A stretch of DNA of 64,000 nucleotides from Aliiroseovarius sp. Z3. GTDB lineage: Bacteria > Pseudomonadota > Alphaproteobacteria > Rhodobacterales > Rhodobacteraceae. The translations under genes were made by a program, and so were the position numbers. Numbering within the stretch: the stretch's first letter is position 1; each line of letters begins with the position of its first letter. Location of the stretch: assembly GCF_029105185.1 (NCBI RefSeq), contig NZ_JAFMZK010000001.1, positions 62,001 to 126,000 on the forward strand, read 5' to 3'. Positions 1 to 64,000 of this stretch are shown here, piece by piece. Below the pieces are notes generated by a model. It was not told the DNA's origin. It saw only the letters and a program-made list of their open reading frames with translations, and made no database searches.

Positions 1-86
1 AACCCGCCCTTTGACAGGAAGGCTTGAAACTCATCATCGGACGCATCGGTTTCCGGGCGAAGTTGCAGGATCAGAAAGGGGTTCAT
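1..86 (-). CDS. Partial gene, N-terminus of a glutamine amidotransferase-like protein
   Basis: A minus-strand reading frame starts with ATG at 86 and runs off the left edge, giving about 28 residues beginning MNPFLILQLRPETDASDDEF. This opening resembles the class I glutamine amidotransferase-like (GMP-synthase-type) proteins of Rhodobacterales. The catalytic Cys-His-Glu triad would lie outside the window, so the family call rests on the N-terminus alone and is tentative. The gene diverges from the octaheme cytochrome gene. The 183 bp between them must hold both promoters, but I could not identify convincing elements. Confidence 0.5.
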   Translation of the reverse strand, partial: MNPFLILQLRPETDASDDEFQAFLSKGG

Positions 87-269
87 GGGTGCCTCGTGTC
101 ACGTCGCCAGACGATGGCAAAGCGTGGGGCCGGGGTCAATCGCCGGGTGCCCTGGGTGTAGCCCCGTGCGGCATTTTGGCATTAGGTGGCCGCGGCCGAC
201 CCTGATACATATTAGAATAGCAGAATGTATTCCTCCGCCGCGCGAACCGGAGCAGAGGAGGGCAGAGCC

Positions 270-1928
270 ATGAATAGAGTTTTCGCAACGATCCTGTCGC
301 TTGGTTTGATCGCCGGTGGAGCAGGGTTCGCCATTGCCGAAAGCAATCCCGCGACGCCTGTGCCGCCGCCTGCACCCGCGCGGTCGATTTCCAGCGCCAC
401 AGCGGATCACACGAAGTTCGATATCCTGAAAAAGCCCTTCGCGTCTGGCCCAGAGGTCACAGAAGCCTGTGTCAGCTGCCACACCGAGGCGGATGACCAG
501 ATCATGCACTCGATCCATTTTGAATGGAAATACGCCAGCGATAGTGGGCAAATGCTGGGGAAATCACAGGTTATCAATGCGTTCTGCGGCAACGTGGCCG
601 GTAATGAACCGCGGTGCACGTCCTGTCATGCGGGCTATGGCTGGGACGATATGTCGAAGACGGCTGAACAGGCGGGCGCAGTGCCGGACTGTCTGGTGTG
701 CCATGATCGGTCGGGCCAATACACCAAGACGGCCACGGGCGCAGGACACCCGCCGCTTGCGCCGGTAAAGCCCGGCACCAAAACCATCACGGGGGCGGCG
801 GCCTGGCCGGTTGATCTGTCCAAGGCAGCGCAGTCGGTCGGGATGCCGGGGCGCGACAATTGCGGCAACTGCCATTTCTATGGTGGTGGCGGAGACAATG
901 TGAAACACGGCGACCTTAGCTCGGCGCTGTATGCTCCACCGAAAGAGGTGGACGTGCACATGTCGCCCGACGGTCTGAACTTCACCTGCTCGACCTGTCA
1001 CGTTGAGGACAAGCACAATTGGGCCGGGTCACGCTATGACACGGTCGCCAAGGACATGGTCGGGCGTGGCAAGCCGGGCGCCATACGCACGGCGGCGACC
1101 TGCGAAAGCTGCCATGACACCAACCCGCATCCCTTGAACATCAAGGGTGTGAAATTGAATGACCACACCGATAAGCTGGCCTGTCAAACCTGCCATATCC
1201 CTGAATTCGCGCGGGGCGGGGTGGCCACCAAGACCTATTGGGACTGGTCGACAGCGGGCCGCATGGGGGCGGATGGCAAGCCGATGCACGAGGCAAACTA
1301 TGTGCAATCCGATGGGAAAGAGCTGCACACCTATCTGTCCACCAAGGGCGATTTCAAATGGGGTGAAGATGTCGTTCCGCATTACGCGTGGTTCAATGGT
1401 CATGTGGAATATGCCACGGGGGAAGAGATAGATCCCACCGCGCCGGTCGAGGTGAACCGGGTCAACGGAACACCCGGTGGTGTGGACAGTCGGATCTGGC
1501 CTTTCAAACGGATGGAGGGGCGGCAAGCCTATGACACAGACAGCAATAAGCTGGCCTATTCGCATGTCTGGGGTCCGACCACGGACACGGCGTTCTGGAC
1601 CAATTTCGATTGGCCCAAAGCGATCGAGGCGGGGATGAAGGCGGCCGGGCAGCCGTATTCCGGCAACTTCGATTTTGTTGAGACCGAGATGTATTGGCCG
1701 ATCACCCATATGGTTGCACCGGCCAGTGACGCGCTGGATTGCGCGGCCTGTCATGCGCAGGACGGTCGTTTGGACGGAATGGCCGCAGTCTACATGCCCG
1801 GAACCAATCCACGGTCCCCCGCAGGCTTGTTGGGTCTGGCACTAGTGGTGCTGACCCTTTTGGGCGTCGGGTTGCATATTGCACTTCGTATAATTGGTGG
1901 TCGCAAAGGAGGCACGGATCATGGCTAG
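270..1928 (+). CDS. Octaheme c-type cytochrome, tetrathionate reductase (OTR) family
   Basis: The 552-residue protein has an N-terminal signal peptide (about residues 1-23) and eight CxxCH heme motifs starting at about residues 67, 116, 141, 198, 240, 278, 305 and 491. No CxxCK motif is present, which argues against octaheme nitrite reductase. The heme count, the long gap between hemes seven and eight, and the length fit the OTR family, whose Shewanella member reduces tetrathionate, nitrite and hydroxylamine in vitro. The C-terminus (about 516-541) is one hydrophobic helix, so the protein is probably anchored with its hemes in the periplasm. The ATG at 270 follows a GGAGG site at 257-261, better than the upstream in-frame ATG at 225. 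The stop overlaps the next gene by 8 bp, indicating coupling to a cytochrome b partner. The physiological substrate cannot be read from sequence. Confidence 0.88.
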   Translation: MNRVFATILSLGLIAGGAGFAIAESNPATPVPPPAPARSISSATADHTKFDILKKPFASGPEVTEACVSCHTEADDQIMHSIHFEWKYASDSGQMLGKSQVINAFCGNVAGNEPRCTSCHAGYGWDDMSKTAEQAGAVPDCLVCHDRSGQYTKTATGAGHPPLAPVKPGTKTITGAAAWPVDLSKAAQSVGMPGRDNCGNCHFYGGGGDNVKHGDLSSALYAPPKEVDVHMSPDGLNFTCSTCHVEDKHNWAGSRYDTVAKDMVGRGKPGAIRTAATCESCHDTNPHPLNIKGVKLNDHTDKLACQTCHIPEFARGGVATKTYWDWSTAGRMGADGKPMHEANYVQSDGKELHTYLSTKGDFKWGEDVVPHYAWFNGHVEYATGEEIDPTAPVEVNRVNGTPGGVDSRIWPFKRMEGRQAYDTDSNKLAYSHVWGPTTDTAFWTNFDWPKAIEAGMKAAGQPYSGNFDFVETEMYWPITHMVAPASDALDCAACHAQDGRLDGMAAVYMPGTNPRSPAGLLGLALVVLTLLGVGLHIALRIIGGRKGGTDHG

Positions 1929-2586
1929 ACGCGTTGTAAAAGTTTACCCCCGGTTCGAGCGTTTGTGGCACTGGACGCAGATGGTTATGATCATGGTCCT
2001 GATGTTTACCGGCTTTGGTCTAAACGGGTTGCATTCGCTCTTGCCCTTCGGCCCGGCGGTGATGCTGCATACGATTGCGGCGCTGGTCCTGCTGGCGATC
2101 TGGATATTTGCCACCTTCTGGTTGTTCACCACCGGCACGTGGCGGCAATTCGTGCCGCAGCTTGAAGGCCTGTTCAAGATGGCGCGCTTCTATGCCTATG
2201 GGGTTTTTCGCGGCGAAGAACCACCTTACCGCAAGGTATTCTGGCGCAAGCATAATCCGCTTCAGGCGCTGACCTATTTCGGGCTGAAAGTGGTGGTGTT
2301 CCCGGCGATCTGGGGATCAGGTCTTTTGTATCTGACGTATAATTTCTGGGCGGCGGACGAAGGGTCCACCTTCGCCCTTTACGTCGTCGCGAATATCCAT
2401 CTTCTGGCCGCCTATGTGATCGCCGCCTTCGTCATCACCCACGTCTATCTTCTGACCATCGGGCATGGGTTCCGGTCACATGTGCGCCCGATGGTGACGG
2501 GCTATGATTGTATTGACCTGACGCCCGAGCAGGAGGCTTACCTGGAAACCAACGAGCCGGGACGGCTGATGCCCAAGGAAGGATAG
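1921..2586 (+). CDS. Membrane cytochrome b (b561/DUF4405-like), quinol-oxidising partner of the octaheme cytochrome
   Basis: The 221-residue protein has four clear membrane helices (about 17-40, 47-70, 117-140 and 152-180). Histidines positioned as b-heme ligands occur in ERLWHW, in LHTIAAL and in the last helices (NIHLLAAY, FVITHVYL). This is the layout of thiosulfate-reductase-type and b561-type cytochromes that carry electrons between quinol and periplasmic cytochromes. An AAAGGAGG ribosome site lies at 1905-1912 and the start codon lies inside the end of the preceding gene. The two proteins probably form one quinol-to-octaheme electron-transfer module in the inner membrane. Electron flow toward the octaheme protein is inferred. 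Confidence 0.8.
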   Translation: MARRVVKVYPRFERLWHWTQMVMIMVLMFTGFGLNGLHSLLPFGPAVMLHTIAALVLLAIWIFATFWLFTTGTWRQFVPQLEGLFKMARFYAYGVFRGEEPPYRKVFWRKHNPLQALTYFGLKVVVFPAIWGSGLLYLTYNFWAADEGSTFALYVVANIHLLAAYVIAAFVITHVYLLTIGHGFRSHVRPMVTGYDCIDLTPEQEAYLETNEPGRLMPKEG

Positions 2587-2607
2587 TCGGTCAGCTCGGA
2601 ACACAAA

Positions 2608-2632
2608 AAAGGCCCTCGGATCGGGGGCCTTT
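2608..2632. terminator. Rho-independent terminator between convergent genes
   Basis: An 8-bp stem AAAGGCCC / GGGCCTTT has a short loop. The A-run on its left becomes a T-run when read on the minus strand, so it best serves the minus-strand murein hydrolase gene and may also stop the cytochrome operon. Confidence 0.75.
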
Positions 2633-2665
2633 CGCGTTGGTCGGGTTTGTCGGAGCGGGGCTGTG

Positions 2666-3247
2666 TTACCGGCCCCAGCTGCGTACCACGCCGCAATCCA
2701 TGTGAACGAAATTCGACCCGGAATATTTGCCGACGCCACCGCCGTTGCAGGCAACGGCTGCTTTGAACATCTGGTTGACCGAGCGGGATTTCAAACGAAG
2801 GTCAGCCGCCTGACCTTTCATATGAAGCGAATTCTTTGCCACGCCGCGCGACCGCGCGCGCAGCATCGCATTGGTCTTGGGCGAGCGATAGCCCGACAGC
2901 ATCATGTAAGGTTCGCGCACATCCAGCAGCCCGTGCGCGGCGGCCATGATGTCAACGGTGCGGGTGTCGATCTTGATCGACGTATCGGTGCGCCAGTCGC
3001 GCATGAAATGGTTGATCTCTTTCAAGGCATCTTTGATGTAGTTGCCTTCGATCCAGTAGATCATGTTGATGGTTTCGCCGGTGCGCCCGGAATACATGGC
3101 AAGCCGACGAACGTCGCCCCCGCCGCGCAGGAAACCTGCGGCATTTGCGTACATTGGCGCAGCGGTCACTGCTGTGGCGGCAAAGGCGCCCAGTAATCCA
3201 CGGCGTGTTATAATGGATTTCGATCCGACCGAATTGTCGATAGTCAT
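2666..3247 (-). CDS. DUF882/M15-type murein endopeptidase, MepK (YcbK)-like
   Basis: This 193-residue protein has a twin-arginine signal (TRRGLLGAF) followed by a DUF882 domain. The zinc-site signature of the M15 peptidase fold is visible as SLHMKGQAAD (S-x-H-x-x-G-x-A-x-D), with a later histidine in FVHMD. The Escherichia coli homologue MepK cleaves peptidoglycan crosslinks, including the 3-3 links made by L,D-transpeptidases. The divergent neighbour is an L,D-transpeptidase, so a synthase and a hydrolase of the same bond sit back to back. I chose the ATG at 3247, which puts the Tat motif near residue 14; a TTG at 3304 is possible. The ribosome site is weak for either. Confidence 0.82.
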   Translation of the reverse strand: MTIDNSVGSKSIITRRGLLGAFAATAVTAAPMYANAAGFLRGGGDVRRLAMYSGRTGETINMIYWIEGNYIKDALKEINHFMRDWRTDTSIKIDTRTVDIMAAAHGLLDVREPYMMLSGYRSPKTNAMLRARSRGVAKNSLHMKGQAADLRLKSRSVNQMFKAAVACNGGGVGKYSGSNFVHMDCGVVRSWGR

Positions 3248-3594
3248 GTTCCAGCGTGTCCCGTCGCTTGCCTGTGTCTGTGCCTGAGCTGGATCGTTGT
3301 CCAATCAGGTTAACAAGTGTTTTAGCCTCTTCCCCAGGCTTGCCGATCTTATGACACAACTCGAATCGTGGGCCAAGCAAAGAATCCCGCTGCTTAACGT
3401 GTTCAAGTGAAATCGGCAAAATTTTGCTGAAATCAGTGAAATAGTGGTAAACCGTGGCCGAAAGACGTCAACCCATGGGGTGGGGGACATGCCCGCCGTG
3501 AACACGCTTTTTTATCGCGTTTATGAATGGACTTGAGGTGATCAATCGTGGATTATCTGAATTTAAACACAGGTATATTACTATTGGGCGAATT
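3248..3594. other. Divergent intergenic region, 347 bp
   Basis: This gap separates the divergent MepK-like and L,D-transpeptidase genes. It is visibly richer in A+T than the coding DNA, especially 3400-3440 and 3500-3600, and should contain both promoters. A short inverted repeat (AGCCT / AGGCT) lies around 3314-3331. I see no convincing -35/-10 pair, RNA gene or reliable small coding frame. Confidence 0.5.
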
Positions 3595-5220
3595 ATGAAT
3601 ACGAACGCGCTGCCACGACGTCGTACCACACCCCGTACGGCCTTCATTTCGACGCTTCTGGGGTTCTTGTTTCTGACATTTCACACCGCGCCTTCGACCG
3701 CGCAAACCAAGGTGTCTGCCTTTGCGCAGGCGGTGGCGGAAGCGGCGGCGCGGGATGCGGAAGTTGCAGAGTTTTATCGTGGTAATGGCTATCAACCGAT
3801 CTGGACCGGATCGCAGGCACAGGACCGGTCGCGCCGTGCGGCCTTGTTGAAGGCGTTATCGGCGGCGGGCGATCACGGCTTGCCAAACTACAACACCGCA
3901 GAGCTGAAAGCCCGTTTGACCAATGTTGCCAGCCTGCGCGATCTGGGCCGGGCCGAGGTCGAGCTGTCCAAACTGTTCCTCAGCTATGCACAGGGTGTCA
4001 GCAGTGGTGTGCTGACGCCTTCAAAGGTTGACAGCGGTATTGTTCGCAAGGTGCCGCGCAAAAACGGCGCAGAACTGTTGGCCGAGCTGGTGCAGGCCGA
4101 TCCTGCGACCTACCTCAAGCGTTTGTCGCCGACATCGCCGGAATATGCCCGTTTGATGAAAGAAAAACTGCGTTTGGATCAGCAAATCGCGGCGGGAGGA
4201 TGGGGCGCCCCTGTTCCCACCAGCTCGTTGAAGCCGGGGCAGGCGGGATCGAACGTTGTCGCCCTTCGCAACCGGTTGATCCGCATGGGGTATCTAAGCC
4301 GTTCCGCCAGTCAATCCTATGACGCGACCATCCAGAAGGCCGTGCAGCAGTTTCAGCAGGATCACGGATTGACCGCCGATGGTGTTGCCGGACCCGGCAC
4401 GATGGATGAAATCAACACGGCACCGGAAAAACGTCTGGCGTCAATCATTGTCGCGCTTGAGCGGGAACGCTGGACCAATATCGAACGCGGCAAGCGTCAT
4501 ATATGGGTCAATCTTGCTGATTTCACCGCCAAGATCGTGGATGGCGGGCGTGTGACATTCTCTACCCGGTCGGTGATCGGCAAGAACCAGCACGATCAGC
4601 GCAGTCCCGAATTTTCGGACGTGATGGAATTCATGGTGATCAACCCGACCTGGAATGTCCCGCGTTCGATCGCGACGAAAGAATATCTGCCGATGCTCAA
4701 GCGTAACCCGAATGCGGTCAGCCATTTGAAGCTGATTGACAGCCGGGGGCGCGTGGTCAATCGCTCGGCCGTCAACTTCAATGCGTTCTCGGCCAAATCG
4801 TTCCCGTTTGCGATCAAGCAACCGCCCTCAAGCCGGAACGCGCTGGGTCTGGTGAAGTTCATGTTCCCGAACAAATACAACATCTATTTGCATGATACGC
4901 CATCAAAGAGCCTGTTCGGGCGCGAGGTGCGCGCGTTCAGCCATGGGTGCATCCGTCTGGGCGACCCGTTCGACTTTGCCTATGCCCTTTTGGCCAAGCA
5001 GACGGCCGACCCGAAGGGCACGTTCCACAAGGTCTTGAGCACAGGGCGCGAGACACGGGTCGAACTGGAAAACCCGGTTCCGGTGCATCTGGTGTACCGC
5101 ACCGCCGTGGCACCTGCGAAAGGTCGGATGAACTATCGCCGCGATGTTTACGGACGTGACGCCAAGATCTGGCAGGCTTTGCAAAATGCCGGGGTGGCGC
5201 TTGGACGCGTAGAGGGGTAA
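3595..5220 (+). CDS. L,D-transpeptidase with peptidoglycan-binding domain (YcbB/LdtD type)
   Basis: The 541-residue periplasmic enzyme starts with a signal peptide (about 10-37). An N-terminal scaffold region follows, then a PG_binding_1 domain around residues 215-270 (motifs LRNRLIRMGYL and FQQDHGLTADG) and a C-terminal YkuD catalytic domain. The active-site signature is SHGCIRLG with Cys452 as the nucleophile. Enzymes of this type form 3-3 crosslinks between diaminopimelate residues of adjacent stem peptides. The domain order matches E. coli LdtD. I chose the ATG at 3595, just before the signal sequence, over an upstream in-frame ATG at 3523. It heads a same-strand run with lpxD, an acyl carrier protein and a ketoacyl synthase, so envelope genes are grouped here. 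Confidence 0.9.
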   Translation: MNTNALPRRRTTPRTAFISTLLGFLFLTFHTAPSTAQTKVSAFAQAVAEAAARDAEVAEFYRGNGYQPIWTGSQAQDRSRRAALLKALSAAGDHGLPNYNTAELKARLTNVASLRDLGRAEVELSKLFLSYAQGVSSGVLTPSKVDSGIVRKVPRKNGAELLAELVQADPATYLKRLSPTSPEYARLMKEKLRLDQQIAAGGWGAPVPTSSLKPGQAGSNVVALRNRLIRMGYLSRSASQSYDATIQKAVQQFQQDHGLTADGVAGPGTMDEINTAPEKRLASIIVALERERWTNIERGKRHIWVNLADFTAKIVDGGRVTFSTRSVIGKNQHDQRSPEFSDVMEFMVINPTWNVPRSIATKEYLPMLKRNPNAVSHLKLIDSRGRVVNRSAVNFNAFSAKSFPFAIKQPPSSRNALGLVKFMFPNKYNIYLHDTPSKSLFGREVRAFSHGCIRLGDPFDFAYALLAKQTADPKGTFHKVLSTGRETRVELENPVPVHLVYRTAVAPAKGRMNYRRDVYGRDAKIWQALQNAGVALGRVEG

Positions 5221-5275
5221 ATCCTTGGGCAAAGATGGTGGGCTGGATTGTCCACCATCGACACAAGGAGGTCAG

Positions 5276-6382
5276 ATGCAGTTCACTCTTTCAGAAATCG
5301 CCGCGTCGCTGGGGGCCGAGGTTCTGGGCAACGGCGATATCGTTCTGGTCGGTGCCGCCGAACCTGTGGATGCGGGGCCAGACCAGCTCGCGCTGGCGAT
5401 GGACCCGAAATATGCAGATGGAATCGTCAAGGGAAAAGCGCGTGCGGCGTTGCTGTGGGACGGGGCCGACTGGCAGGCGCTGGGGCTGGATGGCGCGATC
5501 TGTCTGAACCGCGGGAAAGCGGCGATGCCGCTTCTGACACGGGCTCTGGACCCCGGCCTTGGCATTGCCGAAGGCATTCACCCAACCGCTGTCGTCGATG
5601 ACACCGCAAAAATTGGTCCCGGTGCCCGTATCGGTCCTCTGGCCGTGATCGGTGCGAACGTCACCATCGGCGCGCGGGCCACCATCGCGCCCCATACCTC
5701 GATCGGGTATGGCACGGTGATCGGTGACGATCTGGTGCTGCATCCCGGTGCCCGCATCGCGCATCTGTGCACCATCGGGGACCGCTATTTCGGTCAGTCC
5801 AATTCGGTCGTGGGCGGCGACGGGTTTTCCTATGTCACGCTGGACAAGGAAAGTGCCGTGGAAAGCCTGCGTGGTGGTATGGCCGACGGGGAGAAACCCG
5901 TCGCCGTTGTGGGCAGCCACCACTGGGCCAGGGTCCATTCGCTGGGCGGGGTTGAGATCGGAGACGATGTCGAACTGGGCGCGAGTTCCACCATCGACCG
6001 CGGCACGATCCGCGCCACCCGGATCGGGCGCGGCACCAAAATCGACTGCCAGGTGCAGGTCGGCCACAACGCGGATGTCGGCGAGGATGTGATGATGTGC
6101 GGTAATGTCGGCGTGTCCGGATCGGCCAAGATCGGCAACCGCGTCGTTTTGGGCGGCAAGGTCGGGGTCAGCGACAACATCTTCATTGGCGATGACGTGA
6201 TCGCGGGCGGTGGCACCAACATCTATACCAATGTGCCCGCAGGCCGGGCCGTGCTGGGCAGCCCCGCAGTGAAAATCGAAACCGAGATGGCCATTCGCCG
6301 CGAAATGCGCCGTCTGCCACGTTTGGCCGAGACGTTACGTGAGCTTCAAAAAACTGTTTCAAAACTCGTGGACAAGGACTAG
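5276..6382 (+). CDS. lpxD: UDP-3-O-(3-hydroxyacyl)glucosamine N-acyltransferase (LpxD family)
   Basis: The 368-residue protein has the LpxD layout: an N-terminal uridine-binding-type domain (about 1-100), then a left-handed beta-helix of hexapeptide repeats (about 105-340), then a C-terminal helical tail. LpxD transfers a 3-hydroxyacyl chain from acyl carrier protein to the lipid A precursor. The segment IDRGTI...KIDCQVQVGHN contains the family's conserved catalytic-histidine context. A strong AAGGAGG site at 5265-5271 sets the start. The usual lpxD neighbours (bamA, fabZ, lpxA, lpxB) are absent. A dedicated acyl carrier protein and a condensing enzyme follow instead, so this may be a second copy with a specialised role. 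Whether the genome has another lpxD cannot be seen here. Confidence 0.85.
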   Translation: MQFTLSEIAASLGAEVLGNGDIVLVGAAEPVDAGPDQLALAMDPKYADGIVKGKARAALLWDGADWQALGLDGAICLNRGKAAMPLLTRALDPGLGIAEGIHPTAVVDDTAKIGPGARIGPLAVIGANVTIGARATIAPHTSIGYGTVIGDDLVLHPGARIAHLCTIGDRYFGQSNSVVGGDGFSYVTLDKESAVESLRGGMADGEKPVAVVGSHHWARVHSLGGVEIGDDVELGASSTIDRGTIRATRIGRGTKIDCQVQVGHNADVGEDVMMCGNVGVSGSAKIGNRVVLGGKVGVSDNIFIGDDVIAGGGTNIYTNVPAGRAVLGSPAVKIETEMAIRREMRRLPRLAETLRELQKTVSKLVDKD

Positions 6383-6410
6383 ATATCCGCTGAACGCGAA
6401 AGGGACCGTC

Positions 6411-6680
6411 ATGTCTGACAGCATCAAAGACCGCGTAATCGCCATTCTGGCAGAACAAGCCATGTTGGAACCCGGTGACATCTCTCTGGATCAGTCACTG
6501 GAAGATCTTGGCATCGACAGTCTGGGTCTTGTTGAAAGCATCTTCGCCATCGAGGAAGCCTTCGATGTCTCGGTGCCGTTCAACGCCAACGCCCCGACTG
6601 AAAACCGGGATTTCGATATTTCCTCGGTCGACGCAATCATCCGTGCCGTGCAGGGGTTGGTTGCCACGCAGGCCGCCTGA
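6411..6680 (+). CDS. Acyl carrier protein (specialised paralogue)
   Basis: An 89-residue acidic protein with the phosphopantetheine attachment motif in LGIDSLGLVE, where the serine would carry the 4'-phosphopantetheine arm. Helical spacing and length fit an acyl carrier protein. It is not the housekeeping AcpP, which normally sits between fabG and fabF. Position between lpxD and a ketoacyl synthase, with 28 bp and 2 bp gaps, suggests it supplies a particular acyl chain to that LpxD or to another envelope acyltransferase. The ATG at 6411 follows an AAAGGGA site. Carrier function is clear; the substrate chain is inferred. Confidence 0.87.
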   Translation: MSDSIKDRVIAILAEQAMLEPGDISLDQSLEDLGIDSLGLVESIFAIEEAFDVSVPFNANAPTENRDFDISSVDAIIRAVQGLVATQAA

Positions 6681-6682
6681 AC

Positions 6683-7903
6683 ATGACACGTCACATGCGC
6701 CGGGTCGTCATCACCGGGCAGGGAACGATCAACGCCTTAGGGCGCAATGTGCCCGAAACGCTTCGGGCGATGCGCGAAGGGCGTTGCGGCATCGGCGATC
6801 TTGAGTTTCAGGACGTGGAACGCCTGTCGATCCGTATCGGTGCGCAGATCAAGGGGTACGAAGCCGAGGCGAGCTTCAACCGCCAGCAAATCGCGCTTTA
6901 TGACCGGTTTACCCAGTTCACCCTTCTGGCCGCGCGCGAAGCGATCGGGCAGTCCGGGCTGAGCTTTTCCGGCGAGCTTGCAACCCGATCCGGCGTGGTG
7001 TTGGGCACATCGGGCGGTGGGATGAATACGCTGGATGAGAATTACCGCACCGTTTACGAGGACGGCAAGAACCGGGTGCATCCCTTCGTCGTGCCCAAGC
7101 TGATGAACAACGCCGCCGCCAGCCATGTGTCGATGGAATGGAACCTGAAGGGGCCAAGTTTCACCGTGGCGACAGCCTGTGCCAGCTCGAACCACGCGAT
7201 GGGGCAGGCGATGCAGATGATCCGGGGCGGCATGGCCGACGTGATGATCACTGGCGGGTCTGAGGCGATGCTGTGTTTTGGCGGGATCAAGGCGTGGGAA
7301 GGCTTGCGGGTCATGTCGAGGGATGGCTGCCGCCCGTTCTCGGCCAATCGCAATGGCATGGTGCAGGGCGAAGGGGCGGCGGTGTTTGTTTTTGAAGAAT
7401 ACGAGCATGCGCGCGCGCGCGGGGCCGAGATTTTGGCGGAAGTCGTTGGGTTCTCGATGACATCTGACGCGGCCGATATTGTCATGCCGTCGAAACAAGG
7501 TGCATCGCGGGCGATTGTCGGGGCGATGCGCGACGCTGCTCTGAACCCCGAGGATGTCGCCTATGTCAACGCCCATGGCACCGGAACCACCGCCAACGAC
7601 AAGACCGAATGCGCCGCCGTGGCCGACGCGTTTGGGCATCACGCCGATGACCTGATGATTTCCTCGACCAAGTCGATGCACGGGCACCTGATCGGTGGCA
7701 CCGGCGCGGTCGAGCTTCTGGCGTGCATCATGGCCCTGCGTGAGGGTGTGATTGCACCGACCATCGGATACGAGGAACCTGACCCGGAATGTGCCCTGGA
7801 CGTCGTGCCCAACGTGGCGCGCGATGTGCGGGTGGACGCCGTGCTGTCTAACGCCTTCGCCTTTGGTGGATTGAATGCGGTTCTGGCCCTGCGCGCGGCC
7901 TGA
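6683..7903 (+). CDS. Beta-ketoacyl-[ACP] synthase, KAS I/II family
   Basis: The 406-residue thiolase-fold condensing enzyme extends acyl-ACP by two carbons. The catalytic triad is intact: Cys166 in TACASS, His298 in NAHGTGT, and His335 in GHLIGG, with the conserved Lys330 just before it. The C-terminal SNAFAFGGLNAVL motif is typical of FabB/FabF. It starts 2 bp after the carrier-protein gene and ends just before a strong hairpin, so it closes the ldt-lpxD-acp-kas run. As a FabF paralogue with its own carrier protein it resembles in concept the rhizobial acpXL gene cluster for very-long-chain lipid A acylation, though the gene order differs. Confidence 0.87.
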   Translation: MTRHMRRVVITGQGTINALGRNVPETLRAMREGRCGIGDLEFQDVERLSIRIGAQIKGYEAEASFNRQQIALYDRFTQFTLLAAREAIGQSGLSFSGELATRSGVVLGTSGGGMNTLDENYRTVYEDGKNRVHPFVVPKLMNNAAASHVSMEWNLKGPSFTVATACASSNHAMGQAMQMIRGGMADVMITGGSEAMLCFGGIKAWEGLRVMSRDGCRPFSANRNGMVQGEGAAVFVFEEYEHARARGAEILAEVVGFSMTSDAADIVMPSKQGASRAIVGAMRDAALNPEDVAYVNAHGTGTTANDKTECAAVADAFGHHADDLMISSTKSMHGHLIGGTGAVELLACIMALREGVIAPTIGYEEPDPECALDVVPNVARDVRVDAVLSNAFAFGGLNAVLALRAA

Positions 7904-7926
7904 TCCAAAGCTGTCCGGAAACGAAA

Positions 7927-7951
7927 AACGCCGCCCGGTCGGGGCGGCGTT
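7927..7951. terminator. Bidirectional terminator hairpin
   Basis: A perfect 10-bp stem AACGCCGCCC / GGGCGGCGTT has a 5-nt loop between the convergent ketoacyl-synthase and IalB-family genes. The A-run at 7924-7928 gives a U-tract on the minus strand; the plus-strand tract is weak. Confidence 0.8.
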
Positions 7952-7972
7952 CTGTGTTCTCGCTGGCCCGGC

Positions 7973-8644
7973 TTATTGCTGCGTGGGAACCGGAACGATC
8001 AACTCGTTATAGGAATCGGTGAAGCCTTTCAGCGACATGGTCAGGTTGACCTTCTGATCGGGGGCAAGCGCTGGAACGATGGTGACGGTGGCTGCCGCCC
8101 CGCGCTTGAACCCATCAACTTCAGCCTGCGTGAAACCGATATTCGCGACACAGCCGGGTTGCGCGCAGAACCGGAACGGATAGCGTTTGCCTTGACCGCC
8201 ATCGACCGCAACGGTCAGTTGCTGGGTCAACAGGGTTTCCAGCGGCACGACCACGGTCGCACCAGCAACTGCTTGGCCACCATCCGGCAGACGACCAAGC
8301 GAGATCTCGGCAACCGAGTTGCCTTTGTCGTCTTTCAGAAGTTGATACATCTGGCAAGGATCGTCACCCTGACCTTCGGGCAGCGTGATGCACTTGCGTT
8401 CCCAGTCACCAACCACCTTTTCGATATAGGTTTGGCCGGGTTGACGTTCACCGTCGACCGGCTCGCCCAGATCGACCTGCGGTTGGTCCGCAGTGGTTTC
8501 GGATGTGGTTTCTGGTGCGGCTTCTGTCGCCTCGGCAGCCGGGGCGTCTTCGGCGGGGGGCTCGGTGGTGTCCTGTGCAAATGCCGGGGTTGCCAGCGCC
8601 AAAAGGGCTGCCAGGGGCAGCGTTTTCATCAGCTCAGCCTTCAT
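7973..8644 (-). CDS. Invasion-associated locus B (IalB) family periplasmic protein
   Basis: A 223-residue exported protein with a signal peptide ending near ATPAFA-Q, then a low-complexity Pro/Glu/Ala/Thr-rich spacer (about 25-65). The IalB domain begins at GDWERKCITL, with conserved cysteines in CQMYQLL and RFCAQPGC. IalB proteins are abundant in alphaproteobacteria. The name comes from Bartonella invasion, but in free-living relatives the role is unknown. Two ATGs (8644 and 8629) are possible; the second has an AAGG 9 nt upstream. Transcription ends at the hairpin at 7927-7951. Confidence 0.8.
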   Translation of the reverse strand: MKAELMKTLPLAALLALATPAFAQDTTEPPAEDAPAAEATEAAPETTSETTADQPQVDLGEPVDGERQPGQTYIEKVVGDWERKCITLPEGQGDDPCQMYQLLKDDKGNSVAEISLGRLPDGGQAVAGATVVVPLETLLTQQLTVAVDGGQGKRYPFRFCAQPGCVANIGFTQAEVDGFKRGAAATVTIVPALAPDQKVNLTMSLKGFTDSYNELIVPVPTQQ

Positions 8645-8840
8645 ATCGGATCCTTACAAATATTTCGGGTCTCATTGGGTGCGTGGATAACACGACCAAA
8701 ATCGGGTGTCAGGTGCAAAACCTTGCATTTGGATGACCGAGCGGCGCATGCCCGCGAATTTGGGCAAAGGACCGCCGAACCGGATCACGAATCCGAACGA
8801 TAAGTCACTGCGTTTTACCGTCATTTGGTGGCGTCGGCAG

Positions 8841-8913
8841 ACCAGAAAAAGAAAAGGGCCCGACTGGCGGACCCTTCTCAATTGTTCTCTCCCTGCCGGA
8901 CTGACCGGCTTAT
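8841..8913 (-). ncRNA. Candidate small RNA with its own promoter and terminator
   Basis: On the minus strand a -35 TTGACC (8949-8944) and a -10 TAGCGT (8926-8921) are 17 bp apart, placing the transcript start near 8913. The predicted RNA of about 70 nt contains a perfect hairpin GCCGG-UCAGU-CCGGC (8909-8895) and then a terminator stem AAGGGUCC / GGGCCCUU (about 8876-8854) followed by a U-rich tail. The stem is complete only on this strand. A purine-rich GGGAGAG lies between the hairpins, so it could instead be a short leader. I do not recognise an Rfam family. Confidence 0.45.
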
Positions 8914-9040
8914 GGGGCAGACGCTATGTCACTTGGTCGCAGGGGTCAAGGATTATTGCGACGTGTTTTCCAAGCAAAATGTCGGTTTTGAATGATGGGC
9001 GTTGCGCATACGCTTCTGAGCGTAATTAATTCACCTTGTT

Positions 9041-9100
9041 AAGAAAAATGCCCCGCCCGGAGGCGAGGCCAGTCTGACAGGGAGGATGTCAACCCCAACA
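9041..9100 (-). ncRNA. Candidate cuckoo/CcsR-type small RNA with CCUCCC loop
   Basis: On the minus strand a stem UGACA / UGUCA (9091-9075) presents the loop UCCUCCC. It is followed after about 5 nt by a terminator stem GCCUCGCC / GGCGGGGC (9069-9050) and a U-tract (AUUUUUCUU). A two-hairpin RNA with an anti-Shine-Dalgarno CCUCC-type first loop and a terminator second is the layout of the cuckoo (CcsR) RNAs of alphaproteobacteria. The DUF1127 gene often found upstream of these is absent and no clear promoter is seen, so the 5' end near 9100 is a guess. The plus strand reads GGGAGGATG here, a possible ribosome site for a 19-codon frame, so chance is a real alternative. Confidence 0.4.
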
Positions 9101-9194
9101 AACAACATTTGCCGGTGTGAATCCACTATGGCGCAAATCGGTTAATTTTGTATTGTTCGGGCAAGTGTTTTCAGGCCCTTGGGGAGGCGAGTAT

Positions 9195-10751
9195 ATGGAC
9201 GGTTCGATTTTTGTTGGTGGCGGGGGGGAAGACTATGCCACCAAGCAAGGGCTTTTGCTGAAATATGCCAACCGTCACGGGTTGATTGCCGGGGCCACCG
9301 GCACCGGGAAAACCGTCACCCTGCAAATTCTTGCGGAAAGTTTTGCAGCCCAGGGTGTGCCGGTGTTCCTGTCGGATGTGAAGGGCGACCTGTCTGGGCT
9401 GGCCAAGGCCGGGTCGGCGGGGTTCAAGCTGCACGAGGCGTTCACCAGCCGGGCCCAGAAGATCGGATTTGAGGAGTATGCCTATGGTGCCTTCCCGGTC
9501 ACGTTCTGGGATCTCTATGGCGAACAGGGCCATCCCATCCGGACCACTGTAACAGAAATGGGTCCGCTTCTTCTGTCCCGACTGCTGGAGCTGACGGCCG
9601 CGCAAGAGGGTGTTCTGAACATTGCATTCCGCGTGTCGGATGAGCAAGGTCTACCGCTTCTGGACCTGAAAGACCTGCAAGCCCTGCTGGTCTGGGTGGG
9701 CGAGAACGCGAAAGAGCTGTCGCTGCGTTATGGCAATGTGTCGACCAGCTCGGTCGGCGCGATCCAGCGTGCGCTGCTGGTTCTGGAAAACCAGGGCGGA
9801 TACAAGCTGTTCGGCGAACCGGCACTGGAGCTGGCGGATATCATCCGCACCGATATCGACGGACGTGGACGTATCTCGATCCTTGCCGCCGACAAGCTGA
9901 TGGGCGCCCCGCGCCTTTATGCGACCTTCCTTCTGTGGCTCTTGTCCGAATTGTTCGAGGAATTGCCCGAGGTCGGCGACCCTGACAAACCCAAGCTGGT
10001 GTTTTTCTTTGACGAGGCGCACCTGCTGTTTGACGACGCGCCCAAAGCGCTGGTCGACAAGGTCGAACAGGTCGCGCGGCTGATCCGGTCAAAAGGGGTG
10101 GGGGTCTATTTCATCACCCAGAACCCGGCGGATGTGCCCGAGGATATTCTGGGCCAGTTGGGCAACCGGGTGCAGCACGCGCTGCGCGCCTTCACCGCCA
10201 AGGATCGCAAAGAGCTGCGGCAGGCCGCCGAAACCTATCGCGACAATCCCCGGTTTTCGACCGAGGATGCGATCCGCGAGGTCGGCGTGGGCGAGGCCGT
10301 GACGTCGTTTCTGGAAGCGAAAGGCGCACCGGGCATTGTTGAACGCACCTTGATCCGACCACCCAGTTCGCAACTCGGGCCGATTGATGCGGGTGAGCGC
10401 AAGGCGCTGATCGACGCGTCGCCCATCGCCGGGAAATACGAAACCCTGCAAGATCGCGAAAGCGCCTATGAGGTGCTGACCAAACGCGCTGCCGACGCGG
10501 CCAAAGAAGCAGAAGAGGCGGAGCGACGTGAAGCCGAGGCCGGTGAGACATTGACCTTGCGCGAATTCAACACAGGACGCCGATATACCGGCACCGAAGA
10601 CGACAGGCCTGCTTCCCGCCGTCGATCACGCAAATCATCCGACGAAGGCTTCGGCGAAGCCGTTTTGAATGTGGTGGTCAAAGAGCTGAAAGGCACCACC
10701 GGCAAACGCATCGTGCGCGGCATCTTCGGGTCATTGTTCAAGGGGCGCTAG
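9195..10751 (+). CDS. HerA/DUF853-type P-loop ATPase
   Basis: A 518-residue ATPase of the helicase HerA-like (DUF853) family. Walker A is GATGTGKT (33-40) and Walker B is [10 protein letters not shown], with an arginine-rich [19 protein letters not shown] segment after it. The C-terminus is a charged, probably disordered linker (about 450-490) and then a conserved amphipathic end. HerA ATPases are hexameric DNA translocases, but the bacterial DUF853 branch has no established role. No NurA nuclease, SIR2 or DUF4297 partner is next to it, so I do not call it a defence gene. The ATG at 9195 has GGGGAGG 7 nt upstream; an upstream GTG at 9117 is rejected. Confidence 0.85.
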
Positions 10752-10768
10752 GCGCACCGCGACAGGGC

Positions 10769-11137
10769 TTATTGCAACGTATAGGTCCGGCTGGTGCCGT
10801 CGTCGCTGGTCAGCGTCACCTGATCGCCGTTGATCTGCACCTCCAGACAACCGCTTGACCGCATGGGCTCAGGTGTGGGTTCGGTCAGGGTGCGGCAGTA
10901 TTTGCCATCGTCGACCGACCATGTGCCGCCAAACTGCATCGCATCATTGCCGCCGCTGATCGTGCCATCCTGTTCCAGTTTGATGGCCAGCCCGGTCTTG
11001 CCGACGAAGGACTTCCCGGCCAGTGCTTGAAAAAGCGGATCTTGCGAGGCGTTGTCGGCCATAGCGGCGGGGGCTTGGGCGATGGATACGCAGATTGCCG
11101 TTACAACGGCGAGCGGCGAGAGGGGGCGCTTGGTCAT
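10769..11137 (-). CDS. Small exported protein of unknown function
   Basis: The 122-residue product begins with a signal peptide (about 1-27, ending near PAAMA-D). The mature part of about 95 residues looks like a small beta-rich domain: a tryptophan in GGTWSVDDGKYC, paired cysteines (KYCRTL and SSGCLEV) that could form a disulfide, and a threonine-rich C-terminal strand. I do not recognise the family with confidence; the GTW-x5-K-x-C pattern recalls lipocalin-like single-domain proteins. A GGAG site upstream supports the ATG at 11137 over a longer frame. It lies downstream of the CNNM/CorC gene on the same strand, 97 bp away. Confidence 0.65.
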   Translation of the reverse strand: MTKRPLSPLAVVTAICVSIAQAPAAMADNASQDPLFQALAGKSFVGKTGLAIKLEQDGTISGGNDAMQFGGTWSVDDGKYCRTLTEPTPEPMRSSGCLEVQINGDQVTLTSDDGTSRTYTLQ

Positions 11138-11234
11138 GGTTGGCTCCACTAGGCAGTCTTGTGCCTCAGCTAGCCACCACGGGTGGCGCGATGCAAGGGG
11201 CAGTCCAGCGACAAACCCGCGCATCGCGCGACGA

Positions 11235-12509
11235 TTACAGAGGGCGTATCTTCAGCATCGCCACGCGGTTGCCTTCGCGTTTCATAACCTCGAACCGGAA
11301 GCCGTGGAACGAAAAGACCTGGCCTTCATTGGGGATCATCTGGGCTTCGTGTATCACCAGGCCGGCGATGGTGTTTGCTTCGTCATCGGGCAGGTTCCAG
11401 TCAATGGCCCGGTTGATGTCCCGGATCGTCACGGCCCCGTCGACAAGATAGCTTCCATCGGAGATGCGCTTGATTTCCGGTTCGGTCTGAACATCGAACT
11501 CGTCCGTGATTTCACCCACGATCTCTTCCAGAATATCCTCGAGTGTGATCAGGCCTTCCAGCGATCCGTATTCATCGACCACAAGCGCAAAATGGGTATG
11601 ACGCCGCAGGAATTGGCGCATCTGGTCGTCCAGCGTCGTGGTCTCAGGGATAAAGTAAGGTTTCATCGCCACTTGCAGAACGTCAAATTCCTCGATCGGT
11701 TTGCCCTCTGCCTGCGCCATATACATCGCGCGGCTCAGATCCTTGGCGTGGATTACGCCAATGATGTTTTCCGGCTCGTCGCGGAAAACGGGCAGGCGGG
11801 TGTGGCGCGAGGCCAGGATTTGTTCCAACACCTCGATGGCGGGCGCCGATGCGTCGATCATCTCGATCTGACTGCGATGAAGCATGATTTCCTCGACCAC
11901 GCGGTCGCCCAGATCAAGCGCGCCCAGAAGACGGTCGCGATCCTCTTTTTCCACCGCACCTTCCGAGTGACCCAGTGCAATAGCGCCCATGATCTCTTCC
12001 CGCACCGCCAGAATATGACTGTCGGGGTCCGTTTTTACACCGAATACGCTTAGAAGGGCGCGCGTAATGACGCGAACAGCGGCCACAATGGGTGAAAACA
12101 ACAAGATGACGATCGAAATCGGGCCAGAGGCTTTCGCCGCTGCGTCCTCGGGCATCGTGATCGCATAGGTTTTCGGCAGCACTTCGGCGAAAATCAGAAC
12201 CAGCAGGGTCATGACCAGCGTCGCCATCGCCACGCCGCTGTCGCCAAACAACCGGGTGAACAGGGCCGTCGCAAGCGAGGTTGCAAGGATGTTCACAAGG
12301 TTGTTGCCCAACAGGACCGAGCCAATCAGACGTTCGTTGTCTTCGGTGATCGTCAGGGCGCGTTGCGACCCTCGGTCCCCCCGGTCCGCGCGTGATCGAA
12401 GTTTGCCACGTGATGCTGCCGTCAGCGCCGTTTCCGATCCAGAGAAGAAGGCAGACAATACAAGCAAAGCCGCAATCGCGGCGCTGCTGATCCAAAACCC
12501 GGTGTCCAT
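11235..12509 (-). CDS. CNNM/CorC-family (HlyC/CorC, DUF21-CBS) membrane protein
   Basis: A 424-residue protein with an N-terminal DUF21 transmembrane domain of about four helices (roughly 1-170, with FFSGSETALTAASRGKL and FAEVLPKTYAI), a tandem CBS pair (about 195-330) and a C-terminal CorC_HlyC domain (about 345-424). This family (YfjD/PaeA/CorB type) is linked to Mg2+, Co2+ or polyamine efflux and to magnesium homeostasis. AGGAAC upstream supports the ATG at 12509. It is divergent from the MmgE/PrpD gene. The transported ion cannot be deduced. Confidence 0.88.
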   Translation of the reverse strand: MDTGFWISSAAIAALLVLSAFFSGSETALTAASRGKLRSRADRGDRGSQRALTITEDNERLIGSVLLGNNLVNILATSLATALFTRLFGDSGVAMATLVMTLLVLIFAEVLPKTYAITMPEDAAAKASGPISIVILLFSPIVAAVRVITRALLSVFGVKTDPDSHILAVREEIMGAIALGHSEGAVEKEDRDRLLGALDLGDRVVEEIMLHRSQIEMIDASAPAIEVLEQILASRHTRLPVFRDEPENIIGVIHAKDLSRAMYMAQAEGKPIEEFDVLQVAMKPYFIPETTTLDDQMRQFLRRHTHFALVVDEYGSLEGLITLEDILEEIVGEITDEFDVQTEPEIKRISDGSYLVDGAVTIRDINRAIDWNLPDDEANTIAGLVIHEAQMIPNEGQVFSFHGFRFEVMKREGNRVAMLKIRPL

Positions 12510-12608
12510 GATGTTCCTGATTGCCTTTCAAATTTCCTGTTAGTGTTATGTAGGTCAACGCCTATGCTTTCAAGGGACGGGCATGGGATAGGCTGGAAAG
12601 GGGTGCAG

Positions 12609-13910
12609 ATGGGCACGGTCACAGAAGAACTCACCCGCTTTGGCATTGGGTCGGTCAAGGGCCAGGCGGGGCATGATGCGCGCGAGGTGATGGCTTTGTC
12701 GCTGCTGGACTGGGCCAGCGTCACCATGGCCGGTGTTGGCGAGCCCGTCGCACGGATCATGCGCGAAATGGCCGTGGATGATGGCGGTGGTGCGCAGGCC
12801 AGTGTGGCCGGGCTGACCCGCAAGCTGCCGGTGCGGGCCGCGGCGATGGTCAATGGCACCACGTCGCATGCGTTGGATTACGATGACACCCATTTCGCCC
12901 ATATCGGCCATCCCTCGGTCGCGGTGGTGCCTGCAGCACTGGCAATCGCTGAATGGATCGAGGCGCCGGGCGCCGATTTGCTGGATGCTGCATTGGTTGG
13001 TGTCGAAGGTTCCATCCGTTTGGGTCGCTGGCTGGGGCGCAGCCATTATCAGACGGGGTTTCACCAAACCGCCACAGCAGGTGCGTTCGGGGCGACACTG
13101 GCCGCAGGGCGGTTGCTGGCGCTGAGCGCACGACAGATGACACACGCATTGGGTTTGTGTGCCACGCGCGCATCGGGGTTGAAAAGCCAGTTCGGCACGA
13201 TGGGCAAACCATATCACGCCGGTCTTGCTGCCCAAACGGGGGTCGAGGTGGCACGGGCCGCCAAGGCCGGGTTCGTCTCGACGCTTGACGGGATCGAGGG
13301 ACCACAGGGGTTTGGTCCCACCCATGCGGCACAAGCCGATGAAACCGCGTTTGATGGGCTTGGTCAGACTTGGGATATCCTGTCGATCAGTCACAAGTTC
13401 CATGCCTGTTGCCATGGCATTCACGCCATGCTGGAAGCCTTGGCCCAGATTGATTGCGCCGCGCCCGATGTGGCCGAGGTTCAGGTCTGGACCCATCCCC
13501 GCTGGATGAGTGTGTGCAACATTCCGCATCCCAAGACGGGGCTGGAGGTCAAGTTCTCGCTCGCGCATTGTGCCGCAATGGCGTTGTCAGGTGTAGAAAC
13601 ATCTGCCTTAGACAGTTTCACGGATGAGATCGCGGGCGATACTTTTCTGTCCGCACTGGCGTCGCGGGTTCACGTGGTGGCCGATGACAACATCGCCGAA
13701 ACCGCATCGCGTGTGGAAGTGACCTTGCGGTCCGGCGCGGCGTTTTCGGCCGAGCACAATCTGAACCACGCCACGACGATCGGGGACCGGCGTGAGAGAA
13801 TCGAGGCCAAATGTGAGGCGATTTTGGGGGTGCGGGCCGCGTCGTTGATCGACGCTGTCGGATCACTTCCGGATGTGCCAACGCTGTGTGGGCTGCTGCG
13901 ATCAGCGTAA
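12609..13910 (+). CDS. MmgE/PrpD family protein
   Basis: The 433-residue protein belongs to the 2-methylcitrate dehydratase superfamily, which also includes iminodisuccinate epimerase and cis-aconitate decarboxylase. Family features are HALDYDDTHF near residue 85, the GVEGSIRLGRWLG segment, and the C-terminal lid domain containing the HNLNHATT loop. No prpB, prpC or acnD is nearby, so a methylcitrate cycle role is not supported and the substrate is open. A GGAAAGGGG ribosome site favours the ATG at 12609 over an earlier in-frame start at 12543. Confidence 0.85.
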   Translation: MGTVTEELTRFGIGSVKGQAGHDAREVMALSLLDWASVTMAGVGEPVARIMREMAVDDGGGAQASVAGLTRKLPVRAAAMVNGTTSHALDYDDTHFAHIGHPSVAVVPAALAIAEWIEAPGADLLDAALVGVEGSIRLGRWLGRSHYQTGFHQTATAGAFGATLAAGRLLALSARQMTHALGLCATRASGLKSQFGTMGKPYHAGLAAQTGVEVARAAKAGFVSTLDGIEGPQGFGPTHAAQADETAFDGLGQTWDILSISHKFHACCHGIHAMLEALAQIDCAAPDVAEVQVWTHPRWMSVCNIPHPKTGLEVKFSLAHCAAMALSGVETSALDSFTDEIAGDTFLSALASRVHVVADDNIAETASRVEVTLRSGAAFSAEHNLNHATTIGDRRERIEAKCEAILGVRAASLIDAVGSLPDVPTLCGLLRSA

Positions 13911-13917
13911 GGGAAAA

Positions 13918-13937
13918 CGGCGGGATATGCCCCGCCG
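13918..13937 (-). terminator. Terminator of the ammonium transporter gene
   Basis: A 7-bp GC stem CGGCGGG / CCCGCCG has a short AT loop. The AAAA before it on the plus strand becomes UUUU on the minus strand, so it ends the amt transcript. It also sits just after the MmgE/PrpD stop. Confidence 0.7.
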
Positions 13938-13964
13938 ATCTCTGTTCGTGGTCATAGGTCGATC

Positions 13965-15146
13965 TTACGACATGATGTCATAGGCACGTTCGCCATGGGC
14001 TGCCAGATCAAGCCCGTTTGTCTCGGTTTCAAGATCAACGCGCAGGGGCAGGATCAAACCCACCAGCTTGACCAGCACCACGGTTATGACTGCTGTGAAC
14101 ACACCGACGATGGCCAAAGCGCCCAGTTGTGCAAGCCAACTGCCCTGACCGAAAACGGCGATCATGATCGTGCCGAAAATCCCGCCCACGCCATGCACCG
14201 CGAACACATCCAGCGTGTCGTCGATCTTCAGCTTGTTGCGGATGAAATTAACTGCTTCCTGGCACAGGATGCCCGCAACGGCGCCGATGATCAGTGCGGC
14301 GATGGGGCCGACGAAACCCGACGCGGGCGTGATCGAAGCGAGGCCGGCAATGGTGCCCGTGACGATGCCCACAAGGCTGGCTTTGCCGTATTTGATCCGC
14401 TCCCACAACGCCCAGCTTAGTGAAGCGGTTGCGGCGGAAATATGGGTGACCGTGATCGCCATCGCAGCGCCACCGTCGGCGGCCAGTTGCGACCCGCCAT
14501 TGAACCCGAACCAACCAACCCACAACATCGCTGCGCCCATGAAGACCATCCAGGGGGCGTGGGGCGGGGTGGTGCGGTGTTTGCGTGGTCCAAGCATGAC
14601 CGCAATGATCAACGCAGCGATGCCAGCGGTTTCGTGCACAACGATCCCACCAGCGAAGTCGCGCGTGCCGATCTCGCCAAAGATGCCGCCGTCCGCCAGC
14701 GCCCCGCCGCCCCAGATCCAATGGACCACCGGCGCATAACACAGAAGCATCCACAAGCCTGAAAAGCCCATGACAAAGCCAAAGCCGATCCGTTCCACAT
14801 AAGCGCCGACGATCAGCGCAGGGGTGATGACCGCAAAGGTCATTTGAAAGGCGAAGAACAGAACCTCGGGCAGGGTGCCTGACAGGCTGTCTGTTGTGAC
14901 GCCAGACAAGAATACCTTGTCCAGACTGCCGAACCATCCATGCGTCGCATCCCCGAACGCGATGGTATAGCCAAGGGCCAGCCAAAGAATGCTCATCAAA
15001 CAGGCGATGGCATAGACATGCATGAAGACGCTCAGCACGTTGCGCGCGCGCACGAGCCCGCCATAAAAAAGCGCCAGCCCCGGCAATGACATGAACAGCA
15101 CAAGTGCTGTCGCCACGATAATCCAAGCGGTATCTGCCCCGTTCAT
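13965..15146 (-). CDS. amt: Ammonium transporter, Amt/AmtB family
   Basis: A 393-residue channel with eleven predicted membrane helices. Conserved Amt segments are PGLALFYGG in helix 1, FQMTFAVITPALIVG, the pore-histidine region HETAGIAALI, GWFGFNGGS and FAVHGVGGIFG. It moves ammonium/ammonia across the inner membrane. AAGGAGGGG upstream sets the ATG at 15146; a TTG at 15203 would add 19 residues that do not look like a signal peptide. No glnK precedes it, unlike most bacterial amt loci. An imperfect GC-rich dyad about 95-110 bp upstream might be a regulator site, plausibly for the NtrC encoded in this window. Confidence 0.92.
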   Translation of the reverse strand: MNGADTAWIIVATALVLFMSLPGLALFYGGLVRARNVLSVFMHVYAIACLMSILWLALGYTIAFGDATHGWFGSLDKVFLSGVTTDSLSGTLPEVLFFAFQMTFAVITPALIVGAYVERIGFGFVMGFSGLWMLLCYAPVVHWIWGGGALADGGIFGEIGTRDFAGGIVVHETAGIAALIIAVMLGPRKHRTTPPHAPWMVFMGAAMLWVGWFGFNGGSQLAADGGAAMAITVTHISAATASLSWALWERIKYGKASLVGIVTGTIAGLASITPASGFVGPIAALIIGAVAGILCQEAVNFIRNKLKIDDTLDVFAVHGVGGIFGTIMIAVFGQGSWLAQLGALAIVGVFTAVITVVLVKLVGLILPLRVDLETETNGLDLAAHGERAYDIMS

Positions 15147-15240
15147 ATTCCCCTCCTTGGGTGGGTTTGCTGTTGCTGCGTTTTGTGGCGCAGCAAGAAC
15201 CAAGGCGGGATAGTGTTCGGTAAATCCGACGGAAAAAGCG

Positions 15241-15259
15241 GCGCAAAAACACGATGCGC
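15241..15259. promoter_or_regulatory. Possible operator upstream of amt
   Basis: An inverted repeat GCGCA-N9-TGCGC lies 95 bp upstream of the amt start. Its size and GC-C/G arms loosely resemble NtrC-type sites (GCAC-N-GTGC), but the arms are not the consensus, so this is only a candidate. Confidence 0.25.
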
Positions 15260-15321
15260 TTAAATTTTGGGCGCAGTTGCAGTGCGTTTGATTGAAAAGC
15301 GGGCGCTGCGTAGACGGATGT

Positions 15322-15813
15322 TCAGCGGGTGCCCATTGTCATGGCAGCCTGCGACAGCAAAGCAATCGCATGTCGGGTGGCATCGGCGCGCACGTTGGCG
15401 CGGCCAACTGCGCCGAATTCAACCGTCTCGGTTTGACATGTCTCCGGGGTGGCGATCCCGAAGCATACGCGCCCCTCGGGTTTGTGTTCGGATCCACCGG
15501 GGCCGGCAATGCCGGTGATCGACACTGCAAGATCAGCTTGCGATCTGGCCAGCGCCCCTTGTGCCATTTCTTCCGCGACCTGTTCCGACACCGCGCCATA
15601 GGTATCAAGAGTGGCGTGCTGAACGCCGAGCATCTGGTTCTTGGCGGCGTTGGAATAGGTGATAAAGCCGCGATCAAACACATCTGAACTGCCCGCCACG
15701 TCGGTCAGCCACGCGCCAACCATTCCGCCCGTGCAGCTTTCTGCCGTCGCGATGGTCAATCCTCTGGCGCGGCACAGGTCAAGAAGGTCAGCGGCGGAGG
15801 TTTGGTCGGACAT
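15322..15813 (-). CDS. pncC: Nicotinamide-nucleotide amidohydrolase, CinA C-terminal domain
   Basis: A 163-residue stand-alone CinA C-terminal domain with the family motifs TAESCTGGMVGAWLT (catalytic serine and lysine region) and SITGIAGPGGS. PncC deamidates nicotinamide mononucleotide to nicotinate mononucleotide, recycling NAD breakdown products. The longer CinA proteins also carry an N-terminal ADP-ribose pyrophosphatase-like domain, which is missing here. The gene is last in the ispDF-pgpA-pncC run, 3 nt after the pgpA stop. Confidence 0.88.
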   Translation of the reverse strand: MSDQTSAADLLDLCRARGLTIATAESCTGGMVGAWLTDVAGSSDVFDRGFITYSNAAKNQMLGVQHATLDTYGAVSEQVAEEMAQGALARSQADLAVSITGIAGPGGSEHKPEGRVCFGIATPETCQTETVEFGAVGRANVRADATRHAIALLSQAAMTMGTR

Positions 15814-15816
15814 GGT

Positions 15817-16317
15817 TCACATCATAAACGCATGGGCAGCATAGGCTGCAAGGATCACGGTGATCGCCGCCGCCACACCGGCATAGACATCATCCATCAT
15901 GACACCGGTCGCGTCGCCGCGCCGATCGGCCGTGCCGATAGGGCCGAGCTTGGTTATGTCGAAGAAGCGGAAGGCGAAGAAGCCGACGATCCAGCCGGGA
16001 TAAAGTGCAAGAATGTCCGCGCCCATCAACATTGCACCGAAAGATACGGGAAAAAGCGTGATCCACATGCCGACCACCTCGTCTATCACGACCTCACCGG
16101 GGTCATGGTCCGAGGAACCGGCGGTATATGCCTCGGTTGCTTTCAGGCCAACAAAATAGGCAACGATGGTGGCCCCGGTCAGCAGGACAGGGCCGCCGAT
16201 CAGGTGCAACAGCCACGCGACAGGCAGGGCGGCCAGTGTGCCCCAAGTGCCGGGGGCGGGTTTCATAAGACCGGCATAGAAGAAGGTCGCGATCATTTTG
16301 GCGGTCGATTTCTGCAT
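15817..16317 (-). CDS. pgpA: Phosphatidylglycerophosphatase A
   Basis: A 166-residue inner-membrane phosphatase that dephosphorylates phosphatidylglycerol phosphate to phosphatidylglycerol. It shows the PgpA signature residues in PGTWGTLAALP, the acidic metal-binding stretch VVIDEVVGMW, and FRFFDITKLGPI followed by DATGVMMDD. Three to four membrane helices are visible. It begins 3 nt after the ispDF stop and is clearly co-transcribed with it. Confidence 0.9.
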   Translation of the reverse strand: MQKSTAKMIATFFYAGLMKPAPGTWGTLAALPVAWLLHLIGGPVLLTGATIVAYFVGLKATEAYTAGSSDHDPGEVVIDEVVGMWITLFPVSFGAMLMGADILALYPGWIVGFFAFRFFDITKLGPIGTADRRGDATGVMMDDVYAGVAAAITVILAAYAAHAFMM

Positions 16318-16320
16318 GGC

Positions 16321-17478
16321 TCAATCCTTGATCAACGTGGCCGAAGCTAGGGCGGCAATGCCTTCGGATCGTCCGGTGAAGCCCAGACGTTCCGACGTGG
16401 TGGCTTTTACCGAGACGCGGTCAACCTCCAACCCCATGATCTTGGCAAGCGCGGCACGCATGGCCCCGGCATGGGGACCAATCTTTGGCTGCTCGCAGAT
16501 CAGGGTCACATCAGCGTTCGACAGGCGATAACCGCGCGATGCCGCCAATTCGACCGCGTGGCGCAGAAAGATGTGGCTTTCCGCCCCTTTCCATTGCGGG
16601 TCGGAGGGGGGGAAATGTTGCCCTATGTCGCCCTCGGCCAGCGCGCCATAGATCGCATCGGTCAGCGCATGCATGCCCACATCCGCGTCCGAGTGACCTT
16701 TGAGCGCGCGATCATGCGGGATGTTCACGCCGCACAGAATGACGTGGTCGCCATCTTCAAAGGCATGCACATCAAACCCGTTGCCCAAGCGAATATCCAT
16801 GGTCGGTTCCTTTGCCCGTTCTTTTGCCAGTTCGCGGATCAGCCGTTCGGCGCGGGCAAAATCGTCCGGCGTGGTGATCTTCAGGTTGTTTTCATCGCCC
16901 ATCGTGATGGCAACGTCCAGCCCCGCACGGCGCGCCACTTCGACATCGTCAGCGGCCTCGCCTGTGTGGGCACGGTGTGCGGCCAGGATCGGCGCGAAGT
17001 GAAACCCCTGTGGGGTTTGCGCGCGAAACAGACCTTCTCGCGATTGGGTGCCGGTGACCATGCCGCCTGCGCCCAACCACAATGCGTCAGTGACGGGCAG
17101 GGCAGGGGCGGCGCCCGGCGATGCTGCAAGTGCATCAATCACGCCGTTGATCACATCGGCGCTGACCAAGGGCCGGGCCACATCGTGGATCAGCACCAGA
17201 TCGGGCGCGCGGTCGGCCAAAGCCTCGAAACCGGCGCGCACGCTTGCGTCGCGCGTTGCCCCGCCATGCACAAGTTCGACCCCGTCGATGTCACGGGCCA
17301 GTCCCTCGTCGTCCGGATGAATGACCAACAGGCAGCGGGTAACGCGCGGATGGCCACGGAACGCAGCCACGCTGTGCTGCGCCACGGACGCGCCTGCGAT
17401 CTGGCGCCACTGTTTGGGCAGACCAGCGCCTGCGCGGGTGCCGCGCCCGGCGGCAACAATGAGGGCAGTAATTTCCAT
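16321..17478 (-). CDS. ispDF: Bifunctional IspD/IspF, MEP isoprenoid pathway
   Basis: A 385-residue fusion of two MEP-pathway enzymes. Residues 1-225 are IspD, which makes CDP-methylerythritol: nucleotide-binding loop [10 protein letters not shown], then [11 protein letters not shown] and AQTPQGF. Residues 228-385 are IspF, which cyclises the phosphorylated CDP-ME to MEcPP: metal ligands in [22 protein letters not shown] and the [10 protein letters not shown] tail. IspE, needed between these steps, is elsewhere. The fused form is common in alphaproteobacteria. It heads the operon with pgpA and pncC and diverges from dusB. Confidence 0.94.
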
Positions 17479-17644
17479 GGCTCTTGTTTAGGCTGTGCCG
17501 AAATGAAGGACAATGGGGCCATTCAGAGCGATAAAACTGCACAAAAAATAGGCAGAACGAGAATCTAATCCTCGCGCGCGGGGTCAGAAGTTGCTATTTC
17601 GCAAGGCATCTTTCAGCGTCAAACGTGTTGCACAAGGATTAGGC

Positions 17645-18625
17645 ATGTCAATCCGCGTCAGGGATATCACCATTGACCCTCCGGTTTTGCTGGCCCCTAT
17701 GGCCGGCATTTCGGACCTGCCGTTTCGTAACCTCGTTGCCAGTTTTGGTGCGGGGCTGGTGGTTTCGGAGATGGTGGCCAGTCAAGAGATGGTGCAGGCA
17801 AAACCCGGCGTGCGTGAACGCGCTGAGCTGGGGTTCGGGAACGCAAATACGGCGGTTCAACTGGCCGCGCGCGATGTTTACTGGGCCGGGGAAGCCGCCC
17901 GCATGGTCGAACAAAACGGCGCGCAGGTCATCGACATCAACATGGGATGCCCCGCGCGAAAGGTGGTCGGTGGCATGTCCGGCTCGGCCTTGATGCGCGA
18001 TCTGGACCATGCGCTCAGGCTGATCGAGGCCATCGTCGGCGCGGTGTCGATTCCCGTGACGCTGAAAACACGCCTCGGCTGGGATGACGAAAGCCTGAAC
18101 GCCGCGACATTGGCACAGATGGGCGAAGCGGCTGGCATTCAGATGATCACCATCCATGGCCGCACCCGCTGTCAGTTCTACAAAGGACGTGCCAACTGGG
18201 CCGCGATCCGTCCGGTAAAACAGGCTGTCACGATACCGGTGATTGCCAATGGCGACATTGTGGACACCACAACCGCCCGGCAAGCGCTGTCCGACAGCGG
18301 GGCAGATGGTGTGATGATTGGGCGGGGCAGCGGCGGACAGCCCTGGCTGCTGGCGCAGGTCGCGCACGAGATTTGGGGAACCCCCGCGCCGAATATCCCG
18401 CAAGATATGGCGTTGGCCAATCTGGTGACAGACCACTACCGCGCAAGCCTGGACTTCTACGGTCCCGATCTGGGCGCGCGGGTCATTCGCAAGCATCTGG
18501 GATGGTACATGGATTTGGTTGACACGGACGCCGGATTGCGCCGTCGCATCTTATCAAGCCGAGAAACAGCCGATGTTCTGGCCATGTTGCCTGACGCAAT
18601 GCTGACGGAACGGCGGGCCGCATGA
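17645..18625 (+). CDS. dusB: tRNA-dihydrouridine synthase B (NifR3)
   Basis: A 326-residue TIM-barrel flavoenzyme that reduces uridines in the D-loop of tRNA. Signatures are LAPMAGISDLPFR near the N-terminus, the catalytic-cysteine motif INMGCPARKV and the FMN-phosphate site GADGVMIGRGS. In Rhodobacter the same gene was named nifR3 because it is the first gene of the nifR3-ntrB-ntrC operon, and that order is preserved here. AAGGA precedes the ATG at 17645. The stop overlaps the ntrB start by 4 bp (ATGA), so the regulators are translationally coupled to it. Confidence 0.93.
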   Translation: MSIRVRDITIDPPVLLAPMAGISDLPFRNLVASFGAGLVVSEMVASQEMVQAKPGVRERAELGFGNANTAVQLAARDVYWAGEAARMVEQNGAQVIDINMGCPARKVVGGMSGSALMRDLDHALRLIEAIVGAVSIPVTLKTRLGWDDESLNAATLAQMGEAAGIQMITIHGRTRCQFYKGRANWAAIRPVKQAVTIPVIANGDIVDTTTARQALSDSGADGVMIGRGSGGQPWLLAQVAHEIWGTPAPNIPQDMALANLVTDHYRASLDFYGPDLGARVIRKHLGWYMDLVDTDAGLRRRILSSRETADVLAMLPDAMLTERRAA

Positions 18626-19704
18626 GCGGGGACATGCATCTCTGGTCGGCCCTGCCGGTGCCCGCGATCGAACTGAACAGCGACGGTCGCGTTCAGCGGT
18701 TGAATGGGGCGGGCGAGATGTTTCTGAATATCTCGGAGCGCAGTCTGATCGGCGCACGACTTGGTGCCAAACTTGAACTGTCAGTCGATATCGACGACGC
18801 GCTTACGCGGATAAGCCGTTCGGGCGGGCCGCTTTACGTGGATGGGATCAAGCTGACCCTTCCTGGGGGTGAACTGCGCGAGGTCAACCTGCAATTTTCA
18901 CCTCTGATGACGCCAAAGGGCGACAAGACACATATCCTGATCCTGCTTCAGCCGCGCAGTGGTGCCGAGCATCTGGGCTGGGTGCAAGGCTCGAAGGTGG
19001 CGGCGCGTCAGGCGATCGGCATGGCAGAGATGCTGGCCCACGAGATCAAGAATCCACTGGCCGGGATCACCGGTGCCGCACAGCTGCTGTCGATGTCTCT
19101 GCCGTCCGAGGATCAGGAGCTGACAGATCTGATCGTTGCGGAAAGCCGCCGGATCGTGGCCTTGCTGGAGCAGGTCGAACAATTCGGCGATCTGCGTCCA
19201 CCCGCCTGCACACCGGTCAATATCCACGATATACTGGATCGCGCACGCGCCACCGCGCAGGTCGGATTTGCGCCGGGCATGGTGATTTCTGAAAACTATG
19301 ACCCCTCGCTGCCCGACGTGTGGGTGGATGGCGACCAGATGCAGCAGGTTTTCTTAAACCTGTTGAAGAACGCCTCGCAAGCCTGTGAAGGTGAAGGGAA
19401 AATAGAAATCCGAACCTTTTACGAGGCGGGATTGCGGTTGCACCTTCCAAACGGCGGCCAAGCCAGTTTGCCATTGCAGGTCGAGGTGATCGACAACGGT
19501 CCCGGTTTGCCGGCCGATATCGCCGATCACGTCTTTGACCCGTTCGTCTCGGGCCGTGAAAACGGAACCGGGCTGGGTCTGGCGTTGGTGTCCAAGATCA
19601 TAACCGATCATGGGGCACTGATTTCGGTCGACAGCCGCCCGGGACGCACCGCGTTCCGCATATCTTTGCCGGTCGCCCCGGCACCCAATCGGAAAGGAGG
19701 CTGA
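18622..19704 (+). CDS. ntrB: Nitrogen regulation sensor kinase NtrB (GlnL)
   Basis: A 360-residue soluble kinase: N-terminal PAS domain (about 8-110), HisKA dimerisation domain with phospho-acceptor His140 in [11 protein letters not shown], and a HATPase_c domain with N-box [10 protein letters not shown]1 DNGPGLP and G2 [11 protein letters not shown]. NtrB phosphorylates or dephosphorylates NtrC according to PII protein binding, so it reports nitrogen status. No membrane helix is present, as expected. It is translated from an ATGA overlap with dusB and lies 2 bp before ntrC. Confidence 0.93.
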
Positions 19705-19706
19705 CC

Positions 19707-21083
19707 ATGGACGGAACCGTTCTTGTCGCCGATGATGATCGCACGATCCGCACCGTTCTGACACAGGCACTGACCCGCGCAGGCTGCCGGGTTCACGCCA
19801 CCGGGTCGATGGCAACGCTGATGCGCTGGGTGGAAGATGGGCGTGGGGATGCCGTGATCTCGGACGTTGTTATGCCGGACGGCAATGGGTTAGAGGCTTT
19901 GCCGCGCATCGCGAAGCTGCGGCCGAACCTGCCCGTGATCGTCATCTCAGCCCAAAACACCATCATGACCGCCATTCAGGCCGCCGAGGCCGAGGCGTTT
20001 GATTATTTGCCAAAACCCTTTGATCTGCCGGACCTGATGAAGCGCACGGCACAAGCGCTGGAACGCAAGCGGGTCCGCGCGCCCGCTGATGTAAATCCAA
20101 CGAGCGAGGCGCCATCAGCCGCGACCGATCTGCCACTGGTTGGCCGGACACCTGCGATGCAAGAACTGTATCGCCTTGTGGCACGTGTGCTGAATGTCGA
20201 TCTGCCCGTGCTGATCACTGGTGAAAGCGGCACCGGCAAGTCATTGATTGCGCGCGCATTGCATGATTTCTCGGATCGGCACGAAGGGCCGTTTATCATT
20301 GCCACGCCCGACGATCTTGCGCCATCCGATGGGGTCAATGACGTGGTGCGGCGCGCGCGGGGGGGCACGATACTTTTTGATGGTGTCGGTGATCTTGATA
20401 TGGATGCGCAGGCGCGTTTGTCACGTCTGCTGGACGGTATGGGCCAAAGCGGCCCACGTGTTCTGGCGATATCTCAGGGGGATTTGGCCAAGGCCGCCGC
20501 GCAAGGCGCGTTTCGCGAAGATCTGTATTACCGTCTTGCCGGTGTCGTGATCCCGGTGCCCAGCTTGCGTGAACGGCTGGAAGATATTCCCGCACTGTCC
20601 GAACATTTCCTGTCCCGGGCGGCGCGCGACGGTCTGCCAGAGCGACGGTTCTCATCCGAAGCGGCGCAGACCCTGCGCGCGTTTCCGTGGCCGGGAAATG
20701 TGCGCGAGTTGGAAAATCTGGTCAATCGGCTTGTCGTGACCAGCGCCGAGGATGAAATCTCGAAGGCCGAGGTCGATCTGGCATTGGGAGGAGGGGTCTC
20801 GGCCTCTTACGTCGCCGCCGATATCAGCGATGAACGTTTGTCAGATTCGGTCGCCCGTCACCTGCAGCGCTATTTTGATTTGCACGGTGGAACCCTGCCA
20901 CCAAGCGGGCTTTATCAGCGAATTTTGCGCGAAGTCGAGCTTCCGATGATCGAAATTGCGTTGGATGCGACCGGCGGCAATCAAGCTAAATGTGCCGATT
21001 TATTGGGAATCAACCGCAATACCTTGCGTAAAAAGATCACCGAGCTCGAAATCGAGGTGACACGCCGCCGCAAGTTGATGTAA
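19707..21083 (+). CDS. ntrC: Nitrogen response regulator NtrC, Rhodobacter type lacking the GAFTGA loop
   Basis: A 458-residue regulator with a receiver domain (phospho-acceptor Asp53), an AAA+ domain (Walker A GESGTGKS at 172-179) and a C-terminal Fis-type helix-turn-helix ([21 protein letters not shown]). The AAA+ domain goes straight from [14 protein letters not shown] to [14 protein letters not shown], so the ESELFGHEKGAFTGA region that contacts sigma-54 is missing. The usual Walker B DE is D225-G226. Rhodobacter capsulatus NtrC lacks the same loop and activates the housekeeping sigma-70 polymerase, so this protein should work that way too. An AGGAGG site precedes the ATG. Confidence 0.93.
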
Positions 21084-21175
21084 AAGGGCAACAGAGCGTG
21101 GCAATTGGGCACAAGACCCGGGCCACACAGGCGGTCGCCGCGGAAACGCGGCCATGACGAGTAGGGGCAAGCACA

Positions 21176-23437
21176 GTGGCGCGACGCGCGGTGCGGAAGT
21201 CGAGGCTGGATCAGTATCTGTCCATGCGCCGGTGGCGCAGGTTCAGATCGGCAGGAGCCTTTGGCATGGTGGTTCTTGGTCCGGTGCTGGCCATCGTGAC
21301 CTTCCTGACGCTTGGACCATTTGCCCAGCGCGCAGACAGCAACACGTTACGATTGATACTTCTGGCTGACGCGATCTATGTGATCATGGTGGCTGGCCTT
21401 GTTCTTGCGGGTCTTGGCCGGATGATCGTGGCCCGCCGTCAGGAAAGTGCCGGGTCGCGGCTGCACCTGCGTCTGACCATGGTGTTTGCAGTCATCGCGC
21501 TCAGCCCCACCATCCTTGTGGCGATCTTTGCGATGCTGACCCTGAACATGGGGCTTGAGGGCTGGTTTTCGGACCGGGTGCGCACCGTGGTCGGCAATTC
21601 CCTGTCCGCGGCTCAGGCCTATAAACAGGAAAGCCGCGATGGGCTTGTGCAGGACGGAGAGGCCATAGCGGTTTTTCTTGAACGTCAGCGCCAGTCTCAA
21701 TTGTTGCTAACGGACGCTGAACTGGGGGCGTTGCTGGCGCAGGGGCAAGTGCGGATCCAGCGTGGGTTGCGCGAAGCCTATGTCATAGATTCCCATGGCG
21801 TTATCCGCGTGCGTGGCGGCAGTTCTTATCTGTTTGACTATGAGCAGCCCAGTCAGGCTGATCTTGACCGGGCGCTGGCCGGGGAAACCGTGGTGATCGA
21901 GGATTGGCAGAACAACGAGTTTCGGGTTCTGATCAAGCTGGACAATTTCTCGGACCACCTGATTCAACTGACCCGTGATGTGAACGGAGAGATTCTGGAC
22001 CTTGTCGATGAAACGCAGGAAGCCGCGCGTGTCTACAACCAGTTGGAAAGCCAGCGCGGCCAGCGACTGTTCCAGTTTGGCCTGATCTATCTGGGCTTTG
22101 CGGTGATCCTGATCCTTGCTGCGATCTGGATGGGCATGTCCTTTGCCGAACGGCTTGCCCGCCCCGTCGGGCGGTTGGCAGGTGCCGCCCAACGGGTGGG
22201 GGCCGGCGATCTGGATGTGCGCGTGATCGAAGAAGAAGGCGACGACGAGATCGCCATGCTGGGCCGGTATTTCAACCAGATGACCACGCAACTGAAGGGC
22301 CAACGCCAGCGGCTTTTGGAGAATACCGAACAGATCGAACGTCGCCGTCGATTGTTCGACAGCGTGTTGGGGTCCGTCACCGGGGGCGTGATCGGGTTGA
22401 ATGCCGATGGACAAGTGACCTTCGTCAATCGCGCTGCCGAAGAGCTTTTGGATGTGCGCGACGAAACCGGGGTTGAACAGGAACTGGCGCTGGTGGTGCC
22501 AGAATTCCAATCCCTTTTGGACGAAGTGGCCAATGGCACCCGCGAAACCGCGCAGACCGAACTGCGCCTGACGCGCAGCGGCAAGCAGGAAAACCTGCTG
22601 GTGCGCATCGCGACACGCCGATCGAACGAGGGCGGGCTGGAAGGCTATGTGGTCGCCTTTGACGACGTGACCGACCTCGTGTCGGCCCAGCGCATGGCGG
22701 CATGGGGTGATGTGGCCCGCCGTATCGCACATGAGATCAAGAACCCGCTGACCCCGATCCAACTTTCTGCCGAGCGTATCAAACGCAAATTCAGCAAGGT
22801 GGACGGCATCGACGTAGAAGCGTTGGAGCAATACACCGATGTCATCGTGCGCCAGACGAATGATTTGCGTCGCATTGTTGATGAGTTCTCGAAATTCGCC
22901 CGGATGCCCGAGCCTGAACGACGTGCCACGGATATCGTGACGCTCGTGCGTGACGCCGTGCTGCTTCAGCAAGCAGGACAGGAGGGCGTAACGATCAACG
23001 CAGATTTGTTGGATGGTCCGATTAACGTCGAGATTGACGCAACCATGATCGGCCAAGCCCTGACGAACCTGATCAAGAATGCTGGTGAAGCCATTGAAAC
23101 ATTACAGGAAAATGGCGCGCCACAAGGCCATTTTCCCGAAATCCGGGTGGGAATGCACGATGTCGCGGGTGGCGTCGAAGTCACCATCGCAGACAATGGC
23201 ATAGGATTGCCAGAAGACCGATCCAGACTGTTTGAGCCTTATGTCACCACGCGTGAAAAAGGCACCGGACTGGGTCTTCCGATTGTGAAGAAGATTATTG
23301 AGGAGCATGGCGGGCGTCTGACCCTTGAGGACGCGCCTGCCTTTCACCGTGAAAGCGCCCATTTTGGCGCGCTGGCACGAATTTACCTGCCCCATGATGA
23401 CGGGCAGACCGAGCAGCAGAAAGCGGGGGCAACATGA
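21176..23437 (+). CDS. ntrY: Membrane sensor kinase NtrY
   Basis: A 753-residue kinase with four membrane helices (about 28-50, 60-82, 95-120 and a later one near 305-327), an extracytoplasmic region between the third and fourth, a HAMP linker (ARPVGRLAGAAQRV), a PAS domain (about 385-490) and a kinase core with His519 in [15 protein letters not shown]. The HATPase motifs NLIKNAGEA, DNGIGLP and GTGLGLPIV are intact. NtrY pairs with NtrX and responds to nitrogen or redox conditions in alphaproteobacteria. The start is a GTG at 21176 with AGGGG upstream; an ATG at residue 17 is possible. The stop overlaps ntrX by 4 bp. Confidence 0.9.
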   Translation: MARRAVRKSRLDQYLSMRRWRRFRSAGAFGMVVLGPVLAIVTFLTLGPFAQRADSNTLRLILLADAIYVIMVAGLVLAGLGRMIVARRQESAGSRLHLRLTMVFAVIALSPTILVAIFAMLTLNMGLEGWFSDRVRTVVGNSLSAAQAYKQESRDGLVQDGEAIAVFLERQRQSQLLLTDAELGALLAQGQVRIQRGLREAYVIDSHGVIRVRGGSSYLFDYEQPSQADLDRALAGETVVIEDWQNNEFRVLIKLDNFSDHLIQLTRDVNGEILDLVDETQEAARVYNQLESQRGQRLFQFGLIYLGFAVILILAAIWMGMSFAERLARPVGRLAGAAQRVGAGDLDVRVIEEEGDDEIAMLGRYFNQMTTQLKGQRQRLLENTEQIERRRRLFDSVLGSVTGGVIGLNADGQVTFVNRAAEELLDVRDETGVEQELALVVPEFQSLLDEVANGTRETAQTELRLTRSGKQENLLVRIATRRSNEGGLEGYVVAFDDVTDLVSAQRMAAWGDVARRIAHEIKNPLTPIQLSAERIKRKFSKVDGIDVEALEQYTDVIVRQTNDLRRIVDEFSKFARMPEPERRATDIVTLVRDAVLLQQAGQEGVTINADLLDGPINVEIDATMIGQALTNLIKNAGEAIETLQENGAPQGHFPEIRVGMHDVAGGVEVTIADNGIGLPEDRSRLFEPYVTTREKGTGLGLPIVKKIIEEHGGRLTLEDAPAFHRESAHFGALARIYLPHDDGQTEQQKAGAT

Positions 23438-24867
23438 GCGATATTCTGATTGTCGATGACGAACGGGACATTCGGGAACTGATCTCGGATATTCTGGAAG
23501 ACGAGGGGTTTACGACCCGATTGGCGGGCACCTCGGACGAGGCCGTGGCGGCGGTAAAGGCCGAGCTGCCGTCACTCATGATTCTGGACATCTGGCTGAA
23601 GGATTCAGCGATGGATGGGATCGACATCCTGAAGATGGTCAAACGCGAGCATCCCGAGGTGCCGGTGGTGATTATCTCGGGCCATGGCAATATCGAAATT
23701 GCCGTCGCTGCAATCAAGCAGGGGGCGTATGATTTCATCGAAAAGCCCTTCAACATAGACCAGTTGATGGTGGTGATTACCCGGGCGATGGAAACCAGCC
23801 GCCTTCGGCGCGAAAACACCGAGCTGAAACGCCGCGACACCCACCCGACCGAGATGATTGGTTCAAGTGCGGCGTTCAAGTCATTGAAATCGCATCTTGA
23901 TAAGGTGACAAAATCCAACGGTCGCGTGCTTTTGTCGGGGGCTGCGGGCGCGGGCAAGGAAATGGCTGCACGCTATATCCACGCCAATTCCGATCGGGCT
24001 TCGGCACCATTTGTGGTGGTCAATTCGGCGTCCATCGAAGCGGACCGGATGGAAGAGGTTCTGTTTGGCCGAGAAAGCGCCGAACGCGGCGTCGAGCCGG
24101 GATTGCTGGAAGAAGCGAATGGTGGTGTGCTCTATTTCGACGAGGTGGCAGATATGCCTCTGGGCACGCAATCCAAGATCCTGCGCGTTCTGGTCGATCA
24201 GCGGTTCCAGCGGGTCGGCGGCAACGACAAGGTTTCGGTCGATCTGCGGGTTATCTCATCGACCAACCGCGATCTGCAGGCCGAAATCGAGAACGGGCAG
24301 TTCCGCGAAGAGCTGTATCATCGCCTGAACGTGGTGCCGATTGCGGTGCCGCCTCTGGGCGAACGGCGCGAGGATATACCCGAGCTTGCGCGTTATTTCC
24401 TTCAGGCCTTCAACAGCGATCAGGGGCTGCCCCTGCGCGATCTGGCCGAAGATGCCGAGGCGATGCTTCAAACCATGCAATGGCCCGGAAACGTGCGGCA
24501 ATTGAAGAACATGATCGAACGGGTGCTGATCCTGGGCGAAGGCACGGGACCGATTCAGGCCTCGGACCTGCCGGGGCAGGATGGTGCTGGCGATGACGGC
24601 GGCGAACAGGGGGTTGTGGTCTCGGGGGCGCTGGCGATGATGCCCCTGCGCGAAGCCCGCGAGGCGTTCGAGCGGGAATACCTGCTGACTCAGATCAATC
24701 GCTTCGGTGGCAATATTTCACGCACGGCAAACTTCGTTGGCATGGAGCGATCCGCCTTGCACCGCAAGCTGAAATCCCTTGGCGTTGTGACCGGGTCGAA
24801 GGCTGGTGCGCGTGTTGCCTATGTCGCGGACGAGAACGAAGAAGCCCAGGTCGAGGCGGACGCCTGA
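23434..24867 (+). CDS. ntrX: Response regulator NtrX, GAFTGA-less
   Basis: A 477-residue regulator with a receiver domain (phospho-acceptor Asp52 in ILDIWL), an AAA+ domain and a Fis-like DNA-binding domain (RFGGNISRTANFVGMERSAL without the last residues is the helix-turn-helix region). The Walker A is altered to GAAGAGKE (169-176) and the GAFTGA loop is replaced by LFGRESAERGVEPG, so it should not remodel sigma-54 polymerase. The Walker B FDE is kept. Rhodobacterales NtrX proteins are described as lacking GAFTGA and as linked to RegA and redox control. It is coupled to ntrY through an ATGA overlap. Confidence 0.91.
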   Translation: MSDILIVDDERDIRELISDILEDEGFTTRLAGTSDEAVAAVKAELPSLMILDIWLKDSAMDGIDILKMVKREHPEVPVVIISGHGNIEIAVAAIKQGAYDFIEKPFNIDQLMVVITRAMETSRLRRENTELKRRDTHPTEMIGSSAAFKSLKSHLDKVTKSNGRVLLSGAAGAGKEMAARYIHANSDRASAPFVVVNSASIEADRMEEVLFGRESAERGVEPGLLEEANGGVLYFDEVADMPLGTQSKILRVLVDQRFQRVGGNDKVSVDLRVISSTNRDLQAEIENGQFREELYHRLNVVPIAVPPLGERREDIPELARYFLQAFNSDQGLPLRDLAEDAEAMLQTMQWPGNVRQLKNMIERVLILGEGTGPIQASDLPGQDGAGDDGGEQGVVVSGALAMMPLREAREAFEREYLLTQINRFGGNISRTANFVGMERSALHRKLKSLGVVTGSKAGARVAYVADENEEAQVEADA

Positions 24868-24977
24868 TCGGTGTGAGCCTGCGCTGCCACGTGGCACGGG
24901 GGTGTCGATCTGCGGGCATTGACCCTGATCGGACCTTCTGCCATGGGTTTTCTTGATGTGACATCAGGGAGAACCGG

Positions 24978-26354
24978 ATGAAGGTCATCATTTGCGGTGC
25001 CGGCCAGGTGGGCTGGCAAATTGCGCGTCACCTGTCCAGCGAGAAAAACGACGTGACGGTTGTGGACAACAACGCCGAACTCGTGGCGCGGGCAACCGAC
25101 ACGCTGGACGTGCAGGGTGTTACGGGGCATGCCTCGTATCCCGATGTGCTGGAACGGGCCGGGGCCAGGGACGCCGACATGATCATCGCGGCGACCCATT
25201 CGGACGAGGTGAACATGGTCACCTGCCAGATTGCCCATTCGGTGTTTGCCATCCCGCGCAAGATCGCAAGGCTGCGGGCACAAAGCTATCTGGACGCGAT
25301 TTATGCCGACATGTATCGGCGCGATCATCTTCCCATTGACGTCGTGATCAGTCCGGAACGCGAGGTTGCACAGGCTGTGTTGAAGCGGCTGCAAGCGCCA
25401 TCGGCCTTTGATATCGAAAGCTTCATGGACGCGCGCGTTCAATTGCTGGGCATTCAGATCACAGAAGACTGCCCGGTGCTGAACACGCCACTGCGACAGT
25501 TGACCGACCTGTTTTCGACGCTTAGCGCGGTTGTGGTTGGTATCCGCCGTGACGGGTCGCTGTTTGCGCCCGAGGCCGGGGATCAACTGTTCGGCGGGGA
25601 TCAGATCTATGTGTTTACCCGCACCGAGGACGTGAACCGCACCCTCGAAGTGTTTGGTAAATCGGTCAAACGTCAGGAACGGGTGGTGATCCTGGGCGGC
25701 GGCAATGTGGGCCTTGCCGTGGCGCGCGAGTTGGAAAACCGGACCGATCGCATCCGCGCCAAAGTTGTGGAGTTAAACCGCACGGTCGCTGAACATGCTG
25801 CGGATGCGCTGGAGCGCACCGTGGTTCTGCATGGCGACGCGATGAATATCGAACTGATGAAAGAAGCCGGGGTGCCCCGTGCCGACGCGATCCTGTCGGT
25901 GACGGATGATGATCGGGTGAACCTGTTGGCGGCTGTCAGGGCCAAGACAGCGGGCTGTGCGATGTCGATCTGCCTGATCAATGACCCGTCTCTGGTCAAC
26001 CTGATGGAGCCGCTAAAGATCGACGCCTATATCAACCCGCGCACACAGACCGTCAGCTCGATCCTGCGCCACATCCGGCGCGGGAAGGTGCGCGAGGTCT
26101 ATTCGCTTGGTGATGCCGAGGCGGAAGTTATCGAGGCACAGGTGCTGTCAACATCCCCCATCGCAGGCAAATCGGTGCGCGACATCGACTTCCCCGAAGG
26201 GGTGCTTGTCGGTGCGATCCTGAAGGGTGACGAGGTTGTGAAACCCACGGCCAAGACGCGGGTCGATGAAGGGGACGTGGTGGCCTTGTTCTCGATGGCT
26301 GCAGACGTGCCCGAAGTCGAGCGGCTGCTTCAAGTCACGATCGACTTTTTCTGA
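24978..26354 (+). CDS. trkA: Trk potassium uptake system, NAD-binding subunit TrkA
   Basis: A 458-residue cytoplasmic protein with two RCK modules, each a Rossmann TrkA_N domain (GAGQVGWQIA at residue 7, and GGGNVGLAVA at about 240) followed by a TrkA_C domain. It binds NAD(H) and gates the TrkH channel. It lies 110 bp downstream of ntrX and 27 bp before trkH. A GGGAGAACCGG site precedes the ATG. The order ntrX-trkA-trkH-hfq-hflX is common in alphaproteobacteria. Confidence 0.93.
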   Translation: MKVIICGAGQVGWQIARHLSSEKNDVTVVDNNAELVARATDTLDVQGVTGHASYPDVLERAGARDADMIIAATHSDEVNMVTCQIAHSVFAIPRKIARLRAQSYLDAIYADMYRRDHLPIDVVISPEREVAQAVLKRLQAPSAFDIESFMDARVQLLGIQITEDCPVLNTPLRQLTDLFSTLSAVVVGIRRDGSLFAPEAGDQLFGGDQIYVFTRTEDVNRTLEVFGKSVKRQERVVILGGGNVGLAVARELENRTDRIRAKVVELNRTVAEHAADALERTVVLHGDAMNIELMKEAGVPRADAILSVTDDDRVNLLAAVRAKTAGCAMSICLINDPSLVNLMEPLKIDAYINPRTQTVSSILRHIRRGKVREVYSLGDAEAEVIEAQVLSTSPIAGKSVRDIDFPEGVLVGAILKGDEVVKPTAKTRVDEGDVVALFSMAADVPEVERLLQVTIDFF

Positions 26355-26381
26355 TACAGTCGCACCGATAAGGCCAACATC

Positions 26382-27929
26382 ATGCTTGCCAATATCGCCA
26401 AACTGCCGCTGCTCGTGATCCTGATGGGGATCGGCGCGTTTGCGATGCTGCTGCCTGCTGGCTTTGGCTGGATGATTGGCGAGTTTTACGAGGCCCGGGT
26501 CTTCCTGTATGGGGCCTTGTTGTTCGGGTTCCTGACCTCGTTTCTGGCCATCGCGATGGCTGATCGGGATCGTTCGACCCGACATCGTCGTCACCTGTTG
26601 GCCCTTCTGGGCTTGTTCGTCTTGCTGCCGGTCATGCTGGCCGTGCCGTTTCATCAGGCCGTGCGCACAACAACATTCTTGAATTCTTATGTCGAGATGG
26701 TGTCAGCCCTGACCACCACCGGTGCGACCCTGTTTGACGATGCCAGCCGCATTGCGCGGTCGGTCCATCTTTGGCGTGCCTTGGTGGGGTGGATGGGCGG
26801 TCTGTTCATCTGGGTCGGCGCGATTGCCATTCTGGCGCCCATGTCGCTGGGCGGGTTCGAGGTGCGGGCAAGATACGGCAAGCGCCGAGCGGACGCATCG
26901 GGCGACACCCGATTTGGTGCGGGGATCAGCCAGATCACGCGCGTGGCCGATTTCTCGGAACGTATCCGAACCTATGGCGTGCGGTTGTTGCCGGTCTATG
27001 TTGGTTTGACGGCGGCCTTGTGGCTGGGTTTGATCATTGCCGGTGACAACGCCTTCGTGGCTTTGTGCCACGCCATGTCGACCATCGCGACAAGCGGCAT
27101 TTCTCCGGTCGGTGGTCCGACGGGCAGCAATTCGGGCTATGTCGGCGAGATCGTGATGGCATTGTTCTTCATTTTCGCCATCTCGCGCGTGACCTTTGCA
27201 TCCGACATGCAGGGCAGCGAGCGGCGGCGACGATTGCCCGAGGATCCCGAAATCCGCATGGCGCTGGTGATCGTGATCGTGTTGCCTCTGTTTTTGTTCC
27301 TGCGGCACTGGTTGGGGGCCTATGAGGTGGATGAGGAGCAAAACTGGATCGCGGGCCTGGCATCGCTTTGGGGCAGTTTCTTCACCGTGCTGTCATTTCT
27401 GACCACCACCGGGTTTGAAAGCGCCGCCTGGGCGGTCAGTCGAAACTGGTCGGGTCTTCAGACGCCGGGACTGATCCTGATGGCTTTGGCTTTGATCGGC
27501 GGCGGGGTCGCCACAACAGCCGGTGGCGCGAAACTGATGCGCGTCTATGCGCTTTACCTGCACGGATTGCGCGAGATGGAAAAGCTCGTCCACCCATCCT
27601 CGGTCGGCGGGTCGGGCACCGAGGCGCGACATATCCGGGGCCGTGGGGCTTACATGGCGTGGATCTTCTTCATGCTGATGTCGATGACCGTCGCGCTGGT
27701 GATGGGGCTGTTTTCACTGCTCGGGCAGGATTTTGAAAGCGCAATGACCCTGACCATTGCCGCCCTGACAACAACCGGCCCGATCGCGCAGGTCGCGGCG
27801 GCGGACCCCATTTCTTACAGCACGCTGTCGGATCCGGCCAAGGCGGTTCTGGCCGGTGCGATGGTTCTTGGGCGTCTGGAGATGCTGGCGATCATTGCAC
27901 TGCTCAGCCCCGAGGTCTGGCGGCGTTAA
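26382..27929 (+). CDS. trkH: Trk potassium channel subunit TrkH
   Basis: A 515-residue membrane protein made of repeated M1-P-M2 units that form a K+ pathway. Filter-like pore segments appear as SALTTTGAT, STIATSGISP, SFLTTTGFES and ALTTTGPI, four in all. The helix-rich sequence carries about ten membrane spans. TrkA, encoded immediately upstream, supplies regulation. Potassium uptake beside ntrYX fits a stress and nitrogen locus, but no shared regulation is visible. Confidence 0.92.
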   Translation: MLANIAKLPLLVILMGIGAFAMLLPAGFGWMIGEFYEARVFLYGALLFGFLTSFLAIAMADRDRSTRHRRHLLALLGLFVLLPVMLAVPFHQAVRTTTFLNSYVEMVSALTTTGATLFDDASRIARSVHLWRALVGWMGGLFIWVGAIAILAPMSLGGFEVRARYGKRRADASGDTRFGAGISQITRVADFSERIRTYGVRLLPVYVGLTAALWLGLIIAGDNAFVALCHAMSTIATSGISPVGGPTGSNSGYVGEIVMALFFIFAISRVTFASDMQGSERRRRLPEDPEIRMALVIVIVLPLFLFLRHWLGAYEVDEEQNWIAGLASLWGSFFTVLSFLTTTGFESAAWAVSRNWSGLQTPGLILMALALIGGGVATTAGGAKLMRVYALYLHGLREMEKLVHPSSVGGSGTEARHIRGRGAYMAWIFFMLMSMTVALVMGLFSLLGQDFESAMTLTIAALTTTGPIAQVAAADPISYSTLSDPAKAVLAGAMVLGRLEMLAIIALLSPEVWRR

Positions 27930-27992
27930 AGAGCATGCCAGCGTGTATGCACGCAACAGGCGTGATGCTGCGCTGCGGCTCATCATGATGTA

Positions 27993-28020
27993 TTGACCAG
28001 GTTGCGGTTCTTCCGATGAT
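27993..28020 (+). promoter_or_regulatory. Putative promoter of hfq
   Basis: TTGACC (27993-27998), a 16-bp spacer and GATGAT (28015-28020) lie about 100 bp upstream of hfq, in the only sizeable gap between trkH and hfq. The -35 matches the sigma-70 consensus at five of six positions, the -10 at four of six. Confidence 0.35.
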
Positions 28021-28120
28021 GCAAAAAGGGGGTGGAAAAGGTTAAATCTCCACGCCATAGTGTCGTTCAGGAATTATTCTGCCGGTCTTCGGCAGCACGA
28101 GAGAAAAAAGGAAAAAAGCG

Positions 28121-28357
28121 ATGGCTGCCGATAAACAGAACCTGCAGGATGCCTTTCTGAACCATGTTCGAAAATCAAAAGTTCCGGTGACGATCTTTCT
28201 GATCAACGGTGTGAAACTTCAGGGCGTCATTTCATGGTTTGATAACTTCTGTGTCTTGTTGCGCCGCGATGGTCAGTCGCAGCTGGTGTACAAGCACGCG
28301 ATTTCAACCATCATGCCGGGCCAACCGATCAACCTTTATGATGGCGAAGAAAGCTGA
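28121..28357 (+). CDS. hfq: RNA chaperone Hfq
   Basis: A 78-residue Sm-like protein with the Hfq core: [20 protein letters not shown], then the Sm1 G-x-x-L-x-G-x-I-x-x-F-D pattern, and the Sm2 motif VYKHAISTI with the conserved lysine-histidine pair. Hexameric Hfq matches small RNAs to mRNA targets and is required for post-transcriptional control. There is no long C-terminal tail, typical of alphaproteobacteria. AAAAGGA precedes the ATG. Its stop codon TGA overlaps the likely CTG start of hflX. Confidence 0.97.
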
Positions 28358-29664
28358 GCGATCTAATTGACCGGGAAGAACAGCCCACGCGGGCCTGGGT
28401 CTTCCATCCCGAACTGACATCCGACCGCAACCGCCGCGATGCGGCCCCCGCGCTGGACGAGGCCGTGGCCCTTGCCTTGGCGCTGCCCGATCTTGACGTG
28501 GTCGGGTCCGAGGTCGTGCGCTTGCCGGCACCACATCCCGGCAAGCTGTTTGGGAAGGGCAAGTTGCAGGAGCTGGGTGCCAAACTGCACGCCGCCGAGG
28601 TGGAGCTGGTCCTGATTGATGGGCCGGTCAGCCCGGTGCAGCAGCGCAATCTTGAGAAGGAATGGAAGGTTAAGATCCTTGATCGAACCGGCCTGATCCT
28701 TGAGATTTTTTCGGACCGCGCACGCACGCGCGAAGGCGTGCTGCAAGTGGAGATGGCGGCGCTGAGCTATCAACGCACACGGCTGGTGCGCGCCTGGACC
28801 CACCTTGAACGCCAGCGTGGTGGGTTGGGCTTCGTGGGGGGCCCCGGCGAAACGCAGATCGAGGCAGACCGCCGCGCCATTGACGATCAGTTGAACCGGT
28901 TGCGCAAACAGCTTGAGAAGGTGGTGAAGACCCGCGAGCTGCACCGCGCCGCGCGCGCCAAGGTGCCGTATCCGATTGTCGCGCTGGTCGGCTATACCAA
29001 TGCTGGCAAATCGACCTTGTTCAACCGCATGACCGGGGCAGAGGTTCTGGCCAAGGACATGCTGTTTGCCACGCTTGACCCAACGATGCGCCAGATCGAG
29101 CTGCCTGCCCTGGGCAAACAACCGGCACAGGGCGGGGGCCGCAAGGTGATCCTGTCCGATACGGTGGGTTTCATCTCGGACCTGCCGACGCAGCTTGTGG
29201 CGGCCTTTCGCGCCACGCTGGAAGAGGTGTTGGCTGCAGACCTGATCCTGCATGTCCGCGACATCAGCCATGAAAACACCGACGAGCAGGCCCATGATGT
29301 CGAACAGATCATGGCCGAGCTTGGGGTGAACGAAGATACTCCGCAGATTGAGGTCTGGAACAAGGTCGACCTTCTCGACGCAGATGATCAAGACGCTCGC
29401 CGTCGCGAAGCGGAACGCAGTGACAGCATTCTGGCGATTTCGGCCCTGACCGGTGAAGGGTTCGACGATCTGGTGTTGGCCATCGATGCTGCCCTTGATA
29501 CGCCGCGCAAGACCGAGACGCTTACACTGGTGTTCTCGGACGGGCGCAAACGGGCTTGGCTGTTCGACAAGGGCATCGTTGAAGCCGAAGAGCCGGGCGA
29601 AGATGGCTGGGCGATCACGGTGACGTGGACCGAACGGCAAGCGGCGGAATACGCCGCGCTCTGA
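28354..29664 (+). CDS. hflX: Ribosome-associated GTPase HflX
   Basis: About 436 residues: an N-terminal HflX domain ending in the [13 protein letters not shown] linker, then a G domain with G1 [10 protein letters not shown]3 DTVGF and G4 NKVD, and a C-terminal extension. HflX splits stalled or heat-damaged 70S ribosomes. The family's N-terminus aligns to residues before the first GTG (28465), and no ATG, GTG or TTG lies upstream in frame. The likely start is a CTG at 28354, overlapping the hfq stop as CTGA. A GTG start at 28465 (399 residues) would cut the N-terminal domain. The exact start is uncertain; the gene is not. Confidence 0.9.
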
Positions 29665-29676
29665 CCATCCTCGCGA

Positions 29677-32145
29677 TCAGTTTTTCGGGATCAACTGGGT
29701 CACGCCAACTGACGCTGCCCGTGCCAACGCCGGGTCCAAGGACATCGGGGTATATTCTCCTCGCCGCCACAACTCGCCCAGATCATCATAGTGGCGCGAC
29801 AATGGATGACCCGACTGTCCGGTCGAGATGACGAACAGAGAGCTGTTGGGATCGGCAAAGTCATACACCCCCCGAAACCCCGCCCCATGCACATTGCGAT
29901 AGGGGTTTTTGCCGGTGCCAGCCGTGCGACCGCGCAAAAGGGTGTTGTCGCCGCCGGATGTCGATTGCCGGATGTTCACGAACCATTTCAGGAACGGTAC
30001 ATCCCCCAGAACCGGGTGTTTATGCGTAACCTCGTGGTAATCCCCCCAGCGCAGGCTTTCCTGTTCGCCACCGGCGTTCTCATCCAGCCACAACAGCGCG
30101 TCGTCCAACGCGATGCGGGCAATGTCGGTGCAGGTTTCCTCGGGCGCCGATTGGATCACATCGCACCAGACGCCAGCGCCTTCGACATCGCGAAAGACCC
30201 GTTCGATAAAGATCGGTTCGACATGCGGGAACTCGTTCGCCAGCGGCCCAAGCTCGTCCCGGATCAGGCGGTTCTGCAGGGCGCGCAGCCATGTCGAGTA
30301 AATCAAAGGCTCGGGCATATGCTCGTTCATCTCGCCGTTCCAGTTGGCCAGAAGCTCCAGGGCCCGTTGGCGGGCGCGTTCGGGCGTTCCATCAGGGGCG
30401 GCTTCGCCGGTGAACCACAGATCGGCCCCCACAAGCGGCAACAGGGTGCGCGCGGTGACCGAGACCGAGTCAAGCTGCGCTTCGATGAAGCTGTCGCGGG
30501 TGTGCACCTCGCGTGCTTGCATCAGTCGACTCCAGCGTTGCACGCGCTGGCTGTCGCCCCATTCGTAACTCATGTGGTTGGGGAAGGGCCGGTCCACCAG
30601 CTTGTTGTTGGTATTGCCGACAATCCCGCCCGTGGGCTGTACGAATTCCGGATTGGCACTGTAGCTCAGCACGCCCTGCCACCGGTTTTCCGCCACCCAG
30701 CCGGGGCTGGGAATTCGGCCACGGGTCTGGTGCTGTGCGTCACGTCTGGGCATCGCGCCAATCACCTTCATCGCGACATTCTCGCGATCCGCCAGGGTCA
30801 GGGTCAGACTGGGCGCCACATAGTCCGCACCTGCCGCGATCCCCTCCATCACGGTTTTTGCGCGCATCAGGCGGATCGCCGCGCTCATCGAGCGGTCTTC
30901 GCGGGTCAGAAGTGTCCAGTTCAGCGACATGGCGTGACCGGGGGGGGTGATGATCCCCAGATCGAACAGATGGCCGGGCAGGACAGGGCCGTTCTCGGAC
31001 CATTGCAGATCGAAGGTCACAGGCGCTTCGTCCTTGATCTGCACGATCGAACCGCGATGGGTCAGGGGTTTGAACCCGTCGGGCGTTTGCACCTCGGTCG
31101 GGTTGTCGGGGTTCAGCTTTTCGACATGCAGATCCTGATCGTCCAGATAAGACGACGTGACACCCCACCCGAATGTGTCTGATCTTCCGACCATCATTGC
31201 AGGCATACCGGGAATGGTGCCGCCGATCACGCCGCCGGTCGACAGCTCCAACCGTGCCAGATACCAGATCGCGGGCGCCGTGAAGCCCAGATGGGGGTCA
31301 TTGGCCAGAAGTGTTCCGCCCGCAGCCGAACGTTTGGGGGCAGCGGCCCAGGCATTCGAGGCGCCAGCGAGTCCACGCCGCGGCGCGGGCCAAAGATCAG
31401 GGCGATCTTGACGGGCGGGAAGGTTGGCAAGCTGGGTCTTCGACACCCCCAAAAGTGCTGCATAGTCGGGAAGGGCGGCCACTCCGGTGCCGGGGATGTC
31501 CGGCAGGATGTCTTTGACACGATCCTCGGGCAGGGCAAGGGTCACGCGCGCGCGCAACAGCTCTTCTTCCAGATGCCCGGCCAGTTGCACCCCCATCAAC
31601 TTCAGAATGGCAATGCTGTCGGCAGGCTGCCACGGGGACACATCGTTGGAAAACAGGAAAAACTCCGGCGCGCCCCGGCCCAGCGCCTCGGAATTCACGC
31701 GGCTGAGATAGGCGTTGACGCCCGAGCTATAGGCCTTCAGTGCGGATTTGGCCTCTTCGTCCTGCACCTCGACCGCTGCTTTCGCCAACGTATAAAGGTC
31801 CAGCCGCCGCATCAGTTCGTCCACCTGCAAGGTGCGGCGTCCGAACATCTCGGACAAACGGCCCTGCGCGGTGCGGCGCATCACCATCATCTGCCACAGC
31901 CGATCCTGAGCATGGGCATAGCCCAGCCCGAAGAAAACATCGGCATCGTTTTGGCCGAATATATGGGGAATATTGGCGTTGTTGCGCACGATCTCGACCG
32001 GGGCGGTGATGCCTGCGGTTTTTCGCGTGACGCTATAATCGGGCAGGGATTGCGCGGCCAGATAATAGACCAACGTCATCGCGACACCTGCCAGAACCAG
32101 CAGCCCCGCCACGATCCGGATCATCCAAAGAACGACCTTGCCCAT
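29677..32145 (-). CDS. Penicillin acylase family N-terminal-nucleophile hydrolase
   Basis: An 822-residue precursor with an N-terminal membrane segment (about 8-30) that exports it to the periplasm. An alpha-subunit region (about 35-245) is joined by a spacer to the beta-subunit, whose nucleophile would be Ser263 exposed by autocleavage in GLAGASNAW. Conserved downstream segments include GGTLLANDPHLG, FGWGVTSSYLDDQD and GGIVGNTNN. Members hydrolyse amide bonds of penicillins, cephalosporins or acyl-homoserine lactones. Quorum quenching or cell-wall-related use cannot be decided from sequence. It converges with hflX, 12 bp apart. Confidence 0.87.
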   Translation of the reverse strand: MGKVVLWMIRIVAGLLVLAGVAMTLVYYLAAQSLPDYSVTRKTAGITAPVEIVRNNANIPHIFGQNDADVFFGLGYAHAQDRLWQMMVMRRTAQGRLSEMFGRRTLQVDELMRRLDLYTLAKAAVEVQDEEAKSALKAYSSGVNAYLSRVNSEALGRGAPEFFLFSNDVSPWQPADSIAILKLMGVQLAGHLEEELLRARVTLALPEDRVKDILPDIPGTGVAALPDYAALLGVSKTQLANLPARQDRPDLWPAPRRGLAGASNAWAAAPKRSAAGGTLLANDPHLGFTAPAIWYLARLELSTGGVIGGTIPGMPAMMVGRSDTFGWGVTSSYLDDQDLHVEKLNPDNPTEVQTPDGFKPLTHRGSIVQIKDEAPVTFDLQWSENGPVLPGHLFDLGIITPPGHAMSLNWTLLTREDRSMSAAIRLMRAKTVMEGIAAGADYVAPSLTLTLADRENVAMKVIGAMPRRDAQHQTRGRIPSPGWVAENRWQGVLSYSANPEFVQPTGGIVGNTNNKLVDRPFPNHMSYEWGDSQRVQRWSRLMQAREVHTRDSFIEAQLDSVSVTARTLLPLVGADLWFTGEAAPDGTPERARQRALELLANWNGEMNEHMPEPLIYSTWLRALQNRLIRDELGPLANEFPHVEPIFIERVFRDVEGAGVWCDVIQSAPEETCTDIARIALDDALLWLDENAGGEQESLRWGDYHEVTHKHPVLGDVPFLKWFVNIRQSTSGGDNTLLRGRTAGTGKNPYRNVHGAGFRGVYDFADPNSSLFVISTGQSGHPLSRHYDDLGELWRRGEYTPMSLDPALARAASVGVTQLIPKN

Positions 32146-32255
32146 TACACCCTATCCACCATTTCGCCCCTGTCGTTGCGAGGTCGCCGTTGACCTTGCC
32201 CGTTCACGCGGTAACTACTGTGCATCACACGGGATTTCAACGGAAGGCGACGGTT

Positions 32256-33128
32256 ATGGCAAAATGTGCATTTTTGGGCTTGGGCGTGATGGGATACCCC
32301 ATGGCAGGGCATCTTGTCGCGCAGGGGCACGAGGTTACTGTTTTCAACAGAACGGCCGAGAAGGCAAAGCGCTGGACCAAGGAACATGGTGGTGCATGGG
32401 CGGCCACCCCGCGCGAGGCAGCGAAGGGCGCGGATTTTGTCATGGCCTGTGTGGGAAATGACGACGATTTGCGTGCCGTTGTTCAGGGCGACGATGGTGC
32501 GTTGCTGGGAATGCAAGAAGGCGCGATCTTTGTCGATCACACCACCGTTTCTGCCGCCGTCACGCGCGAGCTTTACGCTGCGGCTTCGGATCGAGGTATT
32601 GCCTTTGTCGACGCGCCGGTGTCCGGCGGACAGGCGGGGGCAGAAAACGGGGTGCTGTCGATCATGTGTGGCGGGGATCAGGCGGCTTTCGACGCAGCAG
32701 AACCGATTATGCAGGCCTATGGTCGCACTGTGAAACGACTGGGCGACAGTGGCGCGGGGCAATTGACCAAGATGGTGAACCAGATCTGCATCGCAGGGTT
32801 GGTTCAAGGCCTGTCCGAAGGTCTGCATTTTGCCGAGAAAGCCGGTCTGGACATTCGCGAAGTGGTCGATGTGATCCAGGGCGGGGCCGCGGGCAGTTGG
32901 CAGATGGTCAACCGGCACGAAACCATGGCGGATGATCACTTTGAACACGGGTTTGCCGTGGACTGGATGCGAAAGGATCTGGGCATCTGCCTGTCGACCG
33001 CCGATGAAAATGGGGCGTCGCTTCCTGTGACCGCATTGGTCGATCAGTTTTATAAGGATGTGCAAAAGATGGGGGGCGGTCGCTGGGATACATCCAGCCT
33101 GTTCAAGCGGTTGAAGTCTGCCGGGTAA
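32256..33128 (+). CDS. 3-hydroxyisobutyrate dehydrogenase-type beta-hydroxyacid dehydrogenase
   Basis: A 290-residue NAD(P)-dependent enzyme: Rossmann motif GLGVMGYPMA at residue 8, substrate loop DAPVSGGQAGAENG and a catalytic lysine in GQLTKMVNQ. The family includes 3-hydroxyisobutyrate, tartronate-semialdehyde and glyoxylate/succinic-semialdehyde reductases. Lack of valine-degradation neighbours leaves the substrate unsettled. GGAAGGCG precedes the ATG at 32256, giving a start about 22 codons inside a longer frame. It diverges from the acylase gene. Confidence 0.85.
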   Translation: MAKCAFLGLGVMGYPMAGHLVAQGHEVTVFNRTAEKAKRWTKEHGGAWAATPREAAKGADFVMACVGNDDDLRAVVQGDDGALLGMQEGAIFVDHTTVSAAVTRELYAAASDRGIAFVDAPVSGGQAGAENGVLSIMCGGDQAAFDAAEPIMQAYGRTVKRLGDSGAGQLTKMVNQICIAGLVQGLSEGLHFAEKAGLDIREVVDVIQGGAAGSWQMVNRHETMADDHFEHGFAVDWMRKDLGICLSTADENGASLPVTALVDQFYKDVQKMGGGRWDTSSLFKRLKSAG

Positions 33129-33135
33129 GCGTTTG

Positions 33136-33165
33136 AAAAAAGGGCGGATTGGTTCCGCCCTTTTT
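33136..33165. terminator. Bidirectional rho-independent terminator
   Basis: A 12-bp hairpin AAAAAGGGCGGA / TCCGCCCTTTTT with a small loop lies between convergent genes. Runs of A and T on the two sides allow it to work in both directions. Confidence 0.88.
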
Positions 33166-33185
33166 CGTGCAATTGTCCAGTTGGA

Positions 33186-33752
33186 TCAGGGAATGATCCG
33201 GGTGTATTTCGCCCCTTCGATCGACGCACCGGCAATCAGCCCGGCCTGACCGAACACCACTGCAACCACCGGCGACGAGGCCGTGATCGTATCCGCGGTC
33301 AGGCGGTCGCCGTCGGTCTGGAAGGCGTATTTGATGTCGGCCGATGCCACCCAACCTGCGGCACTGCGGAAATCCTGCAGGGCTTGATCGGTCATGAAGA
33401 ATAGCACATGCGCGAATTGCTGCGCGCCAATCTGCAGACCGGCGCTGGCCTGTGTCAGCAAATAATAATCGACGGTGGCGTCATTGATACGCAGCGCGCC
33501 GCGCCCGTATGCGCCGCCCAAACCAAAGCCGGCTTCGGTGACCAAGGGCATGACCAGCTGGCCGGTCGATTTCGCGGCAAGCTCGCGCGTGCCGGGATAG
33601 CGGTTGTAAAGATAATCCAGCGTGCTGTCGACGCGGGCGTCGATGCGATCTCCGCTGCGCGACCCGACGCCGTTTGCACAAGCGGCCAACGATACGCTTG
33701 CACCGCCTGCTGCTATCATGAATCCTCTGCGGGAAAGCCTGTTCTTTTGCAT
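33186..33752 (-). CDS. SYLF/Ysc84-domain lipid-binding lipoprotein
   Basis: A 188-residue exported protein. The N-terminus has a twin-arginine-like LSRRGFMIAAGG and a lipobox-like LAACANG at about residue 25, so it is probably a lipoprotein. The mature region carries the SYLF (DUF500/Ysc84) fold: GFGLGGAYGRGAL, DYYLLTQASAGLQIGAQ and FRSAAGW. These domains bind phosphoinositides in eukaryotes. Bacterial versions are uncharacterised envelope proteins. GAGGCG precedes the ATG at 33752. An inverted repeat lies about 60-85 bp upstream. Confidence 0.83.
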   Translation of the reverse strand: MQKNRLSRRGFMIAAGGASVSLAACANGVGSRSGDRIDARVDSTLDYLYNRYPGTRELAAKSTGQLVMPLVTEAGFGLGGAYGRGALRINDATVDYYLLTQASAGLQIGAQQFAHVLFFMTDQALQDFRSAAGWVASADIKYAFQTDGDRLTADTITASSPVVAVVFGQAGLIAGASIEGAKYTRIIP

Positions 33753-33812
33753 AATTTCGCCTCGTTGAATGCGCCGCCGGCGCGATATGTGCTCGTTTGT
33801 GGGTCTGGGCCC

Positions 33813-33838
33813 ACTTGCCACAAAATATAGCGGCAAGT
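33813..33838. repeat. Inverted repeat around a possible -10 of the SYLF gene
   Basis: ACTTGCC and GGCAAGT form a 7-bp perfect dyad with a 12-bp spacer, 61-86 bp upstream of the SYLF start. On the minus strand the spacer contains TATATT, a good -10. This could be an operator overlapping a promoter or a hairpin in the 5' end of the transcript. Confidence 0.4.
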
Positions 33839-33899
33839 GATGCGACTGTCACCCGTTAAGCGCAAAAGGTGCGAAAAACGGCCTATGAAGCGCCTTGGA

Positions 33900-34997
<1,098 letters not shown>

Positions 34998-35152
34998 TCA
35001 CAAGTGTGCAATCTGCCGCCATTTGCCGCAAAAGCGGGCTGGCATTGCTGCGTCGCCGCGGCTAGTCTAGCAGAATACAGGACAGGCCCGAGCAGGCATT
35101 CGATCCAGATAAGGATCGGACCGCCCGGAATACGGCCCATAAGCAAGGTGAA

Positions 35153-35683
35153 GTGCACGTGGATTGGTATTCCACCGTATTCGAAATCATAGACATGCGA
35201 TCGTTCTCGAACCTGTGGTATTGGATCGCGCTTGCCGTGGCCTGGTCGACGGTCAGCCACTGGGTGGTCGGCGTGCCCTTCGATCTGATTCAGAAGGCGG
35301 CCCGGCTGGAAGGCGAGGCGCAACAGGATCTTGAGGATCTGGTGCGCATCAACTGCAACCGCGTGTTGTATGTGGCCGGTGTGTCGGGGCTTTGGATTCT
35401 TGGCTTTGCCGCAGCCCTGTTTACGTCGATGGCAATTCTGGGTTTCTGGTACAAGGTCGAGTTCGCGCAGGCCGTTTTCCTGCTGCTGTTCCCGATTGCA
35501 TTGGCTGGCCTTATGTCGCTGAACACCGCAGCGGTGATCCGTGAGCGTGCACTTGAGGGTGAAGGCCTGCGCAAACGGTTGAGCCGTCACCGCGTGCAGA
35601 CCCAGTTTCTTGGCATGGGCGCGATCTTCGTCACCTCGCTTTGGGGGATGTATCAAAACCTGTCATTGGGTGTTCTGCGCTGA
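35153..35683 (+). CDS. Four-helix membrane protein of unknown function
   Basis: A 176-residue protein with about four membrane helices (roughly 20-42, 65-92, 103-124 and 150-168) and short charged loops. The start is a GTG at 35153 with AAGGTG upstream; an ATG at residue 15 is a weaker alternative. I do not recognise a domain. The sequence is rich in aromatic residues in the first helix (LWYWIALAVAW). It sits 44 bp before mfd, which could place both in one transcript, but no functional link can be stated. Confidence 0.75.
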   Translation: MHVDWYSTVFEIIDMRSFSNLWYWIALAVAWSTVSHWVVGVPFDLIQKAARLEGEAQQDLEDLVRINCNRVLYVAGVSGLWILGFAAALFTSMAILGFWYKVEFAQAVFLLLFPIALAGLMSLNTAAVIRERALEGEGLRKRLSRHRVQTQFLGMGAIFVTSLWGMYQNLSLGVLR

Positions 35684-35727
35684 CCCTGCGCCCTTGACTC
35701 CAGACCTCAGGCCGTTACCTCCCCGTC

Positions 35728-38700
35728 ATGGAAAAATTGCTGCTCTCAGGTGCCCCGGAAGGGTATGACGCCACGTTGATGGTCAGGGAACTGGCGCGCG
35801 GGTCTGGCCCGGTTGTGCATGTGGCGCGTGACGACAAACGACTGGCTGCGATGGAGGCGGCATTGGCGTTCTTCGCGCCGGATGTCGCCGTTATTCGGTT
35901 TCCGGGCTGGGATTGTCTGCCATTTGATCGCATGTCGCCCAATGCCGCCGTATCTGCCGCGCGCATGGCGACGCTGGCGGGGCTGGCGAACGGTCGGATT
36001 TCGGGCAAATTTGTTCTGCTGACCACATTGAACGCTGCCGCTCAGCGGGTGCCGGAACGGGCGTTGTTGAAAGAAACCTCGTTCACCGCGCGGGTGGATC
36101 ATCAAATCGACGTTGATGCGCTGCGCGCATTTCTGGTGCGCATGGGCTTTTCGCAGGCGCCCACGGTGATGGAGCCGGGGGATTTCGCGATACGCGGTGG
36201 CATCATTGACATCTATGCCCCCGGCCACGAAGGCCCGGTGCGGCTGGACCTGTTCGGTGATGTGCTGGACGGTATCCGGCGCTTCGACCCGGTGACGCAG
36301 CGCACCACCGACACGCTTAAGTCCATCGAGCTTGCCCCGGTGTCCGAGGTCATTCTGGATGAGGCCGCGATCACCCGGTTCCGCCAGAACTACCGCATCG
36401 AGTTTGGCACCGCAGGCTCGGACGACCCACTCTACGAAGCGATCTCGGCGGGGCGCAAGCATCAGGGGAACGAGCATTGGCTGCCGTTCTTCCATGAACG
36501 GCTGGAAACGATTTTCGACTATGTGCCCGGCGCATCGGTCATGCTGGACGATCAACTGACCCCCGCGCGGCTGAGCCGTTGGGATGCGATCACCGACCAG
36601 TATGAGACCCGTAAGATTGCCATGACCGCCAAAAACCGGATGGACACGGTCTATAAACCCTGTCCGCCGGGTTTGTTGTATCTGGATGACGACGCCTGGG
36701 ACGTTGCGCTGGCCGATACGCGGGTTATCCAACTGGCCGCTCTTCCTCAGTCAACGGGCGCAGGGGTGCTGGATGGCGGCGGGCGTATTGGGCGCAACTT
36801 CTCTCCCGAGCGGCAGCAGGAAAACATAAACCTTTTCAAGTCACTGACGGATCACATCGCGGCGAAAGACGACCATCCCGTGATTGTTGCGTCCTACTCG
36901 GAAGGTGCGCGTGAACGGCTTCAGGGGCTGTTATCTGACGAAGGTCTGGTCGCCACAACGCGGATCAACGACTTTCGTGATGTGCCCGACGGCAAGGGCG
37001 GCGTTTATCTGACGGTCTGGCCGCTGGAACACGGGTTTGAAGGTCCAGACCTGACCGTGATTTCCGAACAGGACGTTTTGGGCGACCGCCTGATCCGCGC
37101 ACCCAAGCGCAAACGTCGGGCTGAAAACTTTCTGACCGAGGCACAGGGCCTGTCAGCGGGCGATCTGATTGTCCATGTTGATCACGGCGTGGGCAAATTC
37201 ACGGGTCTTGAAACCGTGACCGCCATGGGCGCGCCGCATGAATGTCTGGCGTTGGAATATGCGGGTGGGGACCGGCTGTTCCTGCCCGTTGAAAACATTG
37301 AACTTCTGTCGAAATTCGGTCAGGACACCGGGCTTCTGGACAAGCTGGGCGGTGGTGCGTGGCAGGCCAAGAAAGCCAAGCTGAAAGAGCGTATTCGCGA
37401 GATTGCCGACAAGCTGATCCGTCTGGCCGCCGAACGCGAGCTGCGCAAAGCGCCCGTTCTGGACGCACCCCATCACGCGTGGGAGGAATTTTCGGCCCGT
37501 TTTCCGTATCAGGAAACTGACGATCAGCTCAGCGCGATCGAGGATGTGTTGAACGACCTGTCATCGGGGCGGCCCATGGACCGGCTGGTCTGCGGCGATG
37601 TGGGTTTCGGCAAGACAGAAGTCGCCATGCGCGCCGCTTTCGTGGCGGCGTTGTCAGGCCAACAGGTGGCCGTCATTGCACCCACCACACTTTTGGCGCG
37701 CCAGCATTTCAAAAGCTTTTCAGAGCGGTTCCGGGGCTTCCCGATACAGGTTGGGCAGCTCAGCCGGTTTGTGGGGCAGCGCGAGGCGAAGCTGACGCGC
37801 GAAGGTCTGGCGCGCGGCACCGTGGATATTGTCGTCGGCACCCATGCACTTTTGGCAAAAGACGTGCGGTTTCAGAACCTTGGTCTGTTGGTGGTTGACG
37901 AAGAACAACGTTTTGGGGTCGGGCACAAAGAGCGGCTGAAAGAAATGCGTTCGGATGTGCATGTGCTGACGCTCAGCGCCACACCCATTCCGCGCACCTT
38001 GCAGATGTCTCTGTCCGGTGTGCGCGATCTGTCGATCATCGGGACACCTCCGGTGGACCGCCTGTCGATCCGCACCTATGTGTCCGAGTTCGACAGCGTC
38101 ACCATTCGCGAGGCTTTGTTGCGCGAACATTATCGCGGCGGGCAAAGTTTCTTTGTCGTGCCGCGTATCAAGGACCTGCCCGAAATCGAGGCATTCCTTG
38201 CCGACCACGTTCCAGAAGTCACTTTCGTTGTGGCGCATGGGCAGATGGCGGCGGGCGAGTTGGACCGCCGTATGAACGCCTTTTACGACGGGAAGTATGA
38301 CGTTCTGCTGGCGACCACGATTGTCGAAAGTGGCATCGATATCCCGACGGCAAACACCATGGTGATCCACCGCGCGGACATGTTCGGTCTGGCGCAGCTT
38401 TACCAGATCAGGGGCCGGGTCGGGCGGTCGAAAACCCGCGCCTATGCCTATCTGACGACGAAACCCCGCGTGCCGTTGACGCCGACCGCCGAAAAGCGCC
38501 TTCGCGTGCTGGGGTCGCTGGACGCGCTGGGGGCGGGGTTCACGTTGGCCAGTCAGGATCTGGATATTCGCGGCGCGGGTAATCTGGTGGGCGAAGAGCA
38601 GTCCGGTCAGATGCGCGAAGTGGGATACGAGCTTTACCAGCAGATGCTGGAAGAGGCGATTGCCAAGATCAAGGCGGGCGAGCTTGAAGGGTTGTCGGAT

Positions 38701-39192
38701 GCTGACAGCACCTGGGCGCCGCAGATCAATCTTGGCGTTCCGGTCTTGATCCCGGACAGTTACGTCCCCGATCTGGATGTGCGCCTTGGGCTATACCGTC
38801 GCCTGTCCTCGCTGGCCACCAAGGTCGAGCTTGAGGGGTTTGCCGCCGAACTGATCGACCGCTTCGGCCCACTGCCGAAAGAGGTCAACACCCTGCTTTT
38901 GGTCGTGCGCATCAAAGGCATGTGCAAACGGGCTGGCATTGCCAAGCTGGACGGTGGGCCGAAAGGGGCGACGATCCAGTTCCACAATGACAAGTTCGCT
39001 TCGCCCGAAGGGTTGGTCGAGTTCATCCACGCCCAGAACGGGCTGGCCAAGGTGCGCGACAACAAGATCGTGGTGCGCCGCGACTGGCGCAAGACCTCGG
39101 ACAAGATCAAGGGCGCGTTTGCCATTGCGCAGGATCTGGCGATGAAGGTGAAGGACGCAAAACAGAGCAGTAAATCCACGACAAAAGCATAA
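35728..39192 (+). CDS. mfd: Transcription-repair coupling factor Mfd
   Basis: An 1154-residue ATPase that removes RNA polymerase stalled at lesions and recruits UvrA. In order: a UvrB-homology N-terminal module (about 1-300), the RNA-polymerase-interacting CarD-like domain (about 470-545, with [14 protein letters not shown]), a helicase core with Walker [12 protein letters not shown] and DEEQ Walker B ([10 protein letters not shown]), the RecG-type TRG motif region, and the TRCF C-terminal domain. Length matches the family. It starts with ATG at 35728. Confidence 0.96.
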
Positions 39193-39258
39193 AATCCGCA
39201 ATTTGGTGACATTTTCTTGGCGAATGATGATCAGCCAGGGGGCAGGATCGAGGAAGCT

Positions 39259-39543
39259 ATGCGCTTAAAAGGGGTGATTGCAGGTTTGTTTCTTGCCGTC
39301 TCGGGCCACGCCGCCTGGGCCAATAGAGTCGTTTATGGAAAGGGTGTAACCTTGGCCGATCAGGTGTTTCAGACCCTGAGGGTCAGTGAAACCTACGATT
39401 GCCGCAATGTCAGCTGTAAGCGGCTGCGCAGCTGTGCAGAGGCGTGCTATAAGCTGACCGTATGTGGGCAAACCAAGCGTGACGGGGATGGCGATGGGAT
39501 CCCGTGCGAGAACCTGTGTTCACGCAAATGCCCACGGCCATAG
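39259..39543 (+). CDS. Small exported protein with excalibur calcium-binding domain
   Basis: A 94-residue product with a signal peptide (about 1-22, ending near AWA-N) and a mature domain with six to eight cysteines. The end shows the excalibur motif DGDGDGIPCENLC, an EF-hand-like loop found in extracellular bacterial proteins, often with nucleases. No nuclease partner is present. GAGGAAG precedes the ATG at 39259, chosen over a TTG at 39217. It follows mfd by 67 bp on the same strand. Confidence 0.8.
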   Translation: MRLKGVIAGLFLAVSGHAAWANRVVYGKGVTLADQVFQTLRVSETYDCRNVSCKRLRSCAEACYKLTVCGQTKRDGDGDGIPCENLCSRKCPRP

Positions 39544-39560
39544 CAGACCATTTTTGGCGG

Positions 39561-40796
39561 TCAGCTCATGTTCCCCCGGTCAAGCTGCATCAGCGCCCAG
39601 GCCAACGCCGAACAGACCGAGACCCCGATCAACAGAGGGAAGGGCGTGTGGTTGAAGGCCAGCCCGACGGGGGCGGCAATGGCGATGGCGGCCACGGTTG
39701 GCACAGCCCCGATGACGGCGGCGGCGGTGCCCGCGACATGGCCCAAGGGCTGAATGGCCAGCGCGTTCAGGTTGCCGAAGCTCAACCCGTTCAGGAAAAA
39801 CAGCGTCGTCGCCCAGCCACAAAAGAGCCACAGGGCAAACGCGCCTTCAGGCGCGAACCACCACCATGCCAGCAGGGTCAGGGATGCCAGAATGGTTTGC
39901 GTGGCAAACCCTGCCAGGGCCAGTCGGCGCATCCCAAGCCGCATCACCAGCTGGGCATTCAGGAAACCCGAGGCTGCGGAAAACACGGTGACCATCGCGA
40001 AGTAATAGGGGAAATTGGTTCCGGCCCCCAACACATCGACAAAGATCTGCTGGGCCGAGCTGATGAAGGACATGAGCTGACCGAAGGCCAGAGTTATGAT
40101 TGCCATGTAAAGCAGCGTCACCCGCGTGCGCAGCACCACCTTGAACGCGGCCAGGGTCGGGCGCGGGGACAGGGGGCGCCGACGCTCTGGCGGCAGGGTT
40201 TCGGGTTGGCGCAGGAGAAACCAGGTCAGGATGACTGCGGCCAGCAGGATATATGCCGTAAACATGTGCCGCCAGCCAAAGCCCAGCACGATCCATTGCC
40301 CGATCATCGGGGCCACGGCGGGCACGAAGACGAAAAACCCGAAGGCCATCGAATTGACCCGCGCCATTTGCCGCCCTTCATAAAGGTCGCGGGTCATCGC
40401 CATGCCGCATGTGCGCGGGCCAGCGGCCCCCAACCCTTGCACGAAGCGCCAGAACAATATGGCCTCTAGCGTTTGCGACCAGAACGCCGCAACGGCCGCC
40501 ACCATGTAAAGCAGCATCCCCATCGACAGGGAAAACCGTCGCCCCATACTGTCGGACAGGGGGCCAAAGATCAGCTGTCCCGCCCCGGCGCCAATCACGA
40601 AGGCGCTGATCAGAAGCTGCGCCTTGTTCACATCGTCGGGCACCAGAAGGCCGCCGATCTCGGGCAGGGCGGGCAGGATCGAGTCGATGGAAAACGCCAC
40701 CATGGAAAACAGGGCAGCGATCAGAAGGACATATTCGCGAAGCCGCAGCGGCCTTTGCGGCGAAAAAACCGGTGGGGACGCGCGCCGTGTGATCAC
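39561..40796 (-). CDS. MFS multidrug efflux pump, Bcr/CflA family
   Basis: A 411-residue transporter with twelve membrane helices. The MFS motif A is GPLSDSMGRR after helix 2, and family motif GLGAAGPRTCGMAMTRDL follows in helix 4. Bcr/CflA pumps export bicyclomycin, sulfonamides or chloramphenicol by proton antiport; the substrate is unknown here. The start is a GTG at 40796, whose GTGA overlaps the stop of the DsbA-family gene by 4 bp, so the two are translationally coupled. Confidence 0.88.
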   Translation of the reverse strand: MITRRASPPVFSPQRPLRLREYVLLIAALFSMVAFSIDSILPALPEIGGLLVPDDVNKAQLLISAFVIGAGAGQLIFGPLSDSMGRRFSLSMGMLLYMVAAVAAFWSQTLEAILFWRFVQGLGAAGPRTCGMAMTRDLYEGRQMARVNSMAFGFFVFVPAVAPMIGQWIVLGFGWRHMFTAYILLAAVILTWFLLRQPETLPPERRRPLSPRPTLAAFKVVLRTRVTLLYMAIITLAFGQLMSFISSAQQIFVDVLGAGTNFPYYFAMVTVFSAASGFLNAQLVMRLGMRRLALAGFATQTILASLTLLAWWWFAPEGAFALWLFCGWATTLFFLNGLSFGNLNALAIQPLGHVAGTAAAVIGAVPTVAAIAIAAPVGLAFNHTPFPLLIGVSVCSALAWALMQLDRGNMS

Positions 40797-41455
40797 TGCA
40801 CAGGGCTTTCAGGGGCGCTGGCTGCCAGTTGCGTGCTCAGGTCGTCGATCACCTGCGTCCACAGATCGGTCGGTTGCGCGCCGGGCACCACATGCTGGTT
40901 GGCAAGCACGAAGGTCGGCACCGACTGCACCCCTTTGCGGCGTGCATCCATATCGCGCGCCTGAATGTCATCTGCATCGGCGTCCGAGGCCAGAAGGCGG
41001 GCAATAACATCGCCATCCATACCGACGGCCGAGGCGATATTGACCAGCTTCGCCGGGTCGCCAATGTCGATCCCGTCGATAAAATAGGCGCGGAACAGGC
41101 GATCGACGACCGCGTTCTGTTTCATCTCGATCCCCGCCCAGTGGATCAGGCGGTGCGCATCCAGCGTATTCGGTGTGCGTTTGATGGCGTCCAGATTGAT
41201 CTCGACCCCAGACGCTTCGGCTTCGGTCGCCACCGGAAGATAGGCTTTCACCGCCCCTTCCTGTCCGCCGAACTTTCCCTCCAGATAGGCGCGCCGATCC
41301 ATGCCCTGTTTCGGCATGTCAGGGTTCAATTGGAACGGATGCCACTGCACTTGAAGCGGATGATCGGGCCGTGCTTCAAGCGCACGATCCAGGCGGGACT
41401 TGCCGATATAGCACCAAGGGCAGATCGGGTCGGAAAAGATGTCGAGGCGGATCAT
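40793..41455 (-). CDS. FrnE-like DsbA-family oxidoreductase
   Basis: A 220-residue cytoplasmic thioredoxin-fold protein without a signal peptide. The redox motif is CPWC at residues 12-15 and the cis-proline loop is VPTFVLAN. FrnE proteins are disulfide isomerase/oxidoreductases, one of which protects Deinococcus from oxidative stress; others act in polyketide pathways. It is co-transcribed with the MFS pump, whose start overlaps its stop, and with the acyl-CoA ligase gene 59 bp upstream. Confidence 0.88.
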   Translation of the reverse strand: MIRLDIFSDPICPWCYIGKSRLDRALEARPDHPLQVQWHPFQLNPDMPKQGMDRRAYLEGKFGGQEGAVKAYLPVATEAEASGVEINLDAIKRTPNTLDAHRLIHWAGIEMKQNAVVDRLFRAYFIDGIDIGDPAKLVNIASAVGMDGDVIARLLASDADADDIQARDMDARRKGVQSVPTFVLANQHVVPGAQPTDLWTQVIDDLSTQLAASAPESPVQ

Positions 41456-41514
41456 TGGGGTCTCCCTTGGGCAAAGCTCTACCGGGGATTGTCAGGAATG
41501 GGAAGTGTTGCGGA

Positions 41515-43113
41515 TCACAGTTGGGTGAGCTCTCCGGCTTCAAATCGTTCACGAAGTGTGGCGCGCAGCAGCTTGTTGTTGGCACCGCGCGGCAGGGTGT
41601 CGAGTGGAATGAACAGCCGGGGGCACTTGTAATGCGCCAGATGCGCGTGGGCGTGGGCCGAAAGCAGGTCTTCCGGGGTCGGCTCGTTCTCAGGCGTATA
41701 GAAACAGGCGATGGTGGTCGCGTCGTCTTTCACGGCCACTTCGGCGCAGGCAGCTTCGTGAATGCCGGGATGCAGGGCCATCGCGGCCTCGACCTCGATC
41801 GGAGAGACCCGAAAACCGCCGGCGTTCATAATGTCGTCGGACCGGCCTTCGAAGGTGATGGCACTGTCGGCGGCCATGCTGACAGTGTCGCCGGTCAGGA
41901 ACCAATCAGCCGAAAAGCGATTCTTTGTGTCCTGTTCGGCACCAAGATATCCCAGCATCAGACCCGGATCGCTGCGATGCACTGCCATGATACCGGGTGT
42001 GCCGCGTGGCGTGATCTGACCATCGGCGTCCAGCACTGCGATATGGCGTCCGGGTTGTGGATAACCCAGCGTTCCGGTCGGGGCGGGGTGGCTTGGCGCG
42101 CCCGAGATGAAGGTCGAGCATTCCGACATGCCATAGGCTTCGTGGATTGGTTTCTGCGTGGCGTCGATCCATCGCGCGCGCGTGACCGCGGGCAGTTTCT
42201 CGCCTGCTGACAATCCATGACGCAAGGCGGGCAGGGCGGGCAGGGTCGTGCGCAACATCTGGCGATAAACTCCGGGAGCGGCGGCAAAGATCGTCGCGCC
42301 CTCGCGTGCCAGCAAGGGTCCAAGCTGATCGGAGGTGGTGCCTGCCGCTGGAATCAGCGCGGTTGCCCCCACGGACCACGGGTCCATCAACCCGGTGCCC
42401 AGCGTATAGGTCCAGTTGAACGCGCCTGCGTGCATCAGCCGATCGTCACGCGTCAGCCCATACCAGCCGTCCCACATCATCCGTCGCGCCCAAATCGCGC
42501 GATGGGCATGCACCACGGCCCGCGCCTTCCCCGATGTGCCGGACGTGAAAACGATGTAGCCCGGTCGTTCGGGGTCGCCCATATGAAACGGTGCGGGAGT
42601 GTGTTCGGACAGCATGTGCAACGCCCTCACATCCAGAACCGGTGCATCGGTGCCGGACGGCAAGGCAATCTCATTGCCCGCAATGATCATCCTGGGGCTG
42701 ATCATCGCGGCCATCTTGGTGATCTCGGCCTCGGTCAGTTGAGACGAGGTTGGCACCGGCACCAGCCCGGCTGCAATCGCCCCCAGAAAGGCCAACGGAA
42801 AATCAACCGTGTTGCCAAGCCGCAAAAGCACCCGGTCGCCCGGTGTCAGCCCTTGCGCCAGCAGGCCACCGGCCACCCCGCGCACGGCACGATCCAACTG
42901 GCCATAGGTCCAATGGGTTTCGCCCGTGCCAACCGGTGTCACAACAGACAAGGCCGTCTTGTCGCCCAGATCCGCCGCATGGGTCAGCACATAGCGCGCC
43001 ATGTTAAAGGCCTTTGGCGGGGCGGGCAGTGGGGCGGTGGGGCGAAACTCTGACAACATGCGTGAGATGTGCCAATCCCGGCCGGCACTTGCAAGGGCGT
43101 GCAGTTGCATCAT
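41515..43113 (-). CDS. AMP-forming acyl-CoA synthetase (benzoate/aminobenzoate-CoA ligase-like)
   Basis: A 532-residue ANL-family adenylating enzyme. Conserved elements: P-loop YIVFTSGTSGKAR, the AYGMSECS motif, the hinge FLTGDTVS and the catalytic lysine-containing C-terminus LPRGANNKLLR. The sequence most resembles ligases for aromatic or medium-chain carboxylic acids. The start is uncertain: ATG 43113 and 43110 both have GGAAA upstream, and 43059 would drop the first 18 residues. It diverges from an XRE-cupin regulator, a common arrangement for a gene and its own repressor. Confidence 0.82.
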   Translation of the reverse strand: MMQLHALASAGRDWHISRMLSEFRPTAPLPAPPKAFNMARYVLTHAADLGDKTALSVVTPVGTGETHWTYGQLDRAVRGVAGGLLAQGLTPGDRVLLRLGNTVDFPLAFLGAIAAGLVPVPTSSQLTEAEITKMAAMISPRMIIAGNEIALPSGTDAPVLDVRALHMLSEHTPAPFHMGDPERPGYIVFTSGTSGKARAVVHAHRAIWARRMMWDGWYGLTRDDRLMHAGAFNWTYTLGTGLMDPWSVGATALIPAAGTTSDQLGPLLAREGATIFAAAPGVYRQMLRTTLPALPALRHGLSAGEKLPAVTRARWIDATQKPIHEAYGMSECSTFISGAPSHPAPTGTLGYPQPGRHIAVLDADGQITPRGTPGIMAVHRSDPGLMLGYLGAEQDTKNRFSADWFLTGDTVSMAADSAITFEGRSDDIMNAGGFRVSPIEVEAAMALHPGIHEAACAEVAVKDDATTIACFYTPENEPTPEDLLSAHAHAHLAHYKCPRLFIPLDTLPRGANNKLLRATLRERFEAGELTQL

Positions 43114-43138
43114 TCGGGTTTCCGTGTATTGAAAGCGC

Positions 43139-43765
43139 ATGACAACGCCCGAACAACCCAGCCTGATCCGTCTGGCCCGTGAAAACGGGGACGAGTGTCC
43201 CGACCCCAGCCCGCTGGACCTCGGCGCGCGGGTGCGCGACCTGCGCAAGTCACGCGGCTGGACGCTGGAGCAGGCGGCGCGGCAGGCCGGGTTGGCCCGC
43301 TCGACCCTGTCCAAGATCGAGAACGGTCAGATGTCGCCGACCTATGAGGCGCTGAAAAAGCTGGCGGTCGGGCTTGAAATCTCGGTCCCGCAACTGTTTA
43401 CCGCCCCCAAAGCGGCGCAAGTATCAGGCCGTATGGCGGTGACCAAAACGGGCGAGGGCGCGGCCTACGCCACCACCACCTATGAGCATGAGTTGCTGGC
43501 CGGTGCCCTGACTAAGAAGACCATGCTGCCCTATCGCGCGCGGGTGCGGGCGCGGTCGTTTGACGAGTTCGACGGTTGGGTGCGCCATGATGGCGAGGAA
43601 TTCCTTTATGTCCTGACCGGCGCCATCCGCCTGATCACCGAGTTCTATGAACCGGTCGAAATGAAGCGCGGCGACAGCGCCTATTACGACGCCTCGATGG
43701 GCCACAACGTGATTTCAACCAGTGCCGAGGATGCGACCATCCTGTGGGTGACGTCGCTGGTGTGA
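43139..43765 (+). CDS. XRE-family transcriptional regulator with C-terminal cupin
   Basis: A 208-residue regulator: helix-turn-helix (about 28-88, RKSRGWTLEQAARQAGLARS) and a cupin sensor domain (about 130-205, HDGEEFLYVLTG and the later GDSAYYDASMGHNV). This class usually represses catabolic or transport genes and binds a small effector in the cupin. It is divergent from the AMP-forming ligase, whose earliest start codon overlaps it by reverse complement (a shared CATG around 43138-43141), leaving only about 25-80 bp for both promoters. Confidence 0.9.
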   Translation: MTTPEQPSLIRLARENGDECPDPSPLDLGARVRDLRKSRGWTLEQAARQAGLARSTLSKIENGQMSPTYEALKKLAVGLEISVPQLFTAPKAAQVSGRMAVTKTGEGAAYATTTYEHELLAGALTKKTMLPYRARVRARSFDEFDGWVRHDGEEFLYVLTGAIRLITEFYEPVEMKRGDSAYYDASMGHNVISTSAEDATILWVTSLV

Positions 43766-43887
43766 GGTTTGGCAAGAGTAGAAGGTCTGCGTTGCGGACA
43801 GAGCGCCGTTTCGCTGCGCCTGCGCCAATGACCGCTTTGACCTGTGTAACATTGCTCCCAGCGGCTTATGCTGCCAGAAGTGGCGTC

Positions 43888-44772
43888 ATGTACAAGCTAC
43901 CAACGCAGATCAGGGTCATTGTAAACGGGATATTTTTCGCATTGTGCCTGCCCATCGGTGCATGCGCGGAACCGATTATCGATGCGGTTCGCAGTATAGA
44001 AAGTGATTTGGGGGCTCGCGTTGGTTTCTATATGCACGATACGCAAACTGGGGAGGTGATCGCCTATGCGGCAGAAGATAGATTCCCATTGAACAGTACG
44101 TTCAAGCTTCTGGCATGCGGCGCACTTCTTCACCGAGTTGAGATCGGCGAGGCCAGTTTGACAGATACAGTACGATTGCAAGATGTTGAGTTCGTCGAGT
44201 ACTCGCCAGCGTTAGAAGCCCATAAACAAGCAGGCAATTTGGAAGTCTCTCTAGGCAATGCTTGCGGAATGATGCTGTCCGTGAGCGATAATACCGCTGC
44301 AAATATCGTCTTATCGGCACTTGGCGGGCCAGACGCACTGACTGCCTATCTCAGATTAATTGGTGATCAAACAACACGGCTTGACCGACGGGAGACCGAG
44401 CTAAACGCGGCTGTTCCGGGCGATCCGCGTGATACGACCAGTCCGCGCGCCATGGCACAATCTGCTGAACACTTGATTTTGGGGAATGCTCTTGCACCGG
44501 CTTCACGGGCAACACTGCGTGCTTGGCTTGCGGATCATCGCGTTGCGGATGCGCTGTTTCGTGCTGCGCTTCCCTCCGACTGGACGATAGATGACCGGAC
44601 TGGTGCCGGCGGTTACGGGTCAAGATCGATTGTAGCCGTGATCTACCCACCAGGAAGACTGCCCGTCGTTGCTTCGCTATTCATAACAGAAACCAAGGCA
44701 AGTTTCGCCAGAAGAAACGCTGCGGCGGCCAGAGTTGGCGCAGCAATCGTTGAGCACGTCACACAACAGTAG
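43888..44772 (+). CDS. Class A beta-lactamase, RTG/CARB (carbenicillinase-like) type
   Basis: A 294-residue periplasmic serine beta-lactamase with a signal peptide (about 1-27). Catalytic motifs are all present: Ser70-Thr-Phe-Lys73, SDN at 133-135, Glu169 with ETELN (Ambler 166-170), and R237-T-G at the KTG position. Two cysteines (77 and 126) match the class A disulfide. The Arg-Thr-Gly in place of Lys-Thr-Gly is the mark of the RTG branch of CARB carbenicillinases. GC in three sampled lines is about 51%, against roughly 68% in lines of the gene upstream, suggesting lateral transfer. The ATG at 43888 fits the signal peptide; the ribosome site is weak. Confidence 0.9.
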   Translation: MYKLPTQIRVIVNGIFFALCLPIGACAEPIIDAVRSIESDLGARVGFYMHDTQTGEVIAYAAEDRFPLNSTFKLLACGALLHRVEIGEASLTDTVRLQDVEFVEYSPALEAHKQAGNLEVSLGNACGMMLSVSDNTAANIVLSALGGPDALTAYLRLIGDQTTRLDRRETELNAAVPGDPRDTTSPRAMAQSAEHLILGNALAPASRATLRAWLADHRVADALFRAALPSDWTIDDRTGAGGYGSRSIVAVIYPPGRLPVVASLFITETKASFARRNAAAARVGAAIVEHVTQQ

Positions 44773-44885
44773 TCTAATGGACTGCTGACATTCGCGCATA
44801 TTGCAGCATCCGTCTTTATGGGCTCAAAGCGGACTAACACCTGCATGAGTGGCGCATTTACTTTGAAGCACCTCGAACCGTACCC

Positions 44886-45902
<1,017 letters not shown>

Positions 45903-45985
45903 ACGGTGATTCCCCGCCCGTTTTGCGTCTGGATTAACCCGGAAGTCTTACAGGGCCGTAACGCGGGGGCGGGGGTTGGGCAAGC

Positions 45986-47812
45986 CTATTCCTCGTACCA
46001 CCAGATTTCGGGCTGAAAACCGAGATAGTCGCCATACATCGGCACACGTTCCGGGAATTTCAGCTCTTTCACATGGGCAATATGCGACAGGTCGGTGTAA
46101 CCCAGAGGGATCACATAGCGACCAGCTGTCAACACGCGATCCAAAGCCTTGGTCGCCGCACGAAACTCGTCCTGGCCCTTGGCGTTCAGCATCGTATTGA
46201 TCAACCCGTCAATGGCGGCACTTTTCACGCCCATCCAGTTGCGAGTGCCCTCCTTGTCTGCGCTCTCCGATCCCCAATAGAGCTTCTGTTCGTTGCCGGG
46301 GCTGAGCGACAAACCGCGCCAGTAATAGGCCATGTCGAAATCGAATGCGTTGGTCCGCTCTTTATATTGCGCACTGTCGATCGAGGTGATCGTGGGCGTG
46401 ATGCCAAGGCGTTCCAGCGCACTGGCAAAGATGTCGATTTCCTGCCGGTTTTCAGATGATCCGGTGTTCAACAATATCTCGAACGTGAACGGCTGACCTT
46501 CCGCGTTTTTCATAACGCCATCCTGAACGGTCCAGCCAGCGTCTTCCATCAACTCCATTGCGCGGCGCAGACCATCACGGTTGCGCGCCGATCCGTCCGA
46601 GACGGGCAGGGCGTATCCTTCGACCGCACCTTCGGGCAGATCGTCATATTCCATAAGCATGTCACGCACGAGGCCCTCGGCCGGTTGGCCCGGCTCCATA
46701 CCCAGAACCGAGTTATGGAAATAAGACAGGATGCGTTTCTTGGCACCTGCATTGATGCTTTGGTTGATGAACTCGAAATTGAACGCGTGGATCATCGCAT
46801 CCCGCACCCGGATATCGGTAAAGGCCGGGCGGCGCGTGTTCATCACATAGCCCATGATGCCCGTGGGGCGCTGATGGGGAATATCCGACAAGACGATGTC
46901 GCCCGACTGAACCGCAGGGAAGTCGAACTGGGTGGCCCATTTCTGCAGGTTGGTTTCACGGTGGGTGGTGGCTTCGCCTGCCTTGAAAGCTTCGAATGTC
47001 ACATCGCCATCGCCATAGTAATCGAAGCGGATTTCATCCAGATTGGCTTGCCCCCGCATGAAGGGCACATCCTTGCCCCAGTAATCGGGATTGCGCTTCA
47101 GGGTCAGATAGCGGCCGGGTTCAAAGTCTCCGATCATGTAAGGGGATGACCCGATGGGGATTACATCAATGCCCGAGGCTTCGAAATCCTTCCCCTCCCA
47201 CTGTGCCTTTTTCAGGATGGGGCGCATCCCAAGAATAAGCGGCAATTCGCGATCTTCGGTATTGAAGGTGAATTTGACCGAGCGGGGCCCGGTCTGCTCC
47301 ATCGTTTTGACACTGTTCCAGGCGCCGTGATAGCGGGGATGGCCAAGGGTTCCGAGCACCTCGTAAGACCACATCACGTCTTCGATGGTCAGGGGGCTTC
47401 CATCGGAAAATTTCGTGCCTTCGCGCAGGGTATATTCGACCCATGTGCGCTCGTCATTCGTTTCGACCGATTCGGCCAGAAGGCCATAAAGCGAGAACGG
47501 CTCGTCATAACTGCGGCCCATGAGGCTTTCAAACAGCATGAAACGCAGCTGCCACGGCGCGCCGCCCTTACGGATCACAGGATGCAGCGAATCATAGCTG
47601 CCGGCTTCGGCAAAGATGATTTTGCCGCCCTTGGGCGCATCGGCGTTCACATGGGGCAGGGACACAAAATCCGGTGGAAGGACAGGGTCACCATACATAG
47701 CTATGCCATGTTTGGGCTCTGCATACCCTATATGTGCGGCGAAGATCGACAGAGAAACCGCCCCGATCAGCCTGCGAAATGTCTTTGTGGGTGCTGCTCT
47801 CATCAACGTCAT
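45986..47812 (-). CDS. Peptide/oligopeptide ABC transporter substrate-binding protein (SBP_bac_5)
   Basis: A 608-residue periplasmic protein with a signal peptide (about 10-31) and the family 5 binding fold. Signature features include GTLGHPRYHG, LREGTKFSDGSPLTIEDV and YKERTNAFDFDMAYYWRG. The large size is typical of YejA-like oligopeptide-binding proteins. No permease or ATPase genes are adjacent on either side, so it must partner with proteins encoded elsewhere, or act alone in sensing. AAGGA lies directly before the first ATG at 47812. A small-RNA candidate lies upstream on the opposite strand. Confidence 0.88.
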   Translation of the reverse strand: MTLMRAAPTKTFRRLIGAVSLSIFAAHIGYAEPKHGIAMYGDPVLPPDFVSLPHVNADAPKGGKIIFAEAGSYDSLHPVIRKGGAPWQLRFMLFESLMGRSYDEPFSLYGLLAESVETNDERTWVEYTLREGTKFSDGSPLTIEDVMWSYEVLGTLGHPRYHGAWNSVKTMEQTGPRSVKFTFNTEDRELPLILGMRPILKKAQWEGKDFEASGIDVIPIGSSPYMIGDFEPGRYLTLKRNPDYWGKDVPFMRGQANLDEIRFDYYGDGDVTFEAFKAGEATTHRETNLQKWATQFDFPAVQSGDIVLSDIPHQRPTGIMGYVMNTRRPAFTDIRVRDAMIHAFNFEFINQSINAGAKKRILSYFHNSVLGMEPGQPAEGLVRDMLMEYDDLPEGAVEGYALPVSDGSARNRDGLRRAMELMEDAGWTVQDGVMKNAEGQPFTFEILLNTGSSENRQEIDIFASALERLGITPTITSIDSAQYKERTNAFDFDMAYYWRGLSLSPGNEQKLYWGSESADKEGTRNWMGVKSAAIDGLINTMLNAKGQDEFRAATKALDRVLTAGRYVIPLGYTDLSHIAHVKELKFPERVPMYGDYLGFQPEIWWYEE

Positions 47813-47882
47813 CTTCCTTCACATCCCTGATTTGGTTTGGGGAAACATTAGAGGTGTAAAATAGTCTTTTCAAACTTTTAGC

Positions 47883-47911
47883 TTGGAACGCGGCGCGTGA
47901 CCGCTTATAAA
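47883..47911 (+). promoter_or_regulatory. Sigma-70-type promoter of the small-RNA candidate
   Basis: TTGGAA (47883-47888), 17 bp, and TATAAA (47906-47911). The -10 matches the consensus at five of six positions and the -35 at four. The next plus-strand gene, bdhA, starts 250 bp further on and lies beyond a terminator, so this promoter is for the short transcript. Confidence 0.6.
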
Positions 47912-47917
47912 GGTGTC

Positions 47918-47993
47918 ACTGCTCGATAGGTTTCTTGCCTGTATGAAACCTGCCTCAATAACTTAACGCCCGCTTCGTGCGGGCGTTTTTTTT
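47918..47993 (+). ncRNA. Candidate intergenic small RNA, about 76 nt
   Basis: Starting 6-7 nt after a TTGGAA-N17-TATAAA promoter, the predicted RNA has a perfect 7-bp hairpin AGGUUUC / GAAACCU (47928-47951) with a 10-nt loop UUGCCUGUAU. A 13-nt single-stranded linker follows, then a 9-bp terminator AACGCCCGC / GCGGGCGUU (47965-47987) with eight U residues. This is the layout of a trans-acting Hfq-type small RNA: promoter, seed-bearing loop or linker, terminator. It lies between divergent genes with no upstream plus-strand gene for over 3 kb, so it is not a gene's tail. No family is recognised. Confidence 0.65.
47965..47993 (+). terminator. Rho-independent terminator of the small-RNA candidate
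   Basis: A 9-bp stem AACGCCCGC / GCGGGCGTT with a TTCGT loop followed by eight T. One of the strongest terminators in the window, and it has no protein gene in front of it. Confidence 0.85.
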
Positions 47994-48167
47994 ATGGTCG
48001 AAATCCAAATGACCTTATCGCCGGCCGAGACAAGAGAATCGTTGTGATGGTCACTGTCACAAAACCAACCTTCGAAAGACGCCGGAACGCGGATGGGAAA
48101 CCGCTGGCGTGCAATGATCTTTGGGCTATGCTGCATCGCAACAAAAGTTTTCTGAGAAGGGATCACC

Positions 48168-48953
48168 ATGGCCATCACGACATCGCTGGACGGCAAGACC
48201 GCGGTCATCACAGGATCAAATTCGGGTATCGGGCTTGGAATCGCGCGCGAAATGGCGCGGGCGGGTGCGGATGTTGTTCTGAATTCGTTCACCGACAACG
48301 ACGAAGACCATGCGCTGGCCGGCGATATCGCCAAGGAATTCGGTGTTACGGCACGGTATATTCAGGCGGATATGTCAAAAGCCGATCAATGCCGCGCCCT
48401 GATCGAGAAAAGCGGGCAGTGCGATATCCTGATCAACAACGCCGGCATTCAGCACGTGGCCCCCGTCGATGAGTTCCCGACGGAAAAATGGGATGCCATC
48501 ATCGCGATTAACCTGACTTCGGCCTTTCATACGATTGCAACGGCGCTGCCGATGATGCGAAAAGCCGGGTGGGGACGGGTGATCAACATCGCCTCGGCCC
48601 ACGGGTTGACTGCGTCACCTTACAAATCCGCCTATATCGCGGCCAAGCACGGGATTGTCGGCCTGACCAAGACGGTTGGTCTGGAAACCGCCGAAGACCC
48701 GATCACCAGCAATGCGATCTGCCCGGGCTATGTGTTGACCCCGTTGGTCGAGGCGCAGATCCCCGACCAGATGAAGACCCACAATATGGGCCGGGACGAG
48801 GTGGTGCGCGATGTCATGCTGGCCCGCCAACCATCGAAAGAGTTCGCCACGGTGGAACAGATGGGCGGTACAGCGGTCTTCCTGTGTTCAGATGCGGCAG
48901 CGCAGATCACCGGCACGACCATTTCCGTCGATGGCGGCTGGACGGCCCTGTAA
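48168..48953 (+). CDS. bdhA: 3-hydroxybutyrate dehydrogenase
   Basis: A 261-residue short-chain dehydrogenase that interconverts (R)-3-hydroxybutyrate and acetoacetate with NAD. The Rossmann motif is GSNSGIG (16-22), the catalytic serine lies in NIASAHG, and the catalytic pair is Y-x-x-x-K in SAYIAAKHG. The C-terminal ICPGYVLTPLVEAQI matches the BdhA family, so the call is more specific than a generic SDR. AGAAGGGA precedes the ATG. It is followed after 6 bp by a patatin-like gene, which could supply hydroxybutyrate from polyhydroxybutyrate. Confidence 0.92.
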   Translation: MAITTSLDGKTAVITGSNSGIGLGIAREMARAGADVVLNSFTDNDEDHALAGDIAKEFGVTARYIQADMSKADQCRALIEKSGQCDILINNAGIQHVAPVDEFPTEKWDAIIAINLTSAFHTIATALPMMRKAGWGRVINIASAHGLTASPYKSAYIAAKHGIVGLTKTVGLETAEDPITSNAICPGYVLTPLVEAQIPDQMKTHNMGRDEVVRDVMLARQPSKEFATVEQMGGTAVFLCSDAAAQITGTTISVDGGWTAL

Positions 48954-48959
48954 CCCGCG

Positions 48960-50012
48960 ATGGTAAAACCAAAGCGTATCAATCTGGCCCTTCAGGGCGG
49001 GGGTGCCCATGGCGCCTTTACCTGGGGCGTTCTTGATCGTCTGCTGGAAGACGAAGGGATCGAGATCGCGGGGATCTCGGGTACCTCGGCGGGTGCGCTG
49101 AATGGCGCGGCCCTGAAGGCCGGGTTGGTGGCGGATGGCAAAGGGCAGGATCGTGACGCCGCCCGCGCCAATCTGGATGCGCTGTGGCACAAGGTGGCCG
49201 GGGTGCACGATCTGCGCCTGACCTCGTGGTTTGCGCAGTTTGCCCCGCAGAACGAGCTGATCAGCCAAGCGTTTCAAGCCTCGCCCATGTTCATCTGGGC
49301 CGATATGGCCAGCCGCGTCGTCAGCCCTTATGCCTATGGGCCGTTCTATAAAAATCCCCTGCGCGATATTGTTGCGAGTTTCGACTATGACAAGGTTTGT
49401 GCCGATATTGGTCCGCGCCTGAATGTCTCGGCCACAAATGTGCGCACGGGTAAAATCCGGGTCTTTGGTGGCGACGAGATCAGCACGGATGCGATCCTTG
49501 CTTCGGCCTGTCTGCCGACGGTGTTTCAGGCGGTCGAAATGGTCGATCCGAAGACCGGCACAGACGAGGCGTTCTGGGATGGCGGCTATACCGGCAATCC
49601 GGCGCTGTTTCCGCTGTTCGATCCCGCGCTGCCCGCCGATATCGTGGTGGTGAACATCAACCCATTGTATCGACACGATATTCCACACAGTGGGGCAGAC
49701 ATTCAGAACCGGATCAACGAAATCAGCTTCAATTCATCGCTGCTGCGCGAGCTTCGGGCGATCAATTTTGTCAAACGCCTGATCGCGGCAGGGCAGCTGT
49801 CGTCAGGTCAGATGCGTGATGTTCTGGTGCACATGATTTCGGACGATGAACTGATGCGCGACCTCAGCACAGCGACCAAACTGGTGCCGTCGTCGGTGAC
49901 GTTGCATCGGTTGAAAGATGCAGGCCGGGCGGCGGCAGATGCATTTCTTGTGGCGCATAGCAATGATCTGAACACACGCGGCACCGTCGATCTGGAAGAG
50001 ATGTTCGGCTAA
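48960..50012 (+). CDS. Patatin-like phospholipase family protein
   Basis: A 350-residue hydrolase with a Ser-Asp dyad: oxyanion loop GGGAHG (13-18), nucleophile Ser43 in GTSAG, and the aspartate in WDGGYTGNP. It starts 6 bp after bdhA, so the two are surely co-expressed. Patatin-like proteins are acyl hydrolases of lipids, and some relatives act on polyhydroxybutyrate. Pairing with 3-hydroxybutyrate dehydrogenase suggests a depolymerase-like or granule-associated role, but this is inference from position. No signal peptide, so it is cytoplasmic. Its 3' end overlaps the convergent LysE gene by 4 bp. Confidence 0.88.
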   Translation: MVKPKRINLALQGGGAHGAFTWGVLDRLLEDEGIEIAGISGTSAGALNGAALKAGLVADGKGQDRDAARANLDALWHKVAGVHDLRLTSWFAQFAPQNELISQAFQASPMFIWADMASRVVSPYAYGPFYKNPLRDIVASFDYDKVCADIGPRLNVSATNVRTGKIRVFGGDEISTDAILASACLPTVFQAVEMVDPKTGTDEAFWDGGYTGNPALFPLFDPALPADIVVVNINPLYRHDIPHSGADIQNRINEISFNSSLLRELRAINFVKRLIAAGQLSSGQMRDVLVHMISDDELMRDLSTATKLVPSSVTLHRLKDAGRAAADAFLVAHSNDLNTRGTVDLEEMFG

Positions 50013-50644
50013 CCGATCGACCCCGACACCACGCCCCGGATCAGCCCTGCTGCGATGGCCCACATGGTCAGTCCGATCACGACATCCAGCACCCGCCATG
50101 CGCTGGGTCTTTGCATGATGGGGGCCAGCAACCGTGCACCATATCCGAGCGAGAAGAAGAACACGAAGCTGGAGGTCACAGCTCCAGCGCCGAACGCCAT
50201 TCGCTGCGCCCAATCGGCAAACGAGGTCGAGATTGCGCCAATCAGCCCAAGCGTATCCAGATAGACATGCGGATTGGCCCATGTGAAGGCAGCGGCAATG
50301 GCAATGACAGCGGCAAGAGACCGGGACTTCCCTGCAATCTCCATCGCGTAACTTCCTTTGATGGCGGCAAGAAACCGCATCGCCCCATAGACGATCAGAA
50401 ATCCCGCCCCCGCCAGCGCCATGATCAGGGGCAGTTTGGGCCAGGCTTCGACCAAGGCGCCAAAGCCCAGCACACCGGCGGCGATCAACAGCGCATCCGA
50501 GGCCGCACAGAACAGGCACAGCCAAAACACATGCTGACGCAACAGACCCTGACGCAGAACAAAAGCGTTCTGCGCGCCAATCGCCAGGATCAGGGAAAAA
50601 CCAGTTGCGAAGCCTGTGACTGCAGGCGTGACCAGATAAGTCAT
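50009..50644 (-). CDS. LysE/ArgO-family amino-acid exporter
   Basis: A 211-residue transporter with about six membrane helices. It shows the LysE signature GFSLILAIGAQNAFVLRQGL near the N-terminus and TWANPHVYLDTLGLIG in the fourth helix region. LysE and ArgO export lysine or arginine. Which amino acid this one exports is unknown. The ATG at 50644 overlaps the stop of the DUF502 gene by 4 bp (ATGA), so they are coupled. Confidence 0.88.
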   Translation of the reverse strand: MTYLVTPAVTGFATGFSLILAIGAQNAFVLRQGLLRQHVFWLCLFCAASDALLIAAGVLGFGALVEAWPKLPLIMALAGAGFLIVYGAMRFLAAIKGSYAMEIAGKSRSLAAVIAIAAAFTWANPHVYLDTLGLIGAISTSFADWAQRMAFGAGAVTSSFVFFFSLGYGARLLAPIMQRPSAWRVLDVVIGLTMWAIAAGLIRGVVSGSIG

Positions 50645-51384
50645 TTATCGGTGATTTCCGGGGGTGTCGTGGGGTCTTTCCCGTTTGGGTAAACAAGACC
50701 GGCAGAGATGACCAGCTTCGCCGCATCCTCGACCGTCATCTTAAGTTCGATGACGGAATGACGGGGCACAAACAACAGAAAACCCGAAGTGGGATTGGGT
50801 GTTGTCGGAAGAAACACCGATATGATGTCTTCGTCCACCGGGATACGCGTGTCAATCTCACCCTTGGCCTTTGTCGATATGAAGGCGATGGCCCAGATCC
50901 CCTTGCGGGGGTACTCGACCAGACAGGCCTTGTCGAACTTGGTTTCGGTCGATTGGCTGAAAATGGTCTCGGCAATCTGTTTGATGCCATTGTAAAGCGA
51001 TCGCACGACCGGCATCCGGTCGACAAGGCTTTCCCCCCAGGCCAGAAACGACCGCCCGATCAGACCCTTGGCGATCCAGCCGACAAACACGGTGAAGAGC
51101 AGAAAGACCACGACGCCCAGTCCGCGGACGTTGATGCGCACATCCTCGCCAAACAGCATCTTGAACCATTCGCTGTCACCGAAAAACGTGTCGATCAGGC
51201 TGTCGGGATGATACCGCGCGGGCACAAAGGGCAGAACCCAGCTGTCGATCCAGCCCACGAAGGTCCAGATCATCCACATGGTCACAGCAATCGGCACCAC
51301 AACAACAAGCCCCGCAAGGAAGTTGTTGCGCAGCCCGGCAAAAGGGCGCCGCTTGCGCTTCGCGTGGTCGTCGTGGTCGTTCAT
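50641..51384 (-). CDS. DUF502 family membrane protein
   Basis: A 247-residue protein with two strong membrane helices (about 20-45 and 85-110) and a cytoplasmic or periplasmic tail with the DUF502 pattern GIKQIAETIFS and LVEYPRKGIWAIAFIS. Plant LIKE-COV proteins share this domain; the bacterial function is unknown. The N-terminus is rich in His, Asp and Arg. It is translationally coupled to the amino-acid exporter and diverges from ligA with a 197-bp gap. Confidence 0.85.
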   Translation of the reverse strand: MNDHDDHAKRKRRPFAGLRNNFLAGLVVVVPIAVTMWMIWTFVGWIDSWVLPFVPARYHPDSLIDTFFGDSEWFKMLFGEDVRINVRGLGVVVFLLFTVFVGWIAKGLIGRSFLAWGESLVDRMPVVRSLYNGIKQIAETIFSQSTETKFDKACLVEYPRKGIWAIAFISTKAKGEIDTRIPVDEDIISVFLPTTPNPTSGFLLFVPRHSVIELKMTVEDAAKLVISAGLVYPNGKDPTTPPEITDK

Positions 51385-51446
51385 GAAAACCCGTTCCCCG
51401 GTGTTACCCAGCGAAACTTAGGCACTGCGCGGGGCGTCGGCAATAG

Positions 51447-53711
<2,265 letters not shown>

Positions 53712-53714
53712 TCC

Positions 53715-55805
53715 ATGGCAACCCGGCCCGAAATCCTGTTTCCGCTGTTTGCCGATCTGGAAACCCTGGGCGGTATCGGAGGAAAGACCGCCAAGGCTTT
53801 GGGAACGCTGGGAATTGAGCTGCCGCGTGATTTGCTTTTTTGGCTGCCCCATGCGGGCATCGACCGCAAATTCCGCGCCTCGATCACCGAGGTGCAGCCG
53901 GGCGATATGGCGACGGTGGAAATTGACGTGGTGCAGCATCGACCCGGCCGCACGAAATCGGCGCCTTATCGGGTCGAGGTGCGCGACGCGCTGACGGCGT
54001 TCGAACTGGTGTTTTTCCATGCCAACGCGGCTTGGTTGGGTAAGCAACTTCCCGAAGGGGAAAAACGCGTGATTTCCGGCAAAGTCGAAAGTTTCGATGG
54101 CAAGCTGCAAATCGTCCATCCCGATTATATCGTGACGCCGAAAGATGCGGCCAGCATCCCGGATTTCGAACCGGTCTATCGCCTGACCGCCGGTGTGACC
54201 GGGCGCACGATCGCCAAGGGTGTGGGCGAGGTTCTGACCCGTCTTCCGACCCTGAAGGAGTGGATCGATCCGGAGTGGAAAAAACGCGAACACTGGCCTG
54301 ACTGGCACAAGGCTCTGATGGCGGCCCATACGCCCGAAGGGGCCGATGACCTGTCGCCGCAATCGCCGACGCGCAGACGGCTGGCCTATGACGAGTTTTT
54401 CGCCCACCAACTGACGCTGGCGCTGGCCCGCGCCAAGGTGCGGCGCGGAAAGGGGCGGGTCAGCGTAGGCACGGGGGAGTTGCAGGCCAAGGTGCTGGCA
54501 GCCCTGCCTTACAAACCAACCAGTGCCCAGACCCGCGCGGTCGAGGAGATCGGTGCCGATCTGGCCTCGGGCAAGCGGATGAACCGTTTGTTGCAGGGGG
54601 ATGTCGGGTCGGGCAAGACGCTGGTGGCGCTTCTGTCGCTGCTGATTGCGGTCGAGGCAGGCGGGCAGGGCGTGATGATGGCGCCCACGGAAATTCTGGC
54701 CCGCCAGCATCTGGAAGGTCTGCGGCCCTTGGCCGAGGCAGCCGGTGTCGTCGTTGAAATCCTGACCGGGCGCGACAAGGGGGGCGAGCGGCGCGCAAAG
54801 CTGGAGGCTTTGGCTAAGGGCGATATCCACATCCTTGTCGGCACCCATGCGGTGTTTCAGAAAGATGTCGAATTTCATGACCTTCGCCTGGCCATCGTCG
54901 ATGAACAGCACCGCTTTGGCGTGGCGCAAAGGATGGAGTTGGGGGCGAAGGGGCAGGCCGCAGATGTGCTGGTGATGACCGCAACGCCCATCCCGCGCAG
55001 TCTTGCTCTGGCGCAATATGGCGACATGGATGTCTCGGTGCTGGATGAAAAGCCGCCGGGGCGCAAACCGATCAAGACGGTGTTGGTGTCCTCGGGCCGG
55101 ATCGACGAGGTGGTCGAGCGGCTGCGTCGCGCGATGGCCGATGGGGCGCAGGCCTATTGGGTCTGCCCACTGGTCGACGAAAGCGAGGTCATGGACCTGA
55201 CCGCCGCCGAAGAACGGTTCAAACACCTGCGCGCCGCCTTGGGTGAAGGCGTGGTGGGGATGGTGCACGGCCAGATGCCACCGGCCGAGAAAGATGCCGC
55301 GATGGCAGATTTCGTCGCGGGCAAGACCAAGCTGCTTGTGGCGACCACGGTGATCGAGGTCGGGGTGGATGTGCCCAATGCCTCGATCATGGTGATCGAA
55401 CGGGCCGAGCATTTCGGACTGGCGCAGTTGCACCAGTTGCGCGGGCGGGTCGGGCGCGGGCAGGCGGCGTCGACCTGTCTGCTGATGTATCAACCGCCCC
55501 TGACCGAAGGTGGCGAAAAGCGCCTGGCGGTGATGCGCGACACCGAGGACGGGTTCGTGATCTCGGAGGCCGACCTTGCGATGCGCGGCGCGGGCGATGT
55601 GCTGGGCACCGCGCAGTCGGGCCTGCCACGGTTCTGGGTGGGTGACTTGGAACATCAGGCCGGGCTGATGGCGGTGGCCCAGAAAGACGCGCGGCTTTTG
55701 TTGCAACAAGACCCGGACCTGACCAGCCCGCGCGGCCACGCCGCCCGTGTTCTGCTCTGGTTGATGAGACAGGACGAGGCGATCCGTTTGATTTCAGTGG
55801 GTTAG
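53715..55805 (+). CDS. recG: ATP-dependent DNA helicase RecG
   Basis: A 696-residue branch-migrating helicase that regresses stalled forks and processes Holliday junctions. An N-terminal wedge domain (OB fold, about 55-160) is followed by a helicase core with Walker A GDVGSGKT and the DEQH box in IVDEQHRFG. The LRGRVGRG motif VI and the TRG region follow. Starts 3 bp after ligA. The stop at 55805 is immediately followed by the GTTC-repeat region that precedes a small SOS-like gene. Confidence 0.95.
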   Translation: MATRPEILFPLFADLETLGGIGGKTAKALGTLGIELPRDLLFWLPHAGIDRKFRASITEVQPGDMATVEIDVVQHRPGRTKSAPYRVEVRDALTAFELVFFHANAAWLGKQLPEGEKRVISGKVESFDGKLQIVHPDYIVTPKDAASIPDFEPVYRLTAGVTGRTIAKGVGEVLTRLPTLKEWIDPEWKKREHWPDWHKALMAAHTPEGADDLSPQSPTRRRLAYDEFFAHQLTLALARAKVRRGKGRVSVGTGELQAKVLAALPYKPTSAQTRAVEEIGADLASGKRMNRLLQGDVGSGKTLVALLSLLIAVEAGGQGVMMAPTEILARQHLEGLRPLAEAAGVVVEILTGRDKGGERRAKLEALAKGDIHILVGTHAVFQKDVEFHDLRLAIVDEQHRFGVAQRMELGAKGQAADVLVMTATPIPRSLALAQYGDMDVSVLDEKPPGRKPIKTVLVSSGRIDEVVERLRRAMADGAQAYWVCPLVDESEVMDLTAAEERFKHLRAALGEGVVGMVHGQMPPAEKDAAMADFVAGKTKLLVATTVIEVGVDVPNASIMVIERAEHFGLAQLHQLRGRVGRGQAASTCLLMYQPPLTEGGEKRLAVMRDTEDGFVISEADLAMRGAGDVLGTAQSGLPRFWVGDLEHQAGLMAVAQKDARLLLQQDPDLTSPRGHAARVLLWLMRQDEAIRLISVG

Positions 55806-55812
55806 CGCATCC

Positions 55813-55847
55813 GTTCTCAAAAGTTCACAAATGTTCTTAAAAAGTTC
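55813..55847 (+). promoter_or_regulatory. Tandem GTTC repeats, alphaproteobacterial LexA (SOS) box
   Basis: Four direct GTTC repeats start at 55813, 55823, 55833 and 55844, so the spacing is 10, 10 and 11 bp, about one helical turn. The last pair is exactly GTTC-N7-GTTC, the consensus LexA box of alphaproteobacteria. The others are GTTC-N6-GTTC, one base short. The array lies right after the recG stop and 93-127 bp upstream of the small gene at 55940. Confidence 0.6.
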
Positions 55848-55939
55848 TTTACAAGACGCCTGAGAATATGCGAACAAAAGGGCAACAAAACGGATGGCAA
55901 CCCCAAGATGCCACCAGACGAGAGAGCAGGAGATACACC

Positions 55940-56062
55940 ATGTTGCATGACGTAAAAGCCGTATTGACCCGATCATCCGCCACCATCTGGCAGGATGCGA
56001 TCGGGGGGATGTCCTTGCTTGTCGTGCTGTTTGGCGCGCTGCATCTGCCGGGGATGATCTGA
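55940..56062 (+). CDS. Small single-span membrane protein behind a LexA-type box
   Basis: A 40-residue product: a polar, basic N-terminus (MLHDVKAVLTRSSATIWQDA) and a hydrophobic segment of about 17 residues (about 22-38) ending in LHLPGMI. An AGCAGGAG ribosome site at 55925-55932, 7 nt before the ATG, is strong. Upstream GTTC repeats suggest LexA control. Small SOS-induced membrane proteins such as Caulobacter SidA block cell division; this could be a functional analogue, but sequence similarity to SidA was not established and its role is unknown. A terminator lies 154 bp downstream. Confidence 0.6.
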   Translation: MLHDVKAVLTRSSATIWQDAIGGMSLLVVLFGALHLPGMI

Positions 56063-56215
56063 CCCCAAACCCAGTTTCTGCCAGCTCAGGGTCCGGACAC
56101 TGCATCATGTCCCAATGTCGATGCGTCCAGACGGTTCACTGCCCGTCGCCTGTCCCACGTTCCGGTGTTTTGCCTCATTCCTGCACCGGACCCGGAAATC
56201 CCGAGCCGCAACTGC

Positions 56216-56251
56216 CGCCGCCTCCCTGCCAGGAGCGCGGCGGTTTTTTTA
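56216..56251 (+). terminator. Rho-independent terminator after the small SOS-linked gene
   Basis: Stem CCGCCGC-CTCC / GGAG-C-GCGGCGG with one bulge, loop CTGCCA, then seven T at 56245-56251. It overlaps the end of the convergent scaffold gene by 3 bp. The transcript would carry a long 3' region, with an internal CCGGTG / CACCGG dyad near 56161-56190. Confidence 0.8.
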
Positions 56252-56680
56252 TGTGGCGTCGATGGCGTTGAGCGTGGCGTCGAAAGGCAAAAGGATCGAG
56301 GCATGGCGATTCTTGAAATCCCTGGCCGGCAGCAGAACTTCGTACCCTTCAAAAGGCGCCGAGGGGACGGGGCCGTCCTTTGTCAGCATTGCATGCAGGG
56401 CGTCGCGGCCTTGTTGCAATGTCTCGCGATCCAGTCCGATCACGACTTTTCCCAGAATGGCGGCCGATGCCTGACCCAGCGCACAGGCCTTCACATTCTG
56501 CGCAAACTGGGAAACCGCACCATCAGTCAGAGCAACCCCGACAGTCACGGTCGAGCCACAGAGGGGTGAGCGCGCCTTGGCCTCTCCCTGCGGGTCCTGG
56601 AGAGAGCCAAGATGGGGAATGGCCGCGGCCAGGGCAAGGATATGTTTCGAATAAAGTTTGATTAGGTCGCTGTCGCTCAT
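56249..56680 (-). CDS. IscU/NifU-like iron-sulfur cluster scaffold protein
   Basis: A 143-residue scaffold protein. The IscU-type first ligand is in [10 protein letters not shown] (Cys41) and the second in KACALGQAS (Cys66). The third ligand site, normally R-x-x-C, reads NRHASILLP with His126 in place of cysteine. This suggests either an altered cluster-binding mode or a transfer role rather than a standard assembly scaffold. AGGACG precedes the ATG at 56680. It diverges from hisI with 71 bp between them. No isc or suf genes are adjacent. Confidence 0.83.
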
Positions 56681-56751
56681 GCGTCCTGCCTTTTCCGTCG
56701 CGGTATCCCGGTCTACATAGGGTGTGGGCAGGCAATTGGAAAGGACGCGCC

Positions 56752-57111
56752 ATGAAATTCGACGCCGGCAGTTTGCGATATGATGACAAGGGGTTGATCC
56801 CCGCCATCGCACAGGATGCACAGACAGGGGATGTGTTGATGATGGCTTGGATGAATGCCGAATCCGTCGAGCGCACGCTGGCGACGGGGCGCGTCACCTA
56901 TTGGTCGCGGTCTCGTCAATCGTTCTGGGTCAAGGGTGAGACATCGGGGCACGTGCAGGAGCTGGTCGATTTTCGTGTCGATTGCGACCGTGATTGCCTG
57001 TTGGTGACGGTGCACCAAACTGGCCCGGCCTGTCATACCAACAGGCGCAGCTGTTTCTATACGTCTGTTCAGGACGGTGAAGAAGTAGAAATCATGGCGC
57101 CGATGGTCTGA
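56752..57111 (+). CDS. hisI: Phosphoribosyl-AMP cyclohydrolase
   Basis: A 119-residue enzyme of histidine biosynthesis that opens the adenine ring of phosphoribosyl-AMP. Metal-binding cysteines are in VDCDRDC and ACHTNRRSC, and the family start is [19 protein letters not shown]. It lacks the HisE pyrophosphatase domain, so HisE is separate. GGAAAGGA at 56738-56745 fixes the ATG at 56752. The rest of the his operon is not here. Confidence 0.94.
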
Positions 57112-57119
57112 GCCCTGCA

Positions 57120-57140
57120 CCGGGGGTTTTGCACCCCCGG
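57120..57140. terminator. Hairpin of a Rhodobacterales-type intergenic element after hisI
   Basis: CCGGGGGT / ACCCCCGG with a small loop lies between the convergent hisI and gluQ genes. It is followed by ACCCCCGCAGGATATTTTTG, a sequence pattern I recall at many gene ends in roseobacters, so it may be a dispersed terminator or repeat unit. Copy number could not be checked. Confidence 0.5.
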
Positions 57141-57178
57141 ACCCCCGCAGGATATTTTTGGCCAGAAGAAACCGGGGA

Positions 57179-58021
57179 TCAGAGGCCAACCATCTGGCGT
57201 ATCTGATCAGGCGTTTTGCCTTCGTCGCGATAGGTCGAGATGGCGCGGGCATCATCCCGCTTGGCCAGACGTTTTCCGTTTTCATCGCGGATCAGCCGAT
57301 GGTGATGATACGTGGGAACGGGCAGGTTCAGGAGGGTCAGCAGGATCACCTGAATGGCGGTGAAATCAAAGAGGTCTTCACCGCGGATCACATGGGTGAT
57401 GCCTTGCGTGGCATCGTCGATGGCCGAGGCAAGGAAATAGGCGATGATGTCTTCCCCCTTGCGTGACAAGACCACGTCGCCAATCTGCTGTGCTGCCTGT
57501 TCGGGGTCGATATTATGGGCACCCTTGTGTGTTTTGCCTGTTTCCTGAAATCTCGGCAGGTCATCCGCCAGCAGAGCCAGGGCACGGTCAAGGTGAAGAC
57601 GCAGCGCGTCGCCCTTATTGCGGTCAGACATTGCGCGCGATTTGCAGGTGCCGGGATAGACATCGTGCGGTTGACCTTCTTGCGGCGCGGACAGGGCGGC
57701 GCGAATATCGGCGCGGCTACACGAGCAGGGGTAGAGTAGATCGAGCGCCGCGAGTTGAGTGAGATAGCCGTCATAGGAGGTAAGTTGCGCAGATTGGCGC
57801 AGGACCGGTCCATCCCAGTACAGACCGAGCCAAGCCAGATCCTTGCGAATAAGCGCATCCCATTCAGGCTTGCTGCGCTGAAGGTCCGTATCCTCCATCC
57901 TCAGAAGAAACTGACCGCCTGCTGTGCGTGCCATATCGTGGCACAGCATGGCAGAATAGGCGTGGCCAAGATGCAGGGGGCCTGTTGGGCTTGGAGCGAA
58001 ACGCGTTATGAAATCAGCCAT
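57179..58021 (-). CDS. gluQ: Glutamyl-queuosine tRNA(Asp) synthetase
   Basis: A 280-residue truncated class I synthetase that attaches glutamate to queuosine-34 of tRNA(Asp). It has the FAPSPTGPLHLGH ATP site (HIGH equivalent), a zinc-binding cysteine set in CSCSR and GTCKSR, and KRLAKRDDAR (KMSKS equivalent). The anticodon-binding domain of full GluRS is missing, which distinguishes GluQ. The ATG at 58021 was chosen over a start 45 bp upstream, which overlaps trmFO. Confidence 0.92.
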   Translation of the reverse strand: MADFITRFAPSPTGPLHLGHAYSAMLCHDMARTAGGQFLLRMEDTDLQRSKPEWDALIRKDLAWLGLYWDGPVLRQSAQLTSYDGYLTQLAALDLLYPCSCSRADIRAALSAPQEGQPHDVYPGTCKSRAMSDRNKGDALRLHLDRALALLADDLPRFQETGKTHKGAHNIDPEQAAQQIGDVVLSRKGEDIIAYFLASAIDDATQGITHVIRGEDLFDFTAIQVILLTLLNLPVPTYHHHRLIRDENGKRLAKRDDARAISTYRDEGKTPDQIRQMVGL

Positions 58022-58035
58022 ATACGCGCGCACCT

Positions 58036-59382
58036 TCAAGCGGTCTGCGCCAGCCAGTTGACCCACGCGTCCTTGGCGCGATCCGTATAGGCCTTGTAGC
58101 GGTCTTTGCGTCCGCGTCGCCCGCCCTTTAGCCCGTCAACCGGGCGAAACAGACCGAAATTGACATTCATCGGTTGAAAGGACTTCGCCTCGGCCCCGCC
58201 GGTGATGTGGTGAATCAGCGCGCCCATGGCGGTATCCTGTGGCACCTCTGGCAGGGCTTTCCCATGGATCTCGGCGGCCGCAAGTCGCCCGGCCAGCAAA
58301 CCCATCGCCGCGCTTTCCACATAGCCCTCGACGCCCGTGACCTGACCTGCAAACCTGAGATTGGGGCGCGATTTCAGGCGCATTTGGTGGTCCAGCAGTG
58401 TCGGCGAGTTCATGAACGTGTTCCGGTGTATTCCGCCCAGACGCGCGAAGGATGCGTTTTCCAGACCGGGGATCATCCTGAACACGTCGGTCTGTGCGCC
58501 GTATTTCATCTTTGTTTGAAAGCCGACGATATTATACAATGTTCCCAAGGTGTTATCGCGACGAAGTTGTACCACCGCAAAGGGTTTGTCATCCGGCTTA
58601 TGGGCGTTGGTCAAACCGACCGGTTTCATCGGGCCGAACCTAAGCGTGTCACGCCCGCGTTCGGCCATCACCTCGATCGGCAGGCAGCCGTCGAAATAGG
58701 TGGCGGTTTCGCCCTCGTGAAACTCGGTTTTGTCGGCGGCGAGAAGCGCGTCGATGAAGGCTTCGTATTGGTCCTTGGTCATGGGGCAGTTCAGGTAAGC
58801 CTTCTGCTCTTCCTCGGTCTCCCCCTTATCATAGCGCGACTGCGCCCAAGCCACATCCATGTCGATGCTGTCGGCGTACACGATGGGCGCGATGGCGTCG
58901 AAAAAGGCCAGCCGATCCGTTCCGGTTTCGCGCGCGATCGCTTCGCCCAAGGCGGGGGACGTCAGGGGGCCGGTGGCGAATATCCAATGCCCGTCTGTGG
59001 GCAGTTCACTCACCTCATCATATTCGACACGGACATTTGGCAATGCGCGCAGCTTTTCCGTGACGTATTGCGCGAAGGCATCGCGGTCCACCGCCAATGC
59101 GCCGCCAGCGGGCAGGCGGTTCTGGTCGGCGCTGGACATGATCAGCCCATCAGCCTGACGCATTTCCCAATGCAGAAGACCCACCGCGTTTTGTTCATCG
59201 TCATCGGACCGAAACGAGTTCGAACACACCATTTCGGCAAAATCGCCAGTTTGATGTGCAAAGGTTTCGACCTTGGGGCGCATTTCGTGGATCACCACGT
59301 CCACGCCCATATGTGCGGCTTGCCATGCGGCCTCGGACCCGGCCATGCCGCCGCCCACGATGTGTAGTGTTTTGTCAGTCAT
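58036..59382 (-). CDS. trmFO: Folate-dependent tRNA (uracil-54) methyltransferase TrmFO
   Basis: A 448-residue flavoenzyme that makes 5-methyluridine at position 54 of tRNA using methylenetetrahydrofolate and FADH2. FAD-binding motif [14 protein letters not shown] at residue 9 and the family motif VCSNSFRSD are visible, with [10 protein letters not shown] near the C-terminus. The ATG at 59382 is used instead of a start 21 bp upstream. gluQ follows after 14 bp, so two tRNA modification genes form an operon. Confidence 0.94.
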
Positions 59383-59425
59383 GGGGTGCAGATAGGCGAT
59401 CATCGTGCCGAAGGGAAGGGTGGGA

Positions 59426-59815
59426 TTACGGCTTTGGCTGCATTAGATCCCATGGATTGCCGTGCAGGTCTTCAAACACCACAACCTTGCCATAGGGTTC
59501 ATCACGCGGGGCTTCGCGGAAGGTGACACCCTGAGCCTTCATATGCGCAGCCATCGCGTCAAAATCATCGGTGAACAGGAAGTGGCCAACGCGACCTCCA
59601 GCCTGTTTACCGATGGTTTCAGCTTGCGCGCCCGTGGCTTTGGCGATCAGAAACGCTGTGTCTGCATCCGGCGTCGGGGCCATGCGCACCCAACGTTTGC
59701 CGCCGCCCATGTCGGTGTCTTCCAAAAGCTCGAACCGCAGCACATCGCAGAACCAGGCAATTGCACGATCATAATCATCGGTCAGGAAGGCAACCAGAGC
59801 CAGACGATTTGCCAC
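59426..59815 (-). CDS. VOC (glyoxalase/bleomycin-resistance) superfamily protein
   Basis: A 129-residue protein with the VOC fold: [21 protein letters not shown] at the N-terminus and the glutamate-containing ending [14 protein letters not shown]. Members are metal-dependent dioxygenases, isomerases or drug-binding proteins. The substrate is unknown. I place the start at a GTG (59815), 4 nt after the gyrA stop; an ATG at 59887 would overlap gyrA by 68 bp and add residues not typical of the family. It is probably co-transcribed with gyrA. Confidence 0.78.
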
Positions 59816-59819
59816 GGGA

Positions 59820-62597
59820 TCAGCTTTCGCTGCCCGTGACGTCGTTTGTCCCGCCTTCGCGGTCTTCATCCTCGGATTTTTCGGCAATCCGCGCGACCGA
59901 CACGACCTCTTCCCCTTTGCCGGTGTTGAACACCTTGACCCCGCCGGCCCCGCGCGAGCGGAAGCTGATGCCGTTGACCGGGCAACGGATCGACTGGCCT
60001 TTCGAGGTGGCCAGCATGATCTGATCGTCGATCTCGATCGGGAAGCAAGCGACGATTTCGCCGCCTTTCATGGCCGCGACCCCTTGACCGCCACGTCCGC
60101 TGACGCGGTAGTCGTGACTGGAGTTCAGGTTGCCGATGCCGCCCTTGTTGATCGTAACAAGCAGATCGTTGGCCGCCAGCATCTCCTGATACCGCTCTTC
60201 CGACAGATCGCCCGAAACCTCGCCGTTTTCGTCGTCGGCAGTATCACTGCCCAATTCCGAGCGGAAACGCCTGATGAAAGCCGTGCGCTCTTCCGGGGTG
60301 GCCTCGAAATGGCGGATGACCGAGGCCGAGACGACCTCGTCCCCGTCATTTACCAGCTTGATGCCGCGCACACCGGTCGAAGACCGCGAATTGAAGACCC
60401 GCGCATCCGTCACGGGGAAGCGGATTGCCCGCCCGGCAGACGTGACCAGCATCACGTCATCGTTTTCATCGCAAATCCGGGCGTTGATCAGGCGGGTGCC
60501 TTCGTCTTCGCCTTCGAACTTCATCGCAATCTTGCCGTTGCGCATGACGTTGGTGAAATCCGACAGGCGGTTGCGTCGCACCGAACCCTTGGACGTCGCG
60601 AAAACGATTTGCAGATCGTCCCAGTCTTTTTCATCGCGATCCACCGGCAGGATGGCCGCGATCGAAACACCCGTCGGAATTGGCAGGATGTTCACCAGCG
60701 GCTTGCCCTTCGCGGTGCGGCCCCCTTGGGGCAGGCGCCAGGTTTTCAACTTGTAGGCCATACCGTCATCGGTGAAGAACAGTAGCTGAGTATGCGTATT
60801 GGCGACGAAAAGCGTGGTGATCGCATCCTCGTCCTTGGTTTGCATTCCCGACAGACCCTTGCCACCGCGTTTCTGCGCGCGGAAATCGGCCAGCGGCGTG
60901 CGCTTGGCCCATCCGCTTGCGGTTATGGTAACAACCATATCTTCGCGCTCGATCAGGTCTTCGTCGTCCATGTCGCCGGACCAATCGACGATTTCGGTGC
61001 GACGGGGGACGGTGTAAGCCTCTTTCACCTCGGTCAGTTCGTCCGAAATGATCGCCATGATCCGTTCGCGAGACCGAAGGATATCCAAGTAATCTCTGAT
61101 CTTTGCAGCAAGTTCTTGAAGTTCGTCCGTCACCTCTTTCACGCCCATGGCGGTCAGGCGTTGCAGACGCAGCTCAAGGATCGCACGGGCCTGGGTCTCG
61201 GACAGGTTATATGTCCCGTCCTCGTTCATTTTGTGGGTCGGATCGTCGATCAGCTGGATGTATTCGGCGATATCCCGTGCGGGCCAACGACGCTCCATCA
61301 GCTTGGCGCGGGCGTCGGCCGGATCGTGCGAGGCACGGATGGTCGCGACCACTTCATCGACATTGGTAACGGCCACGGCCAGACCACACAAAACATGGCT
61401 GCGTTCACGCGCCTTGCGTAGTTCAAAAGCTGTTCGGCGTGTGACAACTTCTTCCCGGAAGCTCACGAAATAGCTCAGGAAATCACGAAGCGTCAGTTGC
61501 TCGGGCCGCCCGCCGTTCAGGGCCAGCATGTTGCAGCCGAACGAAGTTTGCATTGGCGTGTAGCGGAACAACTGGTTCAGCACGACCTCGGGCGTCGCAT
61601 CGCGTTTCAGTTCGACTACCACGCGGACACCGATCCGGTCGCTTTCATCCTGAACTGACGAAATGCCTTCGATCCGCTTGTCCCGCACAAGTTCGGCGAT
61701 CTTTTCGATCATCGAAGCCTTGTTCACCTGATAGGGGATTTCATCCAGCACGATAGCATAGCGGTCTTTGCGAATTTCCTCGATCCGCGTCTTGGCGCGC
61801 ATGATGACGCTGCCACGGCCTTCCAGATACGCCTTTCGTGCGCCTGACCGGCCCAGCATGATGCCGCCGGTTGGGAAATCGGGGCCGGGGATGTAGTCCA
61901 TCAACCCTTCCGAGGTCAGGTCGGGGTTCTCGATCAGCGCCAGCGTGCCGTCGATGACTTCGCCCAGATTGTGGGGCGGGATGTTGGTGGCCATACCGAC
62001 AGCGATGCCACCCGCACCATTGACCAGCATGTTCGGGAAGCGGGCGGGCAGGACGGTCGGCTCAAGATCCTTGCCGTCGTAATTGTCCTGAAAATCGACC
62101 GTGTCTTTTTCGATGTCGGCCAGCAACGAGGCGGCCGGCTTGTCCATCCGCACTTCGGTATATCGCATGGCCGCAGCATTGTCGCCGTCCATTGATCCGA
62201 AGTTTCCCTGACCATCCAGAAGCGGCAGCGACATGGAAAACGGCTGCGCCATGCGCACCAACGCGTCATAGATCGCACTGTCACCATGCGGGTGGTATTT
62301 ACCCATCGTGTCGCCCACCGGACGGGCAGACTTGCGGTACGGTTTGTCATGCGAATTCCCGGTCTCGTACATCGCATAGAGGATGCGGCGGTGCACCGGC
62401 TTCAAACCGTCGCGCAGATCAGGGATCGCCCGGCTCACGATCACGCTCATCGCGTAATCGAGATACGAGGCTTTCATCTCTTCTTCGATGGTGATCTGAG
62501 GACCGTCGTAATGGGGACGTTCAGGCTGCATTTCGTCTGTCTGCTCAGGGGGTTCTGGGGTGTCTGTCACGTTGTCCGCCGTTTTGGTGTGTTTCAC
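59820..62597 (-). CDS. gyrA: DNA gyrase subunit A
   Basis: A 925-residue type II topoisomerase subunit. The catalytic tyrosine lies in [10 protein letters not shown], the quinolone-determining region reads [17 protein letters not shown] with Ser and Asp at the usual sensitive positions, and a GyrA box QKRGGKG identifies gyrase rather than ParC. The start shown is a GTG at 62597. A second GTG at 62570 ([10 protein letters not shown]...) has GGCGGA upstream, and a TATAGT lies directly before 62597, so the shorter form is possible. Confidence 0.95.
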
Positions 62598-62766
62598 ACT
62601 ATATGTTGTTCGGGTGACTATATCATCGGGCCAATAGCAGGGGCAACCAAAAGGACCGGAATTGACCGGGAAACAGGCCGAATTTCATGGATTTTCTTGG
62701 GGCTTGCCCCCTTGGCAATCTGGCCCAAGTAAACGAGTATCGCGCCAAAGCCTATGGGAGAGCCGT

Positions 62767-63915
62767 ATGTCCAAACCCCGCAGCATTTTTGAAGAAGTCA
62801 GCGACGACAGCACCGCGTCGCGCACCGCCCCGAAAGCGGGGATGATCGAGCGGGGGGCAGGCGGCGGGGCTGCGCGCAGAGCCGTTCGGCTGTGGCTGAT
62901 GCTTCTGTTCGTGTTGGTTGCGTTGATGGTTGTGGTCGGCGGTCTGACGCGACTGACGGATTCGGGTCTGTCGATCACCGAATGGGCCCCGTTCACCGGG
63001 GCGATGCCGCCGATGAACGATGCCGATTGGGCGGCGGAATTTGAGAAATATCAGCAGATACCCGAGTTCAAGTTGCAAAACTCGGGTATGGAGGTGGCCG
63101 ATTTCAAATCCATCTACTGGTGGGAATGGGGCCATCGCCAATTGGGCCGTTTCATCGGTCTGGTTTGGGCCATTGGCTTCTTTGGCTTTCTGGCTGCGCG
63201 TAAGATTCCCAATGGTTGGACCGGCCGGTTGTTGCTTCTTGGGGCGCTTGGGGGGGCGCAGGGGGCGATTGGCTGGTGGATGGTCTCCTCCGGCCTGTCT
63301 GGGGACCGGGTCGATGTGGCATCATATCGACTGGCGATCCACTTGGGTCTGGCCTTCGTCATACTGGGCCTGATCGCATGGTACGTGCTGATGTTGGGCC
63401 GGAAAGAGGCCAGCCTCATGGCCGCAAGGCGCGGGCGCGAGAGCAAATTGTTCGGCATGGGAACCGGCCTGATGCATTTGGCGCTGTTGCAGATCCTTTT
63501 GGGCGCACTTGTTGCCGGGATTGATGCCGGTCGCAGCTTTGTCGACTGGCCGTGGATGGCGGGTCAGTTTTTCCCGCCGGATGCGTTCGACCTGAGCCCG
63601 GTCTGGCGCAACTTCTTTGAAAACGCGGGACTTGTGCAGTTCATGCATCGGATAACGGGCTATTTGCTGGTTATCTATGTGATTGTCGTTTGGCGCGTCT
63701 CGCGCCGATCGGGCAACCAGATGGTGCGGTCGGGTTTCACGCTTGCCGCGCTGATGGTACTGGGGCAGGTGGTGCTGGGCATCACCACGGTGTTGCAGGC
63801 ATCCCCTTTGCATGTGGCGATCACCCATCAAGTAGGCGCCATCCTGACCTGGGTTCTGATCCTGAACGCCCGGTTCCTGGCGGGCTACCCCGCTGAGCAA
63901 TCCATTCGAAAGTGA
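62767..63915 (+). CDS. ctaA: Heme A synthase (COX15/CtaA)
   Basis: A 382-residue membrane enzyme with eight helices that oxidises heme O to heme A for cytochrome aa3 oxidase. Heme-ligand histidines are in WWEWGHRQLGR and FMHRITGY, and the family segment GGLTRLTDSGLSITEW is complete. An N-terminal 35-residue cytoplasmic tail is present. GGGAGAG precedes the ATG at 62767, favoured over a start 105 bp upstream. It diverges from gyrA. Confidence 0.94.
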   Translation: MSKPRSIFEEVSDDSTASRTAPKAGMIERGAGGGAARRAVRLWLMLLFVLVALMVVVGGLTRLTDSGLSITEWAPFTGAMPPMNDADWAAEFEKYQQIPEFKLQNSGMEVADFKSIYWWEWGHRQLGRFIGLVWAIGFFGFLAARKIPNGWTGRLLLLGALGGAQGAIGWWMVSSGLSGDRVDVASYRLAIHLGLAFVILGLIAWYVLMLGRKEASLMAARRGRESKLFGMGTGLMHLALLQILLGALVAGIDAGRSFVDWPWMAGQFFPPDAFDLSPVWRNFFENAGLVQFMHRITGYLLVIYVIVVWRVSRRSGNQMVRSGFTLAALMVLGQVVLGITTVLQASPLHVAITHQVGAILTWVLILNARFLAGYPAEQSIRK

Positions 63916-63927
63916 GGGGACTACTAC

Positions 63928-64000
63928 ATGACCGCATTTGACGAGTTGATGGGCTTTCAGCGCGACACACAGGCGCTGGCTGAAATCGCTGGCCGCCTTG
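63928..64000 (+). CDS. Start of an M32-family carboxypeptidase (partial)
   Basis: An ATG at 63928, with GAGGGG upstream, begins MTAFDELMGFQRDTQALAEI and continues off the right edge. The opening resembles M32 metallocarboxypeptidases (carboxypeptidase Taq type) of this group. The zinc motif HEXXH would lie outside the window, so the call rests on the N-terminus. It is 12 bp after ctaA and is probably co-transcribed with it. Confidence 0.6.
   Translation, partial: MTAFDELMGFQRDTQALAEIAGRL

Follow-up and report, generated by a model that had tools for sequence, protein, structure and literature searches.

What lies directly behind recG in Aliiroseovarius sp. Z3, and does it belong to the SOS response? 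The window analyzed here is a stretch of 64,000 nucleotides of this genome. A first-pass annotation had pointed to a tiny gene preceded by four phased GTTC repeats, which it took for a possible LexA-controlled inhibitor of cell division. Comparison of the locus with its counterparts in other genomes showed that a fixed operator-promoter, a peptide of 36–42 residues with a single hydrophobic helix, and a kept structured 3′ RNA with a terminator of its own follow recG in most sampled genera of the family. The best explanation, to which I assign a probability of about 0.45, is a single short transcription unit of the SOS response that encodes a membrane checkpoint peptide. The features of the locus are listed in Table 1.

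Table 1. Features at and downstream of recG in the 64,000-nt window of Aliiroseovarius sp. Z3 (numbered from the first letter of the window).
Feature	Position	Strand	Evidence
recG, kept upstream neighbor	53715..55805	+	NCBIfam RecG equivalog; upstream in 100/101 loci
GTTC array, spacings 10, 10, 11; last two copies exact GTTC-N7-GTTC (LexA-type)	55813..55847	+	
TTTACA, probable -35 element	55848..55853	+	conservation in the promoter alignment; -35 role putative
Second, degenerate LexA-type box GAAC-N7-CAAC	55872..55886	+	117/117 distinct loci; likeness to the recA box
Ribosome site AGGAG	55928..55932	+	sequence
40-aa single-helix membrane protein (predicted)	55940..56062	+	profile 252/295; pN/pS 0.35; AlphaFold2
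Structured RNA in the 3′ UTR: three hairpins plus a closing stem, unpaired C-rich motifs	56063..56214	+	stems, blind search, covariation
Hairpin P2, UGUCCC in loop	56102..56124	+	loop UGUCC in 56/68 aligned rows
Middle hairpin, loop UUCACUGC in own genus	56130..56147	+	loop motif not general: UGCC 5/68
Hairpin P3, UGCCUCA in loop	56161..56190	+	UGCC in P3 loop, 40/68 rows
Intrinsic terminator, G+C-rich hairpin and T7	56215..56250	+	sequence; genus identity 0.92

The four GTTC copies start at 55813, 55823, 55833, and 55844, and they are present with the 10-, 10-, and 11-bp phasing and the exact N7 pair that had been described. The 40-codon gene with a strong ribosome site was also confirmed, its AGGAG lying 7 nt ahead of the ATG. 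The reported terminator exists, but it lies about 150 bp past the range 55813–56062 in which it had been noted. Two elements had been overlooked. One is a LexA-like box downstream of the array, similar to the recA box; the other, behind the ORF, is a structured RNA with C-rich loops. Within the genus, sequence identity is 0.86 in the operator, 0.47 in the spacer, 0.90 in the GAAC box, 0.55 in the remaining 5′ UTR, and 0.74 in the ORF. On the 3′ side it is 0.88 in P2, 0.86 in the middle hairpin, 0.68 in P3, 0.92 in the terminator, and 0.51 past the terminator.

Is the GTTC array more than a chance occurrence? The plain GTTC-N7-GTTC pattern is found three times in the window versus 2.04 expected (39 of 100 shuffles reach three), and 133 times in the whole genome versus 125 for a reversed-pattern control. 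Thus, the motif alone proves nothing, and its plain counting was rejected as evidence for a LexA site. The two other copies in the window, at 48276–48290 and 61421–61435, are covered by long open frames of 262 and 892 aa and have probably arisen by chance. As for the longer arrangements, the triple GTTC-N6-GTTC-N7-GTTC occurs once in the window versus 0.02 expected, and GTTC-N7-GTTC followed after 24 nt by GAAC-N7-CAAC occurs once versus none in 100 shuffles.

The operator was then assessed in 52 distinct loci that had been chosen by the protein alone. All 52 have GTTC-N7-GTTC, a gap of 23–24 nt, and GAAC-N7-NAAC upstream of the gene. The triple GTTC is found in 50 of them, its first pair being spaced by N6 rather than N7, and four copies are found in 20. 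The four phased repeats of the first-pass annotation are therefore a true trait of Z3 but not a general one. A promoter model (R1) was built from 29 of the first 30 loci, excluding L012, which has no N6 copy. The operator sequence model matches 264 of the 295 sampled genomes of the family Rhodobacteraceae, and only one place in the Z3 genome at E ≤ 10. In 110 genomes that were compared, a subset of those matched by both operator and protein, the protein match begins 13–59 nt 3′ of the operator element on the same strand. Since the loci L102–L131, L154–L173, and L194–L225 were chosen by the promoter model or pattern, they were not counted as evidence for the operator.

A pattern scan of one genome per species, covering 84,980 species, gave 32 contigs, a minority of the loci because the spacer of the pattern is one base longer than the commoner form. 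The family ORF is present on all 32 contigs and RecG on 31; in the remaining one (L198) the sequence ends before recG could show. The titles of these contigs show that the family is Rhodobacteraceae; one of the 32 is labelled merely "Alphaproteobacteria bacterium".

Five promoters (L025, L027, L206, L217, and L221) have TTGAT or TTGAC in place of TTTAC beside the last GTTC. Since these variants are nearer to the standard -35 sequence, they support the -35 role of this element.

Downstream of the array, a GAAC follows at a gap of 23 nt (70 loci) or 24 nt (47 loci) in all 117 distinct loci, 65 of which came from loci chosen by the operator element. Its N7 partner is CAAC in 104 of the 117, TAAC in 11, and AAAC in 2. 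The family consensus of this box is TGAGAACAAA....CAACA, and the Z3 genome has GCGAACAAAAGGGCAACA; the recA box reads TGAGAACAAGAGCAGAACA in the congeners L098 and L099 and CGAGAACAAGAGCAGAACA in Z3. About 95–150 nt before recA, the recA loci of the genus (L088–L100) have a GTTC whose N7 partner is degenerate (in several congeners it reads GTGC) and, downstream of it, an exact GAAC-N7-GAAC, a layout resembling that of the tiny gene. The recA operator of the genus thus likewise combines an upstream GTTC element with a downstream box; the downstream box forms the exact N7 pair at recA, and the upstream box does so at the tiny gene.

Elsewhere in the Z3 genome, GTTC-N7-GTTC is found about 100 nt before recA and as two overlapping copies before lexA. 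It also lies ahead of uvrA, at a distance of 74 nt, and ahead of a PA0069-family radical-SAM gene, at about 190 nt; these last two are the loci L050 and L031. Judging from their sequences, the boxes at these four genes fit LexA, and uvrA and the radical-SAM gene are likely to be further LexA targets.

Could the GTTC element be the site of another regulator, placing the unit outside the SOS response? The one N6 spacing would suit such a regulator, and so would the fact that the plain LexA motif is not enriched across the genome. The base before the second GTTC points the same way, being A in 115 of 117 loci and T in the five other boxes seen in the Z3 genome. However, the lexA operators of two other families (L075 and L077) also have A at this position, the exact N7 pair is kept in every protein-picked locus, and the downstream box is similar to the recA box. 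I consider a regulator other than LexA improbable, and LexA control of the tiny gene very likely on the pattern of the boxes. LexA bound to GTTC-N7-GTTC and to the downstream GAAC-N7-CAAC would, with high probability, repress the promoter, and DNA damage would release it through RecA-driven cleavage of LexA. Caulobacter LexA uses the site GTTCN7GTTC, which is present only once in about 97% of the SOS promoters there, according to the accessible part of PMC12700426; two kept boxes would thus be unusual. More than one LexA dimer may bind, as the first-pass annotation had suggested for the four phased repeats, but this is more likely to involve the kept downstream box than the GTTC array, of which only three copies are general.

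Is the short ORF itself real? Of the 295 sampled genomes of the family, 170 match when the single Z3 protein is the query and 252 when a 30-member profile is used; in the other 43 the tiny gene was not found by the profile. All 21 genomes of the genus have a match, one of them with residues 16–40 only. All 153 loci examined with an HMM contain a member of the family. The 115 distinct proteins are 36–42 residues in length, and 95 of them have exactly 40; L245 was left out since its match starts at model position 16 and its start could not be set. The raw pN/pS value is 0.35 for 20 sequences of the genus. The ORF is real. The first-pass annotation had tied its proposal to conservation of the frame and the repeats in close relatives, and both are kept. 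Its remark on the position directly after recG also holds: RecG lies upstream in 100 of 101 loci, a number that includes repeats of one genome, with L027 as the exception.

In a sample of 385 genomes of the class, six match, and five of these belong to the family. The remaining match is partial and lies within a frame of 495 aa; it was taken as chance and rejected as a homologue. Searches of Pfam, NCBIfam, and PHROGs with the 40-aa protein gave no match under E = 0.1, and a phage search gave none. A plasmid search gave one weak match (NZ_CP039965.1:332590-332709, Pseudorhodobacter turbinis, 42.5% identity, E = 0.02). This replicon of 1.58 Mb is listed as a plasmid, and the protein encoded there is a possible relative.

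What kind of protein is it? AlphaFold2 with 18 sequences predicts helices at residues 2–11 and 13–39 (mean pLDDT 83.7, and 97 for residues 21–30). The one membrane helix that had been proposed is borne out insofar as the model gives one long helix over the hydrophobic half, which is presumably inserted in the membrane. Positions 20–40 of the Z3 protein are uncharged, and in most members they are hydrophobic except H35. D19, G22, L26, L30, L34, and P37 are each found in at least 81 of 95 proteins and span a helix arc of 120 degrees, while L36, found in 85 of the 95, falls outside this face. The conservation moment exceeds that of shuffles with modest p values of 0.016, 0.028, and 0.042 for three choices of the region. 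Since the kept residues lie on one face of the modelled helix, packing of the helix against a partner is suggested.

A known SOS peptide of similar kind is SidA of Caulobacter, a 29-aa inner-membrane protein that binds or acts on FtsW, as far as the accessible part of PMC4211646 describes it. Loss of lexA in Caulobacter leads to filamentation through sidA (PMC12700426, accessible part). From what these sources give, the shared traits are the very small size, the place in the inner membrane, and the control by LexA, the last two being predictions from sequence for the Z3 protein. The differences are the length (29 versus 40 residues), the second LexA-type box, and the kept 3′ RNA. Inhibition of division by the peptide is plausible, and the step from an SOS membrane peptide to a division inhibitor is one of analogy with SidA. 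The peptide might sit N-in in the inner membrane and turn the face of D19, G22, L26, L30, L34, and P37 to a membrane partner, by which division would be delayed; I hold this part of the mechanism with less than even confidence. By the same analogy, the likeliest partner would be the septal FtsW/I/N complex.

The peptide could instead be an SOS-controlled depolarizing or dormancy peptide like TisB (29 aa) and DinQ (27 aa) of Escherichia coli, small hydrophobic SOS peptides described in the accessible text of PMC8309996. The size, the hydrophobicity, and the SOS-type control are alike. However, in the same text the membrane helices of TisB and DinQ are polar or charged and both peptides have antisense RNAs as antitoxins, while positions 20–40 of the Z3 protein carry no charge, unlike the polar patch of DinQ, and the gene keeps a stable place after recG. 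This explanation is unlikely, and it is weaker than the RNA-centered alternative that is weighed below.

What does the 3′ UTR contain? In 112 of 117 loci, a terminator-like hairpin with a T-run closes it 114–247 nt past the stop codon. In 103 UTRs, CTGCC occurs 2.67 times per UTR versus 0.53 in shuffles, and CTGTCC 1.50 times versus 0.13. A model-free test at the first CTGTCC, in which longer loops were permitted, found perfect stems of at least 6 bp in 34 of 99 loci versus 1.8 expected, with 15 distinct inner stems among stems of at least 5 bp. An earlier, narrower stem test gave no signal at the first CTGTCC (mean 2.68 versus 2.62 in the control), and 6.12 versus 3.60 at TGCCTSA (n = 33). 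RNAalifold on a MAFFT alignment of the 103 UTRs found the terminator only, and covariation within the genus alone is weak, with 6 double-change pairs versus 5.3 in shuffles.

A covariance model (R2) was built from 13 sequences of one genus. In a search of 295 whole genomes, 26 match it at E ≤ 0.01, and the coordinates of 25 of these matches fall on the tiny gene or on its promoter; the match in G113 was left unplaced. With a wider model (R3), the 81 loci give 68 matching places at E ≤ 1; the 3′ UTR holds 67 of them, and the exception is in L197. It gives 49 matches at E < 0.01, 24 of them outside the training set. In the alignment fitted to R3, compensatory changes are found in 29 of 29 pairs, with 387 compensatory cells versus 131 ± 9 in shuffles and a covariation score of 0.420 versus 0.133 in shuffles and 0.041–0.091 with slid partners; alignments fitted to their own models in this way are biased towards structure. 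Among the 68 aligned rows, 66 carry UGCC or CUGC in the 5′ strand and 56 carry UGUCC in the P2 loop. A search of Rfam with positions 55700–56400 gave no match up to E = 1. By these sequence comparisons, the 3′ RNA looks like an undescribed RNA family.

Does the 3′ RNA control its own ORF? In 59 transcripts, the mean probability that the ribosome site is paired with the 3′ UTR is only 0.046, and that it is paired with anything, 0.71. A simple lock in cis is thus unlikely and unsupported. The 3′ RNA would leave the ribosome site of the gene unlocked, and it might be a stability element of the mRNA or be released as a small RNA.

The main rival to the peptide-centered reading starts from here. 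The locus could encode a dual-function SOS transcript whose main product is a 3′ small RNA acting via UUUCUGCCU and CUGUCCC, the peptide being a second output; the part of the RNA would be equal to or larger than that of the peptide. The strong covariation, the well-kept UGCC/CUGC and UGUCC motifs, the RNA's own terminator, and the low pairing with the ribosome site are in line with this. A precedent exists in Rhodobacter sphaeroides, whose CcsR RNAs have a loop motif different from those of the 3′ RNA found here. CcsR1–4 arise from the 3′ UTR of ccaF1 (PMC8625941, accessible part), and the arrangement is alike in that RNA elements lie in the 3′ UTR behind a small protein gene; both cases come from one bacterial family. 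CcaF1 is an RNA-binding protein according to that text, unlike the predicted membrane peptide. Purifying selection on the ORF speaks against the RNA as the main product, as does the narrower occurrence of the middle-hairpin and P3 motifs (5/68 and 40/68); the structured 3′ end may also do no more than stabilize the mRNA. I regard this rival as possible but doubtful. It is similarly tentative that a LexA-controlled transcript has both functions during DNA damage, the peptide halting division and the 3′ RNA acting on other RNAs.

Returning to the SOS unit with a membrane checkpoint peptide, its significance would lie in the family. To my knowledge, no SOS division inhibitor has been described for Rhodobacteraceae, and none was found in the titles and abstract openings of the literature searched. 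The tiny gene is a concrete candidate for one in most sampled genera, and the unit a candidate factor that halts growth or division during DNA repair. If the dual-function idea is true, one SOS switch would fire a protein arm and an RNA arm jointly, and should the two arms both be functional, post-transcriptional control would be coupled to the family's SOS response. The 40-aa protein and the 3′ RNA are undescribed in titles and abstract openings; supplements and most subscription journals were beyond reach, and an earlier mention there is possible. The word recG is missing from the main texts of PMC6473078, PMC8625941, and PMC5107571.

A variation of the 3′ RNA was found within the genus. A clade (L238–L244) has an insertion in the P2 loop, which apparently forms an extra small hairpin with another CUGUCCC. 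The number of CUGUCCC loops may vary among the loci.
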